Source of the DNA: Akkermansia muciniphila
GTDB lineage: Bacteria; Verrucomicrobiota; Verrucomicrobiia; Opitutales; Opitutaceae
Direction: 5' to 3'
Length of the DNA stretch: 64,000 nucleotides
NCBI GenBank assembly: GCA_945898185.1
Contig: CAMDHP010000001.1
Span: 26,534-90,533, forward strand
Of the stretch, positions 1 through 64,000 are shown one piece after another. Position 1 is the stretch's first letter. Every line of letters starts with the position of its first letter. Made by a program: the position numbers and the translations under genes. The notes beneath the pieces were generated by a model. That model ran no database searches. It saw nothing but the letters and a program-made list of their open reading frames with translations, and was not told where the DNA came from.

Positions 1-2124
1 GATGTCGCCACCGGCGGCAACGGCACCCTGAGCGCCAAGCTGACCGGCTCCAACGCACTAAGCAAGACCGGCACGGGCAACCTCACGCTCTCCAACGCAG
101 CCAACGACTTCGTTGGTAATATTTCCATCGGTGGCGGCACCCTCGAAATCACATCCGATGGCGCGCTGGGCAACACCGCGAACGACATCGCACTCGCCGG
201 CGGCACCCTCAAAACCCAAACCTCCATTTCACTCAACACTGGTCGCGACCTCAGCGGCGCTGGATCGCTCGCCATCGCAAGTGGCCAGACCCTCACCCTG
301 AACGGCAACTTGACCAGCGCCGCCCTCACCCTCTCCGAGACGGGCACCCTGGCTCTGGCCGGTAGCACTAACAGCGCCTCCAGCCTTGCCTTCACCGCCC
401 CTGGAGCTGTCAGCGGCACTGCACTTACCCTTAACGGCGGCATCACCACCGGTGCCTACTCCGGCAACGCGAGCGTAAGCAATAACCTCGATTTCGGCAC
501 CACCGCCGACCGCGCACTCATGATTGAAGGCAATCTCCAGCTCGCCGGTAGCACAACCCTAGGAGCGGCCCGCCGCTTGATCAAGACCGGCAACGGAACC
601 CTCACTCTCTCTGGCGATCAAGCCGGGAATCTCGGGGGCATTCGGCTCGGCGTTCAAGGTGCGACACCGGTCGAAGGCGGCTCCCTTGTTGTCTCCGCCA
701 ACAACGCTCTCGGTAACACTACCTTCCAGTTCAACTCTGGAACCCTGAGCTCCTCCGGTGAGCGGACTTTCGCGAACGCTATCTCCATCGGTGGACGCGG
801 CAACGGTGTATCCGCACCCACCCTTTCTGGCTCAAATGCCACCTTTAACGGCAGCGGAAATGGATTTTTCGAAGCGACCGGCACCACGGGTGAACTTCGT
901 CTCGATGTGAATAACACGACGACCATCACTGGCAACTGGACGGCAACAAGCGGCGCCGGCAATTCCACCGGCATCACGATCGGCGGCACCGGCAGTTTGG
1001 TTCTCGGTGGCAACGCCTCGGCTCTCACGGAAACCGTGACTCTCGCCAACTCCGTCAGCCTCCAAGTCAGAAACGCCCTCGGCGGCGGCGTAACCGCAGG
1101 CTCTGGCACCACCCTCGGCGGCAACGGCACCATCGCCGGCAACGTAGCCCTCGCCAGCGCCACCATCGGCTCAGCTGGCGATACGCTCAGCCTCGGCAGC
1201 AACCTCACCACCACCGGCACGAGCAACGTCGCCGCATCATCCGTCGTGAATGTAGCTGGCTCCACTACCGTCTCGACCGGCACCTTCACGCTTAATGGCG
1301 AGCTCAACAGCTCTGGTGGCGTGACTGTCGCGACCGGTGCATCCTTGGTCGGCAATGCGAACATCACCAACGCTACCACCCTCTCCGGCGGCACCCTCGG
1401 CACCTCGGGCAACACGCTTACCCTTGGCAGCACCCTCGGCGTCACAGAGAGCAGCTCCATCGCCAGCGGCGTGACCGTCAACGTTGGCGGCACCACGACC
1501 CTCAGCGGCGGCGTGTTCTCGGTCAACGGCACTCTCGGTGGCACAGGCTCGAAAATCGTCGGCACCGGCGCCACCCTCGGCGGCAACGGCACCATCAGCG
1601 GCCCCACCACCATCCAGTCCGGTGGCTTCCTCTCCCCCGGCAACAGCCCCGGCATCCAAACCTTCACCGATGACCTCACCCTCTCGGGCACGACCGTCAT
1701 GGAAATTAACGGCACCGTTCGCGGCACCGGCTACGACGGCATCAATCTTACCGGCACGATCGCCGATACGCTTACCTATGGCGGAACTCTGAGCATGTCA
1801 TTCAACGCCCCGATCACAGCCACCGTTTATGACCTCTTCGCCATCGGTAGCGTCGTCGAGGGCGGTGACTTTGGAATCGTTTCCATCGGAGGCACCGCTG
1901 TCGTCGCGACCACCGGAACAATCACCGGCTCCGGTTGGACCGCCACCGTGGCCGAAATCCTTTCAGGGCCGACCTGGAACCTGATCTTCAGCAATGCCAC
2001 CGGCGACCTCACCATCACCGCCATCCCAGAGCCCTCCGCCTACGCCGCGCTCGCCGGTTTCGGCATGATCGGCTTCGCGCTGTATCGCCGCCGCAGTCAG
2101 AACGCCGCCAAACGCGCCGCCTGA
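1..2124 (+). CDS. Autotransporter-associated beta-strand repeat protein with PEP-CTERM sorting signal (5' truncated by window)
   Basis: Frame 1 is open from base 1. G/T/N/L-rich beta-helix-type repeats. C-terminus AIPEPSAYAALAGFGMIGFALYRRRSQNAAKRAA is a PEP motif, TM and Arg cluster. Confidence 0.9.
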   Translation, partial: DVATGGNGTLSAKLTGSNALSKTGTGNLTLSNAANDFVGNISIGGGTLEITSDGALGNTANDIALAGGTLKTQTSISLNTGRDLSGAGSLAIASGQTLTLNGNLTSAALTLSETGTLALAGSTNSASSLAFTAPGAVSGTALTLNGGITTGAYSGNASVSNNLDFGTTADRALMIEGNLQLAGSTTLGAARRLIKTGNGTLTLSGDQAGNLGGIRLGVQGATPVEGGSLVVSANNALGNTTFQFNSGTLSSSGERTFANAISIGGRGNGVSAPTLSGSNATFNGSGNGFFEATGTTGELRLDVNNTTTITGNWTATSGAGNSTGITIGGTGSLVLGGNASALTETVTLANSVSLQVRNALGGGVTAGSGTTLGGNGTIAGNVALASATIGSAGDTLSLGSNLTTTGTSNVAASSVVNVAGSTTVSTGTFTLNGELNSSGGVTVATGASLVGNANITNATTLSGGTLGTSGNTLTLGSTLGVTESSSIASGVTVNVGGTTTLSGGVFSVNGTLGGTGSKIVGTGATLGGNGTISGPTTIQSGGFLSPGNSPGIQTFTDDLTLSGTTVMEINGTVRGTGYDGINLTGTIADTLTYGGTLSMSFNAPITATVYDLFAIGSVVEGGDFGIVSIGGTAVVATTGTITGSGWTATVAEILSGPTWNLIFSNATGDLTITAIPEPSAYAALAGFGMIGFALYRRRSQNAAKRAA

Positions 2125-2173
2125 TCAGCCCTTCACCTTAAACTCCCACCTTAATCTTCTGCCAACGGCAGAT

Positions 2174-2202
2174 GGCCCGCCCTCACCCGGCGGGCCCTTT
2201 TT
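2174..2202 (+). terminator. Intrinsic terminator after PEP-CTERM gene
   Basis: GGCCCGCC-loop-GGCGGGCC followed by CTTTTT. Confidence 0.85.
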
Positions 2203-2358
2203 GTTTTGCGCCTAAGACCCTGCCGCTGGGGAGGAAAACGACGATGAGCGCGGCAAGGGGAAGAAACCAAATGGCCGAACCGTTCAGATTTTTAACGCGA
2301 AGACGCGAAGAGCCGATAAGATCGGTAGGTAAATGAATTAAACCTAAATTCGGCAGTT

Positions 2359-2520
2359 CAAACCGACCGCGGATTACGCGGATCGAGCGGATAAAACAGG
2401 ATACAGAAAATACCACGAACCGAAGGAACTCACCCTGGGGGTGATGCATAGATGTTTGGCAATCGTCTGGTATCCGCGTCCATCCGCGTAATCCGCGGTT
2501 TCCAATGCCGTTTTTAGGCT
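2359..2520 (-). repeat. Dispersed intergenic repeat, copy A (homologous to 58416..58699)
   Basis: Reverse complement reads CCTAAAAACGGCATT..AACCGCGGATTACGCGGATGGACGCGGATACCAGACGATTGCC..GAGTTCCT..TTTTATCCGCTCGATCCGCGTAATCCGCGGTCGGTTTG, closely matching 58416..58699. Confidence 0.85.
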
Positions 2521-2641
2521 GAAAGCTAGGGGCGGGGTAGGTATCAGGAGTCCCCTTTGCCTCCGTGCCTCTATGGTGAAAAACTTCAGCGCGTGCGCTT
2601 TGGTTTTGTTTTCGCGGGATTCGTGTGTTTCGTCACCCGCT

Positions 2642-3001
2642 ATGTCAGACGCAAAACTTCTAGAGATTTTTCCCAATCCCGCGCCCAAGCGCGATTTTCT
2701 GATCGAGCACACGCATCACGAATTCACCTCGGTGTGCCCGATGACGGGGCATCCCGATTTCGGCAACATCACGGTGCGCTACGTGCCGGATAAAACCTGC
2801 GTGGAGCTGAAGTCGCTCAAGATCTATTTCCACGCCTTCCGCAACCAGGGTATCTTCTTCGAGGCAGTGACCAATAAAATCTGCGACGACCTCGGCGCGG
2901 CGCTCAAGCCCCGCAGCTTGGAAATCGTGGCGGACTGGAAGGCGCGCGGCGGCTTCACCTCGGTGGTGACGGCGCGCTGGACCAAGCCGAAGGCCAAGTA
3001 A
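2642..3001 (+). CDS. queF: NADPH-dependent 7-cyano-7-deazaguanine reductase QueF
   Basis: FTSVCPMTGHPDFGNITVRYVPD, KSLKIYFHAFRNQGIFFE and related motifs; start set at MSDAKLL. Confidence 0.93.
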   Translation: MSDAKLLEIFPNPAPKRDFLIEHTHHEFTSVCPMTGHPDFGNITVRYVPDKTCVELKSLKIYFHAFRNQGIFFEAVTNKICDDLGAALKPRSLEIVADWKARGGFTSVVTARWTKPKAK

Positions 3002-3116
3002 AAGTCGGGCGAGCGGTCAGCTGTGCGGCCCGTCCCAACAACGCGCTCTTTCTGCGAAGCCTGATGACGCAGCAAAGGCGCCGCACAGCCGGGCTTTCTA
3101 AACGCGGCTGGGCCTA

Positions 3117-3881
3117 CTAGAGCCGCCGCGCCTTGCCGGCGGTGTTGGCCCCTTCCCACTCCTCTTTGGTCGGGAGGGTGTTAGGCATCGCCGTCTCCGC
3201 TACGAGTTCGTCGCCCCGGTAAATACGCACCCAGACGCCATGAAGTTTATCCCGGGCGGTGCGTTTTTTATCGGAGTCGCTCCAGACCCAACCGGACTTC
3301 AAGGCGACCTTCACCGCCTCCACCGTGTCGGTGCGAAATTGCACCCGGCCGCTCATCGGTATCGGCTCCACCTCGGCCTGACCGCGACGGCGCTTGAGCT
3401 TGGCCTCCTCCTTCGAGTCGATGAGTTGCTCCGAGGGATCCAGAAAGAGCACGTATTCGGCCCGGAGTTTATCGAGCGGCTGGTTTGAGCGGTTGGCGAG
3501 AGTGACGTTAAAACCCCACTGTTCGTAGCTGTAAGTCACGCCGGTAGCCTCCTTCTTTTCGGTCGAAAATTTGGCGCGGCTGAGCTCGATCAACACGCTG
3601 CCGGCCGGCATCGGCTTGGGCTTGGCGGCCGCCTCAATGGCCTCGGTGCGGAGGGCGCGTTGGTCATCCTCGGCGAGGGCGGAGAAGGGCAGGGTGAGAA
3701 CCTGGCCGGTGTCGCTCCGTTTGAGGCGCACGCCCTCGGCCTCGAACGAGATAATGTCGGCCTCAATGGTGCGCCCATCCTTGGCGGTGAAAGTGCGGGC
3801 GTGGGCAGGCGACACCGAGGCAAACAAGACGGCACCAAGAATCGAAAGAGTGAGCAAAAGGCGTGGAAGCATGGTAAACAA
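3117..3881 (-). CDS. Secreted SHD1-domain-like protein
   Basis: Signal peptide then ARTFTAKDGRTIEADIISFEAEGVRLKRSDTGQVLTLPFSALAEDDQ (SHD1-like). Confidence 0.7.
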   Translation of the reverse strand: MFTMLPRLLLTLSILGAVLFASVSPAHARTFTAKDGRTIEADIISFEAEGVRLKRSDTGQVLTLPFSALAEDDQRALRTEAIEAAAKPKPMPAGSVLIELSRAKFSTEKKEATGVTYSYEQWGFNVTLANRSNQPLDKLRAEYVLFLDPSEQLIDSKEEAKLKRRRGQAEVEPIPMSGRVQFRTDTVEAVKVALKSGWVWSDSDKKRTARDKLHGVWVRIYRGDELVAETAMPNTLPTKEEWEGANTAGKARRL

Positions 3882-4126
3882 TACCTATGCCTCGAGGCGG
3901 AACGCGACAAGGTTAAGCAAGGGCGCTTCGGTTACTTTTTAAAAACGGGAACCCGGGCCCTCCGCGCAAGCCGGCCATCCCTGAACGCGAAGCCGATATC
4001 AAGGGCCGCAGGCGAGATCGTTTCAAAGCGAACGCGGGTGCGCGGATTCGACTTCGCGTCCCTTCGCGAGCCTTCGCTGTTAAAAAATGCCGCGCTCCGG
4101 CCCGAGTTACGGTTCTGAGCTTCGAA

Positions 4127-4894
4127 TTAAGCGCGCAGCGCAGCGACCACGGCGGCGTGAAGCTCCGGCGTGGCGGCGGCGATGATGTGCGCAGCCGGGT
4201 AGGCCGCCCCACCCTGCCAATCGCTGATGACGCCGCCCGCGCCGCGCACCACCGGGATGAGCGCTGCGATGTCCCACGGGTTCATGATCGGGTCGAGGCA
4301 AACATCCGCGCGCCCGCTGGCTAGCAGCAGGTAGCCGTAACAATCTCCCCAGGTGCGCACCAAGCGGGCGCGGGCGAGCAGGCGCTCGCAGGCCGCGCCG
4401 TTCTGGTAGCGCGCAAGGTTGAGATGGTCGCTGGTGAGCACCGTAGCCTGCGCGACTTCGGTGGTGGCGCGGCAACGCACGGGGCGGCCGTTGAGGGTCG
4501 TGAGCACGTTATCACCGAGCAGAAGCTGCCCGAGCACGGGCTGGTGGATGCAACCCAGCACGGGCTGGCCGCGATGGAGCAGCGCGATGAGGGTGCCCCA
4601 CAGCGGGACGGCGGTGATGAAGGCCTTGGTGCCGTCAATCGGATCGATCACCCAGACAAACTCCGCGTCCTCCCGCACGTTGCCGAGCTCCTCGCCGATG
4701 ATGCCGTGAGTGGGGAAACGCGCCTCAATCAGCCGACGCAACAGCGCCTCCGCGCCTCGATCGGCGGCGGTGACGGGAGAGGCATCGTCCTTGGACTCCA
4801 CCGCAAGATCAGTGCGCCCGTAAAACGGCAGGATAAACCGACCGCTCTCGGCGGCGAGTTCGGCGATGAAGGCGCGATAGGGTGCGAGGTCCAT
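4127..4894 (-). CDS. hisN: Inositol-monophosphatase family, histidinol-phosphatase-like (HisN)
   Basis: SPVTAADRGAEALLR, GEELG, WVIDPIDGTKAFI, PWDIAALIPVVRGAGG motifs. Confidence 0.85.
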   Translation of the reverse strand: MDLAPYRAFIAELAAESGRFILPFYGRTDLAVESKDDASPVTAADRGAEALLRRLIEARFPTHGIIGEELGNVREDAEFVWVIDPIDGTKAFITAVPLWGTLIALLHRGQPVLGCIHQPVLGQLLLGDNVLTTLNGRPVRCRATTEVAQATVLTSDHLNLARYQNGAACERLLARARLVRTWGDCYGYLLLASGRADVCLDPIMNPWDIAALIPVVRGAGGVISDWQGGAAYPAAHIIAAATPELHAAVVAALRA

Positions 4895-4915
4895 GAAGGA
4901 AGATTCGGAGGTCTA

Positions 4916-5009
4916 ACCATGAAACACGTGAAACACACGAAAAACGAACCGGATTTAAAGGTCGGGCCATGATGACTGGATTTCGTGCTCTTTCGTGTGT
5001 TTCGTGATC
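4916..5009. repeat. Inverted repeat between divergent hisN-like and exonuclease genes
   Basis: GAAACACACGAAA (4930..4942) is perfectly inverted as TTTCGTGTGTTTC (4991..5003); arms are 9-nt-periodic words. Confidence 0.8.
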
Positions 5010-5012
5010 CTC

Positions 5013-5708
5013 ATGTTCTGGAACGATCAGCTTATTCACTTCGTTGATTTCGAGGGATCGATCGTGTCAGGGATTCTTGAATACGGCTTCGTTTCGCTGC
5101 GCGGCGGAAAAGTTGTGTCGGCGGGCGGGCGCTTCTGCCGGCCCGCGGGCCGGGTGCGGGCGGAAGAAACCGCGGTGCACGGGCTCGCCGCGGAAGCCCT
5201 GGCGGACTGCGCACCCTTCGCGGATGAGTTCGATATTTTTTCCCGATTACGGGAAACCGGACCGCTGGCGGCGCATTTTTCAAACGCGGAAAACACCTTG
5301 ATCAAAACAACCTGGCCCTACCCCCGAGCGGTCCCGGATTTCACGCATGCCACCGACGCCCGCCTCGTCCTCGACTGGGGACCGTGGATAGATACCGGGC
5401 GGCTCTACACGCAAACACGGGGCGGCGCGGGCGGAGTTGCTCAGGGGACCACCAGCGGACTCGGGCTGGCCGAGCTCGTGGCGGCCGAGGGCTTGCAAGC
5501 GCGGCTCGACGCGCTGGCGGCGGAGCATTGTCCGCCAGAGCGTCGGCACTACCACGCGGCGCTCTATGATGCACTCGCCGGAGCGTTGCTGTTGACCCGG
5601 CTGGCGGCATTGCCCGCCTGGGGTGATAAATCGCTGCGCTGGCTGATCGAGCACAGCACCCTGAACGCGGGAAAACGCGAAATCCTGCGGCAGGGGGAGC
5701 TGTTCTAG
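5013..5708 (+). CDS. DEDDh-type 3'-5' exonuclease-like protein
   Basis: IHFVDFEGS, HGL, AHFSNAENTL, HYHAALYDALAGALL. The second acidic residue looks atypical (N/E). Confidence 0.7.
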   Translation: MFWNDQLIHFVDFEGSIVSGILEYGFVSLRGGKVVSAGGRFCRPAGRVRAEETAVHGLAAEALADCAPFADEFDIFSRLRETGPLAAHFSNAENTLIKTTWPYPRAVPDFTHATDARLVLDWGPWIDTGRLYTQTRGGAGGVAQGTTSGLGLAELVAAEGLQARLDALAAEHCPPERRHYHAALYDALAGALLLTRLAALPAWGDKSLRWLIEHSTLNAGKREILRQGELF

Positions 5709-6358
5709 CCGCAAACGACGAGACTGGAGAGCTGCGCCAGCGTCACGGAATGGAGCGAATCCCAGCGGGCGGTGGCGTGGGGAAAGTCGTGATGGGCAGT
5801 TGCGGGGTTGGGGATGACAACCACTCGCAATCCGGCGCGGGCCGCGGCGACGTGTCCTGGCACCGAGTCCTCAAATGCAATCGCATCAAGCGCCGGGATG
5901 CCAAGTCGAGCGAGGGCCGCGATGTAGAGGTCCGGCGCGGGTTTACCAAACTGCACATCTCCGCGACAGAGCACGGCGTCGAAAAACCCAAGCAGGCCGC
6001 GCGGGGCTAATTGGCCCTCGACGTGAGAGTGACTGGAGTTGGACGCAACGGCCAGCCGCAGACCCGCCGCGCGAGCCTCGGCAAGCAGGTCCGCAATCCC
6101 GGGCCGGACGGGAGCGGCGGCCATCAAAGCACGGGCGAGCACGCGGTGGCGCTGTTCGAGCCCCTCCCTGTCGTGTAAGAGAGGATACGCTTCCCATTTG
6201 TCAGACACGATACCCACGTGCCCCACGAGCGCATGAAGCACCTCCGGACGGGCCAAGCGTCCGTCTTCGCGGTGAATGGTTTGCCACGAGTCTATGATCG
6301 CGGACTCGGTGTCTACTATAAGCCCGTCAAAATCGAAGATAAGTCCGCGCAATCCCAT
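5705..6358 (-). CDS. HAD-superfamily hydrolase, beta-phosphoglucomutase/phosphatase type
   Basis: IFDFDGLIVDTE, VASNSSHSHV, FGKPAPDLY, AFEDSVPG. Confidence 0.9.
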   Translation of the reverse strand: MGLRGLIFDFDGLIVDTESAIIDSWQTIHREDGRLARPEVLHALVGHVGIVSDKWEAYPLLHDREGLEQRHRVLARALMAAAPVRPGIADLLAEARAAGLRLAVASNSSHSHVEGQLAPRGLLGFFDAVLCRGDVQFGKPAPDLYIAALARLGIPALDAIAFEDSVPGHVAAARAGLRVVVIPNPATAHHDFPHATARWDSLHSVTLAQLSSLVVCG

Positions 6359-6549
6359 GGCGGGATCGTGACCATGAAGCGCAATGGCGCAACCACCGGC
6401 GGCACTTGGCGAAAGCCCATGGAGGCAGCGGCCGCCCCCCCTTTTTTTAAGGACCGAAGAAAGACGGCGACCCAGCGGGCTTTATCGGTCGGCGCCTCAC
6501 GGTCCATCTTGCAGATGTCGGCCCCCTTCGTTCTTACTCCAGACCCACG

Positions 6550-8274
6550 ATGTCCACGGCTTCCCTCCACCCCACCTATATCATCGGCCACAAAAACCCC
6601 GACGCCGACTCCATCTGCGCCGCCATCGCCTACGCCGCCTACAAAGAAGCCCGAGGCCTCCCCGGCTACATCGCCGCCCGCTGCGGTAACTCCAACGCCC
6701 GCATCGACGCCATCCTGAATCGCTTTCAACACCCGCTGCCGCTTCTCCTCTCCGATGTCACCCCGCGCGTCCGCGATCTGATGGTTTCCAACGTCGTGAG
6801 CGTCTCGCAGGACGCCACCTGCGCCGAGGCCCTTGAATTAATTGACGCCCACGACGTTCGCATCCTGCCCGTCGTCGCCGCCGACCAAAGCGTCGTCGGC
6901 ACCGTGTCCATTTTTCAACTCGGCGGTTTCTTCGTCCCCAAGGTCCGCGAGCCACGCGAAATGCGCAAGGTCCACACCAGCCTGAGCCATATCGTCCGCG
7001 CCCTCCACGCCACGATCATCCACCTGCCGGAGCCCACCCGCGAGGACGAGCTCTTCGTGCGCGTCGGCGCGATGGATATCACATCCTTCGGCAAAGCTTC
7101 CGCCTCCGATGGCATTCGCGCGGAGCAGTCCATCATCATCGTCGGCGACCGGCGCGACATCCAGCTCCGCTCGATCGAGATGGGCGTCCGCCTGCTCGTC
7201 ATCACCGGTAATCTACCCGCTGAAGCCGACATCGTCCAAGCCGCCGCCGCACGCGGCGTCGCCTTGATTGTCAGCCCCTCCGACACCGCCACCTCGGCCT
7301 GGCTCATCCGCTCAGCCACCAAACTCGACCGCCTCATCGACCGCAAGTACGCCTCCCTCCCGCCCGATCTGCGCATCTCGGATCTGCGCAAAAAAATCAA
7401 CAGCCACAACACTGCCGCCTTCGTCGTCATGGGCGAGGACGGCCGCCTCCTCGGCATCCTCACCCGCACTGACGTCCTTAAGCCCTCCCGCACCCGCCTC
7501 GTCCTCGTTGACCACAACGAAATGTCCCAAGCCGTCACCGGCGCCGAGGAGGTCACCATCACCGAGATCATAGACCACCATCGCCTCGGCTCCCTTTCCA
7601 CCCAGCAGCCGATCCTGTTTATCAACGACCCCGTCGGCTCCACCTGCACCATCATCGCCGAGCTCTTCCGCCGCGACGGCCTCGCCCCCACGCCCCAAAT
7701 CGCCGGTATTCTCATGAGCGGCATCATCTCCGACACGCTCCACCTCAACAGCCCCACCTCCACCGAAAAGGACGCAATCCTGCTCACCTGGCTCTCGCGA
7801 ATTGCCTCCATTGATTCCCGCCAGCTCGCAGAGCTTATCTTCAGCTCCGGCTCCGTCATCCTCGCCAACCCGCCCGAGAAGGTCATCCGCACCGACTTCA
7901 AGGCCTACAACGAGGACAACGTTCGCTTCGCCGTCTCCCAAGTCGAGGAACTCGGCTTCGGTAACTTCTGGCAGCACTCGAAACAACTCATCCGCGCCCT
8001 CGACGAACTCTGCACCCAAGAAGATCTCTGCTTCGCCTGCCTGCTCGTCACCGACATCAACACTCAAAATTCGCTCCTCCTTTTCAAGGGCGACCCCGAG
8101 ATCACCGCCCGCATCACCTACCCCACCGTTGAGGAGGGCGAGATCTTCGACCTGCCGGGCATCGTCAGCCGCAAGAAACAGCTCATCCCCTACCTGACCA
8201 CCTTGCTGCGCGAAATCGCCAGCGACGGCCTCACCCCCACCCATCGCGGCAGGAATTATAAACCCGGCGCGTAG
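6550..8274 (+). CDS. ppaC: Manganese-dependent (family II) inorganic pyrophosphatase with CBS-DRTGG-CBS regulatory insert
   Basis: GHKNPDADSICAAIAYA, VLVDHNE, IIDHHRLG, CBS motifs, internal DRTGG-like region, DHHA2 C-terminus. Confidence 0.93.
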   Translation: MSTASLHPTYIIGHKNPDADSICAAIAYAAYKEARGLPGYIAARCGNSNARIDAILNRFQHPLPLLLSDVTPRVRDLMVSNVVSVSQDATCAEALELIDAHDVRILPVVAADQSVVGTVSIFQLGGFFVPKVREPREMRKVHTSLSHIVRALHATIIHLPEPTREDELFVRVGAMDITSFGKASASDGIRAEQSIIIVGDRRDIQLRSIEMGVRLLVITGNLPAEADIVQAAAARGVALIVSPSDTATSAWLIRSATKLDRLIDRKYASLPPDLRISDLRKKINSHNTAAFVVMGEDGRLLGILTRTDVLKPSRTRLVLVDHNEMSQAVTGAEEVTITEIIDHHRLGSLSTQQPILFINDPVGSTCTIIAELFRRDGLAPTPQIAGILMSGIISDTLHLNSPTSTEKDAILLTWLSRIASIDSRQLAELIFSSGSVILANPPEKVIRTDFKAYNEDNVRFAVSQVEELGFGNFWQHSKQLIRALDELCTQEDLCFACLLVTDINTQNSLLLFKGDPEITARITYPTVEEGEIFDLPGIVSRKKQLIPYLTTLLREIASDGLTPTHRGRNYKPGA

Positions 8275-8291
8275 CCCGCCGCCATCCGTCG

Positions 8292-8386
8292 ATCGTTCTC
8301 TTACTCGTTCTCGTTCTCGGCGGGGGCGTGGGGGAGCGAAGCTGGGTTCGGCCGAGAACGAGAACGGGTAAGAGAACGAGAACGAT
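8292..8386 (+). repeat. Hexamer-periodic long hairpin (possible terminator for ppaC)
   Basis: ATCGTTCTCTTACTCGTTCTCGTTCTCGGC is inverted at 8351..8386 with one extra GTTCTC unit; followed by TTTTT. Confidence 0.85.
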
Positions 8387-8499
8387 TTTTCGACCCTTCC
8401 ACAAACCGCCCTCCGCCCTCAGGTCTCGGCCCTCAGGTCTTCCGTCCTTCGTCCCCGCGCTTGCCTCCGCGCCACCCAATCCCGCATGTTCCACCGTTT

Positions 8500-10317
<1,818 letters not shown>

Positions 10318-10492
10318 GATACTCCGCCCGCCACCATCAGGCGCGCCAGTGGGGACGGATTTGCGAGCAGGCCGGGTGCGTTTCTCGGCCCGAGGCCTTG
10401 ATCCGGGTGCTCATGCAGAACTCGTCCGCGAGCTAAGCGTGGCCCGGCAAGAACACGCCCACGCCGACCGCATTTCGGTCAAAACGCCGACC

Positions 10493-12115
10493 TCACCCGC
10501 TGCGCTTCAGCTTCCGTTTGATCAGCGCGGTCAACTCTTCGCGTCCTTCCACACGCAGGCCCCAGGCCGCGGCCGCGAACACGCCGACGCCGACCGCGAT
10601 ACACGCCGCCAAACCGGCCAGATCGTGCCAGCCGCCCCGGCCCATCACGCGCACCCAGCCCGCCCAGGCACCCGCCACCGCCGCCGCCATCAGCGCACTC
10701 GCCGCCAGCACTTTTAACGCGTGCGGCCCGAGGTGCGCAAAGCCCAGTCCTTCGTGTCTGCGGGTCAACCGCGCCTGCAAAAACCACGCCTGCGTGATCA
10801 CCGCCAGGGTCGCGCCCATCGCCAATCCTGCCGTGCCGGCGAAGCGCATCAGCACCAGGCTGGCCACCACGTTGACACAAAAACTCGCCAGCGCCGCACG
10901 CACCGGCGTCGCGGTGTCTTTCTGCGCGTGGAAGGCCCGCAGCGCCAGGCTCACGAAAGCCAGAAACGGCAGCGCCAGCGCGCTCACCCCAAGCACCGGA
11001 ATCATCAACTCCGTCGCCTTCACGTCAAAGGCCCCGCGTTGGAAAAGCACGCGGATAATCGGCTCCGCCAGCACCACCAACCCGAACGCCGCCGGCACGT
11101 TAACCAGAATGATCAACCTCATCCCGTGGCGGTAATCCTTCGCCAGCGAGTGCATATTCCCCGCCGCCGCGTGCATCGCGATCTGAGGGAAAAACACCGT
11201 CGAGATCGCGATCGCAAACACCCCGATGGGCAACTCCATCAACCGCGCGGACAAATTAAGCACCGTCGCAGCCGCATCGTCGAGCGACAGACCCAGCAGG
11301 CGCGAGACCGTCATGTTGATCAAATAAATGGCAGACCCGAAAAGCGTCGGCACCATCAGCCGCGCGATCTGCCGCACTCCCGCGCTCGCCTTTAATCCAG
11401 AGCGCGGACGCCAGCCTAGCCGCCAAAGCGCCGCCGCCGGCACCAGCAGTTGCAGTAATCCCCCCGCCAGCACCCCTGCGCAAAGCCAGTGCATCGCATC
11501 CATCCCGTTGCCGAGCGCCGCACCGCCGGCCCACACCGCCCAGCCGAGAAAACCCATCATACACAGGTTCAGCCACACCGGCGAAAGCGCCGGCTCCAGG
11601 AAACGCCCTCGCGTCTGCAGGGCCGCGCTGAACACCGCCGCCAGACAGACCATCACCATGTAGGGAAAAAGCCAAACGCCCAGCTCCGCGCCCTGCACCC
11701 AGCGCCCGACCTTCTCGGCGTCGCAACCGGCCCGCACCAGCGCCGGCCCCCAGCTTCCCGAAGCGCCCAAGGTCAACATCGCCGCCGTCGTGATACCCGC
11801 CGTGAGCAAGAGCGTCCAATTGGCCACCTCGCCCACCAATCCAAAAGCTCCCTCATCGCCATTGCGCCGCGTCTCCTCTTGAAGGGTCGGCACGAAGGCA
11901 GCCGTCAGCGCGCCCTCGCCAAGCAGACGGCGGAACAGGTTTGGCATCGTGAACGCGGTAACAAAGGCCGAGGCCACGGCGCTGGCGCCAAATACCGAGG
12001 TGATCGCAATATCGCGGCCGAGCCCGAGCACGCGCGAGAACAGCGTCACTCCCGATACCACTCCGATGTTGCGCAGTGCTTTGCCCATGTAAATCGCACG
12101 CACCGTCGCAGCCAC
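10493..12115 (-). CDS. murJ: Lipid II flippase MurJ (MviN); start may be 12088
   Basis: MGKALRNIGVVSGVTLFSRVLGLGRDI..; FAIAISTVFFPQIAMHAA; multi-TM. Confidence 0.93.
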   Translation of the reverse strand: MAATVRAIYMGKALRNIGVVSGVTLFSRVLGLGRDIAITSVFGASAVASAFVTAFTMPNLFRRLLGEGALTAAFVPTLQEETRRNGDEGAFGLVGEVANWTLLLTAGITTAAMLTLGASGSWGPALVRAGCDAEKVGRWVQGAELGVWLFPYMVMVCLAAVFSAALQTRGRFLEPALSPVWLNLCMMGFLGWAVWAGGAALGNGMDAMHWLCAGVLAGGLLQLLVPAAALWRLGWRPRSGLKASAGVRQIARLMVPTLFGSAIYLINMTVSRLLGLSLDDAAATVLNLSARLMELPIGVFAIAISTVFFPQIAMHAAAGNMHSLAKDYRHGMRLIILVNVPAAFGLVVLAEPIIRVLFQRGAFDVKATELMIPVLGVSALALPFLAFVSLALRAFHAQKDTATPVRAALASFCVNVVASLVLMRFAGTAGLAMGATLAVITQAWFLQARLTRRHEGLGFAHLGPHALKVLAASALMAAAVAGAWAGWVRVMGRGGWHDLAGLAACIAVGVGVFAAAAWGLRVEGREELTALIKRKLKRSG

Positions 12116-12220
12116 CCGTCGCGCTTACAAGTTCACAAGCACTTCACCGTGCCTGCTTCCCTCAACCCGCCGCAGGCATTGACGCCCCTCGCGGCTCCGC
12201 TCACGTTCACGGCGCCCGTC

Positions 12221-13252
12221 ATGCCGCTCATATCAAAACTGACCGAGAAACTTCAGCGCCACCCAAAACGTATCGTTTTCGCCGAGGGCGCCGATCCGCG
12301 CGTCCTTCAGGCCGCCCGGCAGTGGGTAACCCGCCGCATGGGCGTGCCCATCCTTCTGGGCGACCGCGCCGCCATCAAGGAGGCCGCCGCCAAGCTCGAT
12401 GTTAACCTTCAGGGCATCCGCATCATCGAACCCGAACGCAGCGAAGATTTCGACGCCTTCGTGATCCAGCTCGAACAGATCCGCCGCATCAAGGGCCTGA
12501 AACTCGCCGAGGCCGCCGCCGCCATGAAAGACAACGGCTACTTCGCCACCATGATGGTCGCCACCGGCCAGGCCGACGGTATCGTCTCAGGCGCCACCCA
12601 TACCGCCTCCAGCGCCCTGCGCCCGATCTTTCAGATCATCCCTCGCCTTCCCGGAGTGCTCCACGCCTCGTCTCTGATGGTGCTCGATTTCGACGAGAAA
12701 AAGGTCGGTTCCGACGGCTCGCTGTTCCTCACGGACTGCGGCGTCATCCCCGACCCGACCGCCGAACAACTCTGCGACATCGCCCTTTCCACCGCCAGCA
12801 TCGCCCGCCACCTCACTAACGAGGTTCCTCGCGTCGCCATGCTCAGCTACTCAACCAAGAGCCTCTCGAACCAGCCCACCTTGGTGAAAGTGCGCCACGC
12901 CACCGAGCTCGCCCGCGCCAGGGCCAAGTCTCTCCATTTCGAAATCGAGATCGAGGGTGAGATCCAGGTGGACGCCGCACTCGACCTCGCCGTCGCGAAA
13001 ATCAAGGGCGTGCAAAGTGCAGTCGGCGGTCGCGCCAACGTGCTGGTTTTCCCCGACCTCAACTCAGGCAACATCGCCTTCAAGCTCGTGCAGCTCCTTG
13101 CCGGCGCGAACACCTTCGGCCAGATTCTCACCGGCCTCAGCAAACCCGCCGCCGAGATCTCCCGCGGCGCCAGTGCCCACGATGTTTTCGGTGCCGCCGC
13201 CATCGTCGGCGTGCAAGCCATAGACCGCCGACTGCTCCACGGCGACGCGTAA
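12221..13252 (+). CDS. pta: Phosphate acetyltransferase, catalytic (PTA_PTB) domain only
   Basis: KRIVFAEGADPRVLQAA, MMVATGQADGIVSGATHTASSALRP, LNSGNIAFKLVQLLAGA. ATG at 12221, inside the longer ORF 11489..13252. Confidence 0.93.
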   Translation: MPLISKLTEKLQRHPKRIVFAEGADPRVLQAARQWVTRRMGVPILLGDRAAIKEAAAKLDVNLQGIRIIEPERSEDFDAFVIQLEQIRRIKGLKLAEAAAAMKDNGYFATMMVATGQADGIVSGATHTASSALRPIFQIIPRLPGVLHASSLMVLDFDEKKVGSDGSLFLTDCGVIPDPTAEQLCDIALSTASIARHLTNEVPRVAMLSYSTKSLSNQPTLVKVRHATELARARAKSLHFEIEIEGEIQVDAALDLAVAKIKGVQSAVGGRANVLVFPDLNSGNIAFKLVQLLAGANTFGQILTGLSKPAAEISRGASAHDVFGAAAIVGVQAIDRRLLHGDA

Positions 13253-13316
13253 CTGCCCCGTCCGCCCCACACTTTTGGGCGCCCCGCCTACGTGCCGCCT
13301 CATCCGACTCCCGCCC

Positions 13317-14537
13317 ATGTCCACCGCTGAGACCAGCCCCTCCGCCTCGCCTTCGCACACAGAAAACCCGTCGGGAGGCGCCAACGGCCACAACCCGTTT
13401 TCCCTTTCGGCCCTGCCGCTTCAGACCAAACCCAACAACACCACCACCAAGCGCATCTTCGTCGCGGCCACCCGAATGAACGATGGCAAGACCACCACCT
13501 GTCTCGGTCTCTACGGCGCCCTCCAAGCCATCTTCCCGCGCGTCGGCTTCATCAAGCCGGTCGGCCAGCGCTTCGTGGATGTGCAGGGCCAGAAGATCGA
13601 TGAGGACTCCGTGTTGCTCGACTCGATCTTCCAGGTCCGCGTGCCGATTGAGAGCATGAGTCCGGTCGCGATCGACGCCACCTTCACCCGCCGTTTCCTG
13701 GAGAATCCCGGCGAGCTCCTCCCCACCTTGGAGGATAAAATCTGCCGCTCCTTCGACCGCGTCTCTTGGGAGAAAGATTTCACCATCATCGAGGGCTCGG
13801 GCCACGCCGGCGTCGGCTCCATTTTCGACCTTTCCAACGCACGGGTTGCCCAATTGCTCAACGCCAAGGTCATCCTGATCTCGCCCGGCGGCATCGGCCG
13901 GCCCATTGACGAACTCGCCCTCAACAAATCGCTCTTCGATCAATTCGGCGTCGAGGTCATCGGTGCCATCCTAAACAAAGTAGAACCCGATAAAATGGAC
14001 CTCGTCCGCCAATACGCCGGCCTTGGTCTCGCCCGTCTCGGCATCCCGCTGCTCGGCGTGTTGCCCATCCAGAAGGCCCTGAGCGCGCCTAACCTCTCCC
14101 AGATCGCCGACGAGATTCACGGCAAATGGCTCAACGGTCGCCGCGGCGGCGCCAAGCAACGGGTGCAACGCGTGATCGTCGGCGCCATGGCAGCCAAGGG
14201 CATCGTGGACTACCTGCAGCCCGGCACGCTTATAATCACCCCTGGCGACCGCGATGACATTATCCTCGCCGCCCTCGCCAGCGCTACGCTCTCCAGCGGC
14301 GGCCAGATCGCCGGCCTCGTGGTGACCAACGACGTCCGCCCGCACCCAAAGCTCGCCGAGTTGCTCGCCCAGACCGAGATCCCCGTCATCGCCACCCGCG
14401 AGGAGAGCTACGAGGTCACCAGTCGCATCAACCACATGTCGGTGAAAACGCAGCCGCAAGACGCCGACAAGTTCCCCATCATCAAGCAGCTCATCGCCGA
14501 GCACGTGGACCTAGCAAAGATCGTCGCGAAGGTGTGA
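13317..14537 (+). CDS. P-loop (CobQ/BioD-like) + DRTGG-domain protein, equivalent to N-terminal half of long-form Pta
   Basis: RIFVAATRMNDGKTTTCLGLYGAL, IEGSGHAGVGSIFDLSNA, RVQRVIVGAMAAKGIVDYLQPGTLIITPGDRDDIILAAL. Confidence 0.88.
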   Translation: MSTAETSPSASPSHTENPSGGANGHNPFSLSALPLQTKPNNTTTKRIFVAATRMNDGKTTTCLGLYGALQAIFPRVGFIKPVGQRFVDVQGQKIDEDSVLLDSIFQVRVPIESMSPVAIDATFTRRFLENPGELLPTLEDKICRSFDRVSWEKDFTIIEGSGHAGVGSIFDLSNARVAQLLNAKVILISPGGIGRPIDELALNKSLFDQFGVEVIGAILNKVEPDKMDLVRQYAGLGLARLGIPLLGVLPIQKALSAPNLSQIADEIHGKWLNGRRGGAKQRVQRVIVGAMAAKGIVDYLQPGTLIITPGDRDDIILAALASATLSSGGQIAGLVVTNDVRPHPKLAELLAQTEIPVIATREESYEVTSRINHMSVKTQPQDADKFPIIKQLIAEHVDLAKIVAKV

Positions 14538-14573
14538 GCGGCCGATTCGGCCGATTCCCAAACCCCGTCCCCC

Positions 14574-14642
14574 GTAGGCTTGAACGTAAGTTCAAGTTCC
14601 GCCCTTACGCCCCCAACCCCTTGAACTCACGTTCAAGCCTAC
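14574..14642. repeat. Compound palindrome (cruciform-like) between convergent genes, copy 1
   Basis: GTAGGCTTGAACGTAAGTTCAAG (14574..14596) vs CTTGAACTCACGTTCAAGCCTAC (14620..14642), 22/23 complementary; each arm is itself CTTGAAC-N4-GTTCAAG. Confidence 0.9.
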
Positions 14643-14662
14643 CCAGCGCCCGACCACTTCCC

Positions 14663-17230
14663 TCACCGCCATTCGTGCCGCGGATAGCGCCGGCTCAGCT
14701 CAGCCTTCACCGTCGGATACATGTCGCGCCAAAAACTCGTGAGGTCGTCCGTCACCTGTATCGGCCGGTAATTGGGCGCCAGCACATGGATCTTCACCGG
14801 CACCCGTCCGTGCCCGAGCGTGAACCGGCCTTCGATGCCGTAGAGTTCTTGTATCCGCGCCGCCATGACCGGCGGGCCTTCCTTCGCGTATTCGAGCTTA
14901 GCCTTCCGGCCGTTGGCCATCGTCAGCCGCTCCGGCAGGTAGTCGTCCAGCACCGCCAGCTGCTCCGCCGTCAGCCAGTCACGCAGCACCGCCATGATGG
15001 CGGACTTGTCCTTGTCCTTCACCGCCCGCGCGCCGAGTTCACCGTAGCACACCTGCTCGATCAGGGTCGCGCGATCCGTCTCCGCCAGCGGGTTCACCTC
15101 CAACTCGGGAAACCACTCCGCCAGCCGGTTCACCCGCGTGATCCATTGCTCCACGCTCTCGTCCCATGCCTCGATCACCACGCGGCCCGCCAGCACTTCC
15201 TTGGTCAGCAGCGCCGCCGCCTCGCCGGGCGGAGCCTCGTCGCCGCTTACCTTGGCCTCGAGCACAAGATCGCGAAAACGCCGCTCGCGCCGCGTGATCA
15301 CTCGCTTTGATTGCTCGTCATAAACCACGCCGCGCGTCTCGCGGTAATCCACCGGGAAAAGCTCCTTCAACCACGGCTCTTCCACCGCCGTCGCCAGCGT
15401 CAGCAACGTGCTCACCTCCCCATCGCCGCGCCCGATCTCACTCACTTCCGCAACCACCAGTAGCGTCGCCTTCTGAATCGCGCTCTCCCTAGCCAGCACG
15501 CCGCGCCGCGCGTGCACTAGCTCGCAACGCAGCGTGCCGCCGTCGAGGCGCTTCGCCACTTGGTCGGAAAAGCCTGCCAACACACACTTGCGCACCGCGA
15601 CGCTGTCGAGGCGTTTCTCGGACACGTCGAGCCCTTCCTTCGCCGCGATCTCCAAGAACGAAACAAACAGCGGCCCCACCGCCCGCGCGCCTTGCGCGTG
15701 GATACCCAAGCGGCGGCACGCATCCATGCCGTAGTTGGCATGATCCGCGAAGCTCCACGCCCGCATGAGCAGGAAGAAATCGCTCTCCATCTCCTCGCCG
15801 AGAACCTCGTCGCGCGCATCGTCCAACGCACGAGGCAGCCCGCGTTGCAAAAAACTCCGCCCTTGCGTGAGCGCCGCCATCAGCGCCACCGCGCGCACAC
15901 ACCCGCGCGCTTCCGCCTCCAGCAACATGCGCGCATAGCGCGGGTGCACTGGAAACCGCAGCATCCGCCGCCCAACTTCGGTGATCTTCGCAAATTCCCC
16001 GCCCTCCGTCGCGAGTGCGCCGAGATCCGCCAACAACACCTCCGCCCGCTTCAGCGCCTTCGACTCCGGTTTTTCCAGCCATGGAAAACCCGCCACATCA
16101 TCAATCCCGCTCGCCTTCAAGGTCAGCACCACCTCGCTCAGATCCAGCCGCTTCACCTCCGGCAACTCCTGCGCCGCGCGGCCCGCGTGCTCGCGCTCCG
16201 TCCACAACCGCACGCAGCGCCCGGGCGCGGTGCGGCCCGCGCGACCCGCACGCTGGTCGGCGCTGGCCCGCGAGATTTTTTCCACCAGAAGGGTGTTGAT
16301 ACCGCGGTTCGGGTCGAACTTCGCCTGCCGCGCCAGCCCCGCATCCACCACAATGGTCACGCCGTCAATGGTCAGCGATGTCTCCGCCACGTTGGTCGAG
16401 ACGATGATCTTGCGCGCACTCGTCCGGGCCACCGCGCGGTCCTGCGCTTCGGGCGGGAGTTCGCCGTGCAGCGGCAGCACCACGCAGCCGTTAAGCGCCC
16501 GATGCCCGCCGAGCGCCTGCACCGTGCGGCCGATCTCATACGCCCCTGGCATAAACACCAAAAAATCGCCCGCCGTCTCCGGCGCCACCCGCGCACACTC
16601 GCGCGCCGCCACCTCCCAGACCGGGTCGTTTTCGAAGCTCACCGTTTTTGGCAGATAATCGATCGCCACCGGATAACTCCGCCCTTGCGAGGTCAGGATC
16701 TCACACGGCGCCAGGTAGTCCGCCAGCACCGCCGCATCGAGGGTCGCCGACATCACCACGATCAACAAATCCGGCCTCGTCGCCCCTTGGATTTGCAACG
16801 CCCGCGCCAAAGAGATGTCGCCATAAAGATGACGCTCGTGAAACTCGTCGAATACCAGCGCCGCCACGCCCTTGAGCCGCGCGTCGAAAGACATCTGCCG
16901 GAGCAAAATCCCTTCCGTCACGAAGCGCACCCGCGTCTTCGCCGACACCCGCGACTCCAGACGTATCTGGTAGCCGACCTCCTGCCCGAGTTCGCAGCCG
17001 ACCTCCTCCGCCACCCGCCGCGCCAACATTCGCGCTGCCAGTCGCCTCGGTTGCAGCACAACCACTTCGCCTGCGGTCAAAAATCCGTGTTCGCGCAGCA
17101 TTTGAGGTATCTGGGTCGACTTGCCCGAACCGGTCGGCGCCTGCACCACGACCCGGCCCGTCGCCCGGAGCCCACGCACCAGATCGGCTTCCAGTTCGTA
17201 GATGGGTAATTCGCGGGGTGAAACAGGCAT
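14663..17230 (-). CDS. hrpB: ATP-dependent RNA helicase HrpB-like
   Basis: VVQAPTGSGKSTQIPQ, DEFHER, VVMSATLDA, TNVAETSLTIDGVTIVVDAG, RAGRAGRTAPGRC. Confidence 0.94.
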   Translation of the reverse strand: MPVSPRELPIYELEADLVRGLRATGRVVVQAPTGSGKSTQIPQMLREHGFLTAGEVVVLQPRRLAARMLARRVAEEVGCELGQEVGYQIRLESRVSAKTRVRFVTEGILLRQMSFDARLKGVAALVFDEFHERHLYGDISLARALQIQGATRPDLLIVVMSATLDAAVLADYLAPCEILTSQGRSYPVAIDYLPKTVSFENDPVWEVAARECARVAPETAGDFLVFMPGAYEIGRTVQALGGHRALNGCVVLPLHGELPPEAQDRAVARTSARKIIVSTNVAETSLTIDGVTIVVDAGLARQAKFDPNRGINTLLVEKISRASADQRAGRAGRTAPGRCVRLWTEREHAGRAAQELPEVKRLDLSEVVLTLKASGIDDVAGFPWLEKPESKALKRAEVLLADLGALATEGGEFAKITEVGRRMLRFPVHPRYARMLLEAEARGCVRAVALMAALTQGRSFLQRGLPRALDDARDEVLGEEMESDFFLLMRAWSFADHANYGMDACRRLGIHAQGARAVGPLFVSFLEIAAKEGLDVSEKRLDSVAVRKCVLAGFSDQVAKRLDGGTLRCELVHARRGVLARESAIQKATLLVVAEVSEIGRGDGEVSTLLTLATAVEEPWLKELFPVDYRETRGVVYDEQSKRVITRRERRFRDLVLEAKVSGDEAPPGEAAALLTKEVLAGRVVIEAWDESVEQWITRVNRLAEWFPELEVNPLAETDRATLIEQVCYGELGARAVKDKDKSAIMAVLRDWLTAEQLAVLDDYLPERLTMANGRKAKLEYAKEGPPVMAARIQELYGIEGRFTLGHGRVPVKIHVLAPNYRPIQVTDDLTSFWRDMYPTVKAELSRRYPRHEWR

Positions 17231-17491
17231 GATGCGGGTGGGCGTTTGTTCTCGTTTGCCGCCCGCGTGTCCAGCCTTCGCCCCTCCTGAATCGTTATCG
17301 TTCTCTCACTCGTTCTTGTTCTCCTGCCATTCTCCGGCCTCGATCATCCGCCCCGGCACCACGCGTTCCCGTCACCCAATCGTCACAGCCGCTCAATTTT
17401 TGTCCTCCGGCTTAGGCCTTGCATTGCCTAATTTCACTCCGCACGTTCTTCCCTTTTCCGAATACACACAGCCCTCCAGCACCCGCCGAGT

Positions 17492-19309
<1,818 letters not shown>

Positions 19310-19367
19310 GCACTGGCCCATGGGAGCCTGCTCGCAGGCGATGTTCCGCGATCCACCCTCGCACCCA

Positions 19368-19398
19368 AGCCGCACCCTTCACCGGGCGCGGCTTTTTT
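19368..19398 (+). terminator. Intrinsic terminator after typA
   Basis: AGCCGCACCC-TTCACC-GGGCGCGGCT followed by TTTTTT. Confidence 0.85.
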
Positions 19399-19445
19399 AT
19401 GCGCTCAAAACGAGAAAAATCCCCACCCGCACCGCCCCGTCCCCC

Positions 19446-19525
19446 GCAGGCTTGAACGTGAGTTCAAGTTCCGCCACTCCAGATCACGACTCGACCCAAT
19501 CCCTTGAATTCACGTTCACGCCCAC
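19446..19525. repeat. Compound palindrome, copy 2 of the 14574..14642 element
   Basis: GCAGGCTTGAACGTGAGTTCAAG (19446..19468) with partly degenerate inverted arm CTTGAATTCACGTTCACGCCCAC (19503..19525). Confidence 0.85.
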
Positions 19526-19646
19526 CCGGAAACACATCGCCGCGCTGCTGCGGCGCCGCGCTCGTTTATCTCTAGCGACTCGTTTTGTCTGCTCGCGACT
19601 TTTTGTGCGCTCGCGTCCCGCGCTCCGCTGCGTTGCCCTTTCTCCC

Positions 19647-20621
19647 TTGTCGCTTTCTCACGCCAAACTCTCCGCGTTCTATCTCCAGCTCAGTCAGCAG
19701 CTCGGCGCCGGGCTCACCCTTGCCCAGTCCCTCGCCGCCCGCTCCCCCGCCCCCGCGGCGGATTGCGCACGATTGGTGCGCTTGATCCACGACGGCGAAA
19801 TCGTCGCCAAAGTATTCACCGCCGCCGGCAACTGGCTCCCCGAAGAGGATAGACCATTCCTGGCCGCCGCCGCTGCAACCGGACGACTTCCCCTCATCCT
19901 CCGGACACTCTCCGCGCGCCACGCACACCTCGGCACGCTGCAACGCCGCGTCGCGTTTTCCTGCCTGTATCCGCTCGGCGTGCTCCACTTTGGCTCCCTC
20001 GTTTTCGCCCTTTTCCGCCTCATCAACTGGGAGACTGGCATCCACTGGAGCACTCCCGGCTTTATCGGCGGCGTGCTGATGATTCTGCTGCCCTTCTGGG
20101 GCTCCGTAATCGGGCTCGCCGTGCTCATGCGCCGGCGCAATCCCATCGCCGCGACCTTCCTCAGCCTCCTGCCCGCCATAGGCGGCTATCGCCGTGAGCA
20201 GGCACTCGCGGATTTCGCGTTTGCCCTCGGTAACCTGCTCGAGGCCGGCGCGCCGATCGCGGATGCGTGGCACAGCGCGGGCGAGATCGCAAACTCCACC
20301 CGCATCGCCGCCGCAGCCGCCGCCGTGCACGCACAGATTCTCCGCGGTGGCGCGCCTGGCGCGGTGATCAACAGCCAGCGGGTGTTCCCCCCCGATTTCG
20401 TCACGCTCTACCAGACCGGCGAGGTCACCGGTAGCTTGGATAAAAACCTTATCCATCTCGCCGAGATTCATCAGGATCGCGCGCGCCAGAAACTCGCCTT
20501 CGCAGCCGTCCTTTACCCCGGCTTGCTCTTTTTCGCCGTCGCCGCGCTGGTGCTCTCCATCGTGATTTCTGCTTACAGCGGCTACATCGGCAACATCAAC
20601 AAAATGCTCGATGGCATGTAA
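19647..20621 (+). CDS. Type II secretion system F (GspF/PilC-like) protein; start uncertain (TTG proposed)
   Basis: Two T2SSF-like segments: LSAFYLQLSQQLGAGLTLAQSLA and LADFAFALGNLLEAGAPIADAW..VTLYQTGEVTGSLDKNLIHLAE. Sequence upstream in the ORF overlaps repeat copy 2. Confidence 0.78.
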   Translation: MSLSHAKLSAFYLQLSQQLGAGLTLAQSLAARSPAPAADCARLVRLIHDGEIVAKVFTAAGNWLPEEDRPFLAAAAATGRLPLILRTLSARHAHLGTLQRRVAFSCLYPLGVLHFGSLVFALFRLINWETGIHWSTPGFIGGVLMILLPFWGSVIGLAVLMRRRNPIAATFLSLLPAIGGYRREQALADFAFALGNLLEAGAPIADAWHSAGEIANSTRIAAAAAAVHAQILRGGAPGAVINSQRVFPPDFVTLYQTGEVTGSLDKNLIHLAEIHQDRARQKLAFAAVLYPGLLFFAVAALVLSIVISAYSGYIGNINKMLDGM

Positions 20622-20643
20622 TCCGCACTGCCCACACTGAACC

Positions 20644-20880
20644 ATGGACCAATCCGAACACGACCCGTTGCACGGAAAAACCCTCGAACACGTCGTGACG
20701 AAGTTAGTCGAGCATTACGGCTGGGATACGCTGGCCGAGCAGGTGGCGATCCGCTGCTTCACCCACGACCCAAGCGTAAAATCAAGCCTCGTTTTCCTGC
20801 GCAAAACTCCGTGGGCCCGCGCCAAGGTCGAGCTGCTCTACGTGCGGTTGATACGCGGCTGGGGCGTCGGGGAGGGCTGA
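20644..20880 (+). CDS. VF530/DUF2132-family small protein
   Basis: [61 protein letters not shown]. Confidence 0.85.
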
Positions 20881-21071
20881 GGTCTAAGCCGGGTCGAACC
20901 CTACTTCGTTTGGCCGAAATTTATTCAAATCTCAATCGTAAGTTTACCACCGTCTTCCGTAACCTACACGTTGCGAGGAAGTCTCCTGCGCACGTAGCCT
21001 CGTGACCCTTCTTGTCTTTGCGCCCACGCGCAGACGCCGCTCTACTCCCCTCACCAAATCCATTTTAAAAC

Positions 21072-22451
21072 ATGCCGTTCCGTCCCAGCCGTCTCCTCCT
21101 TCCGCTCGTCATCCTGGGCATCTCTGCCGCCGCTTTTTTCTGGTGGCGCGGCAGCCGGCAGCCCGCGCCCGTAAAGTTCAATACCGTCAGCGTCAGCCGC
21201 GGCACATTGAATCAAAATGTCACCGCTACCGGCGAACTCCAACCCGTCTCCACCGTGGAGGTCAGCTCGCAGATCTCCGGCCTCATCAAAGAGGTCCTCG
21301 TTGACTACAACTCACGCGTCAAAGCGGGCGACGTGCTCGCCCGCATTGACCCCGCCACCTACGAAAACCGCCTTCGCTCCGCCCAAGCCGATCTCGCCAA
21401 CACCACCGCCAACTACCAGCTCATCAAACTCAACGCCGAGCGCATCAAGTCCCTCAACGCTCGCAGCCTCGTCTCGCAGCAGGAGGCCGACCAGGCCGTG
21501 GCCCAGCTCGCCCAAGCCGAGGCCCAGCTCCTTATCCGCACCGCCGCCGTAGAGACCGCCAGGGTGGACCTCTCCCGCTGCACCATCTCCGCACCGATTG
21601 ACGGCCTCGTCCTCGACCGCCCCGCCATCGCCGGCAAAACCGTCTCAGCCAGCACTTCCGCTCCCGTGCTCTTCATCTTGGTCAACGACCTCAGCCAGCT
21701 CCAGATCAAGGCGTCCATCGCCGAGGCCGACATCGGCAATGTCCGTGAAAAACAAAACGTATCCTTCACCGTGGACGCCTTCCCCAACCAGTCCTTCAAA
21801 GGCACCGTTCGCCAGATCCGGAATCAGCCCGTCATCCAGTCCAACGTCGTAACCTACGCCACCATCATAGACGTAAATAATGACTCCCTTACCCTCAAGC
21901 CGGGCATGACCGCCAACGTCTCCGTCACGGTCGAGGAGCGCATTGACGTCCTCCTCCTGCCCAACGCCGCCCTCCGCTCCCGCCTGCCCGATTCCGTCAA
22001 ACTCCCCGCCGCCGCCACCACGAGCGACGCCACTTCCCCCAGCGGCAACGCCACCGCCGCTGCCGACCCTTTCCGCGATTTGCTTGCCGAGGTCGGCTAC
22101 AAGGATGCTCCCGACTCCCGCCCCACCCGCGAACAGATCGCCAAGGTCCGCGTCCTCGCCGCCGAGCGAGGCATCGTCCTGCCCGAACGCCGCCGCGGCG
22201 GTCGCAACCCCACCACCATGCCCGGCGCCGAGACCACCCGCACCCTCTACGTTCCCTCCGGCACTCCCGAAGGCCTCAAGGCGCTCCCCGTCGAGGTAAA
22301 ACTCGGCATCACCGACGGCCTCAATACCGAGGTCATCTCCGGTCTCGACGAACATGCCTTTGTCATCACCGGCATGGATGAGACAAATGATAAGACCGCC
22401 GCCAAACCCACCACCAACCCCTTCGCCCCCTCCAGCGGCGGGCGTCGCTAA
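21072..22451 (+). CDS. MacA-like periplasmic adaptor (membrane fusion protein)
   Basis: N-terminal TM; TATGELQPVSTVEVSSQISGLIKEVLVDYNSRVKAGDVLARID; RAPIDG-like SAPIDGLVLDR. Confidence 0.9.
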   Translation: MPFRPSRLLLPLVILGISAAAFFWWRGSRQPAPVKFNTVSVSRGTLNQNVTATGELQPVSTVEVSSQISGLIKEVLVDYNSRVKAGDVLARIDPATYENRLRSAQADLANTTANYQLIKLNAERIKSLNARSLVSQQEADQAVAQLAQAEAQLLIRTAAVETARVDLSRCTISAPIDGLVLDRPAIAGKTVSASTSAPVLFILVNDLSQLQIKASIAEADIGNVREKQNVSFTVDAFPNQSFKGTVRQIRNQPVIQSNVVTYATIIDVNNDSLTLKPGMTANVSVTVEERIDVLLLPNAALRSRLPDSVKLPAAATTSDATSPSGNATAAADPFRDLLAEVGYKDAPDSRPTREQIAKVRVLAAERGIVLPERRRGGRNPTTMPGAETTRTLYVPSGTPEGLKALPVEVKLGITDGLNTEVISGLDEHAFVITGMDETNDKTAAKPTTNPFAPSSGGRR

Positions 22452-22503
22452 TTATTCCTCCGTTCCCCGGCAACCCGCTCCAACCAATCAGCCCCCCGCC
22501 TTC

Positions 22504-23280
22504 GTGTCCCAGCCTGTCGTCAAACTCCGCGATATCCGCAAAACCTACCGCAGTGGCGACTTGGAGGTCCACGCCGTGCGCGGCATCTCGCTCGATATCC
22601 AGCCAGGCGAGTTTGTCGCCATCATGGGCGCATCCGGCTCGGGCAAATCCACCTTGATGAACACCCTCGGGTGCCTTGATCGCCCCACCGGCGGCACCTA
22701 CTACCTCGACGGCGTGGACGTCTCATCGCTCGACCGGGAAGCCCGCGCAGACTTGCGCAACCAAAAGCTCGGCTTCGTTTTTCAAGGCTTCAACTTGCTC
22801 GCCCGCACCAGCGCCCTCGAGAACGTCGAGCTTCCCATGCTCTACGCGCCGAAACGCGCAGGCGCCGCCGAGATGAAACGCCGCGCCCTCGCCGCCCTCG
22901 CCATCGTAGGCCTCGCCGAGCGCTCCGATCACTTCCCCTCCCAGCTCTCCGGCGGCCAGCAACAACGCGTCGCCATCGCCCGTGCACTCGTTAACGAGCC
23001 CCGCCTGCTCCTCGCCGACGAGCCCACCGGCAATCTCGACAGCCGCACTTCCATCGAGGTCATGGGCGTTTTCCAGCGCCTTAACGAACAGGGTATCACG
23101 CTCGTGATGGTCACCCACGAGCTCGACGTCGCCAACTACTGCAAACGCATCCTCGTGGTGCGCGACGGTCTCGTCGTCCGCGACGAACCCGTGCAAAACC
23201 GCTCCATCGCCTTCGCCGAACTCGCCAAGCTCCACTCCGCCGAGAGCGCCGCGAAACTCAATGCCGGCATTAAACCTTAG
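22504..23280 (+). CDS. MacB-type ABC transporter ATP-binding protein (GTG start proposed)
   Basis: [43 protein letters not shown]. Confidence 0.94.
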
Positions 23281-23371
23281 ACTCGCCTAAAAACCGCCTC
23301 ACTCGCCGATTCCGCCCTCTGTCCCCTCAGGTCTCATGTCTCAGACATCAGGTGTTATCTCTCCCTTTCCG

Positions 23372-24580
23372 ATGCGTCTCTTATCCACCACCATCATCGC
23401 CCTCCGAGCCCTGCGTCGTAACAAGCTGCGCTCAATGCTCACCGCACTTGGCATCATCATCGGAGTCGCGGCCGTGATCGCGATGGTGGGCATCGGCAAT
23501 GGCGCAAAATCCCAGGTCGAGGCCCAGGTCGCCTCCCTCGGACGTAATGTCGTCACCGTTTTTCCCGGCTCCTTCAACGCGGGAGGCATGCGCGGAGGCT
23601 GGGGCTCCACCTCCACCCTCACCATCGAGGACACCGACGCCATCGTCCGCGAGGTGAACGGCGTCGTCGCCGTCTCCCCAGAGGTCAGGGACCGCAACCA
23701 GATCCTCGCCAATGGCCTCAACTGGAACACCCAGGTCAATGGCGAATCAACCGACTACCTCAGCATCCGCGCCTGGGATCTTTCCGACGGCGCCATGTTC
23801 ACCGAGACCGACGTGAAGGGAGCGACCAAGGTCTGCGTAATCGGTTCCACCGTCGTCAAGCAGCTCTTCCCCGACACCGACCCCCTCGGCCAGACGCTCC
23901 GCATCCGCAACATCCCCTTCCGCGTGCTGGGCGTGCTGGAATCAAAGGGGTTTAACTTTTTCGGCTCGGACCAGGACGACACCGTGATCGTGCCCTACAC
24001 CACCCACATGCGTCGAATCAATCGCCGCACGACCGTCAGCACTATCCTCATCGAAGCAGCCTCCTCCGAGGAGATGCAAAGCGTGCAGGACGACGTAACC
24101 GCCCTGCTCCAGCAGCGCCGTGGCGGGCGGGAGCCCGACTTCACGGTGCGCAACCAACTCGAGCTCGCCCAGACGGCCACCGCCACTACCCGCGTAATGA
24201 CCAGCCTTCTCGGCGCCATCGCCGGCGTCTCCCTTCTGGTCGGCGGCATCGGCATCATGAATATCATGCTCGTCTCCGTAACGGAGCGCACCCGCGAGAT
24301 TGGCATCCGCCTCGCCATCGGCGCGCATGATGGGGATATCCGCGTGCAGTTCCTGATCGAAGCAATGGTCCTCAGCAGCCTCGGCGGCATCATCGGTGTC
24401 ATCCTTGGCATCGGCATCTCGCAGACCCTTGCCAACCTTAATGGCTGGCCGGTGCTCGTCTCGACCAATTCCATCTTGATGGCAGTCGGCTTCTCCGCGC
24501 TCGTCGGCGTCGTTTTCGGCTTTTACCCCGCCCACAAAGCCGCCCAGCTCGACCCCATCGAAGCGCTTCGCTTCGAGTGA
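23372..24580 (+). CDS. MacB-type ABC transporter permease (FtsX-like)
   Basis: ALRALRRNKLRSMLTALGIIIGVAAVIAMVGIGNGA, GGIGIMNIMLVSVTERTREIGIRLAIGA, FGFYPAHKAAQLDPIEALRFE. Confidence 0.94.
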   Translation: MRLLSTTIIALRALRRNKLRSMLTALGIIIGVAAVIAMVGIGNGAKSQVEAQVASLGRNVVTVFPGSFNAGGMRGGWGSTSTLTIEDTDAIVREVNGVVAVSPEVRDRNQILANGLNWNTQVNGESTDYLSIRAWDLSDGAMFTETDVKGATKVCVIGSTVVKQLFPDTDPLGQTLRIRNIPFRVLGVLESKGFNFFGSDQDDTVIVPYTTHMRRINRRTTVSTILIEAASSEEMQSVQDDVTALLQQRRGGREPDFTVRNQLELAQTATATTRVMTSLLGAIAGVSLLVGGIGIMNIMLVSVTERTREIGIRLAIGAHDGDIRVQFLIEAMVLSSLGGIIGVILGIGISQTLANLNGWPVLVSTNSILMAVGFSALVGVVFGFYPAHKAAQLDPIEALRFE

Positions 24581-24623
24581 CGCGCCCCGAGCGGCTCGAA
24601 ATCAAAAAAATCTGCCACGTAAC

Positions 24624-25520
24624 GTGTCGTCCTCGTCCTACACTCTTTGTCTTGCCGTATCGGCTCTAATCTTTGCCCGCACCGCCTTCGCAATTCCGCC
24701 CCCCGCCGACACCCTCGCTGAAGCCCGCCGCCTCATCGCCAGCTCCCGCGTGCCCGAAGCGCGTGAATCCCTGACCAACCTTGTCGCCCATGAACCAGGC
24801 AACCTCGAAGCCCGCATCCTTCTTGCGGATGTGCTTGGCCGCATCCACCGGCGCGAAGAAGCCATTGCTCTGCTCAAGCCCGCGCTGAAGGACCACCCAG
24901 CAAACGCCGGACTCCTAGGCGCCTATGGCGGCCAATGCCTGCTCCGCGCTGGTGAACTCGGCGGCGGCCTCCAGGCGTTGCTCCTAGCCCGACGCGGGCG
25001 CGATGCGATGGAGAGAGCTGTGGCGCTCGCCCCCGGCATGATAAGTTTGCGGGAGGGACTCATCGAATTCTACCGCCAAGCCCCCTCGCTCGCGGGCGGC
25101 GATCTGGAGAAAGCCCGCGGCCACGCCGCCGCGCTGGCCAAGCTCGACCCGGTGCGCGGCGTGGTCTGGTCGGCTTCACTTCTCCTCGAGGAAAAGCGCT
25201 ACGCCGAGGCAATCGCCGCGTGCGACGCCGCCCTGGCCGCGCGGCCCGGCGACTACGTGGCGCTGTTTACCCTCGGCCGCACCGTATCCGAATCCGGCCT
25301 ACGGCTGGAAGACGGCGAGGCCGCGCTCAGGCGCTGCCTCGCCCGCACCCCTAAGGCGAGCGAGCCCGGCCACGCCGGCGTTTACTACCGCTTGGGAATG
25401 ATTGCCGAGAAACGCGGGGATCGCAGCGCCGCCCGCGCCGCCTACGAGCGATGTATCGCCGAGCGCCCGACTTTCAGCGGTCCCGCCGAGGCGCTGAAGC
25501 GCGTCAGCACAAGTCCCTGA
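24624..25520 (+). CDS. Secreted TPR-repeat protein
   Basis: Signal peptide; repeated LEARILLADVLGRIHRREEAIALLKPAL-type units. Confidence 0.75.
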   Translation: MSSSSYTLCLAVSALIFARTAFAIPPPADTLAEARRLIASSRVPEARESLTNLVAHEPGNLEARILLADVLGRIHRREEAIALLKPALKDHPANAGLLGAYGGQCLLRAGELGGGLQALLLARRGRDAMERAVALAPGMISLREGLIEFYRQAPSLAGGDLEKARGHAAALAKLDPVRGVVWSASLLLEEKRYAEAIAACDAALAARPGDYVALFTLGRTVSESGLRLEDGEAALRRCLARTPKASEPGHAGVYYRLGMIAEKRGDRSAARAAYERCIAERPTFSGPAEALKRVSTSP

Positions 25521-25522
25521 CT

Positions 25523-26368
25523 TCAACCCGTCACCGCGAGGAACCGCGTCAGCGTATCCTCGAGCGTCCAGTGCAGGCCGCGCGAGCGCGCGGCGCCATA
25601 GAATCGAAGAAACGGCACGACCTGATGCGTCGCCGTCTCCACTTCACGGTAAAAGAGTTTTCCCAAGGGTCCAGCGCGCTCCAAGTAGCCGCTCTCCCGA
25701 AAACGCCGCAAGGTCGCGCCCACATCGTAACGCACCGCGCGGTGCCGCGCCGACCACGCGCCAGCCGAACTTCGCTCGAGCACCATAAACTGCGCGGCGG
25801 TGTTGCCATCCTGCGCCAGCCCCACGCTCCCCGTGGTAACAATACGGCGCGCGCCCCACTCCCGTTGGCTGCAAAAATGATTATGCCCGCGCACGATCAC
25901 TTTCACGTCGTCCCCGATGCCGGGAAACATGGGGTCGATCTGCTCATCGTTTGAGTAAGGGAAGATTGAATCATTATCGCTGCGCAACGAGGCATGGACG
26001 ACGAGTAAGCCCGGGGCCGCCGCATCGCTCCACGAGGTCGGCAGGGCGGACATCTCCGCTTTTTGCGCGGTGCTCAGCTCCGCCAGCGCGACCCGCAAGG
26101 GCGCAAACTGCGGCGACGCCCAGGCGGGGTCCGCGCGCGGCGTGCCGTAATCAAAAACATAGCGTTCGTGATTACCCCTCAAGACGGAACAGCCGAGGGC
26201 CTTCACCCGCTCCCAGCACGCAGCCGAATCAGGCCCGCCATCCACCACATCGCCAGCAACGATAAAGCGGTCCGGCTTGAGCTTGGCGACCTCCGCCAAC
26301 GCCGCTTCCAGAGCGGCGAGGTTGCCATGGATATCGGCGATGATTGCAATGCGCATGGAAAAGATCAT
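25523..26368 (-). CDS. Metallophosphoesterase (calcineurin-like/YfcE-like)
   Basis: IADIHGNLAALEAAL, VAGDVVDGGPDS, LRGNHERYV, VRGHNHF. Confidence 0.9.
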   Translation of the reverse strand: MIFSMRIAIIADIHGNLAALEAALAEVAKLKPDRFIVAGDVVDGGPDSAACWERVKALGCSVLRGNHERYVFDYGTPRADPAWASPQFAPLRVALAELSTAQKAEMSALPTSWSDAAAPGLLVVHASLRSDNDSIFPYSNDEQIDPMFPGIGDDVKVIVRGHNHFCSQREWGARRIVTTGSVGLAQDGNTAAQFMVLERSSAGAWSARHRAVRYDVGATLRRFRESGYLERAGPLGKLFYREVETATHQVVPFLRFYGAARSRGLHWTLEDTLTRFLAVTG

Positions 26369-26432
26369 GCTTCCCCGCGGTCATCGTCGCCAAGCGCCAA
26401 GTGCGGATCGGCAAGCCGTATGCAGCTAGCAC

Positions 26433-26461
26433 AAAAAAGGCACCCTTTCACAGGGTGCCTC
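26433..26461 (-). terminator. Intrinsic terminator of the cytochrome oxidase operon
   Basis: Minus strand: GGCACCCT-GTGAA-AGGGTGCC followed by TTTTTT. Confidence 0.85.
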
Positions 26462-26486
26462 GAAGGATACAGACAAAGACTAGCGC

Positions 26487-26879
26487 CTACTGCGCGGTCG
26501 CTGCTGCGGCGGCACGCTCGGCATAGATCACCTTGGCGGTTTCAGGGATGCTATCCTTGGCGGAGAAAATCGCCAGAAGGGCGGCGGCAGTGCCGCTCGC
26601 AAGGACGAGGCCAATGAAAAACAGAATCGTGCAAAAGAGTTTGTCGAACTTCAGATGCATGAAGTAGAAAATCACATACAAAAACTTCACCAGCGAAAGC
26701 ACGCTCAGCGACGTAACGATGAGCCATTTCGCGAGCGGCAGATAGATGATCACGATTTCCACTCCGGTGATAATACCGAGCAGCATGGCGATCTGCACAA
26801 AGAGGTGAAACTTGCCGCTGTCAGCGTGGGCGTGCTCTTGAACGTGGGCGGAGTGAGGGACGGAGGCGGCGGAGGACAT
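26487..26879 (-). CDS. Cytochrome c oxidase subunit IV (caa3-type small subunit)
   Basis: 3 TM; FLYVIFYFMHLKFDKLF; position at the end of the cox operon. Confidence 0.8.
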   Translation of the reverse strand: MSSAASVPHSAHVQEHAHADSGKFHLFVQIAMLLGIITGVEIVIIYLPLAKWLIVTSLSVLSLVKFLYVIFYFMHLKFDKLFCTILFFIGLVLASGTAAALLAIFSAKDSIPETAKVIYAERAAAAATAQ

Positions 26880-26930
26880 CTTGGAGAGGAGTTAAGGTGG
26901 AGCTTGAGCGAAGCGGCCGGCGGCCTGCGC

Positions 26931-27773
26931 TCAGAGATACTCGAGCAAGTAAACGACGGTGAAAATGATGATCCAGACGATATCCACAAAGTGCCAGTAA
27001 AGGCCCATGCCCTCAACATCGATGGCGTTGGCCTCGCCGAAATCAACCGCCCACGAAGAACGACTCAGCCCGACCAGCACTGCGCAGGAAACGACCAGCA
27101 CAATACTCGCGGCGGCGCTATGCTCGATCCCATGCACCAGCGCGGAGAGATCGTAGCCGTTTTCAGCTCCGGCGTGGGTAACCGCAAGCATCACCACCAT
27201 CATCGCGACCGTGGCCACCGCGAAGGCGGCGAACTGAACCACGGCACGAACGACCCAAGCCTTCCCGGCATTCGCGGGCTTAAAGGTGCGAATGTAAGTG
27301 AGCACGAGCCAGACGACACCGATTGCGACGTGAACACCGTGCGTGCCGGTGAGGGTGTAAAAGGTCGCGCCAAACATGCTGCTACTGAGCGTGAGCCCGA
27401 GGTGCACGAAGTGCGTGAATTCGTAAACCTGACAGCCAAGGAAAATGAGCCCGAAGAAAATAGTGCCGAGGATCATCTTGCGGGTCGCCTCGACCTTGCC
27501 CTTCTGACTGGCACCCACCGCCAGCGCCATGAGTAGCGACGACATCAAAAGAATGAAGGTCGAGAACGAGGTGAGCTCGATCGAAAAGATCTTGGTCACA
27601 TCGGGACTATCCGGTGTCGGGTGCAACCGGTAGATGACGTGAGTGCTGATCAGGGCGGCGAAGAACATGCAGTCCGACGCGAGGAAGGCCCACATGAAGA
27701 GCTTCTTGTTAGGAATACCCGTCGTGGTGGTGTGATCGTGATGGTGATCAATGGTTCCGGCGTGAGCGCTCAT
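26931..27773 (-). CDS. ctaE: Cytochrome c oxidase subunit III
   Basis: KLFMWAFLASDCMFFAALIS, GTHGVHVAIGVVWL, YWHFVDIVWIIIFTVVYLLEYL. Confidence 0.95.
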   Translation of the reverse strand: MSAHAGTIDHHHDHTTTTGIPNKKLFMWAFLASDCMFFAALISTHVIYRLHPTPDSPDVTKIFSIELTSFSTFILLMSSLLMALAVGASQKGKVEATRKMILGTIFFGLIFLGCQVYEFTHFVHLGLTLSSSMFGATFYTLTGTHGVHVAIGVVWLVLTYIRTFKPANAGKAWVVRAVVQFAAFAVATVAMMVVMLAVTHAGAENGYDLSALVHGIEHSAAASIVLVVSCAVLVGLSRSSWAVDFGEANAIDVEGMGLYWHFVDIVWIIIFTVVYLLEYL

Positions 27774-27829
27774 GCAAAAAAGGTTAAAGGAAAAATTAAG
27801 TTTAGAGAGGCAGACGCAAAAGGGTTCGC

Positions 27830-29788
27830 TTAGTGGCTGTCGCCGTGGTCGGGCTTTGCGTTTCCGTCCTTGTCAAGGTGCAGGTGGTAGCCGCCCGGGC
27901 CTTCGAAGGCCCAACCGATGACACCGAGGAACGTGACCACGCCGCCGATGATGGCACCGAGGAAGAAATGGTGGGCGAAGCAAAGACCGCCGAACAACAT
28001 GCCGCAGGCCGTGAGAATCGGGAACCAAGACTGACTCGGCATGTGAATTCCGCCGTGGGACTCCTCATCCTTGGCGTGAAGAGCGCTCTCCTCTGCAATC
28101 TCCTTGGCGTTGGTCTTCTCATACCAGAAAGCGTCGCGCGCGTGGACCGTCGGGGTGACGTGGAAATTGTGCTCGGGCGGAGGAACGGTAGGCACCGACC
28201 ACTCCAAGGTGCGGGCATCCCAGGGGTCGCGTTTGATTTTTTTGCCCTTCGCGTAGGTATAGACGATTACGACGAAGTAGATGAAGATACCGATGCCGAG
28301 GATGAAGGCGCCGATGGAGGCGATGAGGTTGCCCGTGTTCCAGCCCATGTTGCCGTCGTAAACGGCGGTGCGGCGCGGCATACCGTTGAGCCCGAGGAAG
28401 TGCATCGGAAAGAAGGTCACGTTGAAGCCGACGAAAATGACCCAGAAGGAGAGTTTTCCCCAGAACTCGGAGACCATGCGGCCAAAAACGAGCGGGAAAT
28501 AGTAATGAACGCCAGCGAGGAGGGCGAAGATCGAACCTCCGATGAGCACATAGTGAAAATGGGCGACCACGAAGTAACTATCCTGCTGCTGAGCGTCGGC
28601 GGGGGCGGCGGAGTGCATGACGCCGGAGAAGCCGCCCATCATAAACATCCAGATGAAGCCGAGGGCAAACATCATGGGCGTGCGGGTGTGAATCTGGCCG
28701 CCCCAGAGGGTGCCGATCCAGTTGAAAATCTTCACTCCGGTGGGCACCGCGATCGCCATGGTGGCGAGGGAGAAGGCGGCTGTCGCCATCGTCCCAAGAC
28801 CCGTGGTGAACATGTGGTGGGACCACACGCCGAAGCCGAGGAAACCGATGACCGCGCCCGAGAACACCACGATGGGATAACCGAAAAGCGGCTTGCGCGA
28901 GAAGGTGGGCAGAATCTCGGAAACGATGCCCATCGCCGGCAGAATCAGAATATAAACCTCAGGGTGACCGAAGATCCAGAAAAGGTGCTGCCAAAGAATC
29001 GGGAGACCGCCCTTTGAAACCTCGAAGAAACCCGTTCCGAAGGAGCGGTCCATCATCAGCTCAACCAGCGCGATCGTAATGGCGGGGAACGAAAGGATGA
29101 TGAGGAAGGCGGTGAAGAGCGTCATCCAAGTGAACACCGGCAGGCGCATCATAGTAAGGCCCGGAGCGCGCATATTGATGATCGTGACGATGAAATTCAG
29201 CGAGCCGATGACGGACGACACACCGAGGATTTGCAGGCCCATGACCCAGAGATCAGTGGACACGTCGCCTTTGAAGTGGGTGGAGAACTGATTGGAAGTA
29301 AGCGGAGCGTAGCCGAACCAGCCGACATCGGGCGCACCGGCCTTGGTGAACCAGCCGACATTAAGAATGATGGCGCCGGCCAGAAACACCCAGAAGGCGA
29401 AACCATTCAAACGAGGAAAGGCGACGTCACGCGCGCCGATTTGCAGCGGCATGAGGTAGTTGAAAAACGCGGCCGATAGCGGCATGACGGCGAGGAAGAT
29501 CATCGTCGTCGCGTGCATGGTGAACATCTCGTTATAGGCCTGGTGGGTGAGGAACGTGTTGTTCGGCACCGCGAGTTGCACGCGGATGAGCAAGGCCTCA
29601 AAGCCGCCTACGAGGAAGAAGAACAGTGAGAATATGCCATAGAGCAGGCCGATCTTTTTGTGGTCCACGGTGGTCAGCCAGGAGACGATGCCGGTCTTGG
29701 CGACGGGTCGGGTGAAAAACCAGGGGCGTGCGACGAGCTTGGGCGCGCGGTCGGTAGCGGTGTAGGCGGATTTGAGAGCGGCTTCCAT
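27830..29788 (-). CDS. ctaD: Cytochrome c oxidase subunit I
   Basis: TVDHKKIGLLYG, WQHLFWIFGHPEVYILILPAMG, GVWSHHMFTTGLG, HFHYVLIGG; C-terminal extension with extra TMs. Confidence 0.97.
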   Translation of the reverse strand: MEAALKSAYTATDRAPKLVARPWFFTRPVAKTGIVSWLTTVDHKKIGLLYGIFSLFFFLVGGFEALLIRVQLAVPNNTFLTHQAYNEMFTMHATTMIFLAVMPLSAAFFNYLMPLQIGARDVAFPRLNGFAFWVFLAGAIILNVGWFTKAGAPDVGWFGYAPLTSNQFSTHFKGDVSTDLWVMGLQILGVSSVIGSLNFIVTIINMRAPGLTMMRLPVFTWMTLFTAFLIILSFPAITIALVELMMDRSFGTGFFEVSKGGLPILWQHLFWIFGHPEVYILILPAMGIVSEILPTFSRKPLFGYPIVVFSGAVIGFLGFGVWSHHMFTTGLGTMATAAFSLATMAIAVPTGVKIFNWIGTLWGGQIHTRTPMMFALGFIWMFMMGGFSGVMHSAAPADAQQQDSYFVVAHFHYVLIGGSIFALLAGVHYYFPLVFGRMVSEFWGKLSFWVIFVGFNVTFFPMHFLGLNGMPRRTAVYDGNMGWNTGNLIASIGAFILGIGIFIYFVVIVYTYAKGKKIKRDPWDARTLEWSVPTVPPPEHNFHVTPTVHARDAFWYEKTNAKEIAEESALHAKDEESHGGIHMPSQSWFPILTACGMLFGGLCFAHHFFLGAIIGGVVTFLGVIGWAFEGPGGYHLHLDKDGNAKPDHGDSH

Positions 29789-29863
29789 GGGGAAGGGTGT
29801 TGATTGAAGGTTGGAGAAAAAGGAAAGGAGGCGGGAGGGGGCGCGGCGGCTTCGAGCGGATAT

Positions 29864-31123
29864 TTATTTGAGGCTGTGGAGATACTCAACCAGAGCGCGG
29901 GCCTCGTCGTCGGAGACCTTGATGTGCTCGACGGTCATATCGCCCTCGGCATCAGCGGTCATGTAACCGGCCATGCCGTTCACGCCCCTATACATTTTGT
30001 TGCCGGGTTTGACGTTGTTGGGCTGGGTGATCCAGCGGTGAAGATTGACCTTGGAGTTTTCGAGCAGGCCGGCGGCAACCGTGGTGCGAGAGCCGAAATG
30101 GGTAAGGTCGGGGCCATTGACGCCCATGCCATCGTGACCGCGCACGGCGTGGCAGGTGATGCAGCTCTTCTCCTTAAAAACAGTGCGACCATGGAGGGCT
30201 AACGCGACGTCCTCGCCGGCATCGACTTCCTGCTTAGCAACCCAATGGCCCATCGGATCAGCGTCGAACTCGGCGGTGTAGCCCGGGGAGTTGCGTTTGG
30301 GATTCGAAAGCGGAACGTAACCGGCCGCTACGAGCTTGGGTTGTTCGGGCGCTACGGCGGGGATGCGCGCAGGTTGTCTCTGCTTGGCGATCCACTTGGC
30401 GAAGTCGGCCTCAGCAAGCGCGACGACGCGGAAACGCATCACGGAATGGGACTCGCCGCAGAACTCGGCGCATTGGCCCCAGAAGTAGCCGGGCTCATCG
30501 GACTGCAACCAGAGGTGATTGCCACGATTGGGCATCATGTCCACCTTGCCGGCAAGCTTCGGAACCCAAAAGGAATGGATGACGTCGGCAGTGCGCAGAT
30601 TCACGCGCACGGGGCGCCCAGCGGGAATCACGAGTTCGTTGGCATTAACCAGCGTGCCGGTTCCATCAATCTGCTCGGAAGGATACTCGAACTTAAACCA
30701 CCACTGCAGGCCGTGGGCGTTAACCTCGTAGGCGTTGGCGCGCTGCTCTTCCGGGACGTCGTAGGTATACCAGATGGCGCGAAGGGTGGGCACTGCGATC
30801 ACCACCAAGGCAGCGATAGAGAGGGCGATCAGGCCGAGCTCGACAAAGGGGTTGCCGTGGCCTTGGGGCGGCATGGTCTTATTGGCATCGTCCTTGCGCG
30901 CCTTGAATTTCAGGGTGGCGTAGGCAAGCACGCCGGCGACGAGCACAAAGACGAGCATGGTGACCCAGAGCGTCACGTAAAACACATCAAGTTGTGTGCG
31001 CGCGACGGGACCCTTCGTTTCAAAGGTGGATTGATGACCAGACAGCCATCCGCTAGTAAACAACGGCAGACATGCGACCGCGGCGGCGGTCGCCAAACGG
31101 CGAGAGATTGTGGCAAAACTCAT
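29864..31123 (-). CDS. ctaC: Cytochrome c oxidase subunit II fused to C-terminal cytochrome c domain (caa3 type)
   Basis: CuA motif WGQCAEFCGESHSVMRFRV and heme c motif CITCH with downstream Met-containing region. Confidence 0.95.
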   Translation of the reverse strand: MSFATISRRLATAAAVACLPLFTSGWLSGHQSTFETKGPVARTQLDVFYVTLWVTMLVFVLVAGVLAYATLKFKARKDDANKTMPPQGHGNPFVELGLIALSIAALVVIAVPTLRAIWYTYDVPEEQRANAYEVNAHGLQWWFKFEYPSEQIDGTGTLVNANELVIPAGRPVRVNLRTADVIHSFWVPKLAGKVDMMPNRGNHLWLQSDEPGYFWGQCAEFCGESHSVMRFRVVALAEADFAKWIAKQRQPARIPAVAPEQPKLVAAGYVPLSNPKRNSPGYTAEFDADPMGHWVAKQEVDAGEDVALALHGRTVFKEKSCITCHAVRGHDGMGVNGPDLTHFGSRTTVAAGLLENSKVNLHRWITQPNNVKPGNKMYRGVNGMAGYMTADAEGDMTVEHIKVSDDEARALVEYLHSLK

Positions 31124-31319
31124 GGATCGTGTAAGTCTAATTTGCGCCCGTAGGTGCGAAAAGGGGCGAGCGTTTGCAGTGGTGAAAGGGAATCAAGCTG
31201 CAATTTCGGTGGGACTTTATAAAAACGAGAACATCGGCGGCGGCAAACCTACACGTCCCAGCCCAAAGTCAAAAAAATGCTGAAGTCCGGTTGCGCCAGC
31301 CGGCCAAAAACGCACGCGC

Positions 31320-32006
31320 TCAGCCGACGGCAGGGCGGCCGGACTTCTTCAGCTCCTCAAGGTGGCGGATGTCCTGCGCCTGCGCCAAGAAAACCATTTC
31401 CTCGGCGATGTTGGTCGCATGGTCCGCGATGCGTTCAATGGATTTGGAGATAAACATCAACTCAAGGGCGCGAGTGATGTTACCCGGCTTCTCGATCATA
31501 TAGCTGCTGAGCTCGCGGTAGAGTTGCTTGTTGATGTCGTCCACTTCCTTGTCGCGGCGAACGACGGCGAGGGCTTTCTCGATATCGCCAGAGAGAAAGG
31601 TGTCCATGGCGTCGCGCAGCATTTCGATGGCGATGCCGGCCATGCGTGGGATGTCCACGTAGGCCTTGAGCGGGGGCTCGGCGGCGAGTTTGACTGCGCG
31701 TTTGGCGATGCTGGTGGCCTCGTCCCCGACGCGCTCGAGGTCGTGCGAGGCCTTCATGCCGACGATAACAAGACGGAGTTCCGTGGCGATGGGCGCGCGA
31801 AGATTCATGTAACGTATCGCCTCGTTATCTATCTGCTTCTCGAGGTCGTCGAGTTCGTCGTCAGCGGCGATCACCTGATCGGCGAGGCCGACATCCGACT
31901 CTACCAGAGCCTTGATCGCATCGCGCACCTGGCGGATGGAAACCTCACCCATGCGGATGAGGCCGGAGCGGAAGGTTTCGAGTTCGGAGTCAAAGAAGCG
32001 TTTCAT
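31320..32006 (-). CDS. phoU: Phosphate signalling regulator PhoU
   Basis: MKRFFDSELETFRSGLIRMGE.., duplicated PhoU helical repeats, SIERIADHATNIAEEMVF. Confidence 0.94.
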   Translation of the reverse strand: MKRFFDSELETFRSGLIRMGEVSIRQVRDAIKALVESDVGLADQVIAADDELDDLEKQIDNEAIRYMNLRAPIATELRLVIVGMKASHDLERVGDEATSIAKRAVKLAAEPPLKAYVDIPRMAGIAIEMLRDAMDTFLSGDIEKALAVVRRDKEVDDINKQLYRELSSYMIEKPGNITRALELMFISKSIERIADHATNIAEEMVFLAQAQDIRHLEELKKSGRPAVG

Positions 32007-32135
32007 TCTAAAAGGGGTGGGTAGCGAGGGGTGAGCAGTGAGTAGTGGGTCATGGGTGGAAGTATCCAAGCGCAAAGGCGGATCGATCTCTTCACTGCTC
32101 GCCACCTACTAACCGCTCCTTGAGAATACTTTGAC

Positions 32136-33008
32136 TTAGCCAAAACGGCCCGAGACGTAAGCCTCGGTCTGGGCGTTGGCGGGATTCATGAATATGGTGC
32201 GAGTATCTGCGTATTCGATCAGTTTTCCCATGTAGAAAAACGCCGTTTTATCCGAGCAGCGGGCGGCCTGCTGCATCGAGTGGGTGACGATGATAATCGT
32301 AAACTGCTTTTTCAACTCGTGGATGAGTTCCTCCACTTTGGCGGTAGCGATAGGGTCGAGGGCGGAGCACGGCTCGTCCATCAGGATGACCTCGGGCTCG
32401 ACCGCGATAGTGCGGGCGATGCAGAGGCGCTGCTGTTGACCGCCAGAGAGGCTTAGGCCGCTCTCGTGCAGGCGATCCTTGACCTCGTCCCACAGGGCGG
32501 CACCGCGAAGGGATTTCTCCACCACCTCATCAAGTCGTGCCTTGCTTTTAACTCCCTGAATGCGAAGCCCGTAGACGATATTCTCATAAATGGATTTAGG
32601 AAACGGGTTCGATTTTTGAAACACCATCCCGACGCGTTTACGCAGCTCGATGGAATCAACATCGCGACCGTAAATATCAACTCCGCGCACCTTCACTCCA
32701 CCGCGTGTAATTCGGGTGCCGTCAATCAGGTCGTTCATGCGGTTGAGGCAGCGCAGAAGGGTGGATTTACCGCAGCCGGAGGGCCCGATGAAGGCGGTGA
32801 CCCGCTTGTCGTCCAGCTTCAAGTTGATGTCGAAAAGCGCCTGCTTGGTCCCGTAGTAGAAATCGAAATCCTTAATCTCGATCAAGGTGTCGGCGCGATC
32901 GTCCTCGGAAGGCACCGAAGAGACCTTGAATGTGCGGGAGGCGGGCGTGTCGGCAGGCGTTTCCATGGGCGAGGAGAGAGGGGTGCGGGAAGAAGTAGTT
33001 GTTACCAT
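32136..33008 (-). CDS. pstB: Phosphate ABC transporter ATPase PstB
   Basis: [71 protein letters not shown]. Confidence 0.97.
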
Positions 33009-34090
33009 TTGTAGCGTCCGCGAAGATTATTGCGCAAAAGAATAGAGGCGAGGGCGATCAGGGCCACGATGCCCAGGAAGACGAAGGCTGTGCCGTATTG
33101 AACCCGCGAAGTGTATTCATTCTGAGGGATCTTGGAGGAGACCACGTAGATGTGGTAGGGCAGCGCCATGACGCCTTGGAAGAAAAAGTCGGATACTTTT
33201 TCCACATCCCAAGGCAATTTGTCGCGCACAACGTAAGCCGCGGTAAACATGATCGGAGCAGTCTCGCCGGCGACGCGGGCAATGCCGAGGATTGACGAGG
33301 TGAGGATGCCGGGAAGCGCGTAGGGCAGCACGTTGCTGCGGATGGTCTGCCACTTTGTCGCGCCGAGAGCGAGGGAGCCCTCGCGGAAGCCCTGGGGCAC
33401 TGCTTTCAGCGCCTCTTCGGACGCGGTGATGACCACCGGCAGCACCATGAACGCCAGGGTGAACCAACCGGCGAGCAGGGAGACATTCCAGTCAAAGAAA
33501 ATCACGAACATGCCGAAACCAAAAAGCCCGAAGACGATGGAGGGCACTCCCGCCAAGTTAAGAATCGCGAGTCGGACGAAGCGCACAAAAGCACCGTCCT
33601 TGGCGTATTCGCTGAGGAATATCGCGCTCGCGACGCCAAGGGTGAGTGCGATGGCCATCGAGCCGACCACCAACAACACGGTGCCGACGATGCAGGGCCA
33701 GATGCCGCCGGCGGAGTAGACATAGCTCTCCGACTTGAACTGGGGAGCGGGCTCGCCGGCAGCAAGAGCCGAGGCGATTCTGGACTCGCGATACGCACGA
33801 TACTCAGTGTCGCCCATCTCACGCTTCACTCCTCCATCCTCAAAAACATAAAGCGTCTCAGGCGCCTCGCTGAGGAAGGTGTTGGTGACATACGGAAAGT
33901 GCTCGGTGGATTTAAACGCACCGAAAACAGTGGATGACCCCTTCAGAATGATGTCGCCGAAGACCGCCAGGCCGGCGAGCAAGATGATGTAGGTCGCGAC
34001 CCGAAAAAACCAGAAGGTGGCGTTCTCAAACTTTCGTCCGGCGGTGGGGCGACTGGCAAAGGGATGGGCAGGCGTGCTCATGATAATCAA
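33002..34090 (-). CDS. pstA: Phosphate ABC transporter permease PstA
   Basis: [55 protein letters not shown]. Confidence 0.95.
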
Positions 34091-35838
34091 CCGACGGAGA
34101 TGCGGTATTTACGAACGATTTTCTGCGCCAGATAGTTCAACAACAGGGCGATAAAGAAGAGCACCAAACCCACCACGAAGAGGGCGCGGTAATGAATGCC
34201 GCCACGGGCGACCTCACCCATTTCCTGCGCGATGATGCCAGTCATCGTGTGCACCGGCTGGACCGCGACCGCGAGGCCGGCAGTGAAGTCCGGAATAGCG
34301 ATGCGATTACCCGCGCAGAGCAACACCACCATCGTCTCGCCCATCACGCGACCCAAGCCGAGCAAGACCGCCGACACGATGCCGGAGAGCGCAGCCGGAA
34401 CGACGATGCGGACAATGGTCTGCAAGCGCGACGCGCCGAGGGCAAAGGACGCCTCCTTGAAGGCTCGCGGGACGTTGTTAATCGCATCCTCGGCCAGGGT
34501 GAAAATCGTCGGCACCGCGATTAGCGCGAGCAAAACGCCGGCGGTCAGTGCGTTGAGCCGCTCCGAATAGGGAAAGCCCGGTATCCAGCTGAGCGACTCG
34601 AATTGCGAGAGCGCGCGCAGGGTCTGGCCGAGCACTGCGATGCCGAAAAATCCCAGCACCACGGAGGGAATCGCGGAGATAAACTCGATCGCGGGCTTGA
34701 CCAGTTTTTGCTCCCGCGGGCCCGCGACTTGGTTGATGTAGATCGCAGCGCAGACCCCGAGCGGCACCGCAATAATAAGGGCGATGAGCGAGATCACCAG
34801 CGAGCCGACAAACAAGGGCACCACGCCATACCAATCCTGCCAGAAACTCGCGGTCAGCCACTCCCGCCCAAAAATGAAACTGCTGAATGACTTCGACCAC
34901 GTCACCGGCGTCAGCGGATCCCAAGCCTTGAGCCGCGCCTCGATGCCGGGGAACATCGCGACGTAGTCCTGCGTCAGCACCTTGAACCGATCCAGGCGGG
35001 GCTGAAGCGAGGCCACCGGCAGCACGGGGAGCTCGCGCACTGTCTCCTGCAAGGCGGCGGTAAACTCCCCGTTGATCTGTTGATAGGCGGGAAGGATGCC
35101 GGTGATGGCCGCGACCTCGGTTTTGAAATCAATCTCGCGGAGCTGAATCGCGTCGGCTTCGCCCTGCTTACCGGCCTGGATAAACTGCGAGCGGGCGACC
35201 TTGTAGTCCTCGTTTTCAATGTAGCGCGATTTGATACCGGTGGCGATCTCACCAAGATCGGAAACCAGACCGCGCACCGGGAGAACCGTATCGGAGTAGC
35301 GCTCGGCAAACGTATCAAAGACGGCGAGTTCGCCATTGATGGATGCGCCGAGAGCGGCGTCAGCCTTCTGCGCTTCAGCCAGCCGTGCCCGCGCCGAAAC
35401 CAAGGTGGTCGAAGTGGCGCCGCCCTCTGCGCCGGCAAGTTGCTGCACCGCGTTTTTAGCCGCCTCCAAATCGGCCTGAATCACCGCGCCGCGCTCCTCG
35501 CGCAACGTGGCCACCACCTTCATGCGGATGGCGAAGAGATAGCGGGTAAGCGCGGTGTGATCCGCCTCCTGCTGGCGAATGATATCAATATACTCCAGGC
35601 CAGCCTGACGGTAAACGCGCAGGCTTTCGCGATTCTGGCCGAAAAACGCCGAGCCCTCGCGGAAAAGGAAAAAGGTAATCAGCGCGAGCACGATCACGGC
35701 CACGAAGGCATTGCCGCCGAAAAAGACGCGGATGCATTCGTCAAACGTGAGGCCGAAGAAACGGGTGCGGGCCTTTCTCACCGCGAACGGCTTGGCCGGA
35801 ACGGCATCGGGAGAGACGGGTTGGACGTCAGACGGCAT
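34087..35838 (-). CDS. pstC: Phosphate ABC transporter permease PstC with large helical extracytoplasmic insertion
   Basis: [64 protein letters not shown]; start set at MPSDVQ. Confidence 0.94.
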
Positions 35839-35910
35839 GGAATACGAAGTGAGCGGGGACGAAGGCGGGGCGCGGACGACGAGGCGGGAAGGCGATCGGC
35901 CGCAAAGCAA

Positions 35911-35943
35911 GAGGCCCGCCTGACGGTCGGTCAAGCGGGCCTC
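35911..35943 (-). promoter_or_regulatory. Hairpin between pstS and pstC (possible attenuator/processing site)
   Basis: GAGGCCCGC (35911..35919) inverted as GCGGGCCTC (35935..35943); weak T-tract on the minus strand. Confidence 0.65.
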
Positions 35944-35976
35944 CAGCAACAATTGAGTTACGAAACCGGGCAAGCG

Positions 35977-36786
35977 TTACTTGATCGCCATAAAACCCAC
36001 CTTCTCGACGATTTTCTGGCCTGCCTCGCTCAGGGTGAACTCGATGAACTTCGCGGCTTCGCCAGTGGGCTCGCCGTTGGTGTAGTAATAGTTCGGCCGG
36101 GCGTAAGGATACTTCTTGCTTAGCACATTTTCTTTGCCCGGCGACTGACCCTCGATGGAAACCACATGGATGCCGGGAGCATGGATATAAGCGAGACCGA
36201 CGTAGCCGATGCCATTCGGGTTCTTGGCCACCTCGGCGGCGATCTGCTCGTTACCCGCCATCTTTTGGGAGGAGGCGGCGTAATCGCGCTTCTTCATCGC
36301 GAGATCCTTCCAATCCGAATAGGTGCCAGAGGACGTATTTCGGGTGTAGATGGAGATCGTGCCGGGGCTACCACCGATGGCTGACCAATCGGTCACGTCG
36401 CCAGTGAATATTTGCTCCACTTGGCGCTTGGTGAGGTCCTTGAGCGTGCTGTTGATGTTCACGATCACGGCCATGCCGTCGAAGCAAACGATGATGGGCT
36501 TGAGTATGACACCCTTGGCGGCGCCACCGGAGAGCTCGGTGGGCTTTGCGCGGCGGGAGGACATGCCGATCTGGGCGGTGCTATCAATGATCGCAGTGAG
36601 GCCGGTGGTGGAGCCCTCGGCGGCGATTTCAAAGGAGACGCCAGGGTTGGCGGCCTTGTATTCCTCGGCCAGCATGGGGACGAGTTTGGCGCCGAGGGTA
36701 TCGGAGCCTTTGATGACAAGCTTTTGGGCTTGGACTGGCAGGGCGGTCACCGCGACGAGGGCGGCGAGGGTGAGGAGGGAGCGCAT
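35977..36786 (-). CDS. pstS: Phosphate-binding protein PstS
   Basis: Signal peptide; LVIKGSDTLGAKLVPMLAEEYKAANPG, NTSSGTYSDWKDL, NGIGYVGLAY. Confidence 0.93.
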   Translation of the reverse strand: MRSLLTLAALVAVTALPVQAQKLVIKGSDTLGAKLVPMLAEEYKAANPGVSFEIAAEGSTTGLTAIIDSTAQIGMSSRRAKPTELSGGAAKGVILKPIIVCFDGMAVIVNINSTLKDLTKRQVEQIFTGDVTDWSAIGGSPGTISIYTRNTSSGTYSDWKDLAMKKRDYAASSQKMAGNEQIAAEVAKNPNGIGYVGLAYIHAPGIHVVSIEGQSPGKENVLSKKYPYARPNYYYTNGEPTGEAAKFIEFTLSEAGQKIVEKVGFMAIK

Positions 36787-36869
36787 GGGATGGATTTGGA
36801 TTAGGAATTGAGTCTGGGAATCAACTGATTGGCAATGCGCCAGTCGGTTGCGTGCCAAACAGGTTACGG

Positions 36870-38279
36870 TTAGAACTTCGCGGAGAGATCGATCTGGAGG
36901 ACGTGAGCCTCGCCGAAGCCGTTGCCCCGGGAGACACCCGCAGCACGATTCTCCTCGATGTTAAACGAGTTGAAGTAGGTCACGGTGGAGGTGATGGCAG
37001 GCGTCCAGCTGTAGACACCGGAGAGGATGAAGCCCTCGCCGTTCAAGAGACCGCCGTTGAAATCGGAGTCGAGGAGCAGGGATGAGAAGGAGCCGTTGCC
37101 GATGTGGCGATACTCGGCGGTCAGTTGGTAGTCGCCAGCGAATTTGTTCTCACCGTAGCGGACGCCGAGGTTGTAGATATTAGAGTCAGCTTGGGTGGCT
37201 GCCTTGGCGGCAGCGACTTGGACAGGAGTGACCGCCAAGACGGGCACGCCCAGACGGCGGGCGCGGTCGTCGCCGAAGATGTTGTAGCCGTGGGTGGCGT
37301 AGAACGAGATCGGTTTTTCACCAAGGGCCGTGGTGTATTCGAAGGGCAAAAGAACCGTGGCGAGGTCGTTGTAAACGGCGGTGTCGCTGGCTTGGAGGGT
37401 CGGAGTATTGGCCGAGCGATCATGTGCAGAAGGCGCGGCGAAGGCAACGATTGTGGGCGCAGCCTTCAAAGAAGTGGTGGTGTTAACCTTGGCCGCATAT
37501 TCGACCTGCCCCATCAGCAACATAGAAGGCTCGACGGTGTTGTTGACGGCAGAGCCGGAGGTGACGCCCGCGATAGGTGCATTGTCGTTCAACACGAACT
37601 GCCCGGCGCGAATCGATAAGGTGGATTCCTTGAGGCCGACATCGTTGTAAACGAGCTCTTCGGCGACACCCTCGAAGTTGATATCAGAATCAATCCAGAA
37701 TCCGTTGACGCCGGGGTTGAAGAACTTGTGCGGTAGCTTGCCGAGGCGGAGATCCAAGGCGTCAGCGCCGAGCAAGTCGGAATCGCGATAGTTCAGGTAG
37801 GCCTGGCCGAAGTAAACCACATCGCCGGTCTTATCAAAGTTATCGGTGCCGCCGCCGAGATCGGCATTGGTCGAGGTAGCGCCGCTGGCCGTCTCTAGGC
37901 GGAACCCGGCGGACCATTTGGGCCCGAGGTCGGCGAGGGCTCCGAAGCGGATGCGATAACGGTAGCGATTGCGATCCTTGTCGCCGGCAGCAACGGCGGG
38001 ATTGGCTTGCTCGTTATCGTTTTGGTAACGCACCCGGGCATCGCCGCTGATTTTCAGCTTGGTGATGTTGGAGGCGATATCGAGTTTACCGGCGGAGGTC
38101 TGGGTCGCGAAGTCGCGACCGAGGTCGGCCCGGATGTCCTCGGCTTCCTGATCGTTTAGGATGCCTTTTTTGACAAGGGCGTCTATGAGAGCGCCGCTGT
38201 CTTGGGCGCAGGCAATGGAGCCGGCACCGATGGCCAGGCTGCCGAGCAGCACAAGCGTCCTGAGGGAATTCTTAATCAT
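36870..38279 (-). CDS. Outer-membrane porin, first gene of the phosphate operon
   Basis: Signal peptide; KISGDARVRYQNDNEQ..; beta-barrel alternation; C-terminal ..HVLQIDLSAKF with terminal Phe. Confidence 0.85.
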   Translation of the reverse strand: MIKNSLRTLVLLGSLAIGAGSIACAQDSGALIDALVKKGILNDQEAEDIRADLGRDFATQTSAGKLDIASNITKLKISGDARVRYQNDNEQANPAVAAGDKDRNRYRYRIRFGALADLGPKWSAGFRLETASGATSTNADLGGGTDNFDKTGDVVYFGQAYLNYRDSDLLGADALDLRLGKLPHKFFNPGVNGFWIDSDINFEGVAEELVYNDVGLKESTLSIRAGQFVLNDNAPIAGVTSGSAVNNTVEPSMLLMGQVEYAAKVNTTTSLKAAPTIVAFAAPSAHDRSANTPTLQASDTAVYNDLATVLLPFEYTTALGEKPISFYATHGYNIFGDDRARRLGVPVLAVTPVQVAAAKAATQADSNIYNLGVRYGENKFAGDYQLTAEYRHIGNGSFSSLLLDSDFNGGLLNGEGFILSGVYSWTPAITSTVTYFNSFNIEENRAAGVSRGNGFGEAHVLQIDLSAKF

Positions 38280-38352
38280 GGGTTTGGTTGGTTACTGATA
38301 GGGCAAATCCGATCTTTTAAATGTTTTACCCTACATGACCATGATGGGCCCA

Positions 38353-38396
38353 TGTTACGAACAGATGGATTAATTGTTACGAAAAGATGATCTATT
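38353..38396 (-). promoter_or_regulatory. Candidate Pho-type operator (22-bp direct repeat)
   Basis: TGTTACGAACAGATG (38353..38367) and TGTTACGAAAAGATG (38375..38389), 22 bp start-to-start, upstream of the porin start. Confidence 0.55.
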
Positions 38397-38498
38397 GATT
38401 TTTTGACTTTTTTTAAAATTCCTCGGCCCTAAAGAGGCCCTAGGTTACCGCGTCGTCACAAAATAACCGCAGACAGAGACACCCTCGGTGCAAATCCA

Positions 38499-41153
38499 TC
38501 AACCCGTCGTCTCGGCCTCCTCCTGCGCACCGGTCAACTGCACTAACGCCCGCAACGACACAAAATGCTGGGTCAGGTCGAAGTCGCCGCCGTGCCCGTC
38601 CATGACCTGATTAAAGAGGTTTTTCTTCGATGCCTTGAGCGCCTCGATGCGCTCCTCAATGGTGCCGGCCGTAACCATGCGGTAAACAAACACCGTGCTC
38701 TTCTGACCGAGCCGATGCACGCGATCCACCGCCTGGGCCTCGACCGCAGGATTCCACCATGGGTCGAGCAGGAAAACGTAATCCGCCGCATGTAAGGTAA
38801 TGCCGGTGCCGGCGGCCTTGAGCGAGACAAGCATCACCGCCGCACCCTCCCCGGCTTGGAAGGATTGCACCGGTTTGAGGCGGTCCAGCGTCATGCCGGT
38901 AAGCTCGTAGCGCGGCAGATCAGGGAATTGCTGCGTGAGCGCCTCTTTCACCCGGTCGAGCAACATAACGAACTGCGAGAAAATCACGACCTTGTGCTTG
39001 CTCGCCAGGATCTCGGTGAGCTTTTCCACCAGGAGCGTGATCTTGCCCGAGTCCGACAGCGGCGACTTACGCCACGGCAACATGTCGGGATCACAACAAA
39101 CCTGGCGCAAACGCGTGAGCAGGGCGAGGAAGCCGAAGCTCTTTTCCCGCATCGCCGCCCCGACGTCGTCGCCAAGGCGGGAGAGTCCCTCGTTGCAAAT
39201 TTGGGCGTATTCCGAGCGCTGCACATCGGTGAGCGGACAGATGAGCTCCATTTCCACCTTGGGCGGCAACTCCGTGGCAACCTCCGTCTTGGTGCGGCGC
39301 AGCATGAAGGGCCCAAGCTGCGCCCGCAGGCGTGACAGGGTGCCTCCACGGTCCGTGTTGATCGCCGCCTCGAAGGCTGACCGCGAGCCGAGCAAGCCCG
39401 GAAGCAGATAACGAAAAATGGACCACAGATCGAGCTGCCGGTTCTCCAGCGGCGTGCCGCTCAGAACGATGCGGTGATCCGCTCGGATGGCGAAACAGGT
39501 TTGAGCGACCTTTGCGTCCGGATTTTTAATGAACTGGCCTTCATCGAGCACCGCGTAGCCGAAGCGTTGCTTTTCCAGATGACTCCGGTGTTTGCGCAAC
39601 TGGGTGTAACTGGAGAGCCAGACGCAAGGCGCAGGGCGCGACGAGAAATCGCGCCCGGTCTTCAGCACGTCCACCGCCAGTTCGGGATGAAAGCGGTGGA
39701 TTTCCTCCTGCCAAACCGGCACCACACTTGCCGGGCAAACGATGAGGGTCGGGAGATTGTCAATACGCCGCGTAGCAAGAAGCGTGATGACCTGAAGGGT
39801 CTTGCCCAAACCCATCTCGTCCGCGAGCAAACCATGGCAACCATTCTCGCAAAGATGTTGCAACCACTCGACCCCGCGGCGCTGGTAGGGGCGCAGGCGC
39901 TCGGGCAACTCCGGCGCGTGCTTGGGACCCGCCAGCACCGTTTCCCGCCAGGCAGCCAGCTCGGGCGAGAGCATGACCTTAAAGCGAGCGTCATTAAAAA
40001 GAGAGAAGAGCATATACGGCGCGAGCGCGCCCTCGCCATTCGTCTCGACCGTGCTCTTTTGCCACGCTTTCACCGCCGCCAGCCGATCCACCGGAAGACT
40101 CACGATACCCACGCTCGGCAAAATGACCGGCGTGGTGTTTTTCGCTGTTAGCAGCGCCACCTCGGCTTCGGTAAGCAGGCGTTCGCCCGCCTTAAAAATC
40201 CACCTCAAATCCAGCGCCGACTCCACGCCCGAGCCGCGCCCGCCGCGCTTCATCGTGCCAGCCGTCGCCTCGATCGTGATCTCCTGCGTTCCCTTCAACA
40301 GGAGCAAGGATGCGGCGTCCAGTTCGACCCCGAAAAGCCGTTTCCAAGCAGGGAGTGTCGTCTTGAGGAAGTTGGGGATCTCCGCGACCGAAGACATCAG
40401 ATAACGCCCCGTCTCCTGCTTGTAAACGAAGTGCGCTTTTCGCGCATAGGAAGCGAGGCCGATGAGCTTCGCCCGCTCGCTGGAACTCACCGCAGGCACG
40501 CCCTGGCCATGCGCCGCCGGCCCCAGTGCGGGCACGCGAGATTTGTCGGCCGTCACCCAATACGCCTGAAATTTGAGCCCCTCCTCAATCGTGATAAACC
40601 ACAGCAAAAGCGATCGCGCAGCCTGCGTCGCGGATGGGGTCGCCCTGGCGTTTACCGGAGTGCCATTCAAGCGCGCCGCAACCGTCGCCGGCTTGGCCGC
40701 CGCAGGGCCGGCGACCACAGAAGGGGACGGCCGGTATTTCTCGCCCGCGGGGGCGGGATTTGCTTCGTTTTTTAAAGGCCGGGACACCGGCGCCACCTCG
40801 GGCAACGCATCAGGCAGGGGCGACATTTCATCGGCCACGAGTTCCTCGATTTCGTGCAGTCCAGCGACCGCCAGCGCATGCGCCGCATCGGTATCGGTCG
40901 ATGAGGAGCGCACCGAAAACCCCTTCTCCGCCCACTCAATGACCGCATATTCGTCGTGCTTTTCAATGCGGCGATGCACGATCGCATCGCCCGTCGTCAA
41001 CTCCACTTCACGCACCTCACCATCACGGTAGATAGCGTGGCCCCGCTCCAGTTGGTCGGCCGTGAAATACGTCTCCCAATTGTGCTCCAAACGACTGAAC
41101 CAATACTCCAGTGAGTGAGGGGTGTAGACTCGCTTCGGGCCGTGGTTTTGCAT
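38499..41153 (-). CDS. SNF2-family DEAD/DEAH helicase
   Basis: LLADEMGLGKTLQVITLLA, VLDEGQFIKNPDAK, LSGTPLENRQLDLWSIF, LLDPWWNPAVEAQAVDRVHRLGQ. Confidence 0.94.
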   Translation of the reverse strand: MQNHGPKRVYTPHSLEYWFSRLEHNWETYFTADQLERGHAIYRDGEVREVELTTGDAIVHRRIEKHDEYAVIEWAEKGFSVRSSSTDTDAAHALAVAGLHEIEELVADEMSPLPDALPEVAPVSRPLKNEANPAPAGEKYRPSPSVVAGPAAAKPATVAARLNGTPVNARATPSATQAARSLLLWFITIEEGLKFQAYWVTADKSRVPALGPAAHGQGVPAVSSSERAKLIGLASYARKAHFVYKQETGRYLMSSVAEIPNFLKTTLPAWKRLFGVELDAASLLLLKGTQEITIEATAGTMKRGGRGSGVESALDLRWIFKAGERLLTEAEVALLTAKNTTPVILPSVGIVSLPVDRLAAVKAWQKSTVETNGEGALAPYMLFSLFNDARFKVMLSPELAAWRETVLAGPKHAPELPERLRPYQRRGVEWLQHLCENGCHGLLADEMGLGKTLQVITLLATRRIDNLPTLIVCPASVVPVWQEEIHRFHPELAVDVLKTGRDFSSRPAPCVWLSSYTQLRKHRSHLEKQRFGYAVLDEGQFIKNPDAKVAQTCFAIRADHRIVLSGTPLENRQLDLWSIFRYLLPGLLGSRSAFEAAINTDRGGTLSRLRAQLGPFMLRRTKTEVATELPPKVEMELICPLTDVQRSEYAQICNEGLSRLGDDVGAAMREKSFGFLALLTRLRQVCCDPDMLPWRKSPLSDSGKITLLVEKLTEILASKHKVVIFSQFVMLLDRVKEALTQQFPDLPRYELTGMTLDRLKPVQSFQAGEGAAVMLVSLKAAGTGITLHAADYVFLLDPWWNPAVEAQAVDRVHRLGQKSTVFVYRMVTAGTIEERIEALKASKKNLFNQVMDGHGGDFDLTQHFVSLRALVQLTGAQEEAETTG

Positions 41154-41202
41154 CCGCGAAAAGGTGAACGGTAGGTTTCGCGCAAGCCCGTTCAACCTAA
41201 AT

Positions 41203-42501
41203 CTACCCGCACAACAGATCCGCCAGCGCCGCCTGCGTTCGCGCCGCCGCCCCGCGATTGCCTTCGTGCCAATTTCGCCCCGCCGCACCCATTTGAGCTC
41301 GCGCTGCATCATCCGCCCAAAGCAAAAGAATCTCTCGCGCCAGCTCCGGCACATCCTCCACCCGCCGCGCTGCTCCCGCCGCCAGCAACTCCGCCGTGAT
41401 CACGCGAAAGCTCGCTGTTCCCGGACCGAACAACACCGCCCGGCCCCGCGCCGCCGCCTCCACCGGCGTCTGCCCTTCCGTGTGCGGTGCCAGCGTCTTG
41501 CCCACGAACACCACCGCGGCCAGCGCGAGCAAACGCTGGAGCTCCCCCGTCGTATCCGCCACCGCCACGTCCACACTGTCACCGACTGCAGCAGGCCCGC
41601 TCGAGCGGATATGATACCGCACGCCTTGCGCCTTCAAAAACTCCTCAATCTCGCCGCGTCGTTCCGCATGTCGCGGCACAATCAAAAGCTTCGCCGCCCG
41701 TCCTGCCTCGGTCGCCCGCAATGCCCGCCATGCCGACACCAGGGCCGCCTCCTCACCCGGCCAGGTCGAGGCGCCCATCAGAATGCGCGCCTCGCCCAAA
41801 CCTAACTCCGCCCTGAACCGCGCCTGCTCAGCGTCCGACACCGGCGGGAGCTCCACATCGAGCTTGAGATTGCCCGTCACGATTATCCTTTCCCGCGACA
41901 CACCGAACTTGGCAAAGCGCTCCGCGTCGCCCGCGCTCGCCGCCAGCACTCGGGTCAGCCCGCGCGTGAGCAATCGCGCCCACGGACCGAGTTTGCTCAT
42001 GCGGCGAAAACTCCGGTCCGAGAGCCGGGCGTTCACCGCCGCCACTGGCACTCCGCGCGACGCCGCCTGCGCGAGGTGCTCCGGCCAGCGTTCGCCTTCA
42101 GTTAAAATCACCAAATCCGGCTCGACCGCCCGCCAGGTCCGCCGGGCCGTGAACCAGCAATCCAGAGGGAAATACCCAAGTCCGATCACCGCCGCCCTCA
42201 CTGCGTAACGTTGCGCCGCGAGCGCATACGCCGTGCTGGTGGTTGTGGTGAGGTAAACCTCTACCGTCGTATCATTAGCCCAGCCATCCAACAACGGCGC
42301 GATCGCCAGCATTTCGCCCACGCTAACCGCCTGCAGCCAGATTCGCCGCACTCCCGCACGTTTGGCGGGCAATACCGGCGTGGCGCCAAAGCGTTGTCCG
42401 AAGTGCGCCGCATACCCGCCCCGCCGCCGCATCCGCAACAGGTAGTAGGGCGCGGCCAGGAGCGCGGCCGGGAGAAAAAGCAGGCGATAGAGCCAGAGCA
42501 T
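41203..42501 (-). CDS. waaA: 3-deoxy-D-manno-octulosonic acid transferase (WaaA/KdtA)
   Basis: IWLQAVSVGEMLAIAPLL, GERWPEHLAQAASRGVPVAAVNARLSDRSFRR, GHT/Q-like TEGQTPVEAAARGRAVLFGPG. Confidence 0.92.
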   Translation of the reverse strand: MLWLYRLLFLPAALLAAPYYLLRMRRRGGYAAHFGQRFGATPVLPAKRAGVRRIWLQAVSVGEMLAIAPLLDGWANDTTVEVYLTTTTSTAYALAAQRYAVRAAVIGLGYFPLDCWFTARRTWRAVEPDLVILTEGERWPEHLAQAASRGVPVAAVNARLSDRSFRRMSKLGPWARLLTRGLTRVLAASAGDAERFAKFGVSRERIIVTGNLKLDVELPPVSDAEQARFRAELGLGEARILMGASTWPGEEAALVSAWRALRATEAGRAAKLLIVPRHAERRGEIEEFLKAQGVRYHIRSSGPAAVGDSVDVAVADTTGELQRLLALAAVVFVGKTLAPHTEGQTPVEAAARGRAVLFGPGTASFRVITAELLAAGAARRVEDVPELAREILLLWADDAARAQMGAAGRNWHEGNRGAAARTQAALADLLCG

Positions 42502-42623
42502 TTAGTAAATGGGCAAAAAGGTGAATGGTCTAGGAACCTCATCCGCCCGCCGCGCTCAAAACAATTCCCTCGTCTCGCTTTCCCGTTCTCTTCCCGCTTT
42601 TCATTCCCCACCCACCCTTTCCC

Positions 42624-45527
42624 ATGCGTATTCCGTCGTTCTGCCGCTCGTTTCTCCTGCTTGCCGCTCTTTGCCTTTCGGCCTCCCCAGGTATCTTCGC
42701 CTCCGATGCGTCCGCTTTAAAACCCGTTTCCGCACTCCGGTTTCCGCCCTCCGCCGGATCGACCGACCTCGCCACCGATCCCGCCATCATCACCGGCGAA
42801 CTCCCCAACGGCCTCCGCTACGCCCTCCGCACCAACGCCGAGCCTCGCGGCCGCGCCGCCCTCCGCCTCGTCGTCGCCGCCGGTGCATTCCACGAGTCCG
42901 AGGGCCAGCGCGGCCTCGCCCACTTCCTGGAGCACATGGCCTTCAATGGCAGCACCCACTATCCGCCCGGCACCCTCATCGAGTTTTTCCAGCGCCTGGG
43001 CATGGACTTCGGCGGCGATACCAACGCCTACACCAGCTTCGACCGCACCGTCTACATGCTCGACCTGCCCGACACCAAGCCCGAGACCCTCGCCGAGGGT
43101 CTTCGCGTGCTCGCCGACTACGCCGGTCATCTCCTGCTCCTGCCCGAGGAAATCAACCGCGAGCGCGGCGTGATCCTCTCCGAAAAACTCGCCCGCGACT
43201 CCGCCGACTACCGCGCCGCCGTCGCCGGCTACAACTTCTTCTACAGGGGCACTCTTCTGCCCGGGCGTCTTCCCATCGGCCTCGAGTCCGTTATCAAGGA
43301 GTCCGGTCGCGAGCGCTTCGCCGATTTCTACGACACGTGGTATCGCCCCGAGCGTCTCGCCGTCATCGCGGTGGGCGACTTTGATCCCGCTGTCCTTGAA
43401 AAGCCACTACGCGAAAACTTCGGCCCGCTCGCCGCCCGCGCCCCTGCCCGCGCCACCCCAGACCTTGGCACCCCCGTCGCCGTCACACCCGGCCCCCGCC
43501 TCCGACTCGGCCATCACTTCGACCCCGAGGCCAGCGCGACCAGCGTCGCGATCCAGGTCCTCCGCCCCGCCGACCTCACCCCCGACTCCTCCGCCCGTCG
43601 CCTTCGCGACCTCCCGCTTGAACTCGCCAACTCCATGCTCAACCAGCGCCTATCCGAGTTGGCCAAAACCGACTCCGCTCCTTTCGTCAAAGCCGCCGCC
43701 GGCCGCGATTTCTTTCCCGAGATTTTCGACGGTGCAGAACTCTCCCTTACCGCCCGCCCCGGCCGCTGGGCCGACACCCTCGCAGTCGGCGAAAACGAAC
43801 TCCGGCGCGCCCTCCGCTTCGGTTTCCGCGCCCCCGAGTTGCGCGAGGCCGTCGCCAGCTATCGCAACGCCCTCGACCAGGCCGTAAAAACCGCCTCCAC
43901 CCGCCGCTCCGAACAATTCGCCGACGAACTGGTGGACGCCTTCATCGCCGGCACCGTGCCCACCGCGCCGTCCGCCGATCTCGCGCTGCTCGGTCCCGCC
44001 CTCGAAACCATGACGATTGAGGAGTGTCACGAGGCACTCAAAGCCTCTTGGAGCAGCGCCGGCGGCCGCCTCGTCGGCGTCTTGGGCAATACAGACCTCG
44101 GCAAGGACGAGGCCCCCGCCCTTGCAATCGAGAATGCCTACTCAGCCGCCGAGTCCGTTGAAGTGAGCCCGCCTGCCGCCCAAGCCGAGATACCTTGGGC
44201 CTACGCCGACTTCGGCCCGGCGGGCATCGTCACCTCACGCACCGAGGTAACCGACCTCGGCATCACCCAGATCGTCTTTGCAAACGGCGTCCGGCTGAAT
44301 CTCAAACGCACCGACTTCGAGGCCGGCACCATCGCCCTCCGCGCCCGCGTCGGCACCGGCCGCCTCGAGGAGCCGCGCGACCAACCCGGTCTCGCCTTCT
44401 TCGCCAACGCCGCCTTCACCGCCGGAGGCCTTGGCAAACACTCCGCCGACGACCTCCGCCGCCTCCTCGCCGGCCGCAACGTCGGCGTAGGTTTACAAGT
44501 CGCCGACGACGCTCTCGTTTTCAATGGCCAGACCACCCCCGCCGATCTCGCGCTTCAACTTCAGCTCTTCGCCGCGACCCTGTCCGACCCCGGCTATCGC
44601 CCCGAAGCCGAGACCACCGCCCGTCGCCAGATGGACCCTCTCTACAAACGCCTCAGCTTCGACCCCACCGGCCCTTTCACGCTCGAGGTTCCGCGCCTGC
44701 TCGCCTCGGGCGACCCGCGCTTCGGCCTGCCGGCCCGCGAAGCCGCCCTCGCCCGCAACCTCGCAGAGCTTCGAGCGTGGCTTACTCCCCAGCTCGCCAC
44801 CGGTGCGATCGAGCTCAGCCTCGTCGGCGACCTCGATTCCAATGCCGCCATCGCAGCCGTCGCAGCCACCTTTGGCACTTTGCCAGACCGCGCCGCCAAA
44901 CCCGCCTTGGAGGCCCTCCGTCAGGTCACCACCCCTCCGCCTTCGATCCAAACGCTCAACGTCACGACCGCCATTCCCAAGGCCGTGCTCGCTATCTATT
45001 GGCCCACCGCCGATGCCCGCGACATCTCGCGGACCCGTCGCTTGACCATGCTCGCCGACATCCTCGGCGACCGCCTTCGCAAAACCGTGCGTGAGGAACT
45101 AGGCGGCAGCTACAGCCCCGGCGCGGCCAGCGCGCCCAGCGAGACCTACCGCGACTACGGCTTTCTCTTTGCCCGCCTCACCCTCGAGTCCCACGACGTG
45201 GAGCGCATCCGCCCCGCAGTGCTCGCCGCCGCCGCCGATCTCTTCGCTAACGGCGTAACCGAAGACGAGCTTGAGCGCGCCAAACTCCCCGTGATCACCG
45301 CCGTTCGCGAAAGCGAGCGCACCAACGCCTACTGGCTCAACGCCGTGCTCGGCTCTTCCCAAGAGCAACCCTGGCGCCTCGACTGGGCGCGCACCCGCGC
45401 CGCCGATCTTGCCGCCATCACCAAGCCCGAACTAGACCAACTCAGCCGCGCCTACCTCGACCCGGCCCGCGCCCTCCAGTTCACCGTCCTCCCCGCGCCT
45501 TCCCTCAAAGCAGACGCCCCGCAGTGA
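42624..45527 (+). CDS. M16-family (insulinase/pitrilysin) zinc peptidase
   Basis: Signal peptide; HFLEHMAFNGS (HxxEH); duplicated M16 domains over 967 aa. Confidence 0.94.
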   Translation: MRIPSFCRSFLLLAALCLSASPGIFASDASALKPVSALRFPPSAGSTDLATDPAIITGELPNGLRYALRTNAEPRGRAALRLVVAAGAFHESEGQRGLAHFLEHMAFNGSTHYPPGTLIEFFQRLGMDFGGDTNAYTSFDRTVYMLDLPDTKPETLAEGLRVLADYAGHLLLLPEEINRERGVILSEKLARDSADYRAAVAGYNFFYRGTLLPGRLPIGLESVIKESGRERFADFYDTWYRPERLAVIAVGDFDPAVLEKPLRENFGPLAARAPARATPDLGTPVAVTPGPRLRLGHHFDPEASATSVAIQVLRPADLTPDSSARRLRDLPLELANSMLNQRLSELAKTDSAPFVKAAAGRDFFPEIFDGAELSLTARPGRWADTLAVGENELRRALRFGFRAPELREAVASYRNALDQAVKTASTRRSEQFADELVDAFIAGTVPTAPSADLALLGPALETMTIEECHEALKASWSSAGGRLVGVLGNTDLGKDEAPALAIENAYSAAESVEVSPPAAQAEIPWAYADFGPAGIVTSRTEVTDLGITQIVFANGVRLNLKRTDFEAGTIALRARVGTGRLEEPRDQPGLAFFANAAFTAGGLGKHSADDLRRLLAGRNVGVGLQVADDALVFNGQTTPADLALQLQLFAATLSDPGYRPEAETTARRQMDPLYKRLSFDPTGPFTLEVPRLLASGDPRFGLPAREAALARNLAELRAWLTPQLATGAIELSLVGDLDSNAAIAAVAATFGTLPDRAAKPALEALRQVTTPPPSIQTLNVTTAIPKAVLAIYWPTADARDISRTRRLTMLADILGDRLRKTVREELGGSYSPGAASAPSETYRDYGFLFARLTLESHDVERIRPAVLAAAADLFANGVTEDELERAKLPVITAVRESERTNAYWLNAVLGSSQEQPWRLDWARTRAADLAAITKPELDQLSRAYLDPARALQFTVLPAPSLKADAPQ

Positions 45528-45596
45528 TCGGCTCCTTGTGCCTAGCGCAAGCCAGCGTCGCCTCCGATATCTTTGGTCGAATGCCGGCTCGCTGGG

Positions 45597-47948
45597 TCAA
45601 GGGAGCTTCAGTTCCAGACTCGATTCCATCCCTTCCGCCCGCGCCCGGATGCGGACGACTCCTCCACCCTTTCCTGTCTTCAGCAAAGTGGGCGCGATGC
45701 CTGCCTCCGCTTTAGACGGGTTCTCACCGAGGATCTCCGCATCACCGCTGACCGTAAAATCCACTGGCACCGTCGCCTCGGAAACGACCGTTCCGTTCTC
45801 ATCGAGGATGCTGGCGTAAACAAACACCAGATCTCCGGCCCCGATCGGTTTGCCTGAGGTGCCTACACTGAGCGCGATGGCCTTCGCGGTGCCCGGAGTC
45901 CTTACCCGGTGTTCCGCCACTTTCTTTCCCGCAAGATAGCCGACGGCATGGAGCTCGCCGTGCTCGAATCTCTCTAGGTTGAAGATAAAGGGGGGATGGC
46001 GAAGCTTGGCGGATACCGCTGTTTTCCCGGGGTGTTTACGGCCGAGGCTGTGGTTGTTTAGGAAGAGCTCGACCTCGTCGCAGTTGCTGAAAACCCGCAC
46101 CTCCAACGACGACCGCTCGGTCCAATAGCTGGCGATGAAGGCCATCGCCCCCCCGGCTTGCTCGGTGCCCGTCTTGATGATCTCAGACGGGTCGCGTTGT
46201 GACTGATAAAAATAGTAACTGAATTTTGGCAGGCGAAAGAGATCAGAGGGGCCGGAGCTCTCCAAGTCTTCGGCATAGCCCCGGTTGTAGTCGAACATTA
46301 CCCAGAGGCCATCGCCCGCGGCCCGGGTGCCAAGGTTCTCGTTATGCGCCTCCTGAAAATTCGTCGCCTGCTGAAGAAGCCGGACTTCGCCGTCCCCGCG
46401 AAGCTGCCGGGAATTCCGCTCCTCTTTCTTAAGATCCTTCCAGCTGTCCTGATTGAGCCCGGCATTTCCCGCGTAGTATTCCCAATCCCCATACTCGGTG
46501 ATTATCGAGGGCGACACCGCGTTCGCAAACTCCTTGGTGCTGCCGGCCTGTCGAGCCGCTCCCTTGACATCGAAGCCCTCCACCCAACCCACGGTGAACA
46601 TTTGCTCTCCCGGGTATTCCTCGTGCGCGGCGGCCCCGAGTCGTTTGATAAAATCACCGCTCATTTTTGTCTCATTGAGTGACACTTCCCACATCACGGC
46701 GCTCGGGTGGTTGCGATCGCGCCGGACAAGTTCGCGGGCGGCCTGAATCCTGTTCGCCTCGAATTCCGGAGTCCCAGGGTTGAACTGCCAGCCCAAGATA
46801 GCCGTCATCGTCACGAGCCCGAGTTCGTCACAAGCCGCCATGAATGCCGGGCTCTGCGGATAATGTGAAAGCCGCACATAATCAAAACCCGCCTGCTTGA
46901 TCTTTACCGCGTCTCGATACTGGGCGTTGTCGGGCACCGCGTTGCCCACGTAGGGATACTCTTGATGCCGGTTTACACCGCGCAGGAAGTGCTTTTCCCC
47001 ATTAATCAGGATTCCACCGGGAGTGAATCCGATCCGCCGGATGCCGATGCGCTCGCGCTGTGAATCGACAACCTTCCCGCCAACCATCACCCCAACGTCG
47101 AGCTGATATAGATTTGGATCTCTCGGGCTCCACAGCTTCGGCTGGCTTACTTCCAGCGGAACCACCACCGTCCCGTCCTCGCCCGGTGCCAGCGTGGTAA
47201 TGCTCGAATTTCCCTGCGCAGGCTCCTGGCCATCCTTCGCCACCAAACGGGCGACGACGGAAAACCTGGCGGCAGTGCTGCCGCTGTTCCGCACGTGGAC
47301 CTGCGTGCAGATCGTCGCGGACTCCGTTGAAACCTCCGAATAGGTCACAAACACGCCCCCCGATGCGACCCGGTTTTCCAAAATCTCATCCGTGATGTGC
47401 AACGGCGGTTTGATGATCAACGCCGCCGGCCGATAGATTCCGTGGTAAAGATGGAAATCAAGTTGAGCCATCGGCTTCGGTCCGGTGAGCGGATTGCTCG
47501 CGTTATCGAGCCTGACCGCGAGGTCGATCGTGCCGGGCGTTTTTGCGAATTCCGACAGGTCGCCTACCAGCGGGAGGTAGCCATCTGTGTTCACGGCGAT
47601 TTTCCGGCCGTTGGCAAACAGGCTGGCACGGTTCATCGCGCCTTCGAATCGCACCAAGACCACTTGGCCGATCGCATTTTCCGGCAGAACAAACGATTTC
47701 CGATACCAGCAAATGCCTTCCCATTGCTGCCGGTCCGTCCTGTTAGTCACCTTCGCCTCCAAACGCGCAGGATGCGGCAGGGTGACGAGCTCCCAGCTCT
47801 TGTCCGGGAAGCCCGCCATCTCGGCGCCTGTCTCCTCTCCCAAATGAAACCGCCAGCCGTCGTTAAAGTCGCTCGTGACGGCTCGTGCCGAAGCGATGGC
47901 ACAAAACGCCAGACTAAGAATACGACGGGGTAGCGGAACTGTTTTCAT
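45597..47948 (-). CDS. Glycoside hydrolase family 2 (beta-galactosidase-like)
   Basis: Signal peptide; DFNDGWRFHLGE, HFLRGVNRHQEYPYVGNA, SHYPQSPAFMAACDELGLVTMTAILGW, MWEVSLNET. Confidence 0.93.
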   Translation of the reverse strand: MKTVPLPRRILSLAFCAIASARAVTSDFNDGWRFHLGEETGAEMAGFPDKSWELVTLPHPARLEAKVTNRTDRQQWEGICWYRKSFVLPENAIGQVVLVRFEGAMNRASLFANGRKIAVNTDGYLPLVGDLSEFAKTPGTIDLAVRLDNASNPLTGPKPMAQLDFHLYHGIYRPAALIIKPPLHITDEILENRVASGGVFVTYSEVSTESATICTQVHVRNSGSTAARFSVVARLVAKDGQEPAQGNSSITTLAPGEDGTVVVPLEVSQPKLWSPRDPNLYQLDVGVMVGGKVVDSQRERIGIRRIGFTPGGILINGEKHFLRGVNRHQEYPYVGNAVPDNAQYRDAVKIKQAGFDYVRLSHYPQSPAFMAACDELGLVTMTAILGWQFNPGTPEFEANRIQAARELVRRDRNHPSAVMWEVSLNETKMSGDFIKRLGAAAHEEYPGEQMFTVGWVEGFDVKGAARQAGSTKEFANAVSPSIITEYGDWEYYAGNAGLNQDSWKDLKKEERNSRQLRGDGEVRLLQQATNFQEAHNENLGTRAAGDGLWVMFDYNRGYAEDLESSGPSDLFRLPKFSYYFYQSQRDPSEIIKTGTEQAGGAMAFIASYWTERSSLEVRVFSNCDEVELFLNNHSLGRKHPGKTAVSAKLRHPPFIFNLERFEHGELHAVGYLAGKKVAEHRVRTPGTAKAIALSVGTSGKPIGAGDLVFVYASILDENGTVVSEATVPVDFTVSGDAEILGENPSKAEAGIAPTLLKTGKGGGVVRIRARAEGMESSLELKLP

Positions 47949-48099
47949 GAGGTATTCGATAATATTGGGCCGACAAAAAGGAGATTGAATGCGGATTTGT
48001 CCACGTTCTGCAAAAGATTCGGATTTCGTGTTCAGTCTTTAACCTGTCGGAGTTTCGCATGTTACCCGCCCCTTCGGATCCGCTGCCCAGGGTTCCGCC

Positions 48100-48300
48100 G
48101 CCGCGAGCCTCCTTGTAGCGCAGGATCGCGGTGGCCTTCGCGGCTTTATCCGCCACGAAGCGCACCCAGCGGGCACTATAGCCAGCGGGGAATCATGGTG
48201 GGAGAGCGTTTTTGCCGACCGCCACGCTCTGTCACAAAAATTGCGATGCGAGTCGAAAACCGACCGACCATCCGTGCCCATCGCCAATTCATCGAAGGGC
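48100..48300 (-). pseudogene. C-terminal remnant of a secreted BNR/sialidase-like protein
   Basis: Minus strand reads AGYSARWVRFVADKAAKATAILRYKEARG; upstream residues continue in another frame; no intact ORF. Confidence 0.5.
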
Positions 48301-48370
48301 AATTTGTAGATTGAAAAAGGGGACAGTGGGCTTTTCCCGCGTCAGGAAAAGTGATTTCGAGCCACGGGAT

Positions 48371-48632
48371 TTTTAACCGCGAAGACGACCTGAAGGCGTG
48401 GGGGTTTTGACGTATTCGGTGGGTAACTTGGCAGTGGGAGAGCGCAGAATGTGACCCTCCCTTGGAGTTTCTGTTTATCCGGGGCGCCTTCTGCGTATCG
48501 CTTAAGTGACTCTATAGCATATTTTAAGCTATACGTTTAACGCGACCCTCGGGAGAACACAGAAACTTTGCTCTGCTTAAGTTTCCAACTTTGCGATCTT
48601 CGGTTCGATCTTGGCGTCTTCGCGTTAAAGTC
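48371..48632. repeat. Intergenic element bounded by inverted TTTAACGCGAAGACG-type ends
   Basis: TTTTAACCGCGAAGACG (48371..48387) inverted as GGCGTCTTCGCGTTAAAGTC (48613..48632). Confidence 0.7.
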
Positions 48633-48727
48633 CGAATGCTTGGGGGATTGGTATGCGATTTTTTGCCACGAAAATCACAAAGGTTGACCCCGTCCTCTCC
48701 TGCCCTCCCGCGCGGATAGAGGCGCCA

Positions 48728-48756
48728 TTAGAGTATTTCAAATAGAGTTATAGCCA
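48728..48756 (+). repeat. Direct repeat upstream of mnmA, copy 1
   Basis: TTAGAGTATTTCAAATAGAGTTATAGCCA; 23/29 identical to 50120..50148. Confidence 0.7.
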
Positions 48757-48833
48757 CATGCGCGGATTTAAAAGGTGAGGTGGGACGGCTGGGCCAGTTG
48801 ACATCCCGCCCCCGCCGCACACCCGATTACCAC

Positions 48834-50033
48834 GTGTCGTCTTCGCCCCAACCCAAGATCCTCGTCGCCATGTCCGGCGGGGTCGACAGCTCCGTCGCCG
48901 CCCTTATCCTGCGCGATCAAGGCGTCGCCATCGAGGGCGCCTACATGAAAAACTGGATCAACGAGGACAACATCGTCGGCGACTGCCCATGGGAACAGGA
49001 CATTACCGACGCCCGCCGCGTCGCCGACCAGCTCGGTATCCCCTTCCGGGTCGTGAATCTCATGGACGAATACCGCGAACGCGTCGTCTCGTATCTACTC
49101 GAAGGATACAAGACCGGCCTCACCCCCAACCCCGACGTGATGTGCAACCGCGAGATCAAGTTTGGCGTGCTTCGCCAATGGGCGCTCGATCACGGTTTCT
49201 CCGCCGTCGCCACCGGACACTACGCCCGCCGCGCCCCTCTTCCGCCCTCGCCCCCCCCACCCCTTCGCTCCCCTTCACCGCCTACTTTTCTCCCCTCCCC
49301 AAACTCATGTCTATCGATGATTGACATGCTGCCGCCACCCGACGCCCCGGCCTTCGCGCTGCTTGAAGGCGCCGACCCCAACAAGGACCAGTCCTACTTC
49401 CTCGCATTCCTTTCGCAGGCCCAGCTCCGCGACGCCCGCTTCCCCGTCGGCGATCTGCTCAAACCGGAGCTCCGCGCTCTCGCCCGCCGCGCCGGACTCG
49501 CCACGGCAGAAAAGAAAGACAGCCAAGGCATCTGCTTCATCGGCCAGGTCAAAATGGCCGACTTCCTCCGTGCCTACGTGCCCGACGCACCGGGCCCAAT
49601 CGTCCGCTCCGCCGACGGCATCATTCTCGGCGAGCATCGCGGCTTGCACTTTTTCACCTTGGGCCAGCGCAAGGGCATCGGCGTGCCGTCAAACACAGAC
49701 AACAAAGCCTACGTCGTCGTCGGCAAACGCGCCGCCGACCGCGCCCTTCTCGTCGCCTTCGACGAGGCCGCCGCGCCCGGTCTCTTCACCAGCGAGGTCC
49801 ACGTCCATGGTTTGCGCTGGAACACACCCACCCCACCCTCGCCCGCCAGCAGTCCCGTCGCGCTTGAGGGTCGTGTCCGCTACCGCGACCCGCGCGTGCC
49901 GCTTCACTTTACGCCGACCGGCCCGGACACCGCGCACATCGTTTTTAGCGAGCCCCAGCGCGGCCTCGCCGCCGGCCAGATCATCGCCCTCTACGACGGC
50001 CCTCGCCTGCTCGGCGGCGGCGTTTACGCCTAG
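48834..50033 (+). CDS. mnmA: tRNA-specific 2-thiouridylase MnmA (GTG start proposed) with Pro/Ser-rich insertion
   Basis: [65 protein letters not shown]. Confidence 0.95.
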
Positions 50034-50119
50034 TGTAGCCCGTCGTTAATCCTGTTACGAATGGTATGCCATTTGAGGCGATTTTACCGATCACCGCAGG
50101 TCTTTTTTCACGGGCGCGC

Positions 50120-50148
50120 TTAGAGCATTTTAAGTAAAATTGTAGCCA
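50120..50148 (+). repeat. Direct repeat downstream of mnmA, copy 2
   Basis: TTAGAGCATTTTAAGTAAAATTGTAGCCA; all six differences from copy 1 are transitions. Confidence 0.7.
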
Positions 50149-50151
50149 TTT

Positions 50152-50188
50152 TGAGGTAGGGCGGGCCCAGCAGGGCCGCCCTACCTCA
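50152..50188. repeat. Strong hairpin (possible terminator/repeat) after mnmA
   Basis: TGAGGTAGGGCGGGCCC-AGCA-GGGCCGCCCTACCTCA; 16-bp stem with one bulged G. Confidence 0.85.
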
Positions 50189-50424
50189 GAATTACCCTAA
50201 TTCTAGCTAGAGTTTAATTTAAACTGTTCTAATTCTCCTTTGCTAAAAATCAGAAATTGGCCGCAAAAGGTCGCAGAAGGCGCAATAAAGAAAGCTCGTT
50301 TTGGCGCATTTTGAGCCTTTTTTTCGGCCATTCTCCGGCGGTTTCCCAGTGATAAATACCTTTTTATCGTGAGCTCTTAGCCGTAAGGTGTCGACGAGGG
50401 CCATGCGACCCGGTCCGAGCCGCG

Positions 50425-51330
50425 TCACGCCCCGTTGAGCAACGTGATCATCACCGAGAAATCCGAGTCGCCCAGGCCGCGCGACTCGGCGGTCTTGAGC
50501 TGCTGCCGCGCCGCGTCCATCGCGGGCAGTTCAGTGCATCCGGCGGCGGCGGCCGCGAGGCGCAGATCTTTGTGCAGATGTTTTACCGAGAACTGCGGCG
50601 CGAAATCACCGGCGCGTAGCTTTGGCTCCTTCAACTTCACCAAGCCGGAATAGCTCACGTTTTTGGCCAGCGCACCGTAGAACACATCGTCCCCGATGCC
50701 CGCCGCCGCCGCCAGGGTGCGCGCCTCGGCCAGTCCCTGCATCTGCACCGCGATATTAAGATTCATCGCGAGCTTGAGCGTCGCCGCCTGACGGTTGTCG
50801 CCTATACAAAAACGCGTGCCCGAGACCAACCCCAAGACCGGCTCGAGCGCCGCGATCAGCGCGGCGTCGCCCCCGAGGTAGAACACGATCTCGCGCCGCT
50901 CCGCCGCCGGCTTGCTGCCAGTGAACGGGGCCTCCAGGTAACGCGCGCCGCTGGCGGCCACCGAGACGCGAAACTCCTCCGAAGACGCGGGGTCTATCGT
51001 GCTCGACTGCACCACAATCTTGCCCGGCCCGAGCACCGGCATGATGCGGGCGAGCAGGGCGCGCACCGCCGCCGGATCGGCCACCACGATGTGAACTATC
51101 CCCGCCGCCGAGGCCACCGCCTCCGGCGTGTCGAGCCAGGCGGGCGCATCCGGTTGCGGCGAGCGGTTCCATGTTCCGGTGAGCACGCCGGCGGCGGCGT
51201 AATGGCGCGCCCAGATTCCCCCGATGATACCAAGGCCGAGCACGCCGACTCGCGGTAGTCCGCCGGTTGATACAAATTCGGGCGCGGCGGCGGCGCCCGC
51301 GGTTGAAGAATTTCGGGACGGAGGGTTCAT
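50425..51330 (-). CDS. NAD(P)-dependent beta-hydroxyacid dehydrogenase-family oxidoreductase
   Basis: VGVLGLGIIGGIWARHY, GARYLEAPFTGSKPAAE, CIGDNRQAATLKLAMNLNIA, FSVKHLHKDLRLA. Confidence 0.9.
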   Translation of the reverse strand: MNPPSRNSSTAGAAAAPEFVSTGGLPRVGVLGLGIIGGIWARHYAAAGVLTGTWNRSPQPDAPAWLDTPEAVASAAGIVHIVVADPAAVRALLARIMPVLGPGKIVVQSSTIDPASSEEFRVSVAASGARYLEAPFTGSKPAAERREIVFYLGGDAALIAALEPVLGLVSGTRFCIGDNRQAATLKLAMNLNIAVQMQGLAEARTLAAAAGIGDDVFYGALAKNVSYSGLVKLKEPKLRAGDFAPQFSVKHLHKDLRLAAAAAGCTELPAMDAARQQLKTAESRGLGDSDFSVMITLLNGA

Positions 51331-51538
51331 CGCAGGATTTTGTGCAGCTCAGGCGCGAACGACGCGAAGTCAATCAGCGCACTCCGGACGGCCGCTTTTG
51401 CCGGCGAAGAGGGTGCCTTGTCGGTCTTTGTGCAGATTCACGAAAAAATATCTGGGATTTGACGAAACACGCCTTGGCTGTTGCCAGCCCTGAGCCAAAG
51501 TGTCCGCTTGGTTTCAATATCCCTTCATCTTTAAAACT

Positions 51539-52483
51539 ATGTCCTCTCCTGTCGAAAACGTCGTAATCATAGGCACCGGTTGCGCCGGCCTCACCGCCGC
51601 CATCTACGCTGCCCGATCCAACCTCAACCCGCTGGTGCTTGAGGGGCCCCTGCCGGGCGGCCAGCTCACCACCACCAGCGAGGTGGAGAACTTCCCCGGC
51701 TTTGCGCACGGGGTAGACGGTTTTCAACTCACCCAAAACATGCGCGAGCAGGCCACGCGCTTCGGCACCCGTTTTGAGCAAGCCCTCGTCACCGCCGTGG
51801 ACTTCACGGCTTCCCCGCGCAAACTTGTGGTTGGCGATCGTGAGATTTTTGCCAAGTCCGTCATCATCGCCACTGGCGCCTCGCCACGCATGACCGGCAT
51901 CCCCGGCGAGAAGGAACTCTACGGCGGCAAGGGAGTGACGACCTGCGCGACCTGCGACGGCGCCTTCTACCGCAAAATGGAGGTCGCGGTGCTCGGCGGC
52001 GGCGACAGCGCGGCCGAGGAGGCCCTTTTCCTCACCCGCTTCGCCAGCAAAGTTTACCTGGTGCACCGCCGCGACTCGTTGCGCGCCTCCAAGATCATGT
52101 CCGACCGCGCGACCTCTCACGAAAAAATCCAGATGGTCTGGGACACCGTGCCGGTCGAGGTTTTGGGCGTTCCCGAGGGCTTGGTGAGTGGCCTGAAGGT
52201 TAAAAACCTAAAAACCGGCATCGAGTCCGTGCTGCCCGTGAAAGGCGTCTTCGTCGCCATCGGCCATACGCCGAACACGGGTCCGTTCACCCCTGCGATC
52301 GCGGTGGACGAGGGCGGCTATTTCAAACCCGCAGCGGGCTCGCAGGTGCAGACGAACATCCCCGGCGTCTACGTCGCGGGGGACTGCTCCGACCACGTTT
52401 ACCGCCAGGCCATCACTGCCGCCGGCATGGGCTGCCAGGCCGCCATCGAAGCCGAACGCTGGCTCGCCGAACGCGAAGGCTGA
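51539..52483 (+). CDS. trxB: Thioredoxin reductase
   Basis: [62 protein letters not shown]. Confidence 0.96.
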
Positions 52484-52648
52484 GCCCCGCGCTTCCTAAA
52501 CCCCCGCATCGTTCTTGTCGTCGGATACATCGTCCTTATCGCCACAAGGAAGATGTTGTTCGAGGTGAGATCCGCGGGATTACCTAAGGAGCGCAGTCCT
52601 GCCCGTTGCCCTTATCCCATTTCCCGAGGAAACATGCCGAAAGCCTAT

Positions 52649-52692
52649 TTAGAATAATTCCAATTCGCACTTGCTGTTTAGAATGATTCTCG
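52649..52692 (+). promoter_or_regulatory. Candidate twin Fur/PerR-like boxes
   Basis: TTAGAATAATTCCAA (52649..52663) and TTAGAATGATTCTCG (52678..52692), 29 bp apart, upstream of the Fur-family gene. Confidence 0.5.
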
Positions 52693-52734
52693 TTCTCTGC
52701 GTCTCCGTTTAAGCTTTTCCTATTCCATTTTTGC

Positions 52735-53181
52735 ATGCGCCCCACCTCCGAAGATCAGCCCGCCAACCTTGCCGAACGCTTGGAGCACCGCGGTTTGCGT
52801 AATACCACCCAGCGCGAGGTCATTTATCGGGCCTTGCACGAGCGTCGCGACCACCCGACCGCCGACGAGGTTCACGCCCGTGTTCGTCCCGACCTGCCGT
52901 CCATCTCTCTCGCCACGGTTTACAACTGCCTCGAAACCCTCGTGCAGTGCGATCTCGTCCGCCAGGTAAACTTCGAGCGCGAGCCCACCCGCTACTGTCC
53001 TAATCTTAAGCCACACGCCCACTTCCACGATCAGGCCACCGGCTCCACCCTCGACATTGATCTGCCGCCCGAGCTTCTCGCTCAGGTAAAAGCAATCCTG
53101 CCCGCGAGCTACCAAGCCGACTTCGTCGAGATCACCTTCCACGGCCGGACCACGACGAAACTAGTTCCAAGCACCAAGTAA
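52735..53181 (+). CDS. Fur-family transcriptional regulator lacking canonical CxxC
   Basis: [70 protein letters not shown] where CxxC is expected. Confidence 0.9.
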
Positions 53182-53239
53182 CCAGCTGCTAGCGACTCGT
53201 CCTCCCTTCAACTTAATCTTTCAACTTAAACTTTTCATC

Positions 53240-54004
53240 ATGCCATCCCTCGAAATCCGCGATCTCTTCGTCGCCCTCTCCGCGACTCCCGACAAGCCCA
53301 TTGTAAAGGGTCTTACCCTCACGATTCGCACCGGCGAGGTGCATGCCATCATGGGGCCAAACGGCACCGGCAAATCCACCCTTTCCAAGGCCATCGCCGG
53401 CCATCCCGACTACGTCATCACCTCCGGCGACGTCCTCCTCGACGGCAAGTCCATCCTCGCGATGGAGCCCGACCAGCGCGCCCGCGCCGGCATTTTCCTC
53501 GCCTTCCAATACCCGTCCGAAATCCCCGGTGTCACCATCGCCAACTTCGTCCGTGCCGCCGTCCAAGCCCGCCTCGCCGAGGGCGAGGACCTCGACGCCA
53601 CCGCTTACTACAAGCGGCTCTACTCCAAGATGGATCTCCTTAAGATCGACCGGAAGTTCACTTCCCGCGCGGTCAACGAGGGCTTTTCCGGCGGCGAGAA
53701 AAAGCGCTGCGAAATCCTCCAGATGGCGATGCTTGAGCCCACTTTCGCCCTCATGGACGAAACCGACTCCGGCCTCGACATTGACGCTCTCCGCATCGTC
53801 GCCGAGGGCGTCGAGGCCATGCGCGGCGACAAGTTTGGCGTCATGCTCATCACCCACTATCAACGTCTGCTCGACTACATCGTGCCCGACTTCGTTCACG
53901 TGATGTATGACGGCCGCATCGTAAAATCCGGCGACAAGTCCCTCGCTCTCGAACTCGAGGCCAAGGGCTACGACTGGATCAAACAAGAACTCGCCACCGC
54001 CTAA
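53240..54004 (+). CDS. sufC: Fe-S assembly ATPase SufC
   Basis: [67 protein letters not shown]. Confidence 0.97.
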
Positions 54005-54062
54005 TATTATCTGACCTCCCTGATTTTCAGGTTTCAGGTCTCCACCCTCAGCCCTTCCGAAA

Positions 54063-55538
54063 ATGAAGCCTCCTTCCGATCTCCTCGCCCCACCCGACGC
54101 CCTCCTCGAATCCGAGGCAGACACTTCCGTCGCCATGGAAAACCCCACCGTCGGCATCGACCAAACCGCCGGCGACTTCACCTACGACGTCAAATACGCC
54201 TATGACGCCGGCTCCGGTCTCTCCGAAGACACCATCCGCTACATCTCCGACGTCAAAAAGGAGGCCTCCTGGATCCTCGATTTCCGTCTGAAGGCCTACC
54301 AGACCTTCCTCTCCAAGCCCATGCCCACCCACTGGGCGACCAAGGACCTCGAGAACATCGATTTTAACAAAATCCGCTACTACCTCTCCCAAGGCACCAA
54401 GCCCAAACGCACGTGGGATGAGGTCCCGGACGACATCAAAAAGACCTTTGAGCGCCTCGGCATCCCCGAGCAGGAGCGCAAGTTCCTCGCTGGCGTCGAG
54501 GCCCAGTTCGACAGCGAGGCCGCGTATTCAAACGTCAAGGACATCGTCGCCAAGCAGGGCGTCATCTTCTGTAACTCCACCGAGGCCCTCCGCGAGCACC
54601 CCGAGCTCTTCCGCAAGTGGTTCGGCAAGGTCATCCCCACTGGCGACAACAAGTTCTCCGCTCTCAACAGCGCCGTGTTCTCCGGCGGCTCCTTCATCTA
54701 CGTGCCCAAGGGCGTGAAGGTCGCCATGCCGCTCCAGGCCTACTTCCGCATCAACGCGGAAAACTTCGGCCAATTCGAGCGCACCCTCATTATCGCCGAC
54801 GAGGGCGCCGAGGTCACCTATATGGAGGGCTGCACCGCGCCCAAGTTCTCCACCTCCACCCTCCACTCCGCCGTGGTCGAGCTCGTCGCCCTCAAGGGCG
54901 CGAAGATCCAATACATCACCGTCCAAAACTGGGCCAATAACGTGTTTAATCTCGTCACCAAGCGCGCCATCGCCATGGAAGACGCCGAGGTTAAGTGGAT
55001 TGATTGCAACATCGGCAGTCGTCTTACCATGAAGTATCCCGGCGTCATCCTGAAGGGGAAGCGCGCCCGCGGCGAAGTCATCTCCATTGCCCTCGCCAAC
55101 GACGGCCAGCACCAGGTCACCGGCGCCAAGATGGTCCACGCCGCCGACGACACCACCTCCGTCATCGTCGCGAAGTCCATCAGCGTCGGCCAGGGCCGCT
55201 CCACCTACCGCGGCGTCGTCCATATACCGAAGCACTTGAAGGGCTGCAAAAACAACACCGAGTGCGACGCGCTTCTCATCAATTCCAACAGCCGCACCGA
55301 CACCTATCCGGCCATCGTCGTGCGTGGCGACACCCATGCCGTCCAACACGAGGCCAGCGTGTCGAAAATTTCGGAAGACATGATCTTCTACATGCAGCAA
55401 CGCGGCCTCACCGAAGCCCAGGCGATGAGCCTTGCGGTAAACGGCTTCGTCAACGACCTCGTCCGCCAGTTCCCCATGGAATACAGCGTCGAGCTCAAAC
55501 GCCTCATCGACCTCGAAATGGAAGGCTCCGTCGGCTGA
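54063..55538 (+). CDS. sufB: Fe-S assembly scaffold SufB
   Basis: [71 protein letters not shown]. Confidence 0.97.
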
Positions 55539-55541
55539 TCA

Positions 55542-55640
55542 AATCTTTCTCTAGTTTCTTTCTCTTACTCTTTCTCTGATCGCAATCGGTGAACGGAGCC
55601 GGAGGGAGAAAGAGAAAGATTAAGAATTAAGAGAAAGATT
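55542..55640. repeat. Pyrimidine/purine hexamer-like hairpin between sufB and sufD
   Basis: AATCTTTCTCTAGTTTCTTTCTCTTACTCTTTCTCT vs inverted GGGAGAAAGAGAAAGATTAAGAATTAAGAGAAAGATT (55604..55640). Confidence 0.75.
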
Positions 55641-55648
55641 CACCAAAC

Positions 55649-56965
55649 ATGTCCGCTCCCGCCCTTTCCTCCTCCGCCCTCCCCGGCCTCGACTCCGTAC
55701 TCTTCGCCGCCCACCTTTCCGAGCGCGCCTCCCTGCCCGCCTGGTGGCTCGAAGCCAAGAAGGCCGCGTGGAACCAGTTCCTCGCCCTTCCCCAGCCCTC
55801 GCGCACCGATGAGAACTGGCGCTTCTCCAATCTAAAGGATCTCAATCTCGACGGCTTCACCCTGCCCGAGGACGCCTCGCAAAAGATCGCCAGCTCCGCG
55901 ACCTTCCCGCAGACCGCCGAGCTCGTCTTCTCGAATCGCCAGCTCGTCACCCGCAGCACCTTACCCGCCGACCTCGCCGCCAAAGGCGTAATCTTCGCCC
56001 CGCTCGACGAGGCCCTCCGCGACCATGGCGACCTCGTTAAACAGTATTTCCAAAAACACCCGGCCAGCCTCGGCTCGGAAAAGTTCGTCGCACTCAACAC
56101 CGCGCTCACCGCGTCCGGCGCGTTTCTCTACGTGCCCGCCGGCGTCGAAGTCGCCCTGCCTTTCGTCATCCAGCACACGCTGACCGGGGCAAATGTCGCC
56201 ACCTTCCCGCACACGCTCGTCGTTCTCGGCCCACGCGCCAAGGCCACCGTGGTCGAGTTCTTCGTCTCCGGCGGCACCGCCACCGAGCGCCAGCTCGCCG
56301 CCGGCGTGAACGATCTCCACGCCGCCGAGGGCGCGCAGCTCACCTATGTCGGCGCCCAGCACTGGAGCCGCGAGACCCTTTCCTTTCAGGTCAACAGTAT
56401 CGCCGTCGAGCGCGACGCCCGCGTGCTCGCCCTCAACCTCCACCTCGGCGGCCGCCAATCCCGCCACGAGTCGCACTCCCGCCTCCTCGGCCCGGGAGCG
56501 CACTCCGAGATGCTCGCGCTCACCGTCGCCAGCGGCGCCCGCGAGTTCGACCAGCGCACGCTCCAGACCCACATCGCGCCCAACACCACGTCGAACCTGC
56601 TCTACAAAAACGCCCTGCTCGACACCGCGAAGACAATTTTCTCCGGCCTCATCATCGTCGAGCCCGACGCGCAAAAGACCGACGCCTATCAGAAAAACCG
56701 CAACCTGATGCTCAGCGACGAAGCCGAGGCCCACAGTCTGCCCGGCTTGGAAATCCGGGCCAACGACGTGCGTTGCAGCCACGGCAGCACCAGCGCCCGC
56801 ATAGATTCCGAGCAGGAGTTCTACCTCCAAGCCCGCGGCATCAACCCGACCGAAGCCCGCCGCCTGCTCGTCTCCGCCTTCTTCGAGGAAGTCCTCAACA
56901 AGCTCGACGACGAAGTGCTCCACTCCGCCTTGACCGCCCTCATCGCCAGCCAGTTTAAGAGATAG
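55649..56965 (+). CDS. sufD: Fe-S assembly protein SufD
   Basis: TDENWRFSNLKDL, FLYVPAGVEVALPFVIQH, ANDVRCSHGSTSARIDSEQEFYLQARGINPTEARRLLVSAFFEEVLN. Confidence 0.95.
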   Translation: MSAPALSSSALPGLDSVLFAAHLSERASLPAWWLEAKKAAWNQFLALPQPSRTDENWRFSNLKDLNLDGFTLPEDASQKIASSATFPQTAELVFSNRQLVTRSTLPADLAAKGVIFAPLDEALRDHGDLVKQYFQKHPASLGSEKFVALNTALTASGAFLYVPAGVEVALPFVIQHTLTGANVATFPHTLVVLGPRAKATVVEFFVSGGTATERQLAAGVNDLHAAEGAQLTYVGAQHWSRETLSFQVNSIAVERDARVLALNLHLGGRQSRHESHSRLLGPGAHSEMLALTVASGAREFDQRTLQTHIAPNTTSNLLYKNALLDTAKTIFSGLIIVEPDAQKTDAYQKNRNLMLSDEAEAHSLPGLEIRANDVRCSHGSTSARIDSEQEFYLQARGINPTEARRLLVSAFFEEVLNKLDDEVLHSALTALIASQFKR

Positions 56966-56998
56966 ACTGGTCCATTCGGTTCGATCGTCCGAACTTTT

Positions 56999-58328
56999 AT
57001 GGATCTTGCCGCAGGCAACTCTGCCGCGTCGTCGGACCGCATCACCGACCTCGGCCTCGGCAAAGCAGTCGCCGACGGCGACGGCACAAGACCGGCCTGC
57101 GCCGGAGACAGCGACAGCACGAATGCCAACCGCACCTACGGCATCACCCGGCGCGGTCTCACCACCGGTGTGAACTTGCACATGATCGTGAGCACCGCCG
57201 CCTCCCAAGAGCAGGACGACCACAACAACCCGTCCATCACCGTGCTGCCGGACGGCAAGCTCCTGATTCTCTGATCCAAACAAAACAGCACCGCCGCCTA
57301 ATATCAGCGCACTTCGCTCGTGCCGCTGCCCACCACCGCCGCCGATTGGGGGCCGGAAATTACGCGCAACGTCGCGGCCTCGAACACTTACGCCAACACC
57401 TACCGGCTCAGCGCAGAGGCCAACGCGCTCTATAACTTCCACCGCTGCGTGAACTTCAACCCCACGCTCACCCTTTCGACCGACAACGGCGCGTCATGGG
57501 GCACCGCCCGCCTGCTTATCGGCACTGGCGCGGGCGGCATCCGCCCCTACCCGCGCTACTGCTCCAACGGGGTGGACCGCGTTGATCTCATCTCCACCGA
57601 ATGCCATCCGCGCGACGTCGCGAATTCCGTTTACCACATGTATAACCCGCCGGTTCGTTTTACAAAACCGACGGAACCTTCATCAAATCCCTCGCCAACC
57701 TACCGCTCGACCAAGACGCCGGCGAGCGCGGCAGCGTGCTCTACTCCTACTCCGAGGCGGCGTGGGGCGCCGGGCAGGGCCCCAACGACTGGGTCCTCAC
57801 CGGACGCGGCTGGACCCGGGACGTCCACTACGGCCAGGACGGCGCACCGATCGCGGTTTTCCAAGTGCAGCGCGACGATCAAAACGCTAACGACTGGAAA
57901 AAGATCGCATCTACTACTGCTACGCACGCTGGACCGGCGCCAGGTGGGAACGTCGCTTTATCGCGCAAGGCGGCAGACCGATTTACGCGGCGGAGGACGA
58001 CTACGGAGGCGCCAAGTGCCTCGACTCGGAGGATCCGCGCGTCGTCTATTTCTCCACCAACACCGCCACCCCGCTGGACGTAAGCCGCATTGATAACGTG
58101 GCCCTGAACGCGAACGAACGCTACGAACTCTATCGCGGCTTCACCGCCGACGGCGGCCTCACTTTCACGTGGACGCAGGTCACCGCGAACTCCGACGCGG
58201 AAAACCTTCGTGCTATCGTCCCGGACAAACACGGGCGCACGGAATGCCTGCTATGGTTCAACGGCACCTACACCACCTAAGCCCGTTTCTCCACCCGCGT
58301 GCTGGCGCGCATAGGCACTTCTCGTTGA
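56999..58328 (+). pseudogene. Degraded BNR-repeat (sialidase-like) secreted protein gene
   Basis: QDDHNNPSITVLPDGKLLIL*SKQNSTAA*YQRTSLVPLPTTAADWGPE.. (frame 2), continues [36 protein letters not shown].. (frame 1), then [24 protein letters not shown].. (frame 3). Three in-frame stops and two frameshifts. Confidence 0.85.
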
Positions 58329-58415
58329 CGCTGTTTCCAAATTGGCAGAAGGCCAATAGCGTCCCGACGATCTGCCGGCGATGGACGCTCCAGACTAAAG
58401 CGTTATAGCATTCAC

Positions 58416-58699
58416 CCTAAAAACGGCATTAAAGAACCGCGGATTGCGCAGATGAACGCGGATACCAGAAGATTGCCCAAGGTCGCTGTATCACCCGGAG
58501 GATGAGTTCCTCTGATGCCAGTCTCCCCTATCTTTCAGACTTTAACGCAAAGACGTAGAGGCGCGTAGATAAGCGGAGGAACGCTTCAGCTCCAGGTCGG
58601 TGCCCCCTTTGCTTCTTCGCGACTTTGCGTTGATAAAGTCTCCTTTACCCGAGACCTTGGTTTTATTCGCTCGATCCGCGTAATCCGCGGTCGGTTTGG
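58416..58699 (+). repeat. Dispersed intergenic repeat, copy B, interrupted by a nested ~105-bp element
   Basis: Matches reverse complement of 2359..2520; extra segment 58537..58641 bounded by AGACTTTAACGCAAAG / CTTTGCGTTGATAAAGTCT. Confidence 0.82.
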
Positions 58700-58738
58700 C
58701 CTGCTGCTTCTTAGTTCAACAGGAAATTGCTCCGAACG

Positions 58739-58822
58739 TGGTGCCCGGGACAGGACTCGAACCTGCACACCTTACGGCAAAGGCTTCTAAGACCTTCGTG
58801 TCTGCCATTCCACCACCCGGGC
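58739..58822 (-). tRNA. tRNA-Leu(UAG), CCA encoded
   Basis: Reverse complement GCCCGGGTGGTGGAATGGCAGACACGAAGGTCTTAGAAGCCTTTGCCGTAAGGTGTGCAGGTTCGAGTCCTGTCCCGGGCACCA; anticodon loop CTTAGAA, long variable arm. Confidence 0.95.
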
Positions 58823-58910
58823 GTTGTGACTTAAGCCTCAGGATAAAACCAGCGCGCTTTCACCGCCGCAAGCGCGGAGTGCGCCTTTGGCTCGGCCGAT
58901 TCGAATCTTT

Positions 58911-59330
58911 TCAACCGACCTTTTTCGTGGGCGTGCCTTCAGGCGTTTGATCTTGAGGGAACGGAGCCGCGGACGTGCCACTTTCGTCCGGGCTCGAGGT
59001 TAACGAGGGATGTAGTGTATCCCGAACCATCCTACGAAGTGCCCCTACCGATACACGCACATAACAATACTCACGCCAAAAGCCCCGGTTCCCAGGGTGG
59101 TGGGCATACTCCTGCGCCTCGAAATCAAAATCGCGAAACCGCCGCAAATCACCGACTGAACGCACAAAATCAAAATCCGCGGTCAGCACATCCGAGTTGG
59201 TCAATAAAAGATACCACGCCACCAACCTGGTGTGGGGATATAGCGAGCGAAGAAGCACCTCACGTTCATAGCGAGCAGGTTCGATCCCATTTTGAGAACA
59301 GTAGAGCTCGGAAAAGCTTTTTTTTGCCAT
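58911..59330 (-). CDS. Conserved-looking hypothetical protein (MAKKSFSELYC..)
   Basis: Coherent 139-aa protein with charged/aromatic composition (RFRDFDFEAQEYAHHPGNRGFWREYCYVRVSVGALRRMVRDTLHPSL); no domain recognised with certainty. Confidence 0.65.
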   Translation of the reverse strand: MAKKSFSELYCSQNGIEPARYEREVLLRSLYPHTRLVAWYLLLTNSDVLTADFDFVRSVGDLRRFRDFDFEAQEYAHHPGNRGFWREYCYVRVSVGALRRMVRDTLHPSLTSSPDESGTSAAPFPQDQTPEGTPTKKVG

Positions 59331-59450
59331 TCGAAAGAATGATTTTAGACGCGTTTGCCAGCAATTTTTCTTCCTAAAACTAAGTGGATTGGACGGAAAC
59401 ACAAGCTCCCATCGGAACCTCCGGGAAGATAGTCCTCAAAGGTAAGAACC

Positions 59451-60584
59451 TCATCGCGAGAAAAGCTGCTCCAGCAGAGTGTTTAAATCCTCGTCCGGCA
59501 CCCAGCGGCCGCCACGTTGTATGGCGAGTTTACGACCCCGATTTGAAGCGAGCAGGGTGGCATCAACTTTTTGGATACGCACTTCCCCCGGCTTCCACCC
59601 CGCCGTCTCCGCCGCCGCAAGCCGCCGCCAGCGAAACGGCAGACCAGTCGCGTTGACCGTGATTTCCCATCCGCCCGTCGCAACCGCTTCCGACGCCCCC
59701 CGAAGCTCGAGCAGTTCGGGGTAGCGCCGGATGAAATCAGGCTCGGTCGTGCGCGCGATCTGCAGAACCACCGCTGCGGGTTGGGAGGCAAAAACCTCTT
59801 CGAAACTTTGGAATCCGCCAGTCCGGTGCAGGGTAAAGACCGCCAGCGGATCCAGCCCCACTAGGTTCATGCCGTTCCAGATGCCGTGAGGATTGGCGCT
59901 GCCGAAACCGCGAGCGGAATACCAGGCGGCAAAACGATCGGTCACGCGCAGACCGATCTCGAAATGGAGATGTGCACGATCTTTCGGGATGGGCGCACCG
60001 CTTGAGCTGCGGCCCATCGTGCCGAGGCGCTCACCCGCCGCCACCTGCCGCCCGGGTTGCAGACCCGGCGTCACGTCACGAAGGTGGGCGTAAAGGGTGT
60101 AAACTGCCGGGCGCTCCTGCGGATGCTCCAGCACCACGTAGCGACCGTAATTGCTGTTGCCCGAGCTGTGGCTCACGTAACGCACTTCTCCGGCTAGCGC
60201 CGCGCCAACCGCGTCGGTCGACTCTCCTTGTTTGTCCCGCTTGGTCGCCAGGAGGTCCAGTCCTTCGTGAAACTGGCGCCCCCCGCTGCGCACGCTGCCG
60301 AATAGCCCGGAGCGGGGCTCGCCCGATGCGGTTGCCTGGATAAAGGACGATGTATCTTTGCCGTCGTCAAAGGCTGGATTTGGGGTCGGCCACACCAGCT
60401 CAACCCGTGGCTGCGGCCGCGCGGCTTTAGCGGCACGGGCTGCCTTGGAGCCGGAGTTCGCTGCACCTTTTTCCGGCGGTCCGCCTGCGACCGCATCCGT
60501 TCCGTGATCGGCGCCGCACCCGGTCATACCCGCGCTCCACAGGCAAGTCGCCACCCAGAACCAAAAGCCTGGACCCCGACTCAT
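59451..60584 (-). CDS. M23-family peptidase (LytM-like), lipoprotein
   Basis: Lipobox AGMTGCG; FHEGLDLLATKRD, GNSNYGRYVVLEHPQ, HLHFEIGLRV. Confidence 0.88.
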   Translation of the reverse strand: MSRGPGFWFWVATCLWSAGMTGCGADHGTDAVAGGPPEKGAANSGSKAARAAKAARPQPRVELVWPTPNPAFDDGKDTSSFIQATASGEPRSGLFGSVRSGGRQFHEGLDLLATKRDKQGESTDAVGAALAGEVRYVSHSSGNSNYGRYVVLEHPQERPAVYTLYAHLRDVTPGLQPGRQVAAGERLGTMGRSSSGAPIPKDRAHLHFEIGLRVTDRFAAWYSARGFGSANPHGIWNGMNLVGLDPLAVFTLHRTGGFQSFEEVFASQPAAVVLQIARTTEPDFIRRYPELLELRGASEAVATGGWEITVNATGLPFRWRRLAAAETAGWKPGEVRIQKVDATLLASNRGRKLAIQRGGRWVPDEDLNTLLEQLFSR

Positions 60585-61090
60585 CCTTTGGCTTTGGCCG
60601 CTTCCTTGCGCGCATCCTCCGAGGTGCGAGTGATGTTCTTGGCCAAAGTAACGAGCTCCGCCTCAGGGAACTCGACATAGGCAATCACGAAGCCTTGGGA
60701 GTTGGCGGAGCTGATGCGCATCGCGCCGATGGCGACACCGTTGAGCACGAGCACGAGCCGTTTACCTTGGTTGGTTGCCGTGAAGCGGTAGAGATCGCGC
60801 GTGGCATCCTCGGTGAATTGGAAGGAGAGACTCTTGCCGAGTTCGTTATCGATCACGTCGCAGCGCATGATGTCGTATTCGGTGAAATACGTCTTCGGCG
60901 CGATCGGGATGATGACCCCGCTGAGCGGAAGGCGGACGACGCCGCCGTTTTCCTGCGCGGTGGCCTCGACCATGAATCGAATGACTGAGACCGGGTAATC
61001 CTTTTTGGCGGTCTTCGAAGCGCAGCCTCCGAGAGCAAGGCCGGCCAGCAGGAGGGAGCAAAATCCAATCAGTAAACGGCGTGGGGACAT
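60581..61090 (-). CDS. Lipoprotein with stand-alone SecD P1-head-like domain
   Basis: Lipobox LALGGCAS; SLSFQFTEDATRDLYRFTATNQGKRLVLVLNGVAIGAMRISSANSQGFVIAYVEFPEAELVTLAKNI; 4-bp ATGA overlap with the M23 gene. Confidence 0.7.
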   Translation of the reverse strand: MSPRRLLIGFCSLLLAGLALGGCASKTAKKDYPVSVIRFMVEATAQENGGVVRLPLSGVIIPIAPKTYFTEYDIMRCDVIDNELGKSLSFQFTEDATRDLYRFTATNQGKRLVLVLNGVAIGAMRISSANSQGFVIAYVEFPEAELVTLAKNITRTSEDARKEAAKAKG

Positions 61091-61168
61091 AATCTCAGCC
61101 TGAGTGACCTTTTCCGTCGCTGGCAACTCCTCAGGCAGGGAATCCGCGCGGCTTGCAGTAACGCGGAG

Positions 61169-63055
61169 CTAATCCAGGTAGGGCGTGTATTCCGGCAGCA
61201 GTTTCTGGACCGCCAGTTTGACCTCATTGATATCCATAGAATTAAGTTGGCCTTGAAGTTGAAGCATCTCGCCGCGAATGAGCTCGGGATTCAATCCTTC
61301 GGCGACGAAGCGCTGGATGCGCGGATGGGTCGTGGGCTTGTGCGACTCGGTCGAGTGCTGGAGTTCCTCGTAAAGCTTTTCGCCGGGCTTCAAGCCGACG
61401 AATTTAATTTCGATATCGGTGTCGGGCACGAGGCCGGAGAGTTCGATCATCTGCCGGGCGAGGTCCGCGATTTTCACCGGGCTGCCCATGTCGAGAACGA
61501 AGATTTCTCCACCGTCGCCGAGAAGTGCAGTTTGTAAAACCAAGCCCACCGCCTCGGGGATGGTCATGAAATAGCGGGTCACATCGGGATGGGTCACCGT
61601 CACCGGACCACCGGCAGCGATCTGCTGTTTAAAGATAGGCACCACACTGCCCGAGGAGCCGAGGACGTTGCCGAAACGCACCGCCATGAACCGGGTTTTG
61701 CCCGCCTGGCCGGAGATGTGCAGGCCTTGCAACATGAGTTCGGCGAGGCGCTTCGAGGCACCCATGACGCTGGTGGGGTTGATGGCCTTGTCGGTCGAGA
61801 TCGCGAGGAATGTCTCGACGCCATGCGCCACGGCCTCTTCGGCCAGCAAAAGCGTGCCGAGGGCATTGTTTTTCAAGGCCTCGGCGGGTTGACGCTCCAT
61901 CAGATGAACGTGTTTGTGTGCAGCGGCGTGAAAAATAAGCGCCGGCTTGTAGCGTGCGAGTATCTGGGCGATGCGCGGACGATCCAGGATGTCGGCCATG
62001 ACCGGTTGGATGATGGCGCCCATGCCGCGCGCGATCAGTTCCTGCTCGATGACGAAAAGCGCGGGCTCGGACTGCTCGACTAGGATGAGACGCGAAGGGT
62101 TGCCGTTCGCGATCTGCCGGCAGAGCTCGCTGCCGATACTGCCGCCGGCACCGGTGACGAGCACGACCCTGTCTCGCACCATCTGGGTGATGCCGATCGT
62201 ATCGAGCTGGACCGGATCGCGCCCGAGTAGATCCTCGACCTCTACCGCGCGGAGCCGGGTGACTTTGGCCCGGCCGGAAAGAAGATCGTCCACCGAGGGC
62301 ACGATTTCCACGCCGAGACCTTTTTCGGTCATGAGCTTAATGACCTCGCGTAACCGCTTTTCGGTCGCGGTCGGCATGGCGATGATCACGTGGTCGAACT
62401 CGAAGCGCGCCCGCAGACTTTCAACTTCATCAATTCGGCCACCCACGGGAATACCATGCACCAAAACACCCCGTTTATCATCGTCATCGTCGAGGAAGAC
62501 GACCGGCACCAGACCGCGCGCGGGCCGGTTAATGCACTCGCTGGCGAGGCTCGCCCCGACATCGCCCGCGCCCAGGATGGCGATGCGCCGGCGGGATTTG
62601 TGAGGACCCATGGTGCTATGCAGGGTGATGCGCTCGCGATAGATGCGGAGCGCGAGACGAGATCCGCAGACAACGCCCAGGGAGAGAACGAAGTCCATTA
62701 AGAGCACGCTGCGCGGCAAGATGTAAATTAGCTCGGGGTCGTTGCGGCAGAGCAGCCACCAGGCGAAGGCCAGCATAGCCGAAATCAACAGGGCCCAAGA
62801 AACCCGAATCAAATCAGGTAGGCCGAAATAGGTGAGCATCGAGCTGAATTGGCGGAAGATCACCAACAGCGCCACTTTGAGCAGCACGAAGGGCACTAGA
62901 CTGATCAGGCGCACTTGAGCCAGGTCCGCCGGCACTTGAAAGTCGAAGCGCACTTCCCACGCTCCCCAGAGCGCCAAGCTTAACAATATCGCGTAAACCA
63001 AAGCCACCAAAAGGGAGCGTTTGTTGCGGTTCGGACTGAAGACGGTGGCAAGCAT
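61169..63055 (-). CDS. Membrane-anchored nucleoside-diphosphate-sugar epimerase/dehydratase (CapD/WbpM/PglF type)
   Basis: 4 N-terminal TMs; RIAILGAGDVGASLASE; VLVTGAGGSIGSELCRQI; FHAAAHKHVHLME; STDKAINPTSVMGASKR. Confidence 0.95.
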   Translation of the reverse strand: MLATVFSPNRNKRSLLVALVYAILLSLALWGAWEVRFDFQVPADLAQVRLISLVPFVLLKVALLVIFRQFSSMLTYFGLPDLIRVSWALLISAMLAFAWWLLCRNDPELIYILPRSVLLMDFVLSLGVVCGSRLALRIYRERITLHSTMGPHKSRRRIAILGAGDVGASLASECINRPARGLVPVVFLDDDDDKRGVLVHGIPVGGRIDEVESLRARFEFDHVIIAMPTATEKRLREVIKLMTEKGLGVEIVPSVDDLLSGRAKVTRLRAVEVEDLLGRDPVQLDTIGITQMVRDRVVLVTGAGGSIGSELCRQIANGNPSRLILVEQSEPALFVIEQELIARGMGAIIQPVMADILDRPRIAQILARYKPALIFHAAAHKHVHLMERQPAEALKNNALGTLLLAEEAVAHGVETFLAISTDKAINPTSVMGASKRLAELMLQGLHISGQAGKTRFMAVRFGNVLGSSGSVVPIFKQQIAAGGPVTVTHPDVTRYFMTIPEAVGLVLQTALLGDGGEIFVLDMGSPVKIADLARQMIELSGLVPDTDIEIKFVGLKPGEKLYEELQHSTESHKPTTHPRIQRFVAEGLNPELIRGEMLQLQGQLNSMDINEVKLAVQKLLPEYTPYLD

Positions 63056-63106
63056 GAGGCTGATAGTGACCGGGCGGAGTTGGCGAGGTCGACGGTATTC
63101 AAGAGA

Positions 63107-63691
63107 TTACGGATTGAACTCACGGGCGGTCGCTTCGCCGCCGGCTTGGATGCCTTCGCGCCGAGCTACCTTCCAAATAGTTATAAAAAGAATTTTTATA
63201 TCCATAAGCACGCTCCGGTTGTCCACGTAATAGACATCCCAGCGAAACTTCTCCTCCCACGCCATGGCGTTACGGCCCTTGATCTGGGAGAGTCCGGTGA
63301 TGCCAGGCCGCACTTCATGGCGGCGTGCCTGCTCCGGTGAATAGCGCGGCAAGTAGGCCACGAGTAGCGGGCGCGGGCCCACCAGGCTCATGTCGCCGCG
63401 CAGCACGTTCCAGAGCTCAGGGAGCTCGTCCAACGACGTCGCCCGCAATGCGCGCCCAAAGGCCGTCAGGCGCTCAGCGTCACTCAACAAGCGCCCATCG
63501 GGTCCACAAGCATCCGTCATGCTGCGGAACTTGATCAACTCAAACACTACCCCGTCCCGCCCGGGCCGTGCCTGGCGGAAAAAGAGCGGAGCACCCAGCT
63601 TCACCCGCACCAGCAAGGCCATAATTAGCAAAAGTGGCCCCCAGAGTGGCAGCGCCGCCAACACTACGATGAGATCGAATACTCGCTTCAT
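63107..63691 (-). CDS. Undecaprenyl-phosphate sugar transferase (PglC/WbaP C-terminal type)
   Basis: MKRVFDLIVVLAALPLWGPLLLIMALLVRVKLGAPLFFRQARPGRDG, TSLDELPELWNVLRGDMSLVGPRPLL. Confidence 0.95.
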   Translation of the reverse strand: MKRVFDLIVVLAALPLWGPLLLIMALLVRVKLGAPLFFRQARPGRDGVVFELIKFRSMTDACGPDGRLLSDAERLTAFGRALRATSLDELPELWNVLRGDMSLVGPRPLLVAYLPRYSPEQARRHEVRPGITGLSQIKGRNAMAWEEKFRWDVYYVDNRSVLMDIKILFITIWKVARREGIQAGGEATAREFNP

Positions 63692-63730
63692 ACTGAGCGC
63701 AAAATCCACTGCCCTTCGGTCTGCCGGACC

Positions 63731-64000
63731 TCAGGCGCATCCGGCGCATCGCCGAACCACCGCGACCACCCGCTCAAGATCCGCCAGAGCCAAATTCGAA
63801 CCCGAAGGGAGACAGAGCCCTTTGTTAAAAAGCTCTTCCGCCACCGCACCGCCAATACATTCGAATCCGGCAAAAAGCGGTTGCATGTGCATCGGTTTCC
63901 AAACCGAGCGCGACTCGAAGTTCTCTTCGTTCAATGCGATGCGCACACCCTCGTGGTCCATGCCAAAAAGCGCCGGATCAATCTGCACGCACACCAACCA
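63731..64000 (-). CDS. DegT/DnrJ/EryC1-family aminotransferase, C-terminal part (truncated by window)
   Basis: ESRSVWKPMHMQPLFAGFECIGGAVAEELFNKGLCLPSGSNLALADLERVV. Confidence 0.88.
   Translation of the reverse strand, partial: WLVCVQIDPALFGMDHEGVRIALNEENFESRSVWKPMHMQPLFAGFECIGGAVAEELFNKGLCLPSGSNLALADLERVVAVVRRCAGCA

Follow-up and report, generated by a model that had tools for sequence, protein, structure and literature searches.

A suf-linked lineage of the Fur family with a cysteine in its putative regulatory metal site in Opitutales-type Verrucomicrobiota

The window analysed here is a stretch of 64,000 nucleotides from a draft genome of Akkermansia muciniphila (2.26 Mb, 132 contigs, 92% complete, two Fur-family genes). 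It contains the gene for a Fur-family regulator, which is followed on the same strand by sufC, sufB and sufD and preceded by two palindromic boxes. The features of the locus are the following:

52649..52663, plus strand: putative operator box 1, TTAGAATAATTCCAA, a 7-1-7 palindrome centred 79 bp upstream of the start codon of the regulator gene
52678..52692, plus strand: putative operator box 2, TTAGAATGATTCTCG, with its centre 50 bp before the start codon and 29 bp after box 1
52735..53181, plus strand: suf-linked Fur-family regulator gene, 148 aa (Pfam FUR, AlphaFold2 model, Foldseek, conservation in 218 sequences)
Within the protein: H40, C88, H94, H96 and D107, the putative regulatory-site residues according to the alignment to B. 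subtilis PerR
52996..53022, plus strand: codons C88-P89-N-L-K-P-H94-A-H96, the cysteine half of the putative regulatory metal site, aligning with PerR D85, H91 and H93
53029..53040, plus strand: codons D99-Q-A-T102, the CxxC position of other Fur proteins (CxxC kept in 18 of 218 suf-linked orthologues)
53240..54004, plus strand: sufC (TIGR01978, 341 bits, cut-off 212.8)
54063..55538, plus strand: sufB (TIGR01980, 636 bits, cut-off 346.4)
55649..56965, plus strand: sufD (TIGR01981, 256 bits, cut-off 222)

The three suf genes were called as NCBIfam equivalogs, each with a score above the cut-off. sufC starts at 53240, 58 bp past the stop codon of the regulator gene, and this bears out the earlier sequence-only reading, which had placed the regulator before sufCBD on the same strand. 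An orthologue with 41–71% identity is encoded in about 90 of the 132 genomes of the order, located 14–170 bp upstream of sufC in the same orientation; the single exception lies at a contig end. Orthologues at the level of the class are nearly all found directly before sufC as well, and this arrangement is seen in 79 of the 80 named loci, the remaining one stopping at the contig edge. Most of the named relatives are Opitutaceae (Opitutus, Cephaloticoccus, Ereboglobus). With so many orthologues, nearly all of them directly 5′ of sufC, the regulator gene is not a chance ORF. The linkage is fixed, and most Opitutales-type bacteria, as well as many sampled relatives, have the regulator gene at the head of the suf operon. 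More remote relatives from the phylum have neither the suf linkage nor a Cys at position 88.

The gene for thioredoxin reductase (trxB, 51500–52483) is located directly 5′ of the window regulator on the same strand. This gene order recurs in family f8 and in several relatives that belong to the family of the window (e.g., L032, L038, L041, L056, L093, L097, L101), with the operator in the gap, and trxB may be functionally linked to the regulator. On the 3′ side of sufD, positions 56999–58090 hold fragments in different frames with one weak BNR_4 match (20.1 bits, under the cut-off), possibly a decayed BNR-repeat gene. No tRNA was found in the window apart from a tRNA-Leu on the minus strand (58739–58822).

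The regulator matched the Pfam FUR profile (PF01475) with 74.7 bits at a cut-off of 23.1, which assigns it to the Fur superfamily. Its AlphaFold2 model, calculated for the monomer from an alignment of 57 sequences, reached a mean pLDDT of 91, and Foldseek matched this model to Fur, Mur and PerR structures with prob 1.00. The best PDB profile match was PerR from B. subtilis (2fe3/3f8n, 109.7 bits). Together with the confirmed letters of the recognition helix, the Pfam match upholds the earlier description of a Fur-family protein with an intact helix, and membership in this family is established. The NCBIfam equivalogs for PerR, Irr, Fur and Zur all scored the protein below their cut-offs: the best value for PerR was 76.5 bits versus a cut-off of 180, and the models IrrA/Irr gave 59.3 bits versus 150 and 52 bits versus 170. 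The second Fur paralogue of the genome (L002, G000:C7:5344-5703) has a YR helix and one CxxC, and it lacks HxH at the usual place, which reads AQVICLDC; paralogues of this kind are seen repeatedly in the order.

In the alignment, H37, D85, H91, H93 and D104 of B. subtilis PerR correspond to H40, C88, H94, H96 and D107 of the window regulator, which has exactly three cysteines (C65, C72 and C88). H40, N64, H96 and D107 are invariant among the 218 suf-linked sequences, and H94 is present in 214 of them. Position 88, which is Asp in PerR and Glu in Fur, is occupied by Cys in 209 sequences, by Glu in eight and by Asp in one. All of these are ligand-type residues, which argues for C88 as a metal ligand. 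The sequence-only reading had expected His and Asp ligands only; the presence of Cys in the regulatory site speaks against this, and a thiolate at the metal could favour Zn2+ or another cofactor. C65 is kept in 211 and C72 in 172 of the 218 sequences, and Pro follows C88 in 185, with Ala in its place in 26. According to the diagnostic residues for PerR (taken from PMC8638851), the lineage has the Asn of helix H4 (N64, equivalent to N61 in B. subtilis) and Asp, not Glu, at position 104 of PerR, the residue linked to H2O2 sensitivity. Of the PerR ligand set H37-D85-H91-H93-D104 four members are kept and D85 is replaced, in most cases by Cys. The HxH motif of Irr is present, as is the Cys-x5-His-x-His motif of Zur, with a spacing equal to that in S. 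coelicolor Zur.

As the sequence-only reading had stated, the window regulator has no CxxC, neither at the H-x-H region nor at the C-terminus. The loss is not a defining trait of the lineage, however, since orthologues from family f24 of the order and from several families of the class retain CxxC...CxxC in the same suf-linked place. Most members of family f11 have three of the four Cys left, many other sequences have C99 alone, and the family of the window has D99. In a tree calculated after removal of the CxxC columns, no fewer than three changes of this site are required by the starred branches, and loss in a single clade was rejected (p-AU 0.024). On these grounds we consider the loss to be secondary, and it has occurred repeatedly. 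CxxC is also missing from the Mur and Irr sequences compared here, and the structural CxxC is missing from PerRA and PerRB of Leptospira (PMC8638851).

The suf-linked proteins formed one side of a branch (88/95, and 97/90 in a second tree), in the part of the Fur tree that holds PerR and Irr. In AU tests, union with Rhizobium Mur (p=1e-12) and with Streptomyces coelicolor Zur (p=0.0008) was rejected. The tests did not reject union with PerR of B. subtilis/S. pyogenes (p=0.176), with Leptospira PerR (p=0.33), or with Irr (p=0.415), which forms a starred clade of its own (100/99). Of the Irr, PerR or Mur type proposed from the letters alone, the PerR/Irr side is thus retained and membership in Mur is rejected. 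We regard the suf-linked proteins, on the strength of these trees, as a distinct lineage in the PerR/Irr part of the family, apart from Mur and Zur.

When the upstream regions of 135 orthologues were searched for 7-1-7 palindromes with up to three mismatches to TTAGAATNATTCTAA, the palindromic box TTRGAATNATTCYAA was found in 119 of them, and in 104 with no more than two mismatches. Coding controls of equal size had no box at up to four mismatches (0/135), and shuffled upstream regions reached three mismatches in about 1.5%. The words TTAGAAT and ATTCYAA were strongly enriched upstream, and 23 box pairs with a spacing of 29 bp were counted in loci of the order and class. This palindromic operator is conserved; some distant orthologues, such as L122 and L138, have no recognisable box. 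The operator is also unique in the genome: with up to one mismatch allowed, no sites other than the two suf boxes of the window occur in 2.26 Mb, and in other genomes of the same family sites with zero mismatches fall mostly at the regulator-suf promoter. Both conserved boxes are spanned by 52640–52700, the stretch that the sequence-only reading had proposed as EMSA target. Scans of 52480–53260 for sigma-70 promoters and terminators found none.

The window genome and two genomes from family f8 (G064, G099) encode two Fur proteins each, the second being of the YR helix type, and one-to-one assignment of boxes was limited to these three. Because the only other Fur is of this type, the box can be assigned to the suf-linked regulator, which appears to bind its own promoter. 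Half-sites and spacing of the box match those of TTAGAAATATTCTAGA, an Irr site before a Rhodobacter suf promoter that was bound in a gel shift (PMC6956336) and is the one experimentally bound Irr site in this comparison.

Exact boxes in other families of the order precede genes for heavy-metal P1B-type ATPases with an SPC motif (f8 and f11; loci L251, L252, L253, L259, L260, L261, L264), and are also found before sufS-sufU, ferritin and a rhodanese-type sulfurtransferase. The motif is SPC and not CPC in the boxed ATPases; we take SPC to be the mark of the P1B4 (Fe/Co) group, and these proteins are likely exporters of Fe(II) or Co(II). Where it is known, P1B4 ATPases export Fe(II) under the control of PerR and/or Fur (PMC7762939, PMC9993123). 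The ATPase box of G064 and G099 is assigned more confidently because these genomes have only the suf-linked Fur and the YR-helix paralogue, and assignment is tentative in f5, f20 and f21 because of further Fur paralogues. In f20 (L245, L246, L249) a box stands before the gene for a PEP-CTERM secreted protein of a family that was not recognised; this gene adjoins hmuS/heme-uptake genes, which were Pfam-confirmed in L249. A box before ahpC (L262) was left out, its genome having no suf-linked orthologue. The genes of the putative regulon point to iron or peroxide as the signal, and the combination of ferritin, exporter and suf would fit better to a peroxide or heme logic than to plain iron starvation.

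Its place at the head of the suf operon, the apparent binding to its own promoter and the cysteine in the sensing site make the regulator a strong candidate for a dedicated suf controller. Control of the suf operon by a CxxC-less Fur-family protein, as proposed in the sequence-only reading, is very probable in view of the suf linkage and the promoter boxes. That it proceeds without IscR or SufR is not established, because the same genome encodes Rrf2-family genes. One of them (L265, L267; G000:C43, C114) has a cysteine cluster, GCVSQTAYEKCSCPDEVHC; it is found at a contig end next to the gene for a sulfate-binding protein (sulfate transporter) and is a candidate cysteine/Fe-S regulator.

In S. 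mutans, Fe2+-loaded PerR represses sufCDSUB (PMC11631912). We consider it moderately probable that the window protein is a dedicated, autoregulating, PerR-like repressor of regulator-sufCBD, which would carry metal at iron sufficiency and come off the DNA when iron is lost or peroxide is present. Binding to the boxes, repression, metal and signal are what we infer here. The regulator dimer would load a divalent metal at H40/C88/H94/H96/D107, most likely Fe2+ and possibly Mn2+, and would then bind one or two TTRGAATNATTCYAA boxes in the promoter and keep the operon repressed. The repressor would leave the DNA when its iron is lost or when peroxide oxidises the iron bound by thiolate and His ligands, and SufBCD would be produced at times when Fe-S clusters disappear or are difficult to assemble.

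The AU value for the grouping with Irr does not reject their union and therefore allows the opposite logic, in which the heme-free protein would bind the boxes and repress suf (in relatives also iron export and storage) at low iron, and heme bound through C88-P89 and HxH would release or destabilise it. The half-sites and spacing shared with the bound Irr site, the conserved HxH, a motif that binds heme in Irr (PMC7762939), the frequent Pro after C88, and a putative regulon that includes ferritin and a metal exporter are in agreement with this. We nevertheless regard it as unlikely, since Irr proteins form a clade of their own, the scores are far under both Irr cut-offs (59/150 and 52/170 bits), and H40 and D107 of the metal site are invariant. 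In addition, one family has Glu instead of C88 and retains both operator and suf linkage, and Ala stands for the Pro in 26 sequences; in view of these replacements a heme motif of the Cys-Pro type is dispensable, and we rejected it as a general feature. It is quite unlikely that C65, C72 and C88, together with D99 or C99, ligate an Fe-S cluster, which would make the protein a counterpart of IscR, SufR and RirA with a Fur fold. The three cysteines are conserved (211, 172 and 209 of 218), the target is an operon for Fe-S assembly, and three conserved Cys are also described for the iron regulator RirA (PMC5863699). However, 46 of the 218 sequences have another residue for C72 (mostly His, Ser, Thr or Ala) and nine have Glu or Asp for C88, with the suf linkage unchanged, and C65 and C72 are predicted in or at the end of the recognition helix H59-71 of the model, an unusual place for cluster ligands.

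A Zur-type sensor that binds Zn2+ with the thiolate of the regulatory site would account for the spacing C88-x5-H94-x-H96, which is exactly the C-x5-H-x-H of S. coelicolor Zur (VYRRCSTGDHHHH). This seems very improbable, as union with Streptomyces Zur is rejected, the putative regulon consists of iron and Fe-S genes with ATPases of the SPC and not the CPC type, and Asn64 of the helix and D107 are PerR/Irr-like. Just as improbable is a plain Fe2+-Fur, an iron-loaded suf repressor with iron starvation as sole signal and no sensing of peroxide. Fe2+ is known as co-repressor of suf for S. mutans PerR (PMC11631912), and in one family the box is found near heme-uptake genes; but D107 instead of Glu and Asn instead of Arg in the helix are PerR residues (PMC8638851), and a starved cell would have little reason to derepress ferritin and an iron exporter.

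The PerR-like reading can be compared with known systems. The helix Asn and the equivalents of H37, H91, H93 and D104 are shared with PerR of B. subtilis and with PerR of S. mutans, which represses suf with Fe2+. In contrast to these, the window lineage has Cys for D85 and is fixed in the suf operon with the operator TTRGAAT-N-ATTCYAA, the window branch has no structural Zn site, and the window regulator stays under all PerR NCBIfam cut-offs. PerRA and PerRB of Leptospira (5nl9; PMC8638851) resemble it in the missing structural CxxC and in the sequence DEKTG (DxxTG in the window regulator), but they have Asp at the C88 position and are a pair of peroxide/virulence regulators with no linkage to suf. 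Irr from Bradyrhizobium and Rhizobium is likewise CxxC-less, with HxH, the helix Asn, a similar palindromic box and suf among its targets; it differs by its separate starred clade, by Asp at the C88 position and by HMM cut-offs that the window regulator does not reach. Mur and Magnetospirillum Fur (5fd6, 4ray), CxxC-less alphaproteobacterial proteins among the top Foldseek matches, have an Arg helix and a Glu ligand, and the AU test rejected union. SufR from cyanobacteria, IscR and RirA are dedicated or principal suf/isc controllers, and SufR, according to PMC11631912, is encoded before its operon and autoregulating; they belong to other protein families and carry Fe-S clusters, and we claim no homology.

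A literature search with partial coverage for Verrucomicrobia/Akkermansia, Fur and suf found no paper, and no suf regulator of Verrucomicrobiota came up in it. For the control of Fe-S assembly in this phylum, the regulator described here offers an answer that can be tested. Its Fur lineage has an unusual Cys-containing metal site, with natural variation (C, E or D) at one of the ligand positions and a natural series of losses of the structural Zn site with all else constant; a single 60-bp probe and purified proteins of small size would suffice to test all of this. Rather doubtful, in our view, is a new type of Fur-family sensor, dedicated to suf, whose Cys-thiolate site would directly read Fe-S, heme or thiol-oxidation status and which would be the equivalent of SufR/IscR in Verrucomicrobiota.
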